From Gamarada debralockiae (taxonomy: Eukaryota; Ascomycota; Leotiomycetes; Helotiales; Hyphodiscaceae): a DNA stretch of 53,803 nt. Made by a program: the position numbers and the translations under genes. Below the pieces are notes generated by a model. The model was not told the DNA's origin. It saw only the letters and a program-made list of their open reading frames with translations, and made no database searches. Below, piece after piece: positions 1 through 53,803 of this stretch. Within the stretch, counting starts at the first letter, position 1, and each line of letters begins with the position of its first letter. The stretch is taken from positions 1 through 53,803 of the forward strand of contig NXFV01001355.1 in assembly GCA_002803225.1 (NCBI GenBank). Direction: 5' to 3'.

Positions 1-747
1 GGAAGTGTCTTTGATAGTTCGGGACCTTCCAGTACTACCTCCTGGGTCCCCAATTCCTTTAATATAGTAGCTCTTTCCATATTCCGGGTCGTTGCAATGG
101 CTTTGACGCCATGATTAACAGCAAGATTTATCGCCGCTGCCCAAAAGAAGACGTACCCCCTTGTTGGAATATGACATCTGAGTCATAAACCCCCTTGGCC
201 CCGTTGCCTAAGGGTATGAGTCACTACGCTGTACATATAGCCCTTGGATCGCTACTCTCTAAATGTCAAGCTGCTTTCACATTCTACAATTATGACCTCG
301 CAACACCCCTCTCACCAACAGTGTCTGGCCTTTCTCCAGCTCCAAGTTTCGAAACAGAATTGTCCAAGCCGTCACATACGACTCGAGAAGAGCAGCTAAT
401 TCCTCCCAGCCTTAATCCGACTCGATAGCGACGATATTACTGACCGGTACTAGAGTGTATTCAGCATAGCTACCAGGAATGGTTCGTCCCATGCCGCCCA
501 TCAGTGCGGCGACTTTCGTCCCGACGGCGAATTCGTTGCCATGGCAGGAATGGGCCCGACGCATTCGACTCTGCTGATTTCGGCGGTCTCCGGCCCATTC
601 CCCTCGTCACATATGCATTTCTGCGTGATTGATGCCGAAGGCTTTGACTTTGATTATGACGTGACCGGACAGGTCCGAAGGTATGGGGATGTCCTTGAAG
701 AGGTAGGTTGAGGGATGCACTGGGTTTGAGAGGACTATGGGTTTCAT
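1..747 (-). pseudogene. Decayed zinc-type medium-chain dehydrogenase / quinone oxidoreductase, cut by window edge
   Basis: Read on the minus strand from ATG 747, the frame begins MKPIVLSNP and continues through IPIPSDLSGHVIIKVKAFGINHAEMHM. This is the GroES-like N-terminus of quinone-oxidoreductase/MDR proteins. An in-frame TGA follows at about 610. Family-like segments then continue, including GTKVAALMGGMGRTIPGSYA, a TAA near 420, ALLESYVTAWTILF, and after a frame change KAIATTRN near 90. Both stops look like C-to-T changes (CGA to TGA, CAA to TAA), as expected from repeat-induced point mutation or ordinary decay. The 3' part lies beyond the left edge. The MDR assignment is firm. Whether any partial protein is made is unknown. 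Confidence 0.75.
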
Positions 748-1578
748 TTTGGAAGAGTTAGTTATTGAATGGAGCTTTGAAGTGGTTCTGGTTCTGGTTG
801 TTAAGTGTGAGAGGAGGCCGAGAAGCCAAGTGTGCTTTCGTTGCTGCTCCCAAAGCAACATGAAAGTCTTCTATATACGCATATATATACCTAAAATTGA
901 GTTATCTCCCCCTATTCCAAAGCCGCGGCTTAGTAACGACGATGCATTGACCTTCAAATCTCCAGTTATGAGGATTGGTAATTTTCAGACATGACGCAAG
1001 TTTGCAGGATGTAACGCATCATGATCATGGATCAAGAGATTCATGCTACTTCCATCATATTCTCTCCGACAGGTCTCCAGGAGTGTTTTCGGCAAGCTGA
1101 ACGTCCATTGCGTGCGTGTTATTTGAGTGGTGTGCAGGAGCTGTCAAGGGGTGGTATGCATGAGCCGGGGTCTAGAAATTCCGAATTAGGAAAAGGTCCT
1201 AGCCACTTTCATCATAAACCTAATCTCTCGAGGGACGTTTCGCCCTGTTCTAGTTTTCAACTTTGCCTGGGGAATTGATCAGCCAGGTGCTGCCATGGCT
1301 CTACATTCTTCATTTTTGGGATAGGGGAAGAGCGAGGGGCAGCTGGCTGAGCTGGTCGCTATGAGAACGAGTGATCGTTTTGTCCGTCAATCTTATTCAT
1401 AATATGATTATGATAGTATTAATGTATCGCAGAAATGAAGATTAGGTAGTAAATTTAACAGTCAAGAATAATGGAAAATATAGTCATGGAGCTAAGCATC
1501 GACTGGCACTTAAGAAGGATGCCAGCACCCATTCTCCGAAACATCACGATAATCGTGAAGAACTCGAAACTCCCATTA
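748..1578. other. Intergenic, no gene recognised
   Basis: Only short unrelated frames occur here, none with a recognisable motif. The stretch holds the presumed promoter of the decayed dehydrogenase on the left and the 3' flank of the Zn2Cys6 gene on the right. Confidence 0.5.
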
Positions 1579-3778
1579 CTAAACACCAATTCTTTTCAGC
1601 TCATCTTCCCTCCTCAACCATCTCTGCACCCGAATAAAGCCCTCCAAACACCCCGTCATAACCTCCCAGTCTGCCAACCCAATATACGTAATCGTCGACG
1701 AAACCATTGCTTTCAGAGACCTGCCATACACAGTAAACTCAGCACCAGGGCAAAACACCAAACACAACCATAGGTAAATGCCAGAAATGCTCTTCCATTT
1801 TGAAAGCGTGATGCTAGTCATATTTGCCCAGAACATCTGCTGTTCAATCATGCTGCATGCTTTGGACAATGGGACGCGTTTGAGAATCGAGGAACTGTAG
1901 ACAACGGCTGCAATGCGGCAGCACTCGTAGACAAAATCTCTCGCGAGAAGCGAGTCCTCGTCTGTTATGGATGGCAGAGCTGTAACTCGGTCATGGATCC
2001 AGCGCGCGGTGATGAGACATTTAATGGTCTCTTGGGCCACAAGTGCCTCAGTCTCGTTGGCGGACAGGGCGATAATGGAGCATGTGAGGAAGCACACGTC
2101 ATCGAGAATATCAGCCGCTTCTTTACTAATACCTAGAGTCTCGCTGATATCTCCGAAGCGGATATTGGATTGGAGAAGGGGAGATTCCATGGCCACGGGA
2201 TAGGATGCCAGTGTTGGGAGGGGATCTTTGAAATGCGTGGCTTTGTGTAAGGATAGCTCGCGTTCGCAGGTGCAGGCAATTTGGTAGTTGGTGCTAGCAA
2301 TTGTTAGTCAGGCGTCAGTCGGGGAAGTGGAAAAACTCCACGTCGCCAGAAGAGCGTAGAGAGCTGTGTTCTTCGGCATTTTTTCAAGACCTCCCCGTAG
2401 TCTGAGCATCTGCTGAAGCCCTCTCATATGGGCTAATTGGCTCTTTTTATCCCCATAGTACCACTAAAGAAATCGTTAACATTGCATCGGGGATTCAGTG
2501 CTGAAGATGTCGACCTGAAGTTGATTTATCTGTAATCACCCAGAGACTGTCGGGTTGGATGGAAAGGGAATGATACTTGCCTCATTGACCAAGAGATGCA
2601 TCACAGCTGCAATTGCCTCGTCGCTGACCGTCCTGTGGTGTGTTCTGAGGTATTGATTGATGATTGATATGATCTCAACCCTGATTGCTATCGCTTCTGT
2701 ATGTTTTGAGACATCAAGCCCTAGCGTCTCAGCTTTATAGCAAGACGAAGAAAGGATGGCGGTATAGGCCATGAATGGAGATTTCGCCATCCACGGGAGC
2801 CATCCATCTTGGATAAGTTTCGACTGCCCGATTCCATCAATAGCACCGATGTAAGGAGCGAGCGCGTCATGAACTACGAGAATGTTACTATCAACCCGTC
2901 CATGGAGTTAGATATCCTCACAGAAATGAAACAGTTCAAGGTTACGCCCAGTATTGGGAATTGGGATTGGTAGTAGTGGCTGAACAATAATTTGTAGGCG
3001 CCCGTCAAATGCTTCTGGGCAGCCATACGCAGTCGCCTTGCGAGGAAGAAGGTACGGATTTAAGCAGAAACGTACATACTCGGACTCGGAGACTTGGCTC
3101 TCTTCGGATGAAGGCTTTCGGTTCTTCCCCTGCCTTCGTAATTGACCACTTGCAGCCGCAGAATTACTCGCGGGGTTCTCATCCCCTGAGGTCTTGTTCG
3201 TTTGTGCCGGAGAGCTGATATGAAACGGAAGAGGAATCATCCGTGTGTCTGCATGGTGATTATCGGAGATGGCCAGATTCTGGTCGTATCCATAAATTGC
3301 TTGAGGGATATAGGCGTGGCCAGATCCATTGGGTCCACGGACGTCTCTAGTATCCACCACCATTTCATCTTGATGCGAACCTACGGACTTGACATTTTCG
3401 TAGCTGCAAATTACCGGCGGGTACCTGGTTGGAATGTTGTTTAGTCGAATTTGGTGCCCATGGGGAGCAGGAAGTTAATTAATTACCTCCTCGCGCAATG
3501 ATTGCAAGGCCTATCTTTGGCTTGATTGCACTGCAAGTTATTCAATGAGAAAGCTGCAATAAATCGACTGGTTTTCTGTGCTTGTATAATCGCACCTTTT
3601 GTTTTCTCTTTCGACACTCATTACACGATGTTGGAACTCGCGTGCCTTTCCGCACGCTCTTCACAGTTGTCTCCGAGACTGGTTGAAGAGCTTGCATGGC
3701 GTCAGACTTCAAACAAAATTTGGCTGGGATTCCGAAATTTGGGCACTGTGGCATGCCAAGGTGGGGTCCAAATACCAC
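1579..3778 (-). CDS. Zn2Cys6 (C6) fungal-specific transcription factor, six exons
   Basis: Model: complement of join(1579-2293, 2342-2463, 2581-2873, 2922-3424, 3487-3530, 3596-3778), 1860 nt and 619 aa. The binuclear zinc cluster is rebuilt across two introns: C52, C55, C62, C70, C73 and C82, in the CX2CX6CX7CX2CX8C spacing. The middle region has the fungal-specific TF domain pattern (ELFHFF at a junction, NEWYYG, MRGLQQMLRLRGGL), followed by a helical C-terminal half. An apparent TAA at 2908-2910 falls inside a 48-nt GTGAGG...TAG intron with a CTAAC branch site. The fourth intron (2464-2580) starts with GCAAGT, so it is a GC-AG intron. It is a DNA-binding nuclear regulator and its targets cannot be read. 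M28 is an alternative start. The neighbouring decayed dehydrogenase may once have been a partner. Confidence 0.85.
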
Positions 3779-6496
3779 TTGGTCGGATCCTGGGAAGAAA
3801 AGGTATCTGCTTTTATGAAAGCAAGAGCTACAAGCTAGTAGAACAGCTGAAATGCAAGTTGTAGGAGATATGCTCAGTTAGGTTTAACGCACTAGTAGAA
3901 GTATTCCATTTTCCGAACGCCCCAAGGCAACCACCAGCTCGCCCAGCTGGTTCAAAACTTCAAATTTTTATTTCCATTCCATTTTAACAACCCATCTTCT
4001 TTCTTAGATATCTGCATCTACGCAGATTAACGATTAAATTCTTGTTTACTCAATGTTTAGATTCACAACTGAAGGAAATTTTGAATGAATTGCACAAAGT
4101 AACCAAGACTTGGCAGCTGAATATGCTTCACCACGCCTACTTGGCAGTGACTTGGCTAACCTATAGCCTTACCCTCAAAGTCAAGCCTCATTTACAAAGA
4201 AGACGGGAAGGCCGGAAAATAGTTAGGCAGCAGTTTAGGGCCTGATTCGGTTAATGAAAGTTCCCTGATACTGGTCTTACATACCTAGTTTATAATTTGG
4301 TTCCTTTAATCAAAGATGTACACTCAACGATAAACAGTGCTGGAAATGCCTGACACTGTAGATCAGTTGACTCAATATGCTCTTCTCTATCCAATATCAT
4401 AGATCTTTCCCGAACCTGGTCGGCGATATCTGCGGATTTGTTGACACTGCCGTGCTCATGCAGAAGACAATGGATATTGTCAGTGCTATGATCACAGGAC
4501 GCTGTATAGTGACCATTAGTGACCACAACCATCCATCATTGGTAAGTCATACTCACTTGCATGCAGCGTAGCATGTGTGAGGACTGCGGTACTGGAGTAA
4601 GTCGTCCAGGATAACCTAATGCTTCCAATCTACTGGAACAAAGCTGTTCGAAACATGGAGGGCTTTGTCGAAGGTATCAAGAAATCGGGGCATACACAGT
4701 CCCCTTTAGTATTACAATGCGAGACTTAGTACGATGCTATTAGTATGTTGCCATTTACCTCCTCCTTCTTTTCACTTGGGTGCTAGAGGCTTACCACTTG
4801 TCAGGTCGTGAATTTACGGCATCACAAAGGAAATAAGATGGAACATTGAGAGCCCTGACGTCGCCAACCCACTTTCAGTAGTCAGTCTACCAAAAGTGGA
4901 GAGGCTGAGCTGAAGAATGTGCTACCCATGTGCCCTCGGGCAGAACAGTAAGTTAAAAGGGGAGGGGGGGATCTAAGCGACAAATTAGAGTTCTTTTGTT
5001 GCAGAAGACGTCACTCAATCTCTGTCACTAGGGCTTGAATTAAGACTAGAAGTGCTCTTCATTGACCGTTGCCTGGAGCACACGACTTGGCAAATGGCTG
5101 GAGATGACGTCCAATCTTTTCCATAGAGCAGTTGTTCGCGGAAGATGCTCCTTTTGGTTCAGTCCTCACTGAGACAAGTAGCACGATCAGGAAGAAGACT
5201 TCCAGAGATGCGGAATCGTCTGCAAACCGTGTCCAATTGAGCAACTTTTGCAGTCAATCGAATAGCTTCTTGACGAAGGATGTCAAACCATACTCAGCAA
5301 TGAGTCAGCATGCATGCCAGGGAAAGCGCGCTGTGACCTCCAATAAATTTCGACGGGCAGTTGAGTGGTCCTTAATGCAATTTCAATGAGGAGCTAAGGC
5401 AGTTTGGAATGGAGGACGGAAAAGGAGTGGGAGGTACTGCAGAATCCACTCTGGGCCGCCTCGATCCGACGGCGACGGTTGCCGTCCCCTTATTCGGCTC
5501 CGAAAAAATAGAATTGTCGCAAATACATAAATGACTTCTTCGCAGCTTGAACGAAAATCATCACAGTATATGCCGCATTAAATGTGACAGAGAAACTGGC
5601 AATTGATACTGGAAACTTCAAATGTAAAAGCGTGGCACCACATGAGGGGTTCCTGTCCCATGTCGTCCACGACCACGTCCACTCAAGACTCGGATGAATT
5701 TCATGACAGATAATCTAGACCTGACTTCACAAGTGCGTAGCTGATCCAGAACTGAAATCTAGCCAATTATATGCAGCAATAACTGCTACAATGTCAGAGC
5801 TGCTAAAAATCTACGAATCAAGGTCATTTGAAGCGGTAACGCCGTGTAGCCAGTAAGGGCAAGGTATGAAGGCGGTGATAGACAGCTTCTGTCGATATCT
5901 TTGTTTTCCAAGTTTCGAGGGTTGGGTTTGGTGCGGAAGGGGGCAATGGCTCTCATTGCCAGCTTACACTACGCCAAACCGACCCTGGACCTTTGCTTTT
6001 GTATCGAGCAATTCAAAGGCAACGAAGCACATTGACTTGCCGGGCAACTTTTCAAATCACGATCAGAAACTCGACATAAACGCGTTTGATATGAGACTGA
6101 AAGATGCCATACTTGCTAACGACACTGCGTTCAAGATGTATCACTCCCTCTTCACAACTAGATGTCGGGGCCACAGTATACTTCAAGGGTATGAGGAACT
6201 AGGATTGAACGCGATAGAGATATCGAGCAACGATTGCACGAAATTAGCTAGCAGATGACTAAGTAACTGTGGTCTGAGTATTCACTTGAATTGGTCTGTT
6301 CTAACGAGAACAACTTCTCTTCGTCAGCTTTGCGGATATTGACAGTCCATGACACGGCAACACTCAGCTTTCCATATTCACTTGAGTCTCATCTCGTACT
6401 AATATCACCTCCCCTTCTCTTTCATATTCTTCCCAAAACATGGCGCAGTAGTTGACAGATCAGAAATCGTCGTGAAGGTATCATCGTCAACAAATC
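3779..6496. other. Gene-poor 2.7 kb between regulator and mannosyltransferase
   Basis: No frame gives a recognisable protein. A 130-codon frame at 5866-6258 (plus) has no motif and no intron-extended continuation that I could find. A minus-strand stretch around 4430-4570 has a plausible intron (GTGAGT to CAG) and a short hydrophobic run (VIIALTISIVFC), but stops surround it. The region may contain decayed genes. I cannot support any specific one. Confidence 0.4.
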
Positions 6497-7539
6497 ATGC
6501 TACCCCGAACTGTACGTCGCAGATCTCGTCGATTCATCCTCCTCGTCACCTTCGTTCTCGGTTTCCTCATCTACAAATCGTTTCCTCTCCTCAAACTCCT
6601 CTGCGAAGATGGCTCCCACGATTCAATCAGCGCATCACTTCTCCTCAGCGACTCAGAAACATACAGCAATCCACAGTTAATCCCCAAAATCATCCATCAA
6701 ACATACAAAAACACATTCATACCCTTGAAATGGCAAGTGACTCAAAACTGGACTGTGATACACCACAGCGATTACGAGTACATGGTTCGTCTAAACCCCT
6801 TGCCGTCCGGCTTGAAGCTGATGGAATGTGAAAATAGTTCTGGACCGACGAGTCTGCGCTGGCGTTCATTTCCGCGAACTACCCCGAGTATCTTGAAACA
6901 TATACTTCGTACCGCTACCCAATCCAACGAGCGGACGCACTCCGCTACTTTCTCCTCTACCACTTCGGCGGGATCTATCTCGACCTCGACATAACACCTC
7001 GTCGAAAACTCGATACCCTGCTTACACTCCCCGCGTTCGCATGTCTCACAACTCCGACAGGAATCAGCAACGATGCATTAGGCGCTACTCCCGGACATCT
7101 GTTCTTCCTCCATGTCATAAACTCCCTCCAGAAATACAACCGGAATTGGTATTCGCCGTATATTACGATAATGTCGTCGACGGGCCCGTTGTTCTTGAGC
7201 TTGGTTTGGAAGGAATGGCTGGATAGGGGGAGGAGTATTGGAAGTGGACGAGTGAGAGCGTTGATGCCGGAAGGGTTGGGATATGGATTTTTCGTGAATG
7301 TTGAGGGGAGGAGTTGGCAAGGGCCCGACGAGAGAATGGTTGCGTGGTTGGAACGGCATTGGCTTTTTGATATCGTTCTGGGGATTACGGCAGTCTTTGT
7401 GATGGTGGGGTTGTTGTGCCGGTTGTTTAACTGGGTTTGGAAGAAAGCACAGCGGCGGTTGTGGATCGCTGGTGTAAGGGCAACGTGGCAAGTCGAACGG
7501 TGGAACGTGCGAGGAGACGCAAGCAAGAGCTTCGTATGA
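6497..7539 (+). CDS. SUR1/OCH1-type glycosyltransferase (DXD, sugar-binding GT32), probable inositol-phosphoceramide mannosyltransferase
   Basis: Model: join(6497-6784, 6838-7539), 329 aa, with one 53-nt intron. Residues 12-34 form an N-terminal signal anchor (FILLVTFVLGFLIY). The GT32 block IPKIIHQTYKN follows, and after the intron FWTDESALAF, YPIQRADALRYFLL and GGIYLDLD, with the DXD at D145-D147. Conserved PTGISNDALG and MSSTGPLFLSLVWK follow, and a C-terminal membrane helix (DIVLGITAVFVMVGLLC). The product should be a Golgi type II membrane enzyme that transfers mannose from GDP-mannose. The STGP block and C-terminal helix fit the fungal MIPC synthase catalytic subunit (SUR1/CSH1) better than OCH1, but the acceptor is inferred. 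Confidence 0.88.
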
Positions 7540-8419
7540 GATCTAGGGAGAATCCCAAGCAGCGTTCAGGGAGAATAGATCCTTCCAAACTCTCTCCATT
7601 CCGGCTCAATGAGAACTGATTGGTGTTCCACAATGAGTTGAATCAAGAGTTTCGCTTCCCAAGGGCGCGACATCGCTCCCGAATCTCTCTAACGTAAGCT
7701 GGTGAGATACCTATGAGTCCCCTCCAACCATTATGACAAGTACGACAAATCACCTTACCCAATGACTTTTGATTCTGCACTATTCAAAGTCATAGTGCAC
7801 GGAAAAGCCGTGTTCGTCAACTAATCATTCTCCTTTCAGTGTCGGAGCACGCACCGAGGCACACTTCGACTGGTAACTTCTCCTGAAAATTGTAACAGAA
7901 TTGCAACGCTTTAAATATTCAGCAAACAACACGAATCCATAAATTTCACACTTAAAAAGCAACGACATGCTACACTAGAGCCGTAGGAGAACAAAAGGAG
8001 AATCAAGACATTAAAAAAGGGTGTGTATCAGAAGAAGCCATTGCCAGGTTCTCATGTCGTGCAACCATCCATCAGCTGCTGACCACCAATGGAAACCCAG
8101 CAAAAGCGACTTCAACTCAGTTTTGTTGCACATCGCACTTTTCACGCCCTCTTCGCCCTTTGCGCCCCGATCGCGATTCGCCGGCGAAGAGCTGGCGAGG
8201 GCGCGAAGGGCGTTCGACCGCCCTCTGGTCTTTTCTGCCTTGAAGAAATCGGATGTCGAAAATTTTGACAGCAAAAGAGAGAAAAATAGTGACGAAGCAC
8301 CGAATTTCGACTTCGACGCCATTGTCACGTGTCGCGCCCTCCACAAACATCGCGTCCACCTCGCGACGTCAAGTCAACAAGCCCTCTCCTATTCAACACA
8401 CAACATCACAGTCAGCAGA
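7540..8419. other. Intergenic, promoter region of SPC19 with a GC-rich inverted repeat
   Basis: No gene is visible. The arms CGCCCTTTGCGCC (8154-8166) and GGCGCGAAGGGCG (8200-8212) are inverted copies with 12 of 13 positions pairing. They enclose a TCGCCGGCGA palindrome. A CACGTG site lies near 8326. Frames crossing this block look like by-products of its base composition. Confidence 0.5.
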
Positions 8420-9056
8420 ATGACAAGCCAATCCTCCTCCGCAGCCTCACTCAGCGCATCCGTAACCTCTCTTCGGTCCTCCCTGACCCTCCTCGACTCC
8501 TCGATCTCTATTCTCGACGCCGGCATCGCCGATTTCCCGCGTCTGAAGACTGTATTGGGCTCTACGCGCGTTTGTCCCCCTCTCCTAATCCCCACTTCTA
8601 AATTCCTGACGGCCTCTTTATAATTCGGTGGATTGTTAGACTGGTGATTGATTGCTGACTCTTGACAACCAGCATTTCGAACTAACACCCCAATCCTCCC
8701 TCCAATCCGCACAAGCAAGTCTCCAATCCGAACTTGAACCCGCAATTCTAACCCTCCTTTCACGAGCCGAACTGCATATCGCGAAGATGGAACGACGGCA
8801 ACAGGCGTTAATTGCTAGGAGTGAGTTGTTAGAGGGGAGATTGGAGGGTAATGGGAAGGGGTTAGGGTTGAGGAAGCAGAGGAGTTTGGATAAGTTGGTT
8901 AGGAAGGCCGGGATGGGAGCTGGTGGGGAGGAGAAAGCACTTAGGTTGAAGGCGCTGAGGAGTAAGAAAGAGCGATTGGGATATGCGGTTGAGAGGTTGG
9001 GTTTGCAGAGTCAGCAGCGGCAAAGGCAGTTGAGAATGAGTGTTGCTGCAACGTGA
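8420..9056 (+). CDS. SPC19: DASH/Dam1 complex subunit Spc19
   Basis: Model: join(8420-8569, 8673-9056), 177 aa, with a 103-nt intron carrying a GCTGAC branch site. The N-terminus reads SVTSLRSSLTLLDSSISILD and DFPRLKTVLGSTR. The second exon starts HFELTPQSSLQSAQASLQSE and continues into a predicted coiled coil (LLSRAELHIAKMERRQQAL, LEGRLEG). This is the order expected in Spc19, a component of the ring-forming DASH complex that couples kinetochores to microtubules. The first ATG in frame with the family block is 8420. An in-frame ATG at 8021 lies in the GC-rich upstream block and is unlikely to be used. The gene converges with MET1, with 253 bp between the stops. Confidence 0.9.
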
Positions 9057-9309
9057 AGAGCATAGATCTATGGCCGAAGATGTCGGTTAGGATTGAGAGT
9101 GCAGGTTGAGGAAGTGAAGGGAATGAATTACTTGGGAGTAAAGGAGGACACTGTCGCGGACATAACAGATGATGGTAGGCGTACAAAGGATATATTGCAT
9201 GGGAGACGGAGTTGAGGGGTTCTCATCTGAAATTCTATACCCACGCTATGCTATGCAACAAATCATTCAAAATCTCCAAACCACATTATACATCTATATT
9301 ATCGAACCT

Positions 9310-11101
9310 TCAGATCCCGTCCATAACTATCGCCTTCACAGACACATCCGGCCTCTCCTTCTCACCCATAACCAATTCCTCCAAACCCACACTGCCAAAA
9401 TCCTCGAACCCTTTCAATCCCTCCTCAACGACCCACTTCTTCCCTGCTTCACTCTTATGCAACACCTCGCACGCGGCACCCAAGACCAGTAATCCTGGCG
9501 GTCTGCTCCCTTCCTCCTCTATCGCTGCCGCCACGAACTCAAGCGTTGTGCGAATAACTCTCTGGTCAGGACAGCTCGCCCGCTCAATCACCGCACAAGG
9601 AGTAGTTTTCGGCCACAACTTCCTGCTCTCATCCACACTTCCATCCTCCTTGAGTCTTTTCGCACCTTCGGAGTTCCACGTCGTGAGATCTGCCACCAAC
9701 CCAGTGATTCGATGTAAAGCCATCAAGAACACCACCGTCCTCGTCTCCACAAACTCTGGCGGCATAGTAGGTATCCCCTTCCTTCCTGTGCCAGTGCAGA
9801 TCAGGACTTGATCACTGACAGCTCTTTGTGTAGCTGGTATGCCAGCGAAAAGCGGTGCGCTGAGCGCGCTGGTGATACCAGGCAGCACACTAATCGCACC
9901 TCCATATCCCTCCTTCCTGAAGTACTCGAACTCCTCTCCGCCTCTGCCATAGATATATGGATCTCCTTGCTTCAATCTCAATACTCTCTTCCCAGCTTTC
10001 AACCCAACTAGACCGAGTTCCAACAGTTCTTCTTGTGCGCGCTCAGCATTACCAGGGAATTTGCGTGCAATATGTACGGGCGTACGGCGTGGTATGAGGT
10101 CCAGCACTCCGGAGGGAACGAGCTTATCTGCTAGAATCACATCTGCTGTCAAGATCGCTTTGTGGGTTGCTCGAGTCAACAGATCTGGATGCCCTGGTCC
10201 ACTTCCTGCAAGTATGATCCTACCCTTCTTCTCACTTTGCGCATCATGTTGCGTCGTATCAGGCGGCGCTGAAGTCTCGGGGTTTGACGCATACGACTTC
10301 AACACTGAATCCACATCCTCATCTGTGATATTCGCCAGTCGTCGAAGGGGCCAGTATTCACATATCTGACTCAACCAACGTATCCTCCTATTCTTCTGCG
10401 CGCCCAGGTCTGCTTCCGTCACCAATCTGTTAAAGGATGCTGTTTGGTCGACTGAATCTTCTTCATCGAGATCACTAACCAATGCGAGCTGGAGGAGGTG
10501 ATCTTCTTCTTGTATTCGTCTGCGAATAGTCCCGAGACGTGCACACGCAGCACCGAGTTGTGGAGGGAGAGAGGACGCGATTTCTCGTCGTATTCGAGAG
10601 GAGAGCTTGCAGCCGCGGCCGTTGGTCGTTACGCCGATTTGGAGAGGCCCGTCGGTGTGTGTGGAGAGAAGCGTGAAGGTGCAGAGTGATGGAGCGTCTG
10701 CTACGTTGACTGGTATTCGATTTCGTCTGCAGAGTTGGGAGATATGCGCACCTGTCTTCCGTCAGTTTCGCCCCAAAACATCAATTGCTTCCTAACACAC
10801 TCAAAGGATCTCGAGGCCCCAAAGTAATAAAGACGGCATCAACGACTCCACCAACTTCTTCCCTTCCAAGTCGCAACACATCTTCATCTTCAAATGCCTT
10901 CTTCAACCATTCTACTTCCCCACTCTCTACTCTCTTCTGCAATGCGTAATGGAGGTCTGCGATTTCTGGAGCGATGAGGCGAGGCTTCGCGCCGACTTCG
11001 AGAGACTTCGCACAGCGTGCTGCTGCCAATGGATTGGATCCCACGATGAGATGAATGTGCGATGTCGAGTCGACCGCTGTGAGGAGAGATACGGGCGCCA
11101 T
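9310..11101 (-). CDS. MET1: Uroporphyrinogen-III C-methyltransferase (siroheme synthesis)
   Basis: Model: complement of join(9310-10751, 10801-11101), 580 aa, with one 49-nt intron. The N-terminal part resembles the Met8/CysG dehydrogenase fold (HIHLIVGSNPLAAARC, ITLGPRDPLS, then across the intron CRRNRIPVNVAD and LCTFTLLSTHTDGPLQIGV). The C-terminal part is the SAM-dependent tetrapyrrole methylase, with AGSGPGHPDLLT, LKQGDPYIYGRGGEEFEY and LPGITSALSAP. It methylates uroporphyrinogen III to precorrin-2 for siroheme, the cofactor of sulfite and nitrite reductases. The length matches yeast Met1 (about 590 aa). Residues that would make the N-terminal part an active dehydrogenase were not assessed. 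Confidence 0.93.
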
Positions 11102-11634
11102 CGTCTAGGATTCTCTATCCAAAGATCCAATTCTAACCATTCGAGAGGTTGAATGGACGAGGCTTCGAGCGGAATGCGAAGATGGCTTTGTGAAGATATC
11201 GGTATCCTTAAATCTACGGAAGATGAAAGGAAGAGAACCAGGATTACGATAAAGAGATATACTCCTCCCCCAAATTGTCGTCAAGTAAGTCCGCCATGTC
11301 CTTGGAGATGCTTTTACTTGCTAGTCGAGCTGTTGACTATAAATCCGATAACGCTTCAACAAATAATTTCTATCGGGAAGGAATGCCGATAACACTCTCA
11401 TGTTATTTTTTTTCTTATGCCTGTTTCGTTTTAGTCTCTTGGCATTAACAGCGGCCGCTTTTACCTGAGGGGATCCTGAGCACGCCACCATACTTCGCAA
11501 TGTGGGTCCGGTTTTGGCGCCCTGGCTACTGCTCTTTTTCGCTTAGTTTGTGCCTCCTTCAGCTAATCGGGTAAAAAGCTCGTTGATGACGACAGATGAC
11601 AAAATTATGTTGATAAGAACGTTACGCCGTTCGG
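11102..11634. other. Intergenic, divergent promoters of MET1 and the MFS transporter gene
   Basis: No gene is visible. The stretch is the only spacer between the MET1 start (minus) and the transporter start (plus), so it should contain both promoters. Confidence 0.5.
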
Positions 11635-13140
11635 GTGCAAGCGTTAAAACCGTTCGACCCAGGCTACAAGAACAGCCCTGGATATACACTTGATTTCGTC
11701 TCTACGATGGTCGAAGTCCCGGGTCATGTTTCTCTGCAAACCATATTGACGACTCCATCCGTGTTAGCGCAACCGGAAGCTGGTGAGAGCCACGAAGAAA
11801 TTCACTCGTATCCAGAACGCGGTACAAAAGCATGGCTTGTCGTCTTCGGAGCTTGGTGTGCAATGGTCCCTCCTCTAGGTTTGGTAAATTCCATGGGGGC
11901 TCTCCATGCTTGGGTTGGCCATCATCAGTTGGAAAACTATTCAGCATCGGCGGTAGGATGGATATTCAGTATTCATGCTTTCTTTCTTTACATCGGCAGT
12001 TCGCAACTAGGTAAGGCATCATATGTCACTCAAACAACCTTTCCGCTACTTCGTGCTCATTGAACCGTGGATAGGTTCGGTATTTGACAAGTATGGGGTG
12101 AAGCCGCTTGTTATCGCTGGCTCGATTGGTTACTTGGTTTCTATATTATCATTAAGCTTCTGCAAAGGTAAAATAGTTGAACCACATCGTTCAAATCCCC
12201 GAAGGCTTGATGCTGACTCGTCATGATGATAGAATACTACCAGTTCCTCCTTGCCTTTGGTGTCTTAGGAGGCGTATCAGCATGTTGCCTCTTTACACCG
12301 AGCGTTTGCGCCGTTGGACACTGGTTTTCCAAGCGCCGAGCATTTGCGACAGGCATCGCATACACTTCGGGTGGCCTAGGTGGCATTGCTTTTCCTTTCA
12401 TAATTCTTTACCTTGCTCCACGCATTGGTTATCCATGGACGATGAGGGTAATCGGCTTCATCAGTGCCGCGATGTTCTTGGCAGCATGCTTCCTCCTAAA
12501 TACCCGAGTGACCCCAGACACGAAGGTTGGCCTGGCAATCGACCTAAAAGCTCTACGCGACCCTATGTTTGCTGCAACAACGCTGGCCGTCTTTCTTGTT
12601 GAGTTTGCCATCTTCATTCCATTGACTTATATCTCCTCCTTTGCTATCCATGTTGGAATTCCGTCGCAGGATGCATACCGGCTCATTGCGTTCTTGAACA
12701 TCGGTTCCGTTCCAGGCCGAGTCCTTCCCGGCTACCTCGCGGATCGTTTGGGTCGATTTAATGTCATGATCATCACAACATTCTTTTGCAGCATTTCGAT
12801 CTTTGGCCTTTGGCTGTTCTGTGGTACCAGCGAGGCCGCAATCACCGCATTCGCAATTCTCTTCGGCTTCTGGAGCGGAGCATCTATCAGCCTGACTCCT
12901 GTGTGTGTTGCTCAGATTTGTAGAATTGAGGATTACGGCAAGAGAAATGGGACAGCATACTCTTTGTCTAGCTTTGCTGCGCTCATTGGAGTGCCTATTG
13001 CAGGAGCCTTGGTAGATGCTAGAGGTGGCGATTATACTGGCCTTATCTTGTTTGGGGGCTGTCTGTATGCTGCGACTATGCTAGCCTTCATCTTGGCCAG
13101 ATTCATTTTAAGGTCGCCAAGGTTACGTGTCAGGCCATAG
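11635..13140 (+). CDS. MFS transporter, monocarboxylate-transporter-like (MCT/Mch family)
   Basis: Model: join(11635-12010, 12075-12167, 12233-13140), 458 aa. A polar N-terminus of about 60 residues precedes the first helix (KAWLVVFGAWCAMVPPLGLV). The LHAWVGHHQL segment and the loop GSVFDKYGVKPLVIAGS (after intron 1) form the helix 2-3 signature of MCT-like MFS proteins. In the second half GRVLPGYLADRLGRFN is the equivalent helix 8-9 loop. About 12 hydrophobic segments can be counted. The protein should be a plasma- or organelle-membrane transporter. The substrate cannot be inferred because fungal relatives include riboflavin, carboxylate and toxin-cluster transporters. Both introns have good donors (GTAAGG, GTAAAA). 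Confidence 0.87.
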
Positions 13141-14708
13141 AGGATCGCGAATTGCGTGGTAAAATTGATAGTGGTACAGGGCAAGAGGATGGGCAATTTT
13201 GGCCATACGGTGTCCAATGTGCAGTGGATTAGACGTTACTTGACTCCCTTCCGTCCCGGTCGCTAAAGATTAACTTGATATTGACTCGTCTCCAAAGAAT
13301 CTGTTGTCTGATAAAGTTAATGATGTCACAGCCATTTCTTTTTGTGCTCTTAAAGGCCGTTTTCCACTGTTGAATTTTTTTCTCATGATGTTTGAACTGA
13401 CAATTGCAAAGGCTCCTATGATAATCTCTTAGATGTTATTGAGGCAAATTGAAGCTTGCACGGCTTTCAGATCCGCTTAGAATCGAAGGTGAAGATAACT
13501 ATGGAAATCAGGTACTTCAGGAGTACATTCGGAACTTTGACAACATTTCTGGCCTGCTAGATAGCTTCGCTCGCAATCTCTTAGCCAACCGCCAGACCAT
13601 GGAAAACCTGCCAACCAGGAAGGCCAATAAACTTGTAGAAAGCTCTCCGTCAAATTCGAGAATCCACTAGCAGCCTCCATCTTGCTTTGTGTCACAAACG
13701 CCTAGCCGCTGTGTACAAAGATACCACCCAGCGACGCACCACCCGGACAACGAGTATCGAAACTAGAAGAAGCATAGCTTCGACGACAGTTAGGAATGTC
13801 CACAAATGCACATGCACTCGAAGGAGGGAAGGGCAATACTCCCCCGTAGGGGCGTCCATATTGAATCAACGTCCACGTTAGACAAAGTACTGGTGTATTT
13901 GGAAACTGCCCACTTTGAGATCCCTGGGAGCTTATTTCGGCTCCATGAGCATCGACGTTGGTTTAGACTAGCGCGAAGTGCTCAGGTGACCTGGCTGAGC
14001 CGAGGGTGATTGCAGTCAAACTTGGTCATTACGGAATGAAAATTCAGAGGATTTCATTCCGATATGATCAGAATTCCGATAGACCAAGTAAATAAGGCTG
14101 ACATTTCAGGCCAAATACTGAGATTTGCTAAGGGATTCTCGAGGTTTGCCCTAAAAAGCAGGCCAAAAATACCCCTATTTCAGGCTTTCACGCCTATTTT
14201 GTCTACCTTATCATATCGGAATATTCCAAAAATTTTAGCATTCTCATTCCGGATTGGCTAATAACAAGATTTCCGATATAGCCACCTAAAAGTCGACGAA
14301 TCCGGAGTTTGTCGCCGATATAACGATAATTCCGATATGAACCAGTCCGTAATGACAAAGCTGTAGCGCCTGAGCAAGAGCGGCAAGCTCGCTAACCGAA
14401 TGCGATACACAGGAGAAAAGGAGCTGGTTGATAATACCCCGCCATGACGCCTTATCGCACCAATCATGTCTCGCTTAATTACGGGTTGCAAGGCGCTAAA
14501 ATCTGCAGGCTCTTGCCCCGCGGGAAATCATCTGCAAGGCTGTCAACAACCCAACCACAGCCTTGACATCGCGATACCTCTGTTCCTTTAACGAATCACA
14601 ATCTTGTCGTCTTAATCTTTAAACACCACACAGAGATCAAACTACCCTTCTTTCTTCTCCAAGAAAACACTCCGCTTGTGACGCCAACGCCTCGAGCGAG
14701 CGGGCACG
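13141..14708. other. Intergenic with a MITE-like element
   Basis: No protein-coding signal was found. Apart from the inverted-repeat element at 14025-14356, I see only unstructured sequence. The 3' end (about 14360-14708) is the promoter region of the 2EXR gene. Confidence 0.45.
14025..14356. repeat. MITE-like element with terminal inverted repeats
   Basis: The left end GTCATTACGGA (14025-14035) is the exact inverse of TCCGTAATGAC (14346-14356). The similarity continues imperfectly inward (TTCAT...CCGATAT against the inverse of ATATGAA). The 332-bp interior repeats variants of TTCCGATAT/ATATCGGAA at about 14057, 14081, 14216, 14271 and 14330. It has no coding capacity. I saw no clear target-site duplication, so the class is open. 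Confidence 0.6.
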
Positions 14709-16118
14709 ATGGCGGGACAGAGACAGGCCGCCATACTCGCTATGCAAAGAATTCGGGCGGAGATTCCACGGCTGGGAAGAGGAGAAAGAACTGAGGCCGA
14801 TGACACTGAATATCGAAGGCGGCCAAGAGAGGAGACGTCCCCGCCCGACGACGAGGACACTGCGTACGAGAAACGCTTGCAGGAGTTGAAAAGTCGTGCG
14901 AATGGCCTTGCTGTATTCGAGTCCAATATTAGAGATGGCGAAGCCCCCATCTGGGAGTTAGATGAGCACCAGCGCAAATTGCAAGAGCGAGAGAGGGCTT
15001 TGATTGAGCGGGAACTGCAAGCACTCAGGCAGATGAAAGCTATCAGCAAGGGCGACAGTGACGAGAGCTTGGAGAAAATCGGGAAGAAGTATCAACAGGT
15101 AGAGCTGGACCGCCGTGAGCTTGAACTAGACGCTCAAGAGAAGGAATTGGCATGTCGCAAGCTACGACTTGAGATTCGCACAAAGCTGCAGTCTGATATC
15201 GATAAGCTTCTAGGGAGCAGGGAGTTGGAGATGAGTAGGGTCGAGAGAGCCCTTACGCAACGAGCGATCGTGTCACCCGACCCACGAACGACCGGGCTGA
15301 AGGATTTCACTTGTTTCCCCTCCCTGCCTGTCGAACTTCGCCTCAAAATCTGGTCACTCGTGGAAACGCCGTACGATCAACCCCGAATACATTCCATCCG
15401 CGGATTTCCATATTCTCTACTAGACAGCAGACAATCAGCAAACGATAATGTGGACGAGCAAGATGCAGATGTCAGGCAGATTTCTTGGCCCGGGATTGCG
15501 GAGTTCTCACCAGAACTACGAGAGTGGGGCCTCGAGCGAGTTATTTTCCTCTCCCCTCACCAGATCCATCCAATTCTTCACGCTAGTCAGGAGTCTCGAA
15601 ATTTTGCACTGAAAAAATTCAAACTAGAATTCTTGTTTGAAACGTTCATCAATTTTGATATGGACACCATCTTCCTGGACACGTCACCTGGCATCTCTTA
15701 CACCGAGCTCCAATGGTGCGGACGTATGTCTGGCGAAGAGCTGTCGAAAAATAGCGCGAGTTCGAAGGTTCGATCCTTAGCATTGCACTCTAGAGATGGT
15801 TATGGAGTGTGGATAGTGCCATTTGACTCTTGGTACTTTCTGAAACAGGCCAAAAATTTGAAGTTCGATTTGAGTGGAGTGGAGGAAGTGGTTGTGGTGC
15901 ATGGTGATCACAGAGGATTGAGAAGAACAGATGGAAACGCGATAGCTCGGGACTTGGTGTTTGTCGACTGCAACACTGAGGTGGATAACTACTATTCTCG
16001 CCAACTCTCTGCGGGAAAGCCTTATTACCAAGCAGGTTGGGATGATATTGCTCGATCTGATGACCCTGACTGGAAACCCCCCACATTCAGACATGTACAT
16101 GCACGCAGACAATCATGA
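14709..16118 (+). CDS. Coiled-coil protein with 2EXR domain
   Basis: An intronless 469-aa protein. Residues 50-185 are charged and heptad-like (ELKSRANGLA, HQRKLQERERALIERELQAL, LDRRELELDAQEKELACRKL) and predict a long coiled coil. From about residue 196 the text FTCFPSLPVELRLKIWSLVE is the start of the fungal 2EXR domain, an F-box-like fold greatly expanded in Leotiomycetes and Sordariomycetes. The usual mid-domain block HPILHASQESRNFALKKFKL and a tail with PFDSWYFLKQAKNLKFDL also occur. The molecular function of 2EXR proteins is not established. The F-box-like start suggests protein-protein adaptor roles. Confidence 0.85.
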   Translation: MAGQRQAAILAMQRIRAEIPRLGRGERTEADDTEYRRRPREETSPPDDEDTAYEKRLQELKSRANGLAVFESNIRDGEAPIWELDEHQRKLQERERALIERELQALRQMKAISKGDSDESLEKIGKKYQQVELDRRELELDAQEKELACRKLRLEIRTKLQSDIDKLLGSRELEMSRVERALTQRAIVSPDPRTTGLKDFTCFPSLPVELRLKIWSLVETPYDQPRIHSIRGFPYSLLDSRQSANDNVDEQDADVRQISWPGIAEFSPELREWGLERVIFLSPHQIHPILHASQESRNFALKKFKLEFLFETFINFDMDTIFLDTSPGISYTELQWCGRMSGEELSKNSASSKVRSLALHSRDGYGVWIVPFDSWYFLKQAKNLKFDLSGVEEVVVVHGDHRGLRRTDGNAIARDLVFVDCNTEVDNYYSRQLSAGKPYYQAGWDDIARSDDPDWKPPTFRHVHARRQS

Positions 16119-16592
16119 ATGAATAGGGCAATGACATTGAGTAGGAGTTGAGTAATGGCCGTCTAAGGGTCGACTTGCGGGACCATGATTGTATGATTTC
16201 ATATTTGACAGAAGCCCAGCACGAGATACTCATTTGCTGTTTGCTGCGAAGCTTGCTCTTTTGCTTGGAGGAGTCTGCACAATACCCGCACATGCTCGTT
16301 GGAATCATCCGATTGTTTCCCACAAGACGAGGACGAGAAGAGAAGCGAGGAAATTTTACACTTTGCTACTTGCAATCAAGACATGTCATACAGAGGAGCG
16401 TAGCAATATCGGCACGTGTTTTCATATATTGCTTGCATGACTTGTGCCGAATTCTGCAACATTGAGCTGAAAGCATTCCCTCATCCGAACTCCTCGCCCT
16501 AACTTCTCTCCTTTTCGTCTCTTACGTGTTTCCCCTTGGGATCCTCCCCATACAGAGGAACGCATGTGATACCAGGCTGGGCGGAATAGTTT

Positions 16593-16706
16593 TCAATCGT
16601 TCAAACAATTTGAACTATTCGGATTTGGACTTTGTCCAGTGAATAGCAGGCTAGCTTGATTTTTGAATGGTTCAAAGGATTCGAACGATTCAAATTCGGG
16701 CTTTGT
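16593..16706. repeat. Imperfect direct repeat pair of ~43 bp
   Basis: Copies at 16593-16635 and 16664-16706 align position by position (GTTCAAA, then ATTYGAAC, ending in CTTTGT) with roughly a quarter of positions differing. Each copy is itself partly palindromic. The pair may be the decayed ends of a small element. Confidence 0.5.
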
Positions 16707-17032
16707 TTCGAACGCTGACCTCCGAACGTTTACTTTATTGTTTTGGTCCCAGTACTGCATTAATTGCTTATAAGATACGTTCTTATAATCTTAAATCGTG
16801 CATTTTAAAGAATTAGAACCACTGCTTATAATAGGAATGATGCTTATAACTGAATTAATGAGCCATATGCTGAAAATTAGAGTGGAATTATAGATACTAA
16901 TAGCTTTAATTACTGCGACTGATAGCTTATTATGCGATAGACAGCTTGTAATCCCAGAAGAGTGTGCGCTGTAATTTTAGGCCGTTGGGCGCTGTAGAAC
17001 CCTGAAATTATAGTGGAGAGCGCTGTACTTAC

Positions 17033-17279
17033 TGTGATAGTTCTGGCGAATGTTACCTGATCGCCCCTAAGAAATCGCCCATAAGCCTGGCTACGCATGA
17101 ATCACGCGTCTAGCTTGACATGTGGGAGCCTAGCGCACTAGCGCGTCCTAGAGATATATTAGACTTCGTGTACCTGCAGAACTTTTTCCTTCTCTCCTTA
17201 ACTTAGTATTTTCGTTAATTCAATAATTTACTACGTAGGGTCTTCAATGCGTGAGGCCCCAATATGTAGTGCTGTTACA
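17033..17279 (-). repeat. Degenerate LTR copy, inverted relative to 20284-20490
   Basis: The reverse complement shares the landmark blocks of the two well-preserved LTRs in this window: a CTCACGCATTGAAGAC-like block near one end, a CTAAG-rich block (as TTCTCTCCTTAACTTAG here), TCTAATATATCTC, CTAGGCTCCCACA and a terminal CAGAACTATCACA. The ends (TGTGAT...TTACA) are diverged and I see no target-site duplication. Confidence 0.65.
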
Positions 17280-17474
17280 GAGGTAGTAGGGTCAATAGGG
17301 TAGTATTCTGCTTATTCATTATTTATGAAAACTACTTTCGTACCTATTGCTCTACCTAGTCATTATCGCGTCAATAACCCATATCTTTCAATAAATTACT
17401 AGACAAGAAAATGGCAGAAATTTCTTCGCTTGCGCCTCTTTGCCCCTTCTAAGATGGAAGCTCAAATCAATAAG

Positions 17475-17690
17475 TGTAACAGTTCTAGTAAATATCACTT
17501 GACTTGATTCACTTGACACGTAGCGACATGTGACGTACTAGCATGCGCTTTAGATATATTAGGTCGTATACTCATATAACCTTTCTCTTCTCTCCTTACC
17601 TTAGTATTTTCGGCAATACAGCATCTTTTGCATAGTGTCTGAGCACATACTGTGTCATCCATTTATAGCGTCGACACAGTATGTGGTTCT
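17475..17690 (-). repeat. Second, more diverged LTR-family copy
   Basis: It begins TGTAACAGTTCTAG and has a shorter match to the same landmarks (AGATATATTAGG, TTCTCTCCTTACCTTAG) in the same order as the copy at 17033-17279. The distal part no longer aligns by eye, so the right boundary is approximate. Confidence 0.45.
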
Positions 17691-18232
17691 CATCTTATGT
17701 ATTCTACTAGAGCACTACTATATGTACGTTACTTAGAACTAGGTTATAAATCTCAACATACGACTATTTCCTATTGTTTATTTTTTGGGAGGGGTGGCGA
17801 CGGGTCCTCTTCGCTTGGGCACACTACCTTAGGTTAGGTATAGTAGTTAGTTTGACGAGATAAACGATTATCGCACGCAATCTTGCTTAAATAATAGCTA
17901 ATTTTTCCTTATCGTATAAGGTGGGAACAGATTAATCACATGATACGGCCTCACGTAGTAATTTCTTAGTCACATATGGAAAGGCCACGTAGCCAATAGG
18001 GCACTATAAGAGTCAGGAATTGAGTAGCTAGTAATAAAATAATAGAACAACTTTTGGACCTTACAATTACGCCCCCCCGGAGACAGAGATCCACAATATC
18101 AAAATCCTCCTAATATTCCTCAACCTTGAACTTCTATTTCTTGCCCAGCTATATTGTTCTGTCCTCGTCTTATATCATTCTTTATATGTTAAACAAATAA
18201 CTCTTTCTTTCTTTACTTTCCATTAAGCAACG

Positions 18233-19231
18233 ATGTCCTTATATAATGTCCCTGCTCTTCCTCACCTCTTCCAACTTAACGGGCAAATATCAATACCACC
18301 GCCTCCAGCTGAGGACTTCAATACTTTGTTCGGCGGCGTTCTCCCACCAGCACAAACAGTAACCTTATACTGGGGCGTCACAACTTACTATCTCATTCAA
18401 CCCTCTCATCCAAACCCATCTACCTCTGAACCCCCTCGACGCGTCGTCCTCATCCATGGCCTAGGCACACCGGCCATTGGACTCCTTCCCCTCGCAACCC
18501 GCCTCGCTGCTGCTTCCACTCCAACTACAGTCCTCATCTACGACAATTGGGGCCACGGCCTGTCTTCCACGCCTCTCACGGCTCACGTGCCTGGCCTCTT
18601 CCACTCGCAAATTCTTCATCTTCTCTCACATCTCCAATGGACCAGCGCTCACTTCCTGGGCTACTCCATGGGCGCCATAATTGCAGCCTCCTTCGCCCAG
18701 TATCACGCCTCGCTTGTTGAATCGCTGGTTCTGGTCGCACCAGCTGGTTTGCTAAGAAAATCGTATCTAAGCGCCTGGGCACGGTTTGTGGTATGGGGAG
18801 GATGGGGTTGGGGCTGGGAAAGTATTAGTGCGAGGAAAATATATGGGTCCCTAGGACCCGGCCCCGTCGAGGAAGGGTGGGAGAAGAAGTTTAAGGAGAA
18901 AGGTTTGGATGCCGTCCCGAGGGAGGCTGTTCAGGTGTGGGAAGCAGAGAAGCATAGTGGGCATATATCGAGTTTGATTAGTTCTTACAGATATGGCGGT
19001 GTATATGATTCTCATGATACGTATGCGAGTATTGCTAAGAGCGACATTGCGACTCTAACGCTTTTAGGCGAGAATGATGGGTTTTTTAAGATGGAGTATA
19101 CGAAGAAGGAGCTGGAGTCGTTGGCATGGATAGGCAAAGTGCAAGTTGTAAATGGGGTTGGGCATGGAGTTATTGCAGAGAAGACGAAAGAGGTGGAGGA
19201 CTCTGTGTTGGCGTTTTGGGATGAACTGTAA
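18233..19231 (+). CDS. Alpha/beta-hydrolase fold protein
   Basis: An intronless 332-aa frame. The fold is clear from VVLIHGLGTP (oxyanion-hole HG), LIYDNWGHGLSS, the nucleophile elbow GYSMGA with S145, acid D282 in GENDG and H311 in NGVGHGV, which is a full catalytic triad. The cap region around 180-240 has an unusual run of Gly and Trp (VVWGGWGWGWES). It resembles generic serine hydrolases of the epoxide-hydrolase/lactonase/acyltransferase group. No substrate can be read. It sits alone between repeat-rich AT stretches, 2.7 kb upstream of the giant cyclitol-type gene and on the same strand, so it is the one plausible accessory gene for that pathway. No signal peptide is visible. Confidence 0.85.
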   Translation: MSLYNVPALPHLFQLNGQISIPPPPAEDFNTLFGGVLPPAQTVTLYWGVTTYYLIQPSHPNPSTSEPPRRVVLIHGLGTPAIGLLPLATRLAAASTPTTVLIYDNWGHGLSSTPLTAHVPGLFHSQILHLLSHLQWTSAHFLGYSMGAIIAASFAQYHASLVESLVLVAPAGLLRKSYLSAWARFVVWGGWGWGWESISARKIYGSLGPGPVEEGWEKKFKEKGLDAVPREAVQVWEAEKHSGHISSLISSYRYGGVYDSHDTYASIAKSDIATLTLLGENDGFFKMEYTKKELESLAWIGKVQVVNGVGHGVIAEKTKEVEDSVLAFWDEL

Positions 19232-19643
19232 GAGAGATAGAAGGGGTTTAGTATCGTTTAAGGAGTTTTTAGATGCAGATGGCATTGTTAGGGTGCTTTT
19301 CTGCTTTGGACGTTGCTTTTAGAAAGTTGATAGGGTCAAATCGTGTTTTCTTTCCTATAGTAGAAAATGCTTGCTCTACGTAATGGAATCTCACGCATTG
19401 AAGACTCTTGTAATAGCTGCAGGTAGCTAGAGGGTAACAGGAGGGATCATGGTATATCAGAGAAGTAGCGATAGGGGAAAAAGAGACAATAGTGGTTGTA
19501 CTCGTAGTGGTTGAAAAGAGGTTCTGTAGTACTTATGTTGTGAATAATAAACTCAAGCTTAACCCCCTCTAAGTAGGGTCAATGGCCCTTATACTCCATC
19601 CCTAGCTACTAGCTTCACATACTAGCTGTACTAGCAGCTGATT

Positions 19644-19763
19644 TTACAGCTGATTGCACAGGCAACTGTACAGGTGATGGTACAGGTGATGGTACAGGTG
19701 ATGGTACAGGTGATGGTACAGGTGATGGTACAGGTGATGGTACAGGTGACGGTACAGCTGATT
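19644..19763. repeat. 12-bp tandem repeat, ten units
   Basis: The unit GTACAGGTGATG is perfect in six consecutive copies (19668-19739), with one variant (GTACAGGTGACG) and three diverged flanking units. Read on the minus strand in the frame of the copia relic, it encodes a Val-Pro-Ser-Pro repeat, so it probably expanded inside the element's coding sequence. Confidence 0.9.
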
Positions 19764-20283
19764 GTGCGCGGACGTCTCCGAACCCTTCAGGGTCTCCAAG
19801 GCCCTAGACTATCTCTTCAGGGTCTAGGCTCCTATTACAATTACCCCAGCCTTCAATTTTCACTACGTCTGTGCCAGCAACGGGTACGTCGTCTTTAGCG
19901 GCAGGTCTGTACATAGTGAAGCGAGACCGATTATTACATACATACTCTGTAGCTCTAGAGTCCAGGATGTAGCTGTTCACTAGGGCGAAGTGAAGCTCTG
20001 GATTATGAACAGCTGATGTCACATGAGGCCGATAGGCCATGGCCCCCATGGGACCCTTCGGATTAGGGTCAGCTGTATTGGATGATAACGAAGAAGAGCC
20101 AGCGCCAGGAGACATAGGCTTAGGGTTCTCGTGATTTCGACTGATCTTTTTGAGCGTTGATTGGATCCCAGGGTTATTAGTCTTCTTATCTTCGATCAGC
20201 TTTTAAACTAACTCGTTGATTTTGAAGCCAGCTAGGCGGTTCCATTCGAAGATATAGGGACACTTGGGCCATGAGTGCTTAGT

Positions 20284-20490
20284 TGTGACAGCACTACGTA
20301 TTGGGTCTCACGCATTGAAGACCCTACGCAGTAAAATGCTGAATTGACGAAAATACTAAGCTAAGGAAAGAAGGAAAAGGTTTTACGAGTACAAGAAATC
20401 TCCTATGCCACGCTAAGCGCGTGACTCACGCGCAGTCAGGCATGGTCAGGCGACAAATCGCCACCAGAACAAATCGCAAGAACTGTCACA
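20284..20490 (+). mobile_element. Solo LTR with 5-bp target-site duplication, nested in the copia relic
   Basis: The 207-bp element starts TGTGACAGCACTACG and ends GAACTGTCACA. It is flanked on both sides by TTAGT (20279-20283 and 20491-20495). It shares its internal landmarks with the LTR at 52449-52661. It splits the Gag region of the minus-strand copia relic, so it arrived later. Confidence 0.88.
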
Positions 20491-21385
20491 TTAGTAGCGC
20501 TAGCGACAAAGACAAGTCTCTGCAGGCTTCCCATCTTTGTCCTTGCCATGTAGTGTGGAGTTGGAGATGGAGGCGTGGTAGGAGTATCAGCTGGGTAAGC
20601 AGAGCTTCTGCCTCGACCATGTGGTGTACTGATATGTGTATTGCGGTACCATATGTGGTAAATTCGAAGCAATTGCTGGAACTCGTACGTTGTGCCTCCA
20701 GCCTGTTTGATACGCCTCTCTCTGCGAAAGTAGGTAAAACTAATCTTAGAGCTTGTAAGAACGTCTTGACTGGCCATGTTCTCTGAAAAATCGGTAGATA
20801 AAGTTCAAGGCACTTCTTGTAGGTTGTCTCCCACTTCTGGAGCCATGTATCAACGTTGCTGACCTTATTGGACCTGGCAGGGCCATCTTACACTTTAGTG
20901 AGCCCAGCTTCTCTAGCTTCATCTGTCTGCTTGAACTGATCCTAGGGCTTGACTATAACCTTATACGCACTTAGTGTCTCTTGTATATGATAGAACTCCT
21001 GAGCGATAGTGTATTGTATCTCGACTCAAAGCTTAGGGAAACCCTCTATCTACTTGCGCCAATAACGCCTGTCCTCCTCGCATTAAACAGTCTGGAGTCA
21101 GTACATCTCCTGCTGGTTCGCAGTGAGGTCTGACTACACTGCGGGTTACTGAGGGTAGGTACCATTAGCATTAGCTGGAGCGTTGGGTACCCTAACTATA
21201 GTGAGCAGATCAGTGACAAGGGGTTGTTTTGGCTCTTTCAGAAGTCTAGGGTCTTCACTAGTGGGGTCGATATACTTGCGTATACCATATTAGTCGGCGA
21301 AGATATCGATATTATCCTTCCAGGACCTCCAGTCTTTGTAGGACTGAAGTATCACCAGCCTAGTGTTAGGGTCAGATAACATCAT

Positions 21386-21931
21386 GTGAGTTGTATGTAA
21401 CGTAGGGTTAAGATATCAACAAACAAATTGGACAGAGACGTTTGTATATTAATCTAGGTAATAAGATATAGTTGAATTATTGAGTAGAGCGTTGCTACGT
21501 TAAGAAATTCGAATGTTAGACCGAAAAATAGTAAAGGATGAAGCGAATATTGCGCCCGTAGAGTCACGTGCACAGCAGAATTGATCAGTCGAAATTAGGT
21601 TTGAACATTATCCTGATCTAGTTAGAGCGATTCCAGGCTCATAACTTAGTTGAGCTGTGTGGTGGCAAAATATAATGGCATTTTTAAGACTAGCTAATAT
21701 CTAAGCAGCTGAAAATACAAGAACAAAAGAGGGGAAAATACAGGCTATACCCAATTAGGCAGTTCCAACCAACATGAGTGAAGCAAAATCTTCAAATCAA
21801 AAGACTTTACTGGAATTACTTTGTTTCTCACGTGGTAAATCGATTGTAACCAAGGGCTATCATTTTCTCCATCTTATTTTGAGCCGCGAAATTGCACCAT
21901 TTTCCGGGGAAAAGACGTCAGATTCAGGAAC
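21386..21931 (+). promoter_or_regulatory. Upstream region of the giant gene, with an overlapping upstream ATG
   Basis: An ATG at 21774 opens a frame that overlaps the main frame out of phase. It is either an upstream ORF or the true start. A GTAAAT donor at 21835 joined to a CAACAG acceptor ending at 21944 would fuse MSEAKSSNQKTLLELLCFSR in frame to Glu5 of the main protein. The branch site of that 110-nt intron is weak. The ATG at 21932 itself has A at -3 and needs no intron. Confidence 0.4.
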
Positions 21932-24900
21932 ATGTCGGCAACAGAAGCGATGGAACGCATGTGTGGCCTTCGTGAATGGAGCGACCAGTTTGGCAATCAT
22001 GGCACGGAACTTCTCACTCAACGCCATACGAGCTCACGCGCTGTACAGGCAAATGATCTCTTCACATTTGGCGAGGAAAACACAGGCATCAGTCTGGCCG
22101 ATTACTTTCACCCTGCCGGAGAGCCAGTTCGGAGGACCTTTGTGGTGGTTGACAACTGCCTTCCACAAGACAAACGTGCATGGATTGAGAACTACTTTTA
22201 CTGGTGCAAGACCGCAAAGCTATTGGACGATTATCAAATCTTGCCATTTGCGGCCGACAAAACAGAGAAGACGCTGGGAAAGGTTGCAGCTGTTTTGGTA
22301 GCCGCTATAGAGTTTGGGATGCGTCGAAAAGACATTTTCATTGCCATTGGAGGCACGATGGTTACAGACATTGTGGGTTTCGCAGCAGCCGTGTATCGTA
22401 GGTCGACACCGTATATTTCTGTGCCGACTGATATAGTCGGGATCATATATTGTCATGCCGGAAACACTAAGGTCTCCATCAATCATGTCAACCATGATGA
22501 TGTGACTTACAGGGAACTGTTTGCCTTGTCTCATCTTCCAATCGCCAGCTTTTACGATCTTGGGTTCTTGGATTCTGCGCCCAAAAAGGAAATCGTCCGC
22601 GGTCTGACCGAGGTGATCAGGATTGCTGTGGTCAGAGATGCCGCATTGTTCTCGTACCTGGAAGCATATTTGGGGGAGATAATGGCAGGTAGTGATGGAG
22701 GATATCTGAAGAATGTCGTCAAGCTCGCTGCTAAAGCCGTATCGGAAGAGCTCGATATAGACCCGCGGGGAAAAAGCATCCACCTGGCTGCTGTAGATTT
22801 TGGATACGAAGCAGTAAGAGCCATAGAGCAGATCAAGGGGGCTACTTACGATGATACCAATTCTATGGCTATAGGGGTTGCGTTGATGTCTGCGTTGTCG
22901 TTTGTGAAAGGAAGTTTGGGTGGTGCGGAACTTGGGCGTGTGCTAAGAGTTCTCGAAAATGCCGGGCTACCAATCTGTGACGAGACACTTGAAGCACGCA
23001 CGCTGTGGGAACACATGACAGATTCATGTCAAGAACGAGGAGGAGCTTCCGCATTTATTGTTCCAATGATAGTCGGGAAAGGAGGGTCTCTGAACATGGC
23101 GGACGTTTCTCGAGAGGATATTGGCGCGGCCTTGTCTGTTCTCCACAATCATGGCCCTGAAAACCCCAGCGGATCCTTTAAATTGGAAATGTGCACCTCT
23201 GCTGTAGACAAAACAGATATCAGCGATGGGATTTATGGACATACTACTTCAGAAGATGTGCAATATCATGTTGTCTCGGTTTCGAACATTTTCAGCCCAA
23301 GCAACACCACGATAATCCAAAATTATTGCATTGGCAACACAGCTGGACGTAAAAGAAGGATTTTGATTGTTGTGGACGATCATCTGGGCAGTACTATCAG
23401 TGATATCGATGTCTATTTCAAGAGTCACATCTCGGCAATTGACGACTTCTTCGTCCTCTCCATGCATGTTTCCAGCGTAAGCAAGGACATCGACAGCGTG
23501 CTCAAGGTGGCTGAGACCGCCGTTGGACTAAGGATGTCGCCGCGAGATCTCCTTCTTGTGGTTGGAGGAGGGACGCTCATGGATATTGTCGGGTTCGCCG
23601 CCGCGATCTATAAAGGGGGTATTCCCTATCTGAGAATCCCAACGACCCTTGTGGGGATGATCGATGCCGGAGTTGGAGCTAAAGTTGGGGTAAATTTCAG
23701 AAACCATAAGAGTATAATTGGAAGATATTTCACCCCGATTGCGTGTCTCAATGACGCAGACACATTTCTAGTCACGCTGCCACAGCGTGAGTTTGCCTGT
23801 GGATTGGCCGAATCGATCAAAATGGCTATACTCAAGAGTCCACGCCTTTTCGAAGTGATTGAGAGACATCACCGCAATGTTGAATACAACATATACACCC
23901 ACGAGTTGATTGACATTTCCATCCGTACAATGCTTGAAGAACTGCAGCCGAATCTCTATGAACAGGGTTTGTGCCGACTTGTCGACTTTGGACACGAATT
24001 CGGGCATATCGTGGAGTCCCTTGCCAGACACACAATCCCTCATGGCGAATGTGTTGCTATCGGCATGGCGATTTCCTCTTTTCTCGCTTATCTGAAAGGG
24101 GTACTCTCGCGGTCTGATCTGGAGAGGATCCTAAATTGCATTCTTGATATGGGGCTTCCCATTTACTTGACCGGCTACGATTGCTGCAATGCCGATGTTC
24201 TGTGGGAAAAAATTCGCACAGGCGGAATTGAGCACAAAGACGGAAACCTGTATCTGGTTGTGCCCAAGACGATTGGCGAAGGAACTTTCCTCAACAATAT
24301 TTCGGACATTGACGCTGAGATGCTAAGCGAAGTCATACTCAGTTTGAGACGCTACGCTGATGCATATACGAAAGGCAGTCATTCAACATCAGAAGATAGT
24401 GCCAAGTTTGAGATCGACAATCCATCTCTCTCCAATGGCAAGTCCTTGTTGTCTACAACGGCTGCGATAATCGGCGCGTCTGGCGACATTGGGTCGCAAC
24501 TTCTTGGCTATCTAGTGCAAAATGGCGTTCAAGTAATTTGTTCTGTTAGATCCGCTTCCTTGCACTCATTCAATAAACGAACGAATCTTATCGATCCTAG
24601 AATCCGTGTTCTCACCGGAGATGTACTTGATTTGGCCAACCTGCAGGTGATCATCCAAGACGCAGATGTCATTTACAACATGGCGGGCGTTGTAACACTC
24701 GGTTCCAGGCCCGACGAGTTTGCGAGGGTCATCGCCCTGAACGGGTTCGCCCAGGGAATAATCACGCATCTGATCCAAGAGATGAAACGGGATCAAGACA
24801 TAAAAGTTGTGTATCCTTCCAGCGAGCGAGTTCACCTGACTAGCGACAACGTATCTGTGAAGGCTTGGGTTCAAGAGGCGGCTAAAGCATACTATATACA

Positions 24901-27900
24901 AAGGAACGCACTTGTTGCCGAGCAAGGTATATACACGGCGGTGGAAAAGTTCGCAGAGCAATTTATCGCTAGTCATCCGTTACCAGCTGGATATAACGTG
25001 TATGAGATCTCCAAACAACTCGGCGAATACTTCGTGTCTTGCTTGCCAAGGTATTCTCTGGTGAGAATCTCGAGTGTGTACGGCCCAACCTTTACCAAGG
25101 GGTTCATCTATCGAGCGATTCATCCTAAATACGAAGGAAACGTCGAAGCGCCAGAAAGGAGAGACTTCATTTATGTCGATGATCTAAATGAATTGCTCTT
25201 GAAAGCAGCACAGACGCAGTGTGCAGATAGTAACGTCTTTGACGGGGCCTCCGGCGTAAGCATGGATTTGCAGGAAGTGTGGTGCATGGTGAGAGAATTG
25301 ATGGGCGATCGTGCTACACTTACTTTGAAAAGTAATGTGGCCCAGGAAGAACTGAAGCCTGATTCTGCTTTCGCCCGCCATCTGTTGGGAAGAGATTTGA
25401 CGTCCATGCGTGTGGGGTTGCATCAGACAATCCGCGGGTCCGTTCAATCTTCTCGTCAGTTGGAGCCGGTCAAACATCTCCAGCACCCCGAGACTTTCAA
25501 GCACATGGAGAACGAGGATTTGGTTCCAGGCACGACTTGGCTGAAATTTGTTTGCAGCGCAGATGGATTCCGCATTCTTGATGGAGTGTCTCCTATCACA
25601 GACATCTTAGAGCGGTCTTTGAGTGAATGGTTCAGCAAGCTGACATCTTCTCACCAAGAAGTATTGACTCAATGCATGAGCCTCGCGCCGGGACTATCCA
25701 TCCGCTTACGTTCAGATCCAGCAATGACACAGATGGGCGAGTTTACCATTGAGGAGAAAGGGCAGCATGTTTATCAAAGCTTTATTGATCTCCATGCCGG
25801 CTTTGCCACGAGAGCCTATCATGCCCACAGCCCAGAAAAGATAGACGACATTGTTGGCCACATGGGCTATCATATCCTCGCCTTCCTACTCAGAGGGCAA
25901 ACCCCATTACTTTCTGAAAGGGAACGGGAACGAGAACAAGCAATGGCCAAACATTGGAAAGACTTTCTCCGACGTTGGGACAAGCATCACGTTATTGTAT
26001 TGGATGTAGGAGCAACCTATTTGCGGGTTGCGATTATGGGTCCACATGGTTTTCTCCAAGATGAGCCCACTCAAATTCCTAGCCCTAGCAAGCAACTGTA
26101 TCCCCAAGACACACTTGCTATGCTTCAGGAGAAGCTACTAAACACACTTGTCCGGGAAATCGATACCGTCAGGGCTCGTCATATTGACCTCTCCCTTGAA
26201 GAAGTTGGGGTATCATTTGGTGCCGTAGTCACTCGCAAAGGCGTTGTGGAAGATGCGAGTATTCTTTGGGGTTATTCGGCCCGCGGTTACGACTTTAAGA
26301 ATGCTTTGCTGAAACGCTTGCCTGGTGTACGCTTGACAATCCTGAACGACATTTCAGCTGCCGCTTGGCGATACAAAAACGAAGGACGTTTCTGCCTCAT
26401 TACCGTGAGCTCAGGACTTAGCAATAAGGTTTTCAATCCCGACCTCTGCGGCCTCGACAGGCTTGATCTTGATGCTGCAGGCGTCGGTGGCGAGATGGGC
26501 CATGTGGTCGTGGAGCCGCGTGCTGTGGACGCGCTGGTACGGCATGCGATATTGCAGGCAAATGCCCATCCCGAAGACTTCAGACGCTCGCAATTGAATT
26601 CCTATGTAGATGGGGATGTCCAGAAAATTAACGCGCGACTTTTGGGAAAGGCAGCCAAAGAACACGACGATTTCACAGTGCGCTTGCTCGAGGAATCAGA
26701 TATTCCAGCCTGTTCCTGCGGTAATCTTGCAGATCTATGCTCATACAGCTCTGGCAGAGGGGCCTTGCGTCATGCCCAAAGGTTGGCCGCTCGTGGGGGC
26801 TACGATGTCGCACCCAACGACATCACTGACAGCTGGCTCCGACAATCGATCGTAACGGGCCATCCGCTGGCGCTTAAAGTTTTGTATGATTCGACATACC
26901 CATTGGCGGTGCGCATTTTGCAATTGGCAGCAGATATTGGTCTGGAAAAATTCATCATCGTAGGCGGGTACGCTATGAAGACTGGGAAAGAGTTGTATCT
27001 ACAGGTCCTCCAAGAACATTTGGTGCGATTTTGCCACCAATCGGGATTTTTCAGCGGTTGGCCCGAAGATAAAGTCCGCGGGCTGGTCGCGTTCGGTGTT
27101 GGTGATGACAATGACGGTTTGATCGGCATGGGTCATTTTGTGCAGCACTTACGCACACAATATCACGCCGTCGAGAAGACAGTCGGAGAGCAAACTCTCG
27201 CAGTCGTGACGAGAAGCATTCCTCGTTGCGGCGCCCGGGAAGTCCTAGCCAAGGTTATATTCTCTGGAATATGCACAACCGACTTGCAGATCCTGCGCGG
27301 CGAACGTGGACTCGAGCCAACGGTCCTTGGCCATGAAGCCGTTTGCCAGGTATTGGAAACAGGCAAAGACGTGAAGGGTTTAAGCGTGGGTGAGATGGTA
27401 GTCCTGAATCCCAACAATCCTTTGGACGATCACGACAAGTTGGGGCATACCAGAGAAGGCGTGTTCCAAGAATATGTGAAATTTGGCCAGGAATCTTTAG
27501 AGAGAAAACAAATTCTGACGCTGGGAAGGTCCGCAGTCAGCGAAACCGATACGCTCGTTGAACCGCTCAGCTGTGTGGTTGCAGCACAAGACCGCATCAA
27601 AGATCGCATAGCGGGAAAGAATATTCTCGTGATTGGAGCTGGCTTCATGGGTCTATTATTTGTCTTGATGAACAAGAAAATGGGGGCACGGGATGTTTTT
27701 CTAGCGAACCGCTCCAAAGAAAGACTCGAATTCGCAGTAGCGAGGGGGATTGTTCAGAAAGATAAAGTCTTTGTCGTTGGTGCAAGTGTCTCGTCACGGG
27801 TGAATGAAGTATCGGCAGGCGAAGGCGTAGATATCGTAATCATCTGTGTCTCCCTCGGCCAAGGAGTGCGTGCCGCTCAAGATGCTATCTCTTATGTGAA

Positions 27901-29794
27901 CGCTGGCGGTTGCGTATATCTTTTTGCAGGATTTCGTCCCGGCGACATCTTGGCTTTGGAAGGAGGGGCGAATGTGGATGCCTGGTCAATTCGATCCTGC
28001 TGGAAAACCGAGCGAATCCGAATTGCTGGCAAGCCAGTGGATTTGTCAGGTCATCGCGGGAGCCGGAATGAAGACCTTGCCATGGCCGCCAATTTGATTC
28101 GTGGCGACAGACTCTCCTTTGGCAGAGTGATCTCACATATTATTTCGCTTGATGCTCTCCCAGAAGTCATGCTAACGCTTGCTCGGGACGGAACCATCCA
28201 GGGCGTGCCAGCCAAAAGAGTAGTTGTAGATATGGATGCTAGAGACATACTTGTCGAATCCGCAGAGGCGCTCCCGCTACGCCACCTTCACGAAGCCGCA
28301 AGGAAACAGAAGGATGCAATTTCCATGGGGAACATGTTCCGTGAACTTGGTTTCGAAGGCAATACCTCCTTGCTAGGTTGGGCCTGCCCACCAGCATGGC
28401 AGGAGATTAGGAGCACAGTAGAGACAGCTCTCCAGATGAAATCGTTGAGCTCGAAACGGCATTTCATTTGGATTGGGACTGGAGGCTGGGTGTTCTTGGT
28501 GGATGTTCTAAAGGAGATTATGCCCGCAAGTCAGGACCTCACTTTCCACATCCTCCAAAGTCTCGATCCACAAGCCCTGGCGAACCTTTTCTCGCTCATA
28601 GACGATCTTTCTGTGGCCGTGTGTTTAGGAATAAGCCAATCGGGCAAGACACTAGAGACCGTTATGTTGATGAATGCATTGCGGGAGCGCTTCGATAGTG
28701 CTGGACTCGACTACCGAGAACATTTCGTTTGGCTGACGGATATTAGCAACTCTGTTCGTGCTTGGAAGAGCGGCGAAGCAACGATTCGAATTTCCAAGGA
28801 ACATGACTGGAAGCACGTGGATATGGTGCCACTGACAGTGAACAATCATGCCGACATCAACGCCCTGTTTTGCGCGCCCCATTCGATGTTAATGTTCGTG
28901 CCGCTGGTACTTTTGCTCTGCGAAGATTGGACGGCCATGTGGAATATATATCAGCAGTATCTTGCATTTAGAGACGGCGTTGTCCAGGATCTACTTCCCA
29001 AGGCGTACCTTATTGCATCGAATCACATCGAACACATCCAATTGAATTTGGATGAGAGCATCGCGCCTGCCATGGCGAGATTGGTAATTCAGCTCATAGA
29101 ACAGGCGATGGGCTCAAAACAAATCGGGTTCAATCCACGAGTCAGCGTGACTTCCTATGGCGAGCTTGCTGGATTTGAACTTGTATCGCTGCCGATGCCT
29201 ACTGAAACTCCAGCGGCCGTCAAGGTAATGCTAACGATGAATGCCCTTTCAGTATTCGTTGCCATGGTGGCTTATTATAGAAGTATCAAGTTTGTCACTC
29301 ACCCCAAAGTGGACTTATATAAGAGCAGGGCTGTAAAGCTGATGGACGTGCCTGAAGTCGAACGAAAAGTCTCAGATCCTGGATCAATCAGTGCTGAGGT
29401 GTTCGCATATCTGGACAACAATTCTCGAACGCGTTTTGTGGAGGTCCTCTATTATGGCCTACTCCCTGCGTCCCGCCAGCAGAGCATAAAAAATTGGATG
29501 TCCTCTTGTTTGGCGCCAAAGACTCGGAGCATATCTATCGACGTCGTTCAGGGTGAAGAATGGAATCATTCGGAGTATCAGGCGGCAGTGCAAACGGAGG
29601 ACACCGTATATGTGATTCTGGTGTTGCAGAAGTATTGCTGTGAGGTAGAGGGCATCTCGATAAGAGCTATCGACGGTAATACCAGGACGCTGAAGGCAAT
29701 CGCCCGTGCTGTATATGAGACTCTTTCTCCCAAGTCGTTATTTTTCCGTGTTGCGGACCAGTTCGAATCGAGCAGTAGGAATGTCCCTGAATAG
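21932..29794 (+). CDS. Giant six-domain putative C7-cyclitol biosynthesis protein: pseudo-cyclase, cyclase, SDR, ROK kinase, MDR and PGI
   Basis: A single uninterrupted frame of 2620 codons. Domains in order, with approximate residues: degenerate sugar-phosphate cyclase 45-405; intact sugar-phosphate cyclase 445-805 (Zn ligands E627, H688, H704); extended SDR/epimerase 843-1168 (GASGDIG, Y1024, K1028); unrecognised segment 1169-1345; ROK kinase 1353-1742 (D1358, N1472-D1473, GGEMGH); zinc MDR 1747-2103 (C1781, H1801-E1802, E1877, GAGFMG); and phosphoglucose-isomerase/SIS 2110-2612 (ISQSGKTLET). Bacterial acarbose/validamycin pathways use a cyclase, a ROK 7-kinase and SDR/MDR dehydrogenases as separate proteins. 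The fusion therefore probably converts sedoheptulose 7-phosphate into a modified, phosphorylated C7-cyclitol in the cytosol, and no targeting signal is visible. Intact catalytic motifs over 7.9 kb argue for selection. It has no introns, unlike its neighbours. The product and the exact step order are inferred. Confidence 0.85.
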   Translation: MSATEAMERMCGLREWSDQFGNHGTELLTQRHTSSRAVQANDLFTFGEENTGISLADYFHPAGEPVRRTFVVVDNCLPQDKRAWIENYFYWCKTAKLLDDYQILPFAADKTEKTLGKVAAVLVAAIEFGMRRKDIFIAIGGTMVTDIVGFAAAVYRRSTPYISVPTDIVGIIYCHAGNTKVSINHVNHDDVTYRELFALSHLPIASFYDLGFLDSAPKKEIVRGLTEVIRIAVVRDAALFSYLEAYLGEIMAGSDGGYLKNVVKLAAKAVSEELDIDPRGKSIHLAAVDFGYEAVRAIEQIKGATYDDTNSMAIGVALMSALSFVKGSLGGAELGRVLRVLENAGLPICDETLEARTLWEHMTDSCQERGGASAFIVPMIVGKGGSLNMADVSREDIGAALSVLHNHGPENPSGSFKLEMCTSAVDKTDISDGIYGHTTSEDVQYHVVSVSNIFSPSNTTIIQNYCIGNTAGRKRRILIVVDDHLGSTISDIDVYFKSHISAIDDFFVLSMHVSSVSKDIDSVLKVAETAVGLRMSPRDLLLVVGGGTLMDIVGFAAAIYKGGIPYLRIPTTLVGMIDAGVGAKVGVNFRNHKSIIGRYFTPIACLNDADTFLVTLPQREFACGLAESIKMAILKSPRLFEVIERHHRNVEYNIYTHELIDISIRTMLEELQPNLYEQGLCRLVDFGHEFGHIVESLARHTIPHGECVAIGMAISSFLAYLKGVLSRSDLERILNCILDMGLPIYLTGYDCCNADVLWEKIRTGGIEHKDGNLYLVVPKTIGEGTFLNNISDIDAEMLSEVILSLRRYADAYTKGSHSTSEDSAKFEIDNPSLSNGKSLLSTTAAIIGASGDIGSQLLGYLVQNGVQVICSVRSASLHSFNKRTNLIDPRIRVLTGDVLDLANLQVIIQDADVIYNMAGVVTLGSRPDEFARVIALNGFAQGIITHLIQEMKRDQDIKVVYPSSERVHLTSDNVSVKAWVQEAAKAYYIQRNALVAEQGIYTAVEKFAEQFIASHPLPAGYNVYEISKQLGEYFVSCLPRYSLVRISSVYGPTFTKGFIYRAIHPKYEGNVEAPERRDFIYVDDLNELLLKAAQTQCADSNVFDGASGVSMDLQEVWCMVRELMGDRATLTLKSNVAQEELKPDSAFARHLLGRDLTSMRVGLHQTIRGSVQSSRQLEPVKHLQHPETFKHMENEDLVPGTTWLKFVCSADGFRILDGVSPITDILERSLSEWFSKLTSSHQEVLTQCMSLAPGLSIRLRSDPAMTQMGEFTIEEKGQHVYQSFIDLHAGFATRAYHAHSPEKIDDIVGHMGYHILAFLLRGQTPLLSEREREREQAMAKHWKDFLRRWDKHHVIVLDVGATYLRVAIMGPHGFLQDEPTQIPSPSKQLYPQDTLAMLQEKLLNTLVREIDTVRARHIDLSLEEVGVSFGAVVTRKGVVEDASILWGYSARGYDFKNALLKRLPGVRLTILNDISAAAWRYKNEGRFCLITVSSGLSNKVFNPDLCGLDRLDLDAAGVGGEMGHVVVEPRAVDALVRHAILQANAHPEDFRRSQLNSYVDGDVQKINARLLGKAAKEHDDFTVRLLEESDIPACSCGNLADLCSYSSGRGALRHAQRLAARGGYDVAPNDITDSWLRQSIVTGHPLALKVLYDSTYPLAVRILQLAADIGLEKFIIVGGYAMKTGKELYLQVLQEHLVRFCHQSGFFSGWPEDKVRGLVAFGVGDDNDGLIGMGHFVQHLRTQYHAVEKTVGEQTLAVVTRSIPRCGAREVLAKVIFSGICTTDLQILRGERGLEPTVLGHEAVCQVLETGKDVKGLSVGEMVVLNPNNPLDDHDKLGHTREGVFQEYVKFGQESLERKQILTLGRSAVSETDTLVEPLSCVVAAQDRIKDRIAGKNILVIGAGFMGLLFVLMNKKMGARDVFLANRSKERLEFAVARGIVQKDKVFVVGASVSSRVNEVSAGEGVDIVIICVSLGQGVRAAQDAISYVNAGGCVYLFAGFRPGDILALEGGANVDAWSIRSCWKTERIRIAGKPVDLSGHRGSRNEDLAMAANLIRGDRLSFGRVISHIISLDALPEVMLTLARDGTIQGVPAKRVVVDMDARDILVESAEALPLRHLHEAARKQKDAISMGNMFRELGFEGNTSLLGWACPPAWQEIRSTVETALQMKSLSSKRHFIWIGTGGWVFLVDVLKEIMPASQDLTFHILQSLDPQALANLFSLIDDLSVAVCLGISQSGKTLETVMLMNALRERFDSAGLDYREHFVWLTDISNSVRAWKSGEATIRISKEHDWKHVDMVPLTVNNHADINALFCAPHSMLMFVPLVLLLCEDWTAMWNIYQQYLAFRDGVVQDLLPKAYLIASNHIEHIQLNLDESIAPAMARLVIQLIEQAMGSKQIGFNPRVSVTSYGELAGFELVSLPMPTETPAAVKVMLTMNALSVFVAMVAYYRSIKFVTHPKVDLYKSRAVKLMDVPEVERKVSDPGSISAEVFAYLDNNSRTRFVEVLYYGLLPASRQQSIKNWMSSCLAPKTRSISIDVVQGEEWNHSEYQAAVQTEDTVYVILVLQKYCCEVEGISIRAIDGNTRTLKAIARAVYETLSPKSLFFRVADQFESSSRNVPE
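22064..23146 (+). other. Domain 1: degenerate sugar-phosphate cyclase (pseudo-enzyme)
   Basis: Residues 45-405 follow the dehydroquinate-synthase fold (IAIGGTMVTDIVGFAAAVYR, YISVPTDIVGI, GLTEVIRIAVVRDAALFSYL, AVDFGY). It aligns without gaps to domain 2 around the metal site, where both Zn histidines are lost: H688 is Y292 here and H704 is D308. The HGE motif becomes DTN (308-310). The glycine triplet is GGT (140-142), the DAGVGAK loop becomes CHAGNTK (174-180), K630 becomes R230, and HK becomes HD (188-189). E227 is kept. The domain probably has a structural or dimer-partner role. Confidence 0.8.
23264..24346 (+). other. Domain 2: catalytic sugar-phosphate cyclase, C7-cyclitol type
   Basis: Residues 445-805. 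The NAD-binding GGGTLMDIVG lies at 545-554. The loop IDAGVGAKVGVN (577-588) followed by N591-H592-K593 resembles sedoheptulose-7-phosphate cyclases (EEVS, EVS, DDGS) rather than the DSSVGGKT loop of dehydroquinate synthase. GLAESIKMA gives E627 and K630, DFGHEFGH gives H688 and IPHGECVAIGM gives H704, a complete metal triad. Subtype assignment (2-epi-5-epi-valiolone against desmethyl-4-deoxygadusol) needs alignment. The absence of an O-methyltransferase or ATP-grasp partner argues against the mycosporine route. Confidence 0.82.
24458..25435 (+). other. Domain 3: extended SDR / NAD-dependent epimerase-dehydratase
   Basis: Residues 843-1168. The Rossmann motif GASGDIG (848-854) follows a beta strand (AAII), GDVLD and ADVIYNMAG follow, SS at 963-964 is the catalytic Ser position, the active site is Y1024-x3-K1028, and RRDFIYVDDL (1076-1085) is the substrate-domain signature of nucleotide-sugar epimerases. 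In a cyclitol pathway it could epimerise or oxidise/reduce a ring hydroxyl. Confidence 0.8.
25436..25966 (+). other. Segment between domains 3 and 4, no family recognised
   Basis: Residues 1169-1345. It has moderate hydrophobicity and secondary-structure-like text (TWLKFVCSADGFRILDGVS, GYHILAFLLRG) but no motif I know. It ends in a charged run (SEREREREQ) that looks like a linker. It is long enough to be a folded domain of its own. Confidence 0.5.
25988..27157 (+). other. Domain 4: ROK-family sugar/cyclitol kinase
   Basis: Residues 1353-1742. The ATP-binding DVGAT is at 1358-1362, catalytic LNDISAAAW contains N1472-D1473, and GVGGEMGH (1517-1524) supplies the ROK GExGH block. The zinc loop is CSCGNLADLC (1594-1603). 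The ROK consensus CxCGxxGC is altered, because the third Cys position is D1601 and a Cys occurs two residues later. VGGYAMKTG (1677 on) is the C-terminal nucleotide loop. In acarbose and validamycin biosynthesis the C7-cyclitol 7-kinases belong to this family. Confidence 0.83.
27170..28240 (+). other. Domain 5: zinc-type medium-chain dehydrogenase
   Basis: Residues 1747-2103. The catalytic zinc site is C1781 (SGICTTD), H1801-E1802 (LGHEAV) and E1877 (VEPLSC). The Rossmann motif GAGFMG is at 1902-1907. The four-Cys structural-zinc loop of polyol/threonine dehydrogenases is absent, since the stretch NPNNPLDDHDKLGHTREG has no Cys. Cyclitol oxidation or reduction is the likely reaction. Confidence 0.8.
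28259..29767 (+). other. Domain 6: phosphoglucose-isomerase / SIS domain
   Basis: Residues 2110-2612. WIGTGGW (2181-2187) matches the PGI glycine loop, ISQSGKTLET (2234-2243) is the SIS phosphate-binding signature, and HPKVDLYKSRA near the end of the second subdomain resembles the C-terminal Lys helix. The usual GGR(F/Y)S block is not evident (NNHADINALFCAPHS at 2304-2318), so the isomerase activity may be altered or lost. It may feed fructose 6-phosphate toward sedoheptulose 7-phosphate or bind a cyclitol phosphate. Confidence 0.72.
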
Positions 29795-30571
29795 AAAAAC
29801 AAAGTTAGCGTATGTACTGCCAAAGTTTAATAGATTCGATAAAAGTTTGAAACTATAGTGTCTCGAAGTCGACGTACGTATCTTACCCAGTTGTCGAAAG
29901 GGATCTTCCACTGGACCACTGGGTGCTTCTGTGACAATCTCAATTCTTGGAATAACGAAATAGACTGGAAGCCCACGCTTCCTGTAGAAAAAACAATAGT
30001 TTTACACAATCTAAACAATTCAAAACCCAATTTTTCCGTAACCAACTACAACTATCCAGGTTACACCATCCCGGTACGTGACGTCCACTTCAACCTAAAG
30101 TCCAACGCAACAACGGCAGTAGAACGGCCAAGGCATATAGAAACAAAACAAATAGAAATAGAACAATGCATTCCTGTCAAGCCATGATCACTTGATCTGG
30201 CGAATTTAGATACCATCTGGCCAGCTTGAGGCCGAGTTTAAAGCTCAAAAATCATGGTTGTACAAATGTCATCTGCTTCGTAGACTTGGACTCCCATAGC
30301 TTAGAAGCATGAGCTAAAATTCGGGCTCTATTGTCTTCTTGCATGCTTGACGTCCCAAGTGAGAAGATTAGTAGAGCAAAAGAAGTTGTGGTCAAAAGGA
30401 TACGATTTTCGCTGGAAATTCAGGAGTAGGTGTGTGCACGTGACTATAGTCGGCAAAGCCCGCTTCAGCGCGGACCATTTTCTACCTCTCGGTGACTCTG
30501 GATTTACAAGCACCACTTTTCAGATTGGTGGGTTCCCGGTAACCTACTCATACAACATTCCTCTAGACACA
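29795..30571. other. Intergenic between the giant gene and lipoyl synthase
   Basis: No gene is visible. The right half is the LIP5 promoter. An in-frame ATG at 30347 would add 75 residues to lipoyl synthase but lacks mitochondrial presequence character, so I assign the span to the 5' UTR or promoter. Confidence 0.5.
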
Positions 30572-31844
30572 ATGTCAACGACAGCAAGTAGGCTCAGGTG
30601 TCTGAACGCACCTCCACTGCGCCAAGTATCACGAAACTTTCTCTCCGCATCCTCAACTTCAAGATCCTTTGCCTCCGAAGCCTCAACCCCAGAGCCAGCT
30701 CCCCGAAGACGACCAACATACTTCAAAGACAAACTCAACACCGTCCCCTCCTTCTCCGAGTTTGTTGGTCTCCAAGAACAACCTCTATCAAACGAAGATG
30801 CACTCGAATTGCGAACAGCGATGGTCGGGCCCGCCGGGAAAAAGAAGCAGATTACACGACTACCTGAATGGTTGAAGACTCCTATCCCCGACAACTCGAA
30901 TTACAAGAAGATTAAGAAAGATTTGAGAGGGCTGAATCTACATACTGTGTGTGAGGAGGCGAGATGTCCGAATATTTCGGATTGTTGGGGTGGAAGCGAT
31001 AAGAGTGCTGCAACGGCGACGATTATGCTGATGGGCGACACATGCACGAGAGGATGCCGGTTCTGCAGTGTCAAGACTTCGAAGGCGCCTCCGCCACTAG
31101 ATCCTCATGAGCCAGAACATACTGCGGAGGCATTGTCACGATGGGGTTTGGGATACGTGGTTTTGACGTCGGTGGATAGAGATGATCTTGTGGATGGTGG
31201 CGCGAGACATTTCACGGAGACGATCATGAAAATCAAACAGAAGAAGCCAGAGATGTTGGTTGAAGCTCTCACGGGAGATTATGCTGGGGATTTGGAGATG
31301 GTGGGCATGGTGGCGAGGAGTGGGTTAGATGTCTATGCGCATAACATGGAGACCGTGGAGGAATTGACCCCAATGGTACGAGATAGACGGGCAAAGTACA
31401 GGCAGAGTTTGAAGGTGTTGAATGCTGCGAAGGAGGCGGTTCCATCGTTGATCACCAAGACCAGCATTATGCTGGGATTGGGAGAAACGGAGGAGCAGCT
31501 ATGGCGGACTTTGAAGGGTATGTCGAATTTTCCAAAAGATGCACAGCCGTACTGATAATTGACCAACAGACCTCCGCGAAGTCAATGTCGATGTTGTGAC
31601 ATTCGGCCAATATATGCGGCCCACGAAACGCCACATGAAGGTCGAGGAATACATCACACCCGAGACCTTCGAGTTATGGCGACAACGGGCACTCGATCTC
31701 GGATTTCTATACTGTGCTAGTGGCCCTCTAGTGAGAAGCTCGTATAAGGCTGGTGAGGCATTCATCGAGAACGTGCTGAAGAAGAGGAAGGGCGTGACAA
31801 TTCTTGCGGATGAAGCAATAGGGATGCAGAAGGCAATTGTATAA
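30572..31844 (+). CDS. LIP5: Lipoyl synthase, mitochondrial (radical SAM)
   Basis: Model: join(30572-31517, 31570-31844), 406 aa, with one 52-nt intron (GTATGT...CAG). The start at 30572 gives an Arg/Ser-rich mitochondrial presequence ([20 protein letters not shown]). The auxiliary 4Fe-4S ligands are C127, C132 and C138 ([12 protein letters not shown]). The radical-SAM cluster is C158, C162 and C165 (CTRGCRFC). [13 protein letters not shown] and the terminal RSSYKAGE, whose Ser ligates the auxiliary cluster, are present. The enzyme inserts two sulfur atoms into octanoyl groups on lipoyl-dependent enzymes in the matrix. It is a conserved housekeeping gene that marks the right border of the repeat-associated island. 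Confidence 0.95.
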
Positions 31845-32407
31845 TGGGAAGACATGGTACGGTCTTGAACCTCAACGTTCAATCTGGGTGGACCATGGCG
31901 TTCAGATGTGGCATTGCAGGCGTTCTCACCGGTAGAGCTAGAGGGATTACTTGGTACAGCAAAGACTACAAATGTAGATTGAACGCAGATGAGTGATCGT
32001 TCCTAAATCCAAACTGCCCACCCTGTATCAGTATTTGTTGTCACTATCTCCTTTCATCGCATTAATGCAACACGATTGGATGTTTCCTCCTTGCTTCCAA
32101 GACAAGAATGGAATCTCAGGCAACGTCGATCAGAAGATAGCTTTCCGTCAGGTGATTTGGTGAACGGGTGGCGTTTCTGCCTCAACTAGCGCGACTTCCC
32201 CCCACCTCCACTTCCAAATATTCCACTTCCTTAAATACTCGACAACGTCTTTGATTTTTCTCCAACTCGCATCAACTGCAACCCAGCTGTTTCGACAGCT
32301 TCGTAAAACCCTGCACCATTTGAATCCCTCGTCCATCCTCACGCATTGTCCCTTGACTGGTCGTTCCTCACTCTCCAAAACTCTCGTCCGTACCCCGCAT
32401 CAACACG
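31845..32407. other. Intergenic, promoter of the SAP-RING gene
   Basis: No gene or repeat is recognised. The last ~150 bp are pyrimidine-rich, as in many fungal promoters. Confidence 0.5.
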
Positions 32408-33936
32408 ATGGCGCCCAAGCGCAAAGCCGTTGAGGCCGACCAAGCCGACCAAGCCAGCCAAGATCAAGCCAATTGGACTTCGTACACAGTCGCTCAACTC
32501 AAGGCCGAACTCACGACTCGTGGTCTCCCCCTTGCTGGAAAGAAGGCCGATCTCGTTGCTCGCCTTGAAGCCAATGACAGCAGTGAAGCTGTTGCAACCG
32601 CTCAAGTCGAACAAGGAAACGAAGACGAAGAACAAGTTGATTGGAAGTCATACACGGTACCTGAACTCAAGGACGAACTCAAATCTCGAGGCCTCCTCTG
32701 TACTGGCAAGAAAGCCAATCTCGTCGCCCGTCTCGAAGCCCACGACAATGGCGAAGCTGTCGATACCGCTCCACCTCCGAAGCGTACCAAGAAGGCCGAT
32801 GCGGCTCCTCCTGCTCATAGCCACAGTGAAGCTGCCGCTCCAGCTCAAGCCCCAGTCCCAAAGGCTAAGGCGAAGAAGAAGGCCCTTGGCAGTGACCTCG
32901 AGTTTGATGGCCCACTTGCCGCTGATATCATCGTTCACAAGCATATGAATCGCGAGGCTGGAGAGCGACGTCAGCGAGACTTTATCCCTGCTCCGGATGA
33001 CAAATTCAAGGCCACCTCCTGGAGAATCCGTAATGAGCGTATGTTCATGTTGGACAGACAAATGGGTCAAGACCGAAAGGGCCAAGTTTGCCAAAAGTTT
33101 GACATTGCAGGTAGCACTGGTAACATCTACAATGTTACTATTGGTCGGAGCCCTAACTGTACCTGTATGGATGCTGTAGGTAAGCTCCCAGAGCTTTCAA
33201 AGTTTCTACTAACAGTCAACCAGAGGATGCGTGGCCAGAAGTGTAAGCACATCAATTGTAAGCTATTCTATGACCACTACTGTTTTATCCAGCGCTAATT
33301 CTAGATCAGATGCACTCATCATCATCCTTAAGGCTCCGGTCCATCTTCAATACCAGCTCGCCTTTCTGTCTGATGAGCTCGACTCCATCTTCGCCAAAGC
33401 CCCCGTCACCCGCGCTCCCGAACTCGAACACGATCACGATGAGTCCGACGAATCTATCTACAATGGTACTCGTAAGCCCGTCGAAGGCGAATGCCCAATC
33501 TGCGTCTTTGACATGGAGCCTGGAGAGGAGCTGGTCTGGTGCAAGGCTGCTTGTGGTCAGAACTTTCATAAGGTATGCTTTGAGCAGTGGAAAATTAGCA
33601 AACGTGGTGGTCGCGTCACTTGCGTATACTGTAAGTCTAATTCACGGAGCACTATGTTCTCCTGTGAATGTCTCGCGAGTTTTGAACTCTCTAGACATGG
33701 GAGAGTAGACGACTCGTGAGACATTCTCGCAAGTCCAAATTCTACCTTATTGGGCAATACTGACTCCGAGACTTCGACGTTTAGGTCGCTCCGAGTGGCA
33801 GGAAGCCAGTCCGAAGAAGCCAGCTCCCGGTAGCCTCGCTAGCCTTAAAGACACTGCTCCTAAGATTGGTTCCTACAAGAACATCGGTCATCATCCAATG
33901 TATCAGCAGCAGGCGGAGGAGCAGCGTTATGAGTAG
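32408..33936 (+). CDS. SAP-SAP-SWIM-RING zinc-finger protein, probable E3 ligase
   Basis: Model: join(32408-33175, 33224-33257, 33310-33630, 33785-33936), 424 aa. Two SAP DNA-binding motifs occur in tandem: YTVAQLKAELTTRGLPLAGKK at about 27-47 and YTVPELKDELKSRGLLCTGKK at about 81-101. A basic Ala/Pro/Lys linker follows (KAKAKKKA). A SWIM zinc finger is completed across intron 1 (CTCMDARMRGQKCKH). A RING finger follows (CPICVFDMEPGEELVWC, CGQNFHKVCFEQW, CVYC) whose last Cys codons span intron 3. Two intron ends were chosen because they restore SWIM and RING spacing. SWIM-RING proteins are generally ubiquitin ligases, and the SAP pair suggests chromatin or DNA tethering. The third intron is unusually long (154 nt) and holds a hairpin. 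Confidence 0.85.
33664..33727. repeat. Inverted repeat inside intron 3 of the SAP-RING gene
   Basis: GAATGTCTCGCGAG (about 33665-33678) and CTCGTGAGACATTC (33714-33727) pair over 13 of 14 positions with a 35-nt loop. It could fold in the pre-mRNA and bring the splice sites of the 154-nt intron closer. Confidence 0.6.
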
Positions 33937-36415
33937 CTTCTTTCTGCCGGGGCTCTGGACTTTCACGCAGATAATAGCGGGCGTTGATTGTTCATTTACA
34001 ATGAACGATTAAGGTGTGGGCTTTCGATTATGAATACTTCGTTTGCCGACGAGAGTTGTTTGGTCTCTTCATCAATTGCATTACTTAGTACTGGTAAGTG
34101 GAGTTGGGGACTGCTTAATTTGAGGATTGATACTGGCTGGTGTTTGTTTCATTTGTAGGGAGAGGATATACCCATTTGCTTCCGCTGATACATTCGGCTG
34201 GCGTTTGTTGTTGCGCGGGTTAGGAACTAAAACGTCTCTCACCCACCCCCTTTCAATTGCTCAAACCATCTGAAGTCATCTGTTATAGTCAGGTAATGCC
34301 TTTCTTTCTTATCCTGCAAAAGAAACGTTCGGAATCGCTCTATAGCAGGTCAGCGACCTAGTAAATAAGAGTTCTTGACAGTGATTCATTGATTCCAACT
34401 CTAGCGCTTTCATTCACTTCAACAAGTCAATACTATCAACATATGTGTACCTCCGTACTATTACTATATCCATGCAGTCCAGAGACAAGAAGGTACCACG
34501 GCCTGTTCGCCAAACCCAAAGGTACATACATTCCATTCGAATACTCTGCTATTTTGCTTTCTCACGAACAATGAATCAAAGAACATCACCTCAACCAAAA
34601 AATCATTCGCCATGCTTTCCAAATCCTCTTCTCGATCCTCCTCTCGTTCATCTGCTCTTCCTGCCAGCCTTGTCAGCAACTCGGTCGAAAAGCGCAATAA
34701 ATACTTTCTCACTGCATGCACTGCTTGAGCGCCGATATTTGTAAATATCGCTACGAAACTTACTGCGACTCTAAGGGCAAGATGCAATTGCAGGCCACCC
34801 ATGCCCAGGCTCAAGGCTCATGCTCCTGAGCCCAACGTTTTTGCTATTGTGGTAACATCACTCGGACCACGCCCAATACCGATCCAAGACGCCGTTGAGG
34901 TCATTGAGCTGGGCAAGAGAGCAAAGTCAGAGAAGGAGCTGGCGAAGATGGCTCCAAAGAGAGGAAATAGAAGAATAGCGCCGACCCTGAGAAGCTGGCT
35001 GGCTCCGACGAGACTATGGAGGAAGAAGGTTGGAAAGGAGTTGGCAGCCTATAAGGAAACTGTTGACGAGGTCACGAACTTCTGCTCCAACTCCAGACTC
35101 GCGTCCATCATGCCTAAGAATAAGCTCCCAAACAAGAAGCCCCAAGCCCGAAGAACTCGAACTTGAAGTCACTCTCCTCAATTTCCCACAACCAAAGCCT
35201 ACCTCCCTCGAAGCATACCTCCTCACCTTGGTTCGCAACCTACATGACGCCCAAGGTGGTCATGCAATCTTTGGTCCCCCCAAACGAAGTTTCATCAAGC
35301 TCCCCTACAAAGCCGCACGAAGCAACGGACAATGTTGGATCAAAGTCATGAAGAAAACTTCATGATGGGTGTCAGATCAAATGGGAGATTCTTGGGAGAT
35401 GGATGGTTGCTGGCTCAGCAACAAGAACCAGCTGCAGATCACTGCACCAACTGGCCCCAACAGTGTCGAAGAGTTTGCCGCGATCAGTGTTACTCGACTT
35501 CTTACCTTCTTCGTCAATCCCTCAGCCGAGAATTGGCTTTCCTCAACTCCGACAAGCCAACCAAGTCTCCGTTCGACCATCGATGCCACGGGGGCTTTCC
35601 GGATAATGACGCGAAGAACATTGGATGTTTGAATGCCGCTGGACATCGTGGATTCCCGACCAAGGCCGAGAACGAGGGACGGAAGGAGTGCAAGGGTCGA
35701 GCGTTGTTTTTTTGCTCGGGGCATGGAGCAAGTGGCAAATGTATTTATACTCACCATTCTGGAGAGTTGCAGCCGTGCAGGATGATCGAGGACCATGTAC
35801 CGCGCTGCCAGCATGAGAGGAAGTGTTTCTGATTTTCTTGTTTGGGTTCAAGCTTCGGGTAATAATTTTAACCTCTGAATGAATTCAACTTTCCCCGGAA
35901 GATCATACCGCTCCTTGAACAATGTCAAGGAGCCTCTACTTCGGCTTTTGGACCTTAGTAGTAGGGCATAGTTCCCTGTGGGATTAGCACGTACCTTAAG
36001 CTTTTTCAATAAAAGCCTACCGCTTTGCGAGCGTTGCGACGGTCCAGCGCTACCTGGACTCGCCACAGAATCGGCCAACTACCCGAAGGCCTCTGGCATC
36101 CTCTGTACCAGCTGGTATCGCAACTACCAAAATCTTTCGATCCTCATGCCCAAAATAGGAGGTTTTTCTACATGAGTTAAGGTAATTACTAGTGGTCAAA
36201 ATGCCACTTTTCTAGGCCCAGACGTAAATCGAGTTTAACCTGTGAGTTTCCCCGTGTTGAGTCAAATTAAGCCGCAGGCTCCCATTATTAATCCTCATCA
36301 GATTTCTCTAATGACTGGACTTATCTTAGGCTCAAAACCTCACAAAAATATATTCTTTAAGCGTCCCCATAATGCCCCATTGTCATTAGGAGTCGAGAGA
36401 GTGACTTGCTTTCTT
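33937..36415. other. 2.5 kb without a convincing gene
   Basis: Apart from the doubtful coding remnant at 34800-35832 described separately, nothing recognisable is present. The part from 35.85 to 36.4 kb is the 3' flank of the endonuclease-like gene. Confidence 0.4.
34801..35832 (+). pseudogene. Possible decayed gene, unknown family
   Basis: Three overlapping plus-strand frames hand over to one another. 34801-35163 reads VFAIVVTSLGPRPIPIQDAV and a basic stretch. The next frame reads EELELEVTLLNFPQPKPTSL and GQCWIKVMKK, then a TGA at 35363, then SWEMDGCWLSNKN. The last frame ends in a Cys-rich tail (GRALFFCSGHGASGKC, CQHERKCF) closing at 35832. The text looks protein-like, but stops and frame changes without good splice sites suggest decay. 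No family was recognised. It could also be chance. Confidence 0.3.
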
Positions 36416-37315
36416 TCATTGATTGCTACGGCCAGTTCGAAGAACAGGACCGCGCGGTGACATATCTACCCACTGACCTGCCGTGCCCGGTGCTAGTCTA
36501 CGCGAAGGTAGAATACAATGAACTCTCGCCCCATAACCCCAATGAGTGCATGGATTGATAGTAGAGCCATCCGCTGCCACAATAACAAAGGATCTATGAC
36601 ATGAATTCCGCAACTTATTCTCCGCCTCTGACTCCACTAACAAATGCTCGGGCCGGAAGCACGCTGGATTGTGACATAAATGCGACACCTTAGCATATTT
36701 GTTAGCCTAATATTAATTGTGAACAGATGTACGCACATGATAATCCCCATGTGTTGTAAGAAGCAGCTTTTCCCCATGACCAGCAGCTACAATCCCCATC
36801 TGATGACAATACGGCTGAACTGTGAAGTTTTGGCGCGGATTGCTTCCAGGCACTTGAGTACCTCGCATGTTCATCTTAACGTAGCCATTCCTATGTGAAG
36901 CAACATTTCCCGACACCCAACAACCGAGTTCCGAAGCGTTGCAGATTAGAACATTTCGTTGTCTTCGAATAAAGTCGAGCGCCCAAGCTGGATCAAGGTT
37001 GTATATTTCTTCGACCGTGTCGCTAGCACCTTGTACACATAGGGCCTCATTTTGAAGCGCTTGCATAACAGTTTGACGAACCACTTTAACAGAATTACTA
37101 GTATTCGGGCGAGGTGGCGGAATAATCGGGGCGGCAGGTTGAAGCTGAGAGAGTTGTTGTCGTAGGTTTGTAATAGTAGTGTCCTGATCGTTTAACGAAT
37201 TTCGGACATCACGCCAGAAGGTTGTTAAGGTCGATCTCGTATCATGATTCAGTTGTAGAAGAAGGCGCCGGAATGCATCGAGATGCTGCGTAGCCGTCCC
37301 CGCTGGTTCAGACAT
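36416..37315 (-). CDS. Nuclear gene with zinc-binding loop of His-Me (HNH-like) homing endonucleases
   Basis: Model: complement of join(36416-36688, 36737-37315), 283 aa, with one 48-nt intron (GTGCGT, branch GCTAAC, AAG). The N-terminal 100 residues are a helical, Gln-rich region (LNDQDTTITNLRQQLSQLQ) followed by a Pro linker. The C-terminal part has QPYCHQMGIVAAGHGEKLLL, and across the intron VSHLCHNPACFRPEHLLVES, the Cys/His zinc loop of the I-PpoI-type His-Me finger family. Many such intron-free-living copies occur in nuclear genomes of Leotiomycetes. Whether this one cuts DNA is unknown. The intron splits the H-x-C-H metal motif from its upstream half. Confidence 0.8.
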
Positions 37316-37756
37316 GACTTCGGTTTTTAACGATGAAAAAAGAAAGAAGAAAAGGAAGGAAATAAAGTTGAACCTTCCTATACAGACTTACCTACAATAC
37401 CAGTGAATAACAATAGGGTTGCGTTTAACTTGATATTGATTTAGAGGTGGGTGCCCAGACGTCCTTCATTCTTTGGTTCGAGCGCCATGGTATAAAGAGC
37501 TCACGAATAGTGTTGCTCTTCTTCGATCTCTTCCCCGTCTCTTCCCAGATCTTCAGAGAGGCATGGCTGCTTCTAGCCAGAATGCCTTTGGCTTTTCTCT
37601 TCGATCCATCGCTCGCCCGTGGCTTGGCTGCCCTTCAGGACCACCTCTTTGATTCAAAGTGCCTATTGTCGTGCTTCCACAGCAGCTCATAGCTTATCCA
37701 CAGATACCTCAGTCAGATATTGTGCTTTGAATAGCTCATCCCAAAGTCCTATTACT
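37316..37756. other. Intergenic between the endonuclease-like gene and POP7
   Basis: It contains the promoter of the endonuclease-like gene (minus) and the 3' flank of POP7. No other feature is seen. Confidence 0.5.
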
Positions 37757-38358
37757 TCACCGCAGCGAAATCCCCACCTCCAGCATACTCGTCCTCCGAA
37801 CCTGACTTCCTTCCTCGTCATCCCCCTCCCCTTCCACACCCTCCTTCATCACAATATCGTCGACAGCACCCACACTTCCCGTTCTCACAACCACCTTCAC
37901 ATCTTCCTGTCCCTGAAAATGCACCACTAGACCCAGCAGCTTCTCGATCGCTTTCCCCGTGGCTTTCATTATGACTTCTTCTTCCCTCGGTGCCTTTCCC
38001 TTCCCATTTCCCTGGCCGGTGATGCCGCGTTCTATCTGCTTCAAGATGTCGCGTTCATTGCGAGCAGTGAACGTTATGGGACCAGCTGCGCGGGCTTCGA
38101 TGTGCGGGAGCAGTTTCCGGACGCGCTTGATGACAGCGACGAAGGGCGAGGAGGCGGATACGTAGACTATTTTCTGGGTTGAGGAGTTGCTGCGGGGAGG
38201 AGCAACTGGGGGGTGGAGGAGGGGTCGTTTTTGGATTCTTTGGTCTGCAACCAAGAGTTAGATGAGTCTGGGGAGGGAAGAAGGGGAGGTGTACTGTGTG
38301 AGAGTCGTGGGAGCTTGGGTATTTGCGGGGTCCGTTTCGTGGGGGCTTCTTTGACCAT
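37757..38358 (-). CDS. POP7: RNase P/MRP subunit Pop7 (Rpp20, Alba family)
   Basis: Model: complement of join(37757-38244, 38295-38358), 183 aa, with a 50-nt intron. The N-terminus MVKEAPTKRTPQIPKLPRL leads across the intron into QRIQKRPLLHPP. It is followed by the Alba core KIVYVSASSPFVAVIKRVRK, LLPHIEARAAGPITFTARN and KATGKAIEKLLGLVVHF, and a KVVVRTGSVGAVDD C-terminal strand. Pop7 pairs with Pop6 and binds the P3 arm of RNase P and RNase MRP RNAs. It is divergent from RAV2, with 199 bp between start codons, so they share a promoter region. Confidence 0.9.
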
Positions 38359-38557
38359 TGGGAATGGTTTGCGGAGAATATTGAGTAATTGTAGAGGCCT
38401 AAGTCTGAGAGGAAGTACTCCAAGCCTTGCTGTGGTGTTGACTGATGTTGGAGAAGTTGGAGAAATCCCACTACGGGTCTAGCCTAGCGCCAAATGCTGC
38501 ATATCAAGCTCCCCCACATTTTAACCTCCTCTCGCCCTTCAACAGCCCACCACAAAT

Positions 38558-39715
38558 ATGTCGACCTCCGTCTGGCCTGCTATAGCTGCAGACCAGTTGA
38601 GGAAAGAAGAAGAAGAATCTACGGTGCTTCCCTCTTCCCAGAGTCACACAAAGTCAAGCTCCTAATCGTCCCAGGCCCGCGAATTATCCTGGCTCCTCGA
38701 CTCCCTCCAAGAAACGCTCACATCACTAAAATCCGGGCTGGAAGAATGCTATGCATTATTGGCACCTATCGAACCGGGCTCTACGCTCGTGATGTCGAGC
38801 CCAAGGAGTGAGAGTATCAAAGGGCATATTACAAGGGTTGGGACGAGGATTGTTAAGGGTGTATGCTACTTTCACCCCTCTTGCGCCAGCTCCAGCTCCC
38901 CTTCCCAAGGTCTTTTCTTACTCCCATGGCATGAATTTGAGGACGGGATTCTAGATTTGCAAAAGAGATACTGATATCTTGATCTTTTAAAATAGTCACT
39001 CCACCTCCGCCTCAAAACACACCCCCCAACACACCTCCTTCTCTCCCCCGACCACCCACTGATCCTCTCACCCCTCTCCCAACTCCGCACCCTCCTCAAC
39101 GAATCGCTCGACTGCGTCGATATAACGCGCTGGACAGGCGACCGGCATTCCGCTCCTTTCATCTCCTCCCAACTACACCTCCTGCACAGCATAATCCTCG
39201 AAGCACTAGCTCTACTCAAAGGTCCCGCCCTCTTGTCTCCCACGAATCCCTCCAGACCAGCTACTCCCTCTCCACTGGCTTCGAGAAGCACCGACGCACA
39301 TCCTCCGGGCGCACCAGATATGAGTTGGCATGAGAATCCACCCGATCCAGAGACGTTCACGCCTCCTCTCCCACCAACGCTGTCTCTTGCACTTACATTG
39401 TCTGATATCTCTCTCATCCTTACGATCCGAACTCTAGAACCCGCTTCTCTGCAGCCCAACCTAGGGTCGAGATTCGCATATGCGATTGGAGCGCAGAGGA
39501 GGCTGGAACATGATGAGATGGATGATGTGTTTATGTATAGAGGGGAGGAAGTTAGGGTGAAGGAGAAGGTTAGGGTAGAGGGAAGTGCGGACCCGAGTTT
39601 GCTGAGCTTGGGTGCGAAGCTGGGAGCGTTGGAGAGGACGGTTGAAAGTGCTAGACTGGGACTAAAGATTGTAACGGGTGTGGGGTTGAGTGTGAAGGAG
39701 GCGGAGGGTGAGTGA
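38558..39715 (+). CDS. RAV2: RAVE complex subunit Rav2 / Rogdi leucine-zipper-like protein
   Basis: Model: join(38558-38623, 38675-38860, 38996-39715), 323 aa. Start MSTSVWPAIAADQLRKEEEE is followed by ARELSWLLDSLQETLTSLKS, GLEECYALLAPIEPGSTLV and GHITRVGTRIVKG. Exon 3 begins SLHLRLKTHPPTHLLLSPDH and contains DITRWTGDRHSAPFISSQLH and ISLILTIRTLEP. This matches the Rogdi/Rav2 family, which helps assemble V1 onto Vo of the vacuolar ATPase. Intron 1 (51 nt, GTGCTT...CAG) was placed to remove an in-frame TAA and is less certain than intron 2 (GTATGC...TAG). Confidence 0.85.
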
Positions 39716-40183
39716 AAAGGGACCGGGTAAGGATTGGAGTTGAAGATTGTATGTAAAGGAGCTTTTGTATTCTTGGGTGACTGTAAGGTATAATAGGTAT
39801 GATACTAGTATTGGAGAAGTGGTTGTTTGATTAAGATAGAATTGGGTCGTAGTATAGCAAGAAGAAGCTTGGGACGAATTTGATGACTTGATTTCAATAT
39901 ATTGGTTTTCTTTCAACGCCAATAAACTAGGCACAGCATTGCAGATAATCTGCCATGTGAAGTTACACAAAGAAACAAAGGGTGCTGTAGCAGATGCCTC
40001 AAATGACTAGTGGTAGTCACAGGCTCTGGTATAATGCCTATGTAAACCCAACCCTGACGGCGAAATAACTGTACACTTTCATTGATCCCAAGATCCCAAT
40101 CCAACCCCAACTGTCCTCCCTAAGCAAATCATTTCTTAGTCTCGCGTACTAATTGCTTCCGATTCAGTGACCCCATCCCCCAA
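39716..40183. other. Intergenic, convergent 3' flanks of RAV2 and the NIPSNAP gene
   Basis: AT-rich, with no gene recognised. It probably holds the two polyadenylation regions. Confidence 0.5.
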
Positions 40184-41352
40184 TCAACCAACAGGAGACC
40201 AAGGCATAGGAATCAAAACTCTACTCTTCATCGTCTGAATCAGTGGAACAGTCTTATGCACCGTGTCTCCCCACCCTTCTACACTCCAGCTCTGCTCTCT
40301 CCTAACCTTGCGTTCCTCCAAATCTGCAAACTGCCAAAGATGGTGCACAGTATTCAGCTCTCCAATCTGCACGAACCATGCTCCTACACCTTCCATGACC
40401 TCCTTTCTTGCCTTAAGACCTCGTCTCCAGTGCGTCTCCCATTCCAGCAGATTACCGGGGTGTAAGGTATAGGAGCGTAGTTCGAAGACTCCGCCGAGTT
40501 GGCGGGGAGGTGTGGTGGGCCAGAAGGAGAATTCTTGCATTAGGGAGGTGCGTTTGGAGGTTATGAGGGTCTTGAGCTTCGCGTCAAAGGCAGGGAATTC
40601 GGGGTGGTTAGCGATAGAGTGAAGGGAGTCGTGGTAGCCGTGATAGCGCTGGTATTCCCAGATATGGACTTGTGATGATCAGTAAAATGCCCGTAACTCG
40701 GTGATGAATGAATTGGAAAGAGCAGCATACCAAAAGTATCACAGTCTCCAACCTCAGTCCTCCAGCTGCCCACCAAATGCACCTTATTCTCTGGCATGCC
40801 CGCCATCCTCGGATACCAGTTCCCCACCAACTCCACATACTCATCCACCTTATCCGGCTTCACCTCATGGAACACAATTGAATGGACATACTTCCCCCTA
40901 GCTAGAACTTGCGAAAACGAGTGCTCGATCTCGCGGTCCATCTCCCTGCCCTCTTTCGTGCCATAGATGAGCGAGCTTAGCTTCCCGCCCTTCCTCGGGG
41001 GTTCTTCTTCGACGGTTTCTGTAGAAGCAGCGCTCTGTGAGCTAGTGCCTTTGCGAGTAGTACTGTTAGAAGGAGGTGCACTCGCATTGCTCGCATGTGG
41101 AGCAGTGGGAGCCATTTTGGAGGAGGGGGATGTTTGTTTTAACTGACTTGCTTCTGCTTTCTTCTTCGCCAGCTCTGCGAGACGCTCCCGGAACTCCTTC
41201 TGCTTGGCATCGAACGATGTCACTCCTTCGGGCGTGATGTCTGCTAATGCTGGAGATCGAAGGAGCGGGTTTGAGGTGCTGAGTGTGCGGAGGAAGGTGG
41301 ATGGCGTGCTGGTGAGTGAGCTGGAGCTCTTCACGAGGCGTCGGGCGAACAT
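40184..41352 (-). CDS. NIPSNAP-family mitochondrial protein
   Basis: Model: complement of join(40184-40668, 40731-41352), 368 aa, with one 62-nt intron. The start at 41352 gives a basic Ser/Arg presequence (MFARRLVKSSSSLTSTPSTF) typical of mitochondrial import. A longer in-frame start at 41607 lacks that character. A low-complexity Ser/Ala region follows. Two ferredoxin-like NIPSNAP repeats are visible: YVHSIVFHEVKPDKVDEYVEL...VGSWRTEVGDCDT then HIWEYQRYHGYHDSL; and FELRSYTLHPGNLLEWETHW...HHLWQFADLEERK. NIPSNAP proteins are matrix-facing mitochondrial proteins linked to vesicle or mitophagy signalling in animals. The fungal role is undefined. Confidence 0.87.
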
Positions 41353-41951
41353 GGTGATTAAGCGGGAAGGGTATCGTGATGAAGTTGTACAGAAAGTGGG
41401 AAGCTCGGGGATGCGGGGGAAAACGGGTGGAAAGAGCGTTTCAATCTCGAGTTGATTGTGGGGAAATACCGGCACAAAGAAGGAAGGAGTCAATAGATTG
41501 CTTGTTGATGTCGTCGCTTCCTTCTCGTTTGTCGGGGTCTTAAACAGCAGGAGCAGACAGGAGAGGAGTTGGCAGAATTGGAGGGGAGAACAGAGGGACC
41601 AGTACAAAGAAGCAGCAGAAGCAGGGTCAATCGATTGGATGAAGCTGACAGATGTGGATGTTCACCCCGCACTTTCTGAATGGATGCTCAACGAACGGAG
41701 AGAGAAGGCGATTGGCCAGTCAATTTGGACTGCTATGCAAGGCGCACGTGATAATAGGGCCAGCCGAGATCGGCTTAGATTAGAATAACATGTGACCAGA
41801 GAGCTTAAATCGGGCTAGCAGCAAATCGGAAGCGGCTCTGCAAAACAGCTCTCGGCTGTCACCTCACAAGATCAATTGACGGCTTCAACCATCACACCAC
41901 TTTCAATTCCATCACGACCCGTCTATCACCCCTTCGCATACAATCGTCAAC
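41353..41951. other. Intergenic, divergent promoters of the NIPSNAP gene and ATP18
   Basis: A 599-bp spacer between two genes for mitochondrial proteins transcribed apart. No further gene is supported. Confidence 0.5.
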
Positions 41952-42353
41952 ATGTCCTTGTTAGGAAAGAAGTTCCCCGCGCCTGTCGGTATGTCAATTG
42001 ATTCCTGCAAGCTTTGCGCGATCCGTAGGGACGGTTGCTGATAAGATTCTAGCTCGGCCAATGGCCCCATTCTACATTGCCGGTATGCACGATTCGATTC
42101 CATAGACTCGGAAAGGACATAGGTGGAATTGAGGGGTAGGAGGAGACGAGTGCTGATGGTTTACAGGCGTCGTTATCATGTATGGCATCAATTCATTCGC
42201 GAACGTCTTGATGAACAGTACGTCTCCCGGCAGAGGCCGCCATCTACAGGAACCTTCGCAGATCAATTACTGATACGTTCTACAGCGGAAGAGTACAAGA
42301 ACGATCCCCGAAACCCCAACGCTAAGATTGCCAAGCCCGCCGACAAGCATTAG
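41952..42353 (+). CDS. ATP18: Mitochondrial F1Fo-ATP synthase subunit J
   Basis: Model: join(41952-41988, 42053-42082, 42167-42217, 42286-42353), four exons for 61 aa. The product begins MSLLGKKFPAPVARPMAPFY, has one membrane helix (IAGVVIMYGINSFANVLM) and ends TEEYKNDPRNPNAKIAKP, the conserved NDPRNP segment of yeast Atp18. Subunit i/j is a small Fo-sector protein of the inner membrane needed for ATP-synthase dimer stability. All three introns fall in phase 1, so the exons carry exact phase-compatible ends. The second exon is only 30 nt. It is easily missed by automated annotation. Confidence 0.93.
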
Positions 42354-45107
42354 AGGGATGATGGCGGAAGAAGGGATAATGGGAGGAGTGGAATATAGAC
42401 CTGGAGTGGAGGGGATGAATTGGCAGGGAGGACCGAATACTGGCATTGTATCATAGGAGAAAGCCATCAACCCCGTACCGCCGATTTTGCACTGCACCGT
42501 GACCTCGACTGCTTCTCATGCCTTGATGCAGGCAATGTGCAACTAAACGCTGACTACAATCGATCCCGTGGCCTTTGGAGCGGTTGATATGAGTTGGCTA
42601 GATGTGGACTTTGTTACTAGGCGGATCAAGGTTGGACAGGGTAAGCCTCAAGTATCTTGATTCAACTGCATAATGATTTCTATGATGCTGTTGCTATCTG
42701 TGAGAAAATGCTCTGCACCTTCCCCTAATGCTCAATCCGGAATCATTCCCTTCCCAAGTGGACTGTCTCCATTCTTTTCTCTGAGCTTCGTCTTTGGGCT
42801 TTAGACTCGACTTCCAGCGGGTCTGTTCGTCTGTTCGTTCTGAGAAACGAAGCGCGTCCGGGATTCCTGAGAGGAAAGGTTACCAAGAGGTCCAACTTCC
42901 CCAATTTCAGTGTGATTTGAGAGGAGGCACTGAATCAGAAAGTAGAGTGATGGGTTTCATTGCTGCATTTGCAGCCTCAACGCAAAATGCGATTTTTATC
43001 ATGTATGCCGAGCAGGGGCAAAATGCTGAACATACCCTCCATCCAACAGCTCAATCGAAGCTGCAGAAGAACGGTAGACATCCAGATTTACTCCCCCTTG
43101 AAAACTTATTCAAAACCAAGCATCTCTCGGTGCACGGAACGATGGATGGGCCTTCCTTTTGCTAGTCCTCGTCAGCGTACTATGTTCTTTGTTTCACCGT
43201 TGGTTTTGGGGTGAGGAGAATTTGCAGGGGATCAGAGAAAGACAGAAGATGAGTTTCATTGCTCGAGTGTAGAATCAAATATACGCTCATCGTTTTACTA
43301 TCATTTCTTCGAGGATGGAAGGTGTTGAGAAAGAAGGCACTCACAAATATTGAGATGTCTCAGCACCACTCCCAAGATCAATCTCGGTTGTAGAGCTCTC
43401 CTTGGTGCATTTAGATCGAAGGTTAGGAAGGGTCTTGTACCCAGCATGGTTGCGAAGAGTACAATTGATCCTCTACTACCAAGTAAGAATCGAAAAGGGG
43501 AGGGAATGGACCTACACAGGTCCAAAGCTCATGTTCTCCACCACTAGGCGCACTGCAGTGGAGGATTAGCGAACATCCACTCGTTAACCTTCCAGAGGAG
43601 TGTGAAAAAGAACAAATAATCAGTGCAGACCCTGGGATTTCATGGCTGCAAGTGCAGCAAAAATACGCATATTCATGGTGATCATCATATTTGCGGGAGG
43701 AAAGGAGTCCGGAGCAGAGACTGACCTACCCAAAAGACGAAGGGCAATATAACTGGCATGCCTGGGGTGAAGAATCCATCTCCCATTCACTGGCCAGTTT
43801 TCTTTGCGCGAAACATCCTTTGGAATACGTCGACATTTGGACGAAGCTTGTTCTATTTGATAACCTCCCCAGGTGTAGTTAGTAAATGCACAATCTTGTG
43901 GACAGTTGATCGGGTCTGAGAGGAGGAAAATGGTCAAACGAGTGGTTTGATCTCATGCCTATGCAGCCTCAAAAGCCAACAGATTGTCATCATATTTGGT
44001 GGGGGATGGATAAAATGAGCCCAGTGGAACGTACAGCGTTGGGCACAAGGGAGGAATCGACCCGCGTGTGCATCATTTCGCCAGGCCGGATAGTATTAGA
44101 GGCCTTTATGGTATTACATCTTCCCGCTCTGGCGGAGAGTTGAGGCTTTCCCAAGATTGGTACATGGTATGACGGCTACCAGGAGTGTCTGGATCCGAAT
44201 TCCTTGAAGATTGACTGGTCAGCAACTATCACAATCAGTCGCCAAGTATTAGTGGACACAGAGGATGCAAATCAGAGTTCAATTCTCTTTTGCTTCACCG
44301 CTGCTGTTGCAGCTCACGACTGATACAGGTCTACACGTCATATTTGCTCGGCTCGGGGACGACGGGAGGACGAGCGGGGCACAGCTCACCGAAACATGGC
44401 TGTGGGATAGTTGCTCGAAACATGTCGTTATATCGCGGCTCGAAGGACATCACGTCACACTTTTCAAGCAATGCATGCCGCTCTGGAGCATTCGTGAGGA
44501 TAGAGTGGGTGTATTTCCCGTAGGAGGGGGCCCGACTCGTCATCGAAGAATACTGTTTTGTGAACGGCAGAAAGTTAGCCTCGAAGTCATGACAGTGGAA
44601 AGTCTGAGTGGAAGGAAGTAAGGAAGTTGCAAGATTCAGATATAGCATTAAGATATCGTTTCATTGCTGCGAAAGCAGCGTCAATCCCTCCATGGAAGGA
44701 GTTCAAACTTGCTGAGATGGAGAGACGAAGGGGGCGGAAGTGAGCGACCCTCGACGATTTTTCTGAGGCCTTTCAGGTAGGTGCAAACAGAAGGCTGCAA
44801 GATGCCACATCACTTGACCTCCACTTCCCCTTCCACTAGTATTTCGAGTCCATGGCCCTTCTGAGACCCCTTCTCTAATTCTTGATTGAATAGTGGTGAT
44901 ATAATAATTAGCACGGAGGATCTACCCTGAGTTAAGCGTCCTTATGGAGTTGGAGGTTTCAAAATAAAATCGAAGTTCCTTGAACTAGGTCATGATTTCC
45001 AATAAAGGTGACGTTTCTCATTTCAATATGTAACGTCAGTCGCCATCAAAATTATCTAACTGTCCATATCTTTGCACTCGTCAACTACTCAATGAGGAAT
45101 CCACTCT
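42354..45107. other. Gene-poor 2.75 kb with a recurrent palindromic motif
   Basis: No convincing protein is present. A degenerate motif TTTCATTGCTGC-N3-5-GCAGC recurs at about 42956, 43635 and 44660, with a weaker relative at 43952 (CATGCCTATGCAGCCTCAA). It is often followed within 20-40 nt by ATCAT-rich text. This looks like a family of decayed short repeats. Confidence 0.45.
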
Positions 45108-46754
45108 CTACGGAACACCACCCATCCACCTCCACTTCGGATCCTTCTGGCCTCCCTTCAACTCACTCGTCGCAACATCGCCTGCCCTCAACACCACTCC
45201 CTGTTCCCGGTCCCTCCTCCGGTTATCCCACCTCATCCAGAATCCCAAACCAAGCGTAATTACCACACCCGCAAAGCCAAAGCACGCACAGATAATACTC
45301 GCCATCTCATATCTCGGGGCACTCTTCTCGGTAAAGATATTCGCAGCAACAAGTCCCATTGCATTAGCGGTCGCCACCATGACTGGAGTCAAAATCGCAC
45401 GCTGATTCTCGTCAGGCGTATTATTGTTGTACCACGTTGAAAGAAGGGGAGAAGTGATGAATCCTCCTGCGCATAGAAGGAAGCAGGCGAAATATCCGAC
45501 TCCAAGGTTCTTCGTGACATCGACGCAAGCCAGAACGACAAACCCAATGGCAGTCACAGCCAGCGTCGCAGCCAAATGGCAACTCCGATCACCCCAATAA
45601 TCTGACGAAAAAGCAACACAAACAACGCAGAAAGCTCCAACAACATTCGGCGCCACCGTATACAGATTCGTCTTTACTGTATCGTATCCCAGACGGGCAA
45701 CGATCTGGGGAAGGAAATTGGAGACCGAGAATAGAGGGACCCCGACACAAAACCCAATTATCATGTACAAGGGCCAGAGACGGTCCTCTTTGAAGACACG
45801 GATTGCTTGGCGGAAAGAAAAGTCCGAGTCGACCACTGTGGAGGAGTTGGCTGCCATTCGGTGGTACGCGACGGCTTTCTCTTCTTCGGTCAGGAAGTAC
45901 GCTTTTGAGGCTGATTTGGGGAGAATGATGATGGCAATTATTCCACCAAAAACTGTGAGCGCGCCTTTGATACAGTCAGTGAGACTTTTTGAAGTTTTAG
46001 ATGGGTAGACTGACCTTCGATCAGAAAGAGATACTGCCACCCCTTGAGATGGGACTTGATCTGAAAGACGCCAAACGCGATCAAACCCGTGAATGCACCC
46101 GCCACCTCGCTTGCTGCATAGAAGATACTCAACCGGCCAGCAAGCTCATTCCGCTTGTAGAATGTGGTAAGATAGAAGATGACACCAGGGTAGAATCCCG
46201 ACTCCGCCATTCCGAGGAACCATCTTGTCGTCAGGATCCCTCCGAAGTTGGTAGCCGCGGCACTGATCATTGCCATAGAACCAAAGATCATCATGGCAAT
46301 TGGGAGTACGAACTTCGCTCCGAATTTCTTGGTGAGCATGTTCATTGGAGGACCAGTGAGGACGAGAGGGATGTAGAAGATGGAGAGGAGGATGTTGTAT
46401 TGATTGCCTTTGAAGTGAAGGTCGGTCGTCATGTGGTCTGTTTTGGCATTTCCAAGATTGGACTTGTCGATGGAACTGAAGTTTGTAACATTAGGACTGT
46501 ATGGAGCAGAGGATACTTGGGACTTACTTGAAGAGATACATAATCGCTAACATGGGGAGAATATGCAAGTCAAATTTCCAGAGCAATTTCCTTTCAATCG
46601 CCTTGTCGACCACAAAGGTGGAATAATCGACATCGCCGAAACCATTCTCAATATCCGTATCAGATATTGGGTTCTTAGAATCGTATGCGAAGGCTTGGCT
46701 CTTCACAACAGGCTCGACGGTAGCTGCTGTCATGTTGACGGATACGTCTCGCAA
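45108..46754 (-). CDS. Anion:cation symporter (allantoate permease Dal5-like MFS)
   Basis: Model: complement of join(45108-45964, 46015-46475, 46528-46754), 514 aa. The ACS-family signature is present: LLWKFDLHILPMLAIMYLFN followed across intron 1 by SIDKSNLGNAKTD, then GMAESGFYPGVIFYLTTFYK and RLSIFYAASEVAGAF. About 12 membrane helices are visible, and the C-terminus is hydrophilic. Members of the family import allantoate, pantothenate, nicotinate and related organic anions across the plasma membrane. The exact substrate cannot be read. Two TGATAAG sites lie in the upstream spacer, which suggests nitrogen control. The second intron (50 nt) follows EG of YLFLIEG. Confidence 0.9.
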
Positions 46755-47353
46755 ACCAACTCTTTTGAATTTGGTCGAGAAAATGAATCGAGCAATTCAA
46801 ATTCGTGAGAGGGATTTGTGACAAAGTACTTATGAAGATCAAAGATTATTTAAACTTTAACTTGGCCGCCCCCTACCCTGGTAAGTGGGACGATGATCCT
46901 TCCCTTCCCTATCGTCGCCATCCCACTTTCCGCTCGGTTAGATTCCGATATCAGAACCGGATCATTCCTTTCTACGTAATGCACTCTGATAAGATGCTTT
47001 CGGGTCGCTCACCCCGATTCTCTATTTGGATATGATATTCGGAGGTATGGATGATGCCACTTGGAGTTGTGGCGTCTGATAAGAAGTCCTCCGGGTTGAT
47101 CCGCTCTGCAAAGACGGCTCAGAACGGGCGGCGATATTGACCCCACCTTTGAGATCTCACCTACTCGTAGCGATGACAAGAGACTTTGGGGAACGTCCTT
47201 TGTAGTGTTGTACTTGTGAGTAGAAAAAGCCTTCCTTTGTCGACTACATAAATTCTTTAGTCTAATTTGGAGTTTTGTTTGCAACATTTACATTACTCGA
47301 AGTTCCAAATTCCCGCCTCATACTGTTCCCTCACTGTCAACCAATCCTCCATC
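46755..47353. promoter_or_regulatory. Divergent promoter with two GATA-factor sites
   Basis: The spacer separates the permease (minus) and the HSL hydrolase (plus). TGATAAG occurs at 46987-46993 and 47077-47083, 90 bp apart and in the same orientation. WGATAR pairs are the classic binding pattern of AreA/Gln3-type nitrogen regulators in fungi. The regulatory role is inferred from motif and context only. Confidence 0.45.
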
Positions 47354-48556
47354 ATGCCAGGGTCTTTAACCTTGGTGAATGCGCTCCATCCTTCCGTTGT
47401 AGACAGGATAGATCCCCAATTCGCAGAGATTTATACCAAATATCAAGGTACCGACCCCTCACAAATCATTCGAATTGAAAGCTTCACCTCATTTCAACGA
47501 TTCTGATATCAGCTTCCAGCACCCAGACTCAGAGCCGATCAAGTCACCTACCAAGAATACAACTCCGATCGCTCCAAGTACACCTTCCCAATTTGCGCTG
47601 GTCCATCCCCTGAAGTGGGAAGCACCAAAATCTACAAAATCCCCGTCGCGAACCCAGCTGGCGAGATCGACGTCAAAGTCTACATACCCACCGAAGAAGC
47701 CATCGCGACAGGAGGCCTAAAAACCCAAGATGGGAAGCTTCCAGCGCATGTCGATTATCACGGTGGTGGGTTCGTGATTGGAAACCTAGGATCAGACGAC
47801 TCCTGGTGTAGACAAGTCTGTCAAGCCGTCGGATGCGTTGTCCTTAATGTCGACTACCGCCTCGCTCCAGAATACCCACATCCAATCCCTCTTACAGACT
47901 CCTGGACAGCGCTGCTTTGGGTATTTGAACAAGCCGAGAAGTTGAGCATCGACCCCGAGCGAGTGTCGATAGGTGGTTTGTCAGCTGGTGGACAACTGGC
48001 TGCTGTTCTGGCGCTCAAAGCAAGGAACGAATCGAGTCTGCCAAAACTGGTGCTGCAGATGCTGACCGTACCTGTTGTGGATACGAGGTTCATTCCTTTT
48101 GAGGGCTCGTGTGATCCGGATGTTCCTTACAAAAGCTACATTGAGAATGAGTTTGCGCCGTGCTTACCACTCAACCGATTGCGGTGGTTTTATAACCTTT
48201 GGTTGAGTACAGATATCGGTCTGCAGTCTCTCCTCTTTCCCATGTCGCAATCACTGATCTGATTTCAACGAACAGAAGCTCGCAGGAAAATGACCAACGA
48301 TTTCCTCGCCTCCCCAATTCTCGCCTCTTCTCATGCCAATCTGGCACCAGCTTCAATCCATGTCGCGGAGATCGATACCCTGACTTCAGAAGGCATTGCG
48401 TATCATGAGAAGTTGGTCGAGGCTGGGACGCCAAGTACGTTGAAGGTGTACAAAGGGGTTGGCCATCCGTTTGGGCATTGGGATGGGGAGCTTGAGAAGG
48501 CGAAGGAATATGTGCAGGATACAATAGATGCGCTGAAGAAGGCTTATAAACTCTAG
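47354..48556 (+). CDS. HSL-family alpha/beta hydrolase (esterase/lipase)
   Basis: Model: join(47354-47447, 47520-48206, 48276-48556), 353 aa. The oxyanion motif HGGGFVIG and the following VVLNVDYRLAPEYPHP are diagnostic of the hormone-sensitive-lipase (alpha/beta hydrolase-3) group. The nucleophile is in GGLSAGGQLAA. Acid and base candidates are the Asp in HVAEIDTLTSEG and the His in KGVGHPFGHW. The enzyme probably hydrolyses short-chain esters or acts as a carbamoyl/feruloyl-type esterase in the cytosol, since no signal peptide is visible. The first intron acceptor was chosen (CTTCCAG at 47519) because it keeps the frame. The second intron has a weak donor (GTACAG). Confidence 0.87.
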
Positions 48557-49024
48557 ACGATGAAACTTATAGTAGGTTTACGTAGATTCAAGGTGTTTTT
48601 GAAAGAAATCGTGGAGTTGGCAAAGTGCTTCGTTGACCCCGCGCGGGGTAATCTGAAAAGGCTGAGACATTGCGAACCCAACTTTCCCCCTTTCGAGAAA
48701 TGTGGTGATTTTGGCAGTAGAGGAAGTCGGTCTGGAAGACTTGCTCTGATGAAAAGTCACATATTTTGGTCAACAGTAGGGGGATTTGCCCATGTGCGCC
48801 AAGGAGAGCAAAATCAGGGGCGCGGCGCAAGGTCCAAGCCCGAAAGCCCCACTCGGGCAAGCGAGCAGGGGACGCTTATCACCGGAATGCAAGCAGTCTT
48901 CAACAAAGCTTCACGAACAACATTCTCACCCAAAGTTTGATATGATACCATCCATTAAATGCATTGAGTGCATATTATTTGAGCTCTCAGGTATTGATTA
49001 CCCAGCCAGCGTATCTCGGCTCTG
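48557..49024. other. Intergenic between the HSL hydrolase and PEX11
   Basis: No gene is recognised. It should contain the PEX11 promoter. Confidence 0.5.
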
Positions 49025-49930
49025 ATGATGCTGTTCATGTCCCTAGCGAAAATTTCGCGATTTGCAAATGATGCTGGTAAGTTTACTTGTAGCTATTTCC
49101 TCTCATCTAAGATGGGATGAGCGATTCGTGGATTCTCTTAAGCTGACGAACAATCTAGCTGGACTTGAGAAGTCTCTTCGATTCCTGCAATCATTCGTTC
49201 AAGTCATCGCTGCGTATTCGACCTCTGCGGCAGATGCGGCACCATGGCTTCAAGCCCGCAAACAGTTTGCTTTAGGTTTGAAGCCCATTGCCTTCACATT
49301 TATTCCTTCCGTTTGAACTGACAGATTCCAGGTCGGAGATATCTTCGCTTCTTCAAATCCGTGGACGCATTTGATCTCGCATTCAAAAGCACGAGTTCCT
49401 CCACCGGAATTGTGGCGTTCTTTGAAACGGGGAAATGGAGTTGTTTAGGGATGTATCTGTTGCTCGAAAGTTTCACAATCGTGAGTTGAGAATATTTTGA
49501 AAATAACTTGATTATTTTGTGGAACGCTGATGAATTCAAGATGGATGCGATGGGGATTTGGTCGACGGAATGGGCGTCAAGGTTGTTTCTGGAGGCTATG
49601 AAGTTTTGGTTTTATTCGATCAGCTTCTCTATTATTTTGAGTCTGGTATTGCTTTATTCGAGTTTGTCGAATCCCACAGGTTCGTTGAAGAAAATCGAAG
49701 GAAGCAGCGAGAAAAACCCGAAGGAAGCAGTTGATGCCGAAGCCAGGCAGAGGGGTCATCTGCAACGGGGTCTTGGGAAGAAACTGGCAGTTGATTGCTG
49801 CAATATTTTTATCCCTGGTTTCACAACTGGCTGGTTAGCAGTTTCTTCAGGTACTGTGGGCATTCTGAGTATGATCAGCACCATTCTCGTGTCCTTAGAT
49901 ATTTGGGAACGAGTGCAGAGGCCTTCGTAA
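49025..49930 (+). CDS. Pex11-family peroxisomal membrane protein
   Basis: Model: join(49025-49076, 49159-49275, 49332-49480, 49541-49930), 235 aa. The first exon MMLFMSLAKISRFANDA joins over an 82-nt intron (branch GCTGAC) to AGLEKSLRFLQSFVQVIAAY, restoring the Pex11 N-terminal amphipathic helix pattern. RRYLRFFKSVDAFDLAF, FETGKWSCLGMYLLLESFTI and ASRLFLEAMKFWFYSISFSI follow. The C-terminus has CCNIFIPGFTTGWLAVSSG, typical of Pex11-type proteins that drive peroxisome elongation and division. An alternative model starting at 49062 without the first intron would lose the FxxxAxGLEK block, so I prefer the spliced one. Filamentous ascomycetes have several paralogues and this one cannot be assigned to a letter subclass with confidence. 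Confidence 0.85.
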
Positions 49931-49987
49931 AGGCAACTTTTAGAATTTGTAATGATGTACACAAGCTCTCCCAGTCCTTTTCGCTTC

Positions 49988-51882
49988 CTACTCCTCCGTG
50001 TCTGCACTCTTCTCCCACCAGAACCTGCACTGCTTCTGAATCCACTCGCTCCCCAGCATCTGGGCCGCAACACCCTTCCCACTTCCACCGGCCCTCTCAT
50101 CATTCCCCTTCCCAAACGTCATTACACTTTGTTTCTCACGCCCATACTGCTCCCACTTCGGCCTGTCCTCAAATCTTCCCTTGATGGAGTTCGGATCTCC
50201 ACCAGTAATGAAACTCGTAACAAAAGCATGATACACACCACTGATTTCCTTTTGTGCCTCACTAATACTCGTCACCTCGTCCTGAAAACTCTCATAGTAC
50301 ATATTATCGCCATGATTCGCTCCACCCTTCACAGTCTTGTTCAATGCCCAGTGATAGACCCACACGGGTGGATCTTGACCAGATGACGCGAAATCAGCAG
50401 TCTGTCGGACTGGGCAGACATACGCATAATGTGCATAAGCAGCTTCAACACGCTTGAATTGGAGACCGATGCCGAGGGCTGTCATATTTCGGGTTTCTTT
50501 GTATGGTGAAGTTGCTTCAATTGCGGGGTCAGGGTATAGGGCATTGATGGTTGCGAGGTCTTTCTTGGAGTAGTGGGGAAGAAGGGTGTGCCAGAAATCG
50601 GTGAACTCTTCAGAAGTCTCCAACGCTTCTGGGACGTAGTATGTCCCCTCGTTGGTTGTGTGACCAGTCATAATCGGAATTCGATTCCATTGCCCTGATC
50701 GCCAGGCGTCGATAGGGCGTTGGTGGATCAGGTTACCATCGATGACTGGTTGGAATGCCCAACGAAGACTGGGATTGTATTTGTTGAAGACCTTGACTGA
50801 GGCTGCGGTGATGATATCCTCGGGCTGGGAACGAAGGCAGGACGTGATAGATTTCTCAGGGACATCGGAGCAGCCCGCTTCAGAGACGAAAAGTGAGAAT
50901 TGCTCTTCATGAACTGGAGCATCGTAAGGGTGCACTGCTCGTGAGGTGGGTGCACCAGACTCGAGGATGGCTTTGTGGAATAGTGGCTCCACACCCTCTT
51001 GGTAGTTCATTATATGGTGCCCAATCTGGTTGTTTCAGCATGCGATTTAGTAAGGAGAGATTTGAACGTACGGAATGAGCTCCAGCTGAAAGACCAAAGA
51101 TGGTAACATTATTCTTGTCACCACCAAATTGCTCAATGTTATCTTGAACCCACTGAAGCAAAAAGACTTGGTCATGGAGACCTAGATTCACAATTCCTTC
51201 ATCAAAAGTAAGCTTTGAGGGGAGGAAGCCAAGGGCACCAATCCTGTAGTTGAAGCTCACTCCAATAAATGGCTTCTCGGACCACGCTACCATTGAAGCT
51301 GTGTTGTGCATCATTGCTGAAGCCATTAGCTTGGGCTTCATATCATGTGACAGAAGAACCTTACAGCTTCCACGATTAAAAGCGCCTCCATGGATGTAGA
51401 CAGCAACTGGGACTTTCTCGTCTTTTGAGATAGGCTGCTGTCTGAATATGTTGACAGTCATGCAATCTTCGCTGTTTTCGTTGGCTTTGCCACTCAGCAA
51501 CTGCTTTCCGGGGCATCTGACTCCAAGTTAGTGAAGACTGAAACCTCGGAATTTGGAAGTCTTACATCGGACCATATTTCTTGGCTTCAAAGGTGGCATT
51601 AGACACTGGCAATGCAACGGCTCGTTTAAATCTTCTACCCCCAGTAGGTGCTTCCGCGTAGGGCAATCCTATGAAAGCTTCAATTGGAGCAGGGAATTTG
51701 TGGTCGAGGACTGTTCCAATTACCAGACCTTGAGACAACCTGACTTGAGGCGAAATGATCGAATGAGAGCTCCATGATGGAAGAAAAGGGGTAGCTAGTT
51801 CGAGCAGCGCTGAGTGCCAGAAAACTGCCACGCCGATGACTGGCAGAGCTGTCAAGAGCAGATATTGCTGAACTGACGGCAT
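49988..51882 (-). CDS. Type-B carboxylesterase / cholinesterase-like lipase
   Basis: Model: complement of join(49988-51025, 51072-51516, 51566-51882), 599 aa. An N-terminal hydrophobic segment (YLLLTALPVIGVAVFWHSA) acts as signal peptide or anchor. IEAFIGLPYAEAPTGGRRF and SEDCMTVNIFRQ are the family start and second signature. VAVYIHGGAFNRGS supplies the oxyanion hole, and the nucleophile is in FGLSAGAHS with IGHHIM after intron 2. Acid and base are expected in TGHTTNEGTYYV and in the KGGANHGDNMYYE region, whose His fits the catalytic position. It is likely secreted or membrane-associated and hydrolyses esters. It converges with PEX11, with 57 bp between the stops. Confidence 0.9.
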
Positions 51883-53477
51883 GATTTATTGATTCGAATC
51901 AAATTAAAGCCCCAGCGATGAACTGGAATATCAACGGAAGTCATTGTCGGGAGAACAGTCAGGTACCTCGATGTTGCCCGACGGCAAGATAAAAAAGTCG
52001 GGTCTGTGGAAAGGTGGGGGAAGTGGGATCCAGCTTCCGAAGATTATCCGGAGAAACCATTTTCCTCTGGAGCTCAGGTATAGGTACTTCGATAAGAGAA
52101 AGAGATGCAACCACAGTGTGGGCTCTCCGATGAATAACTATTCTCCCGAAGTTTTCCATACAGCTCGTTTGATGCCAAGATCTTCTACACATCCCCGGGT
52201 TGGCTGTACCGTTCGTCGTACTGTGTAGGACTTCGATATGAATGATTTGCATATTTTTTCCCAATTCATCATTCAAATTCAAATAACCGATATCCCTGCG
52301 CCGTAGTACAACCGAATATTCGACTAAATCGCAAATATCTTAACACAAAATAATGTAATTCTATTCACAATGCTCTGACCTTATAGTTACCTTTATGCTT
52401 CTAATCTACGTATTTCCTTCCAAAGAACTTACATAAAGGCTTATTAATTGTGACGGCTCTACGCAATGGAATCTCACGCATTGCAGACTCTACGCAGAAA
52501 GTACTGTATTGGCGAAGATACTAAGGTAAGGAGAGAAGGAGAAGGTTCTGCAAGTACATGAAGTCTAATATATCTCTGGAAACGCACTAGTACGCTAGGC
52601 TCCCACAGGCGCACTCACGCGCAGGCAGCAAGATCAGGTGATATTCGCCAGAACTGTCACATTAATTGTGTTTTAACTGTCATCTGTTTTGTAACTTAAT
52701 TCTTTACCTTACGTTTTGTCCACCTCTTAGTAATGTTCTTAAAGCTCATAACTCTAGTAATATTAAGTAAAAGCAGTCTAATTAATTAATACAATTTTTT
52801 TTTTATAAAAGGGAGTAGAGTTTTGTGCACGAGAACGGGCGGTTAGTGAACCCTCGAAATATTGCTCGGTTATTTGCTTGTTTTACTTTAAGGCCTCGGG
52901 TTACAAGTGGCTGGAGGTGGCGTAGGTGGTGTGACGGTGCTGGCCCTCACGTGACCTCAGGCACAGCGAAGTACCTTAGATCTCAGGCACTAATTCCTTT
53001 GGCGCATATACTGAGCCAGGGCTCAATATTACAGACCTTCTCGCTTGCCTAGCGCGGCTTGGCACAGCTCCTGTATATTAACTCGAGCTCCCTACAGAGT
53101 TCTTCTTCTCTCCTTAGCTTAGTTTTCTATAGTCTTAGTGCTATACTATCATGCTCTTCTTGAGGCCTCTGTATAGTGCCGTGACAGATGGCTAGTAAAT
53201 ATTACAGCCTAAGGCTTCAAGCGACTTCTTTCAATCTTATGGGGTGAGAGTAAAAATAGGGAGCGAAGGGGGGCTATATACACGTAGAAAGGGGCTAAGC
53301 TAGGCCCAAATAGGGAGGCTAAAACAGGCCAATATTTCATCTGACAAATCTCGATGTTGAATAGCACTATAGCACCGTACTTGGCAGACATTTTTCATTA
53401 GCTTCTATTATTTCCGTTAATTCTAATCAATTACATTATTATACATTCAGATCTTTGTCGACTGAGGCACCAATCTC
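51883..53477. other. AT-rich intergenic with a solo LTR
   Basis: Apart from the solo LTR at 52449-52661 and a partial LTR-like block at about 53045-53135 (TTCTTCTCTCCTTAGCTTAG), no feature is recognised. Confidence 0.55.
52449..52661 (+). mobile_element. Solo LTR with perfect 5-bp target-site duplication
   Basis: The 213-bp element starts TGTGACGGCTCTACGC and ends CAGAACTGTCACA. It is flanked by TTAAT on both sides (52444-52448 and 52662-52666). The canonical TG...CA ends, 5-bp duplication and shared landmarks with 20284-20490 show a solo LTR left by recombination between two LTRs. Confidence 0.9.
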
Positions 53478-53803
53478 TCATTCCTCTGTCTGCCATCCAA
53501 GTAATATTGTACGGGAAGACAAAGTATCAGGGTGAGTAGGACCTATTATCTTAGTCCGTAATGTTACGCATTCCTCCATTATCTTAAGGGCCTCTTTATC
53601 TCGGCCATGTGCTTTCCACGTGAAGGCAAGATTTGCCATGCTCCTTAGCGTAGAAGGATGGTCCGCTCCGAGCTTCGTCATGCGAGTCTCCATCACTTGC
53701 ATGTCCAGCCCTTCAGCCTCGTCCCATCGGCCTTGATTCCAGTACGTCGACGCTAGGTTGGCCATACTAGACAGCGTGTCTGGATGGTCCACTCCGAGTT
53801 TCG
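53478..53803 (-). CDS. C-terminus of a kinesin-light-chain-type TPR protein, cut by window edge
   Basis: The minus-strand frame enters from the right edge. It contains two full 42-residue TPR units of the kinesin-light-chain/TPR_10-12 type (GVDHPDTLSSMANLASTYW, GRWDEAEGLDMQVMETRMTK, then LGADHPSTLRSMANLAFTW, GRDKEALKIMEECVTLRTKI) and the start of a third (GPTHPDTLSSR) before the stop at 53478. In filamentous fungi such repeats are usually the C-terminal sensor of NLR-like (NACHT or NB-ARC) or patatin-like proteins involved in heterokaryon or xenorecognition. The N-terminal effector lies outside the window, so this is inference. Confidence 0.85.
   Translation of the reverse strand, partial: KLGVDHPDTLSSMANLASTYWNQGRWDEAEGLDMQVMETRMTKLGADHPSTLRSMANLAFTWKAHGRDKEALKIMEECVTLRTKIIGPTHPDTLSSRTILLGWQTEE

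Follow-up and report, generated by a model that had tools for sequence, protein, structure and literature searches.

An open reading frame for a multi-domain protein in Gamarada debralockiae

The window, that is the whole stretch of 53,803 nucleotides of contig NXFV01001355.1 that was analysed, contains a fungal gene in which six recognisable enzyme domains lie end to end on a chain of 2,620 residues. These are two sugar phosphate cyclase domains (SPC1 and SPC2), an SDR, a ROK-family kinase, an MDR and a PGI-fold domain; a conserved region termed LNK is located between SDR and ROK. The features are given with their position in the window, strand and main evidence.

21932..29794, + strand: whole ORF, 2620 aa in a single frame, order SPC1-SPC2-SDR-LNK-ROK-MDR-PGI
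22109..23221, + strand: SPC1 (aa 60-430), likely pseudo-cyclase; PDB match to ValA with 109 bits, equivalents of the zinc-ligand His absent
22325..22327, + strand: Arg132 of SPC1, invariant (Arg in 46/46 SPC1 rows); SPC2 equivalent P537 (Arg in 23% of 47 SPC2 rows)
22397..22402, + strand: Arg156-Arg157 of SPC1, invariant (46/46 each; 12/12 bacterial tandem proteins); SPC2 equivalents K561 and G562
23249..24361, + strand: SPC2 (aa 440-810), active-looking SH7P-type cyclase; closest solved relative ValA (4p53)
23615..23617, + strand: Gly562 of SPC2; Arg in 78/78 other bacterial cyclases in the alignment
23810..23812, + strand: Glu627, predicted zinc ligand of SPC2 (47/47 fungal-family rows)
23993..23995, + strand: His688, predicted zinc ligand of SPC2 (48/48 fungal-family rows)
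24041..24043, + strand: His704, predicted zinc ligand of SPC2 (48/48 fungal-family rows)
24437..25381, + strand: extended SDR (aa 836-1150), optional; Pfam Epimerase
25454..25966, + strand: LNK (aa 1175-1345), conserved domain without family; 23/43 core-complete rows
25967..27136, + strand: ROK-family sugar kinase domain (aa 1346-1735); Pfam PF00480 with 33.5 bits (cut-off 22.9)
27149..28186, + strand: zinc-dependent MDR (aa 1740-2085); Pfam ADH_N with 47.7 bits
28199..29791, + strand: PGI-fold domain (aa 2090-2620); recognised by its fold

A first-pass annotation of this DNA had proposed a multi-domain fusion in one uninterrupted frame. This was confirmed: the frame stays open over all 2,620 codons, and relatives show the same fusion. 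The homologue search recommended there was run against 5.8 billion proteins and resulted in 52 matches, 49 of which are relatives of the ORF protein. An organism is named for 17 of them, and all 17 are fungi, including Geoglossum, Cadophora, Seiridium, Fusarium chlamydosporum, Stictis, Diaporthe, Microdochium and Arthrobotrys. Query and relatives form a family alignment of 50 rows, and 43 of these contain SPC2, ROK, MDR and PGI with at least 60% coverage each. Within the 43 core-complete rows the N-terminal half of SPC1 is present in 42, the SDR in 32 and LNK in 23, counts that may be blurred by incomplete gene models (some homologue models are partial, e.g. 1701 and 1490 aa). On the basis of these counts we regard SPC1-SPC2-ROK-MDR-PGI as the core, with SDR and LNK coming and going. 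No description of this architecture was found in the literature as judged by titles and abstracts.

The domain search, likewise recommended, placed Epimerase, ROK and ADH_N above cut-off and recovered the PGI fold. Besides the Epimerase match, the extended SDR has the glycine-rich NAD loop and the YxxxK motif, with Tyr1024 in 37 of 38 rows and Lys1028 in 39 of 39. LNK gave no Pfam match, and its best PDB profile match reached just E 0.89. The ROK domain combines PF00480 with the DxGxTxxR motif, the catalytic Asp and the Cys motif, whose residues are kept in 49-50 of 50 rows (Asp1473 and three Cys in 50/50); the third Cys is displaced relative to the usual Cys motif. A Pfam ROK search of the fungus' own genome did not recover even the ROK domain of this ORF. 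In the MDR, which has the catalytic zinc residues Cys/His/Glu, ADH_zinc_N stayed under its cut-off, and Cys1781, His1801, Glu1802 and Glu1877 occur in 49/49 rows.

The catalytic Glu of the PGI-fold domain shows no clear conservation: position 2390 is Glu in 36 rows and another letter in at least seven, and it is Arg in the bacterial loci L009 and L010 described below. The region of the catalytic Glu carries the motif IEQxLGSK, in an unsure register, compared with the ESxGK-type motif of phosphoglucose isomerases. A profile comparison with the best PGI by sequence matched positions 128-212 and no more, and 107 of 561 residues of the structure model have a pLDDT below 50. Beyond the PGI core we observed a motif GExWNHSxYQ (window aa 2541-2550), a related form of which recurs in the PGI-fold proteins that L009 and L010 encode.

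Two cyclase domains of unequal state

By sequence as well as by predicted fold, ValA is the best match of SPC2. The score against ValA was 206 bits, versus at most 123 bits for dehydroquinate synthases (DHQS) of solved structure; 5tpr, with 138 bits, is labelled as dehydroquinate synthase in that listing, but is DDGS. The catalytic residues of SPC2 are fixed across the family rows, and the domain resembles the ValA/AcbC-type 2-epi-5-epi-valiolone synthases (EEVS), compared by way of ValA, in fold, zinc ligands, MLEELQPN, DFGH and D685. In contrast to SPC2, the ValA/AcbC type has no pseudo-cyclase in front, and ValA contains Pro, Arg and Asn where SPC2 contains His692, Lys769 and Ser594, and Arg in place of Gly562. 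At the sites of His692 and Lys769, most other EEVS-like enzymes likewise have a different residue; at position 594 the family is divided between Ser (30 rows) and Asn (17 rows). Because SPC2 departs from ValA at these four sites, a selection rather than a full site list, the label EEVS is too narrow for it, and its product may be another isomer than 2-epi-5-epi-valiolone.

In SPC1, His is found in 0 of 39 rows at the equivalent of H688 and in 2 of 41 at that of H704. To compare both domains, 47 SPC1 and 47 SPC2 pieces were aligned with 78 other bacterial cyclases, which stem from one scan with two peptide patterns favouring EEVS-like sequences and are not a sample of all SPCs. One residue reaches at least 95% among these 78 cyclases in 85 columns. 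Exactly three of these columns are 46/46 in SPC1 and yet at most 23% in SPC2, and all three are Arg: R132, R156 and R157, with 23%, 13% and 0% in SPC2. Gly occupies the site of Gly562 in the fungal family (46/46) and in the bacterial tandem proteins (12/12), whereas the 78 comparison cyclases without exception have Arg. None of the latter showed a second cyclase in front; eight have at least 150 aa before the match, none of it cyclase-like, and in L076 this check gave only a short match at the start of its own cyclase match.

Arg130 of A. nidulans DHQS is a ligand of the substrate phosphate and is donated by the other subunit of the dimer. We take R157 of SPC1 to correspond to this residue. 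For its origin from the neighbouring subunit no support was found in the accessible literature, and among the 11 pocket residues given in the accessible part of the MtDHQS paper the equivalent of Arg130 is not included. If the donation in trans holds, the arginines of SPC1 would serve the one real active site, and those of SPC2, facing a dead pocket, would have been lost. The predicted structure of aa 1-830 has a pLDDT of 82.0 and a pTM of 0.84. Structural comparison gave model ranges of about 21 to 807 for most DHQS rows and of 435-809 for ValA; since a range gives only its ends, this does not prove a strand swap and is at most compatible with tight pairing.

The first-pass annotation had described two cyclase domains. 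Both are indeed of the cyclase type, but one is active-looking and the other, having lost the zinc histidines, is likely a pseudo-cyclase; a reading with two active cyclases was rejected from the residue patterns. Judged from these patterns, SPC1 likely lends its arginines to SPC2. We therefore favour, as the probable reading, a fungal one-chain C7-cyclitol synthase in which SPC2 closes the ring and SPC1 acts as a built-in dimer partner.

The protein could also be a C7-cyclitol synthase whose SPC1 is a decaying or merely scaffolding copy that gives SPC2 nothing, the missing Arg of SPC2 reflecting a changed substrate. We consider this unlikely. SPC1 does evolve faster, with identities to the query of 0.28-0.66 (rows with full SPC1 coverage) versus 0.55-0.79 for SPC2, and the deviating H692 and K769 would suit a changed substrate. 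A remnant, however, would hardly hold three Arg in every one of 46 rows while its zinc histidines disappear. Moreover, R156 and R157 are still present in seven family rows that lack the C-terminal half of SPC1. The same swap is seen in the bacterial tandem proteins, with Arg-Arg in all 12 SPC1 copies, the C-terminal half of which is short or not alignable.

An actinobacterial operon with the same domain order

A scan of prokaryote genome contigs from 84,980 species with the SPC2 alignment yielded 100 relatives, and 80 loci were kept. At E 1e-4, relatives of ROK, MDR and PGI were found in the fungal order in two of these 80 loci, from Actinoallomurus soli (L009) and Streptomyces lincolnensis (L010). 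Both carry a tandem of cyclases within one ORF, and ROK and MDR form one polypeptide with 37% (L009) and 35% (L010) identity to fungal aa 1355-2101 (E 9e-143 and 7e-128). For PGI the similarity is lower, with 21-22% identity (E 1e-15 and 1e-14). A protein search with the bacterial ROK-MDR showed both ROK and ADH_N in 74 of the 75 matches listed. Within the family of a Micromonospora genome the operon was detected in 10 of 354 genomes (L106-L115). Tandem SPC, one-frame ROK-MDR and PGI match thus lie side by side in 12/12 loci (the PGI match of L112 comprises just 208 aa), and all 12 operons combine Arg-Arg in SPC1 with Gly in SPC2. Among 394 genomes of one bacterial class, the operon turned up in the query's own genome alone, and for this reason it looks rare.

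In contrast to the single fungal chain, the operon encodes three polypeptides and shows no SDR or LNK match; for the SDR this applies at E 1e-4 to the 80 cyclase loci as well as to the 12 operon loci. The earlier statement that the bacterial pathway enzymes are separate proteins has to be modified to the extent that tandem cyclase and ROK-MDR are already fused in these 12 operons; for the rest it stands.

Several kinds of genes recur around the operon. In 11 of 12 operons a GH5 glycosidase gene immediately precedes the tandem cyclase (L009:6950-8461; none was seen in L010), and these genes are 57-72% identical to that of L009; the enzyme could possibly serve in self-protection or processing. 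GFO/IDH/MocA genes are found nearby in 11/12, GT2 genes in 6/12 and HAD phosphatase genes in 6/12 operons, L009 included (L009:14624-19445 and counterparts), with the phosphatase of L112 on the other strand and upstream. For L010 these counts take in no further downstream genes, as its contig ends about 1 kb past the PGI gene. An ABC transporter is present in L009 and L107. The GH5, GFO/IDH/MocA, GT2 and phosphatase genes suggest a glycosylated end product in the bacteria.

Other arrangements were observed in single sequences. Downstream of the PGI gene of L010, frame 13349-15226 contains a cytidylyltransferase-like domain (PF01467), perhaps for a nucleotide-activated cyclitol. The protein P0137 (1217 aa) is 60% identical to the Actinoallomurus ROK-MDR, its MDR part matching partially, and is joined with a PGI-fold domain, which is an intermediate degree of fusion. 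The Mucilaginibacter locus L085 has by coordinates a cyclase match (1677-2702) and a ROK match (2808-3758) in the same 723-aa frame and is perhaps a cyclase-ROK fusion; its cyclase has His at the site of H692, like fungal SPC2. The Eremiobacteria locus L029:8795-10783 encodes a 663-aa cyclase frame in which about 300 aa of sequence unlike a cyclase precede the match; the Arg is kept and a ROK match follows downstream.

In the fungal window no clear biosynthetic cluster or partner set was found near the ORF among 20 of 131 open stretches of at least 90 aa that were scanned, and introns may hide further parts. Among the scanned neighbours are partial frames for a lipoyl synthase, two MFS proteins, esterases, hydrolases and a sugar transferase (Gly_transf_sug), besides a tetrapyrrole methylase and 2EXR, SAP and RING domains. 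The lipoyl synthase part lies directly downstream of the ORF (30305-31552), and the tetrapyrrole methylase/sirohaem frame (9313-10761, - strand) and the sugar-transferase (Gly_transf_sug) part (6838-7536) lie upstream. GH5 relatives occur in the fungal genome on contigs C658 and C351 as pieces of 40-49% identity.

The lack of a clear secondary-metabolite cluster among the scanned stretches would fit a protein that acts in breakdown or interconversion of cyclitols, similar to inositol catabolism, and so would the weak similarity of the MDR to the scyllo-inosose 3-dehydrogenase IolM (62.5 bits, cut-off 450). We regard a catabolic role as improbable: cyclases of this type are known to catalyse a committed step of biosynthesis, and the glycosyltransferase and phosphatase genes near the bacterial operons, together with the ABC transporters, point to synthesis.

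Phylogenetic position and origin

A tree was calculated from 14 of the 50 fungal-family rows, the 12 bacterial tandem SPC2 copies, 30 of the 78 single cyclases, ValA, DDGS, DHQS and the fungus' own AROM. In this tree, which carries a long-branch warning and includes one unassigned row on the DHQS side, the fungal-family SPC2 clade (100/99, n=14) and the bacterial tandem SPC2 clade (100/100, n=12) are sisters at 99/94. Within the SH7P side they form a clade of their own that excludes ValA, DDGS and 29 of the 30 single cyclases. The remaining one, from Mucilaginibacter, has a long branch and attaches with weak support (84/38). A split at 100/100 separates the SPC2 side from DHQS and from the fungus' AROM.

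This split bears on the reading of SPC2 as dehydroquinate synthase and of the protein as part of the shikimate or quinate pathway, which is very improbable. Several sources do name family members 3-dehydroquinate synthase, and the NCBIfam model aroB gave 302.5 bits, just under its cut-off of 305. However, PRK06203 (304.3 bits, cut-off 333) is also under cut-off, MLEELQPN and D685 are common to SPC2 and ValA, and G. debralockiae has its own AROM, encoded elsewhere in the genome on contig C987, where DHQS and EPSP synthase domains share a frame. A true DHQS, which the first-pass annotation had considered as the finding that would speak against it, is ruled out by the model cut-offs, the higher scores of ValA, the separate AROM and the tree, and the database name is likely wrong for these members. 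An artefact of assembly or intron reading, for which one could cite that some homologue models are partial, is hardly conceivable, and is ruled out by gene models of named fungi from several genera that contain the same fusion.

The simplest account of the one-chain synthase is that its genes came from an actinobacterial-type source and then became fused. As SPC1-SPC2, ROK-MDR and PGI are encoded by adjacent actinobacterial genes, transfer of the operon, with its genes joined end to end, is the most likely origin of the fungal gene, the direction of transfer being inferred; the fungal SDR and LNK are additions to the operon set.

Proposed function

2-Epi-5-epi-valiolone synthases are bacterial enzymes, and EEVS also occur in vertebrates. 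In the fungal protein, SPC1 and SPC2 would pair within the chain as a pseudo-dimer. Zinc and NAD would be bound by SPC2, which would act on sedoheptulose 7-phosphate and cyclise it, and SPC1 would reach across with R157, together with R156 and R132, which are gone from SPC2. The ROK domain may then transfer a phosphate to the C7 hydroxyl, like AcbM in acarbose synthesis, and the PGI-fold domain may shift or epimerise the hydroxy-ketone, the task of AcbO in acarbose formation. The zinc MDR, plus the SDR where present, would set the oxidation state to give a carbasugar phosphate. Substrate and product are presumed, and the order of the steps is a guess from analogy.

According to the accessible part of the source on acarbose synthesis (PMC9200736), AcbC closes the ring, the ROK-like AcbM phosphorylates C7, AcbO epimerises, and AcbL and AcbN follow. 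As far as described there, both systems share a cyclase, a ROK-type kinase, an epimerisation and dehydrogenases acting on a C7 ring, but the acarbose enzymes are separate proteins; AcbL, AcbN and AcbO are set beside the fungal domains by role alone. Because cyclase, ROK, PGI fold and two dehydrogenases run parallel to this pathway, we propose a C7-cyclitol phosphate as product, with the PGI fold placed by analogy in the epimerisation slot. The interpretation of the first-pass annotation is partly supported: its C7-cyclitol or carbasugar phosphate is in keeping with a ValA-type cyclase that is accompanied by a kinase, two dehydrogenases and an isomerase fold, while its assumption of two cyclases is not supported. 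The main additions to that interpretation are the pseudo-cyclase with the arginine swap and the bacterial operon.

We put forward only tentatively the wider view that the cyclase lineage common to actinobacteria and ascomycetes may be an obligate pseudo-dimer with one active site, the dead half supplying arginines in trans, and that in fungi the whole operon became a carbasugar megasynthase on a single chain, which might be the source that is missing for the C7 units of fungal natural products. For guignardone-type fungal meroterpenoids a C7 unit from 2-epi-5-epi-valiolone has been proposed, and the accessible part of that source names no gene (PMC5635028); a link of the ORF to these compounds is speculation. 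If the proposed function is true, the ORF would provide a concrete gene for C7-cyclitol chemistry in ascomycetes. It would also, after AROM, be the second example of a pathway that fungi have condensed into a single polypeptide: in AROM, too, a cyclase of the DHQS superfamily heads a fused pathway protein, although its other domains differ and it belongs to the shikimate pathway. Each fusion step would then be comparable, because a partly unfused bacterial form still exists. The protein would further permit a clear test of an enzyme whose inactive twin is retained for a few residues.
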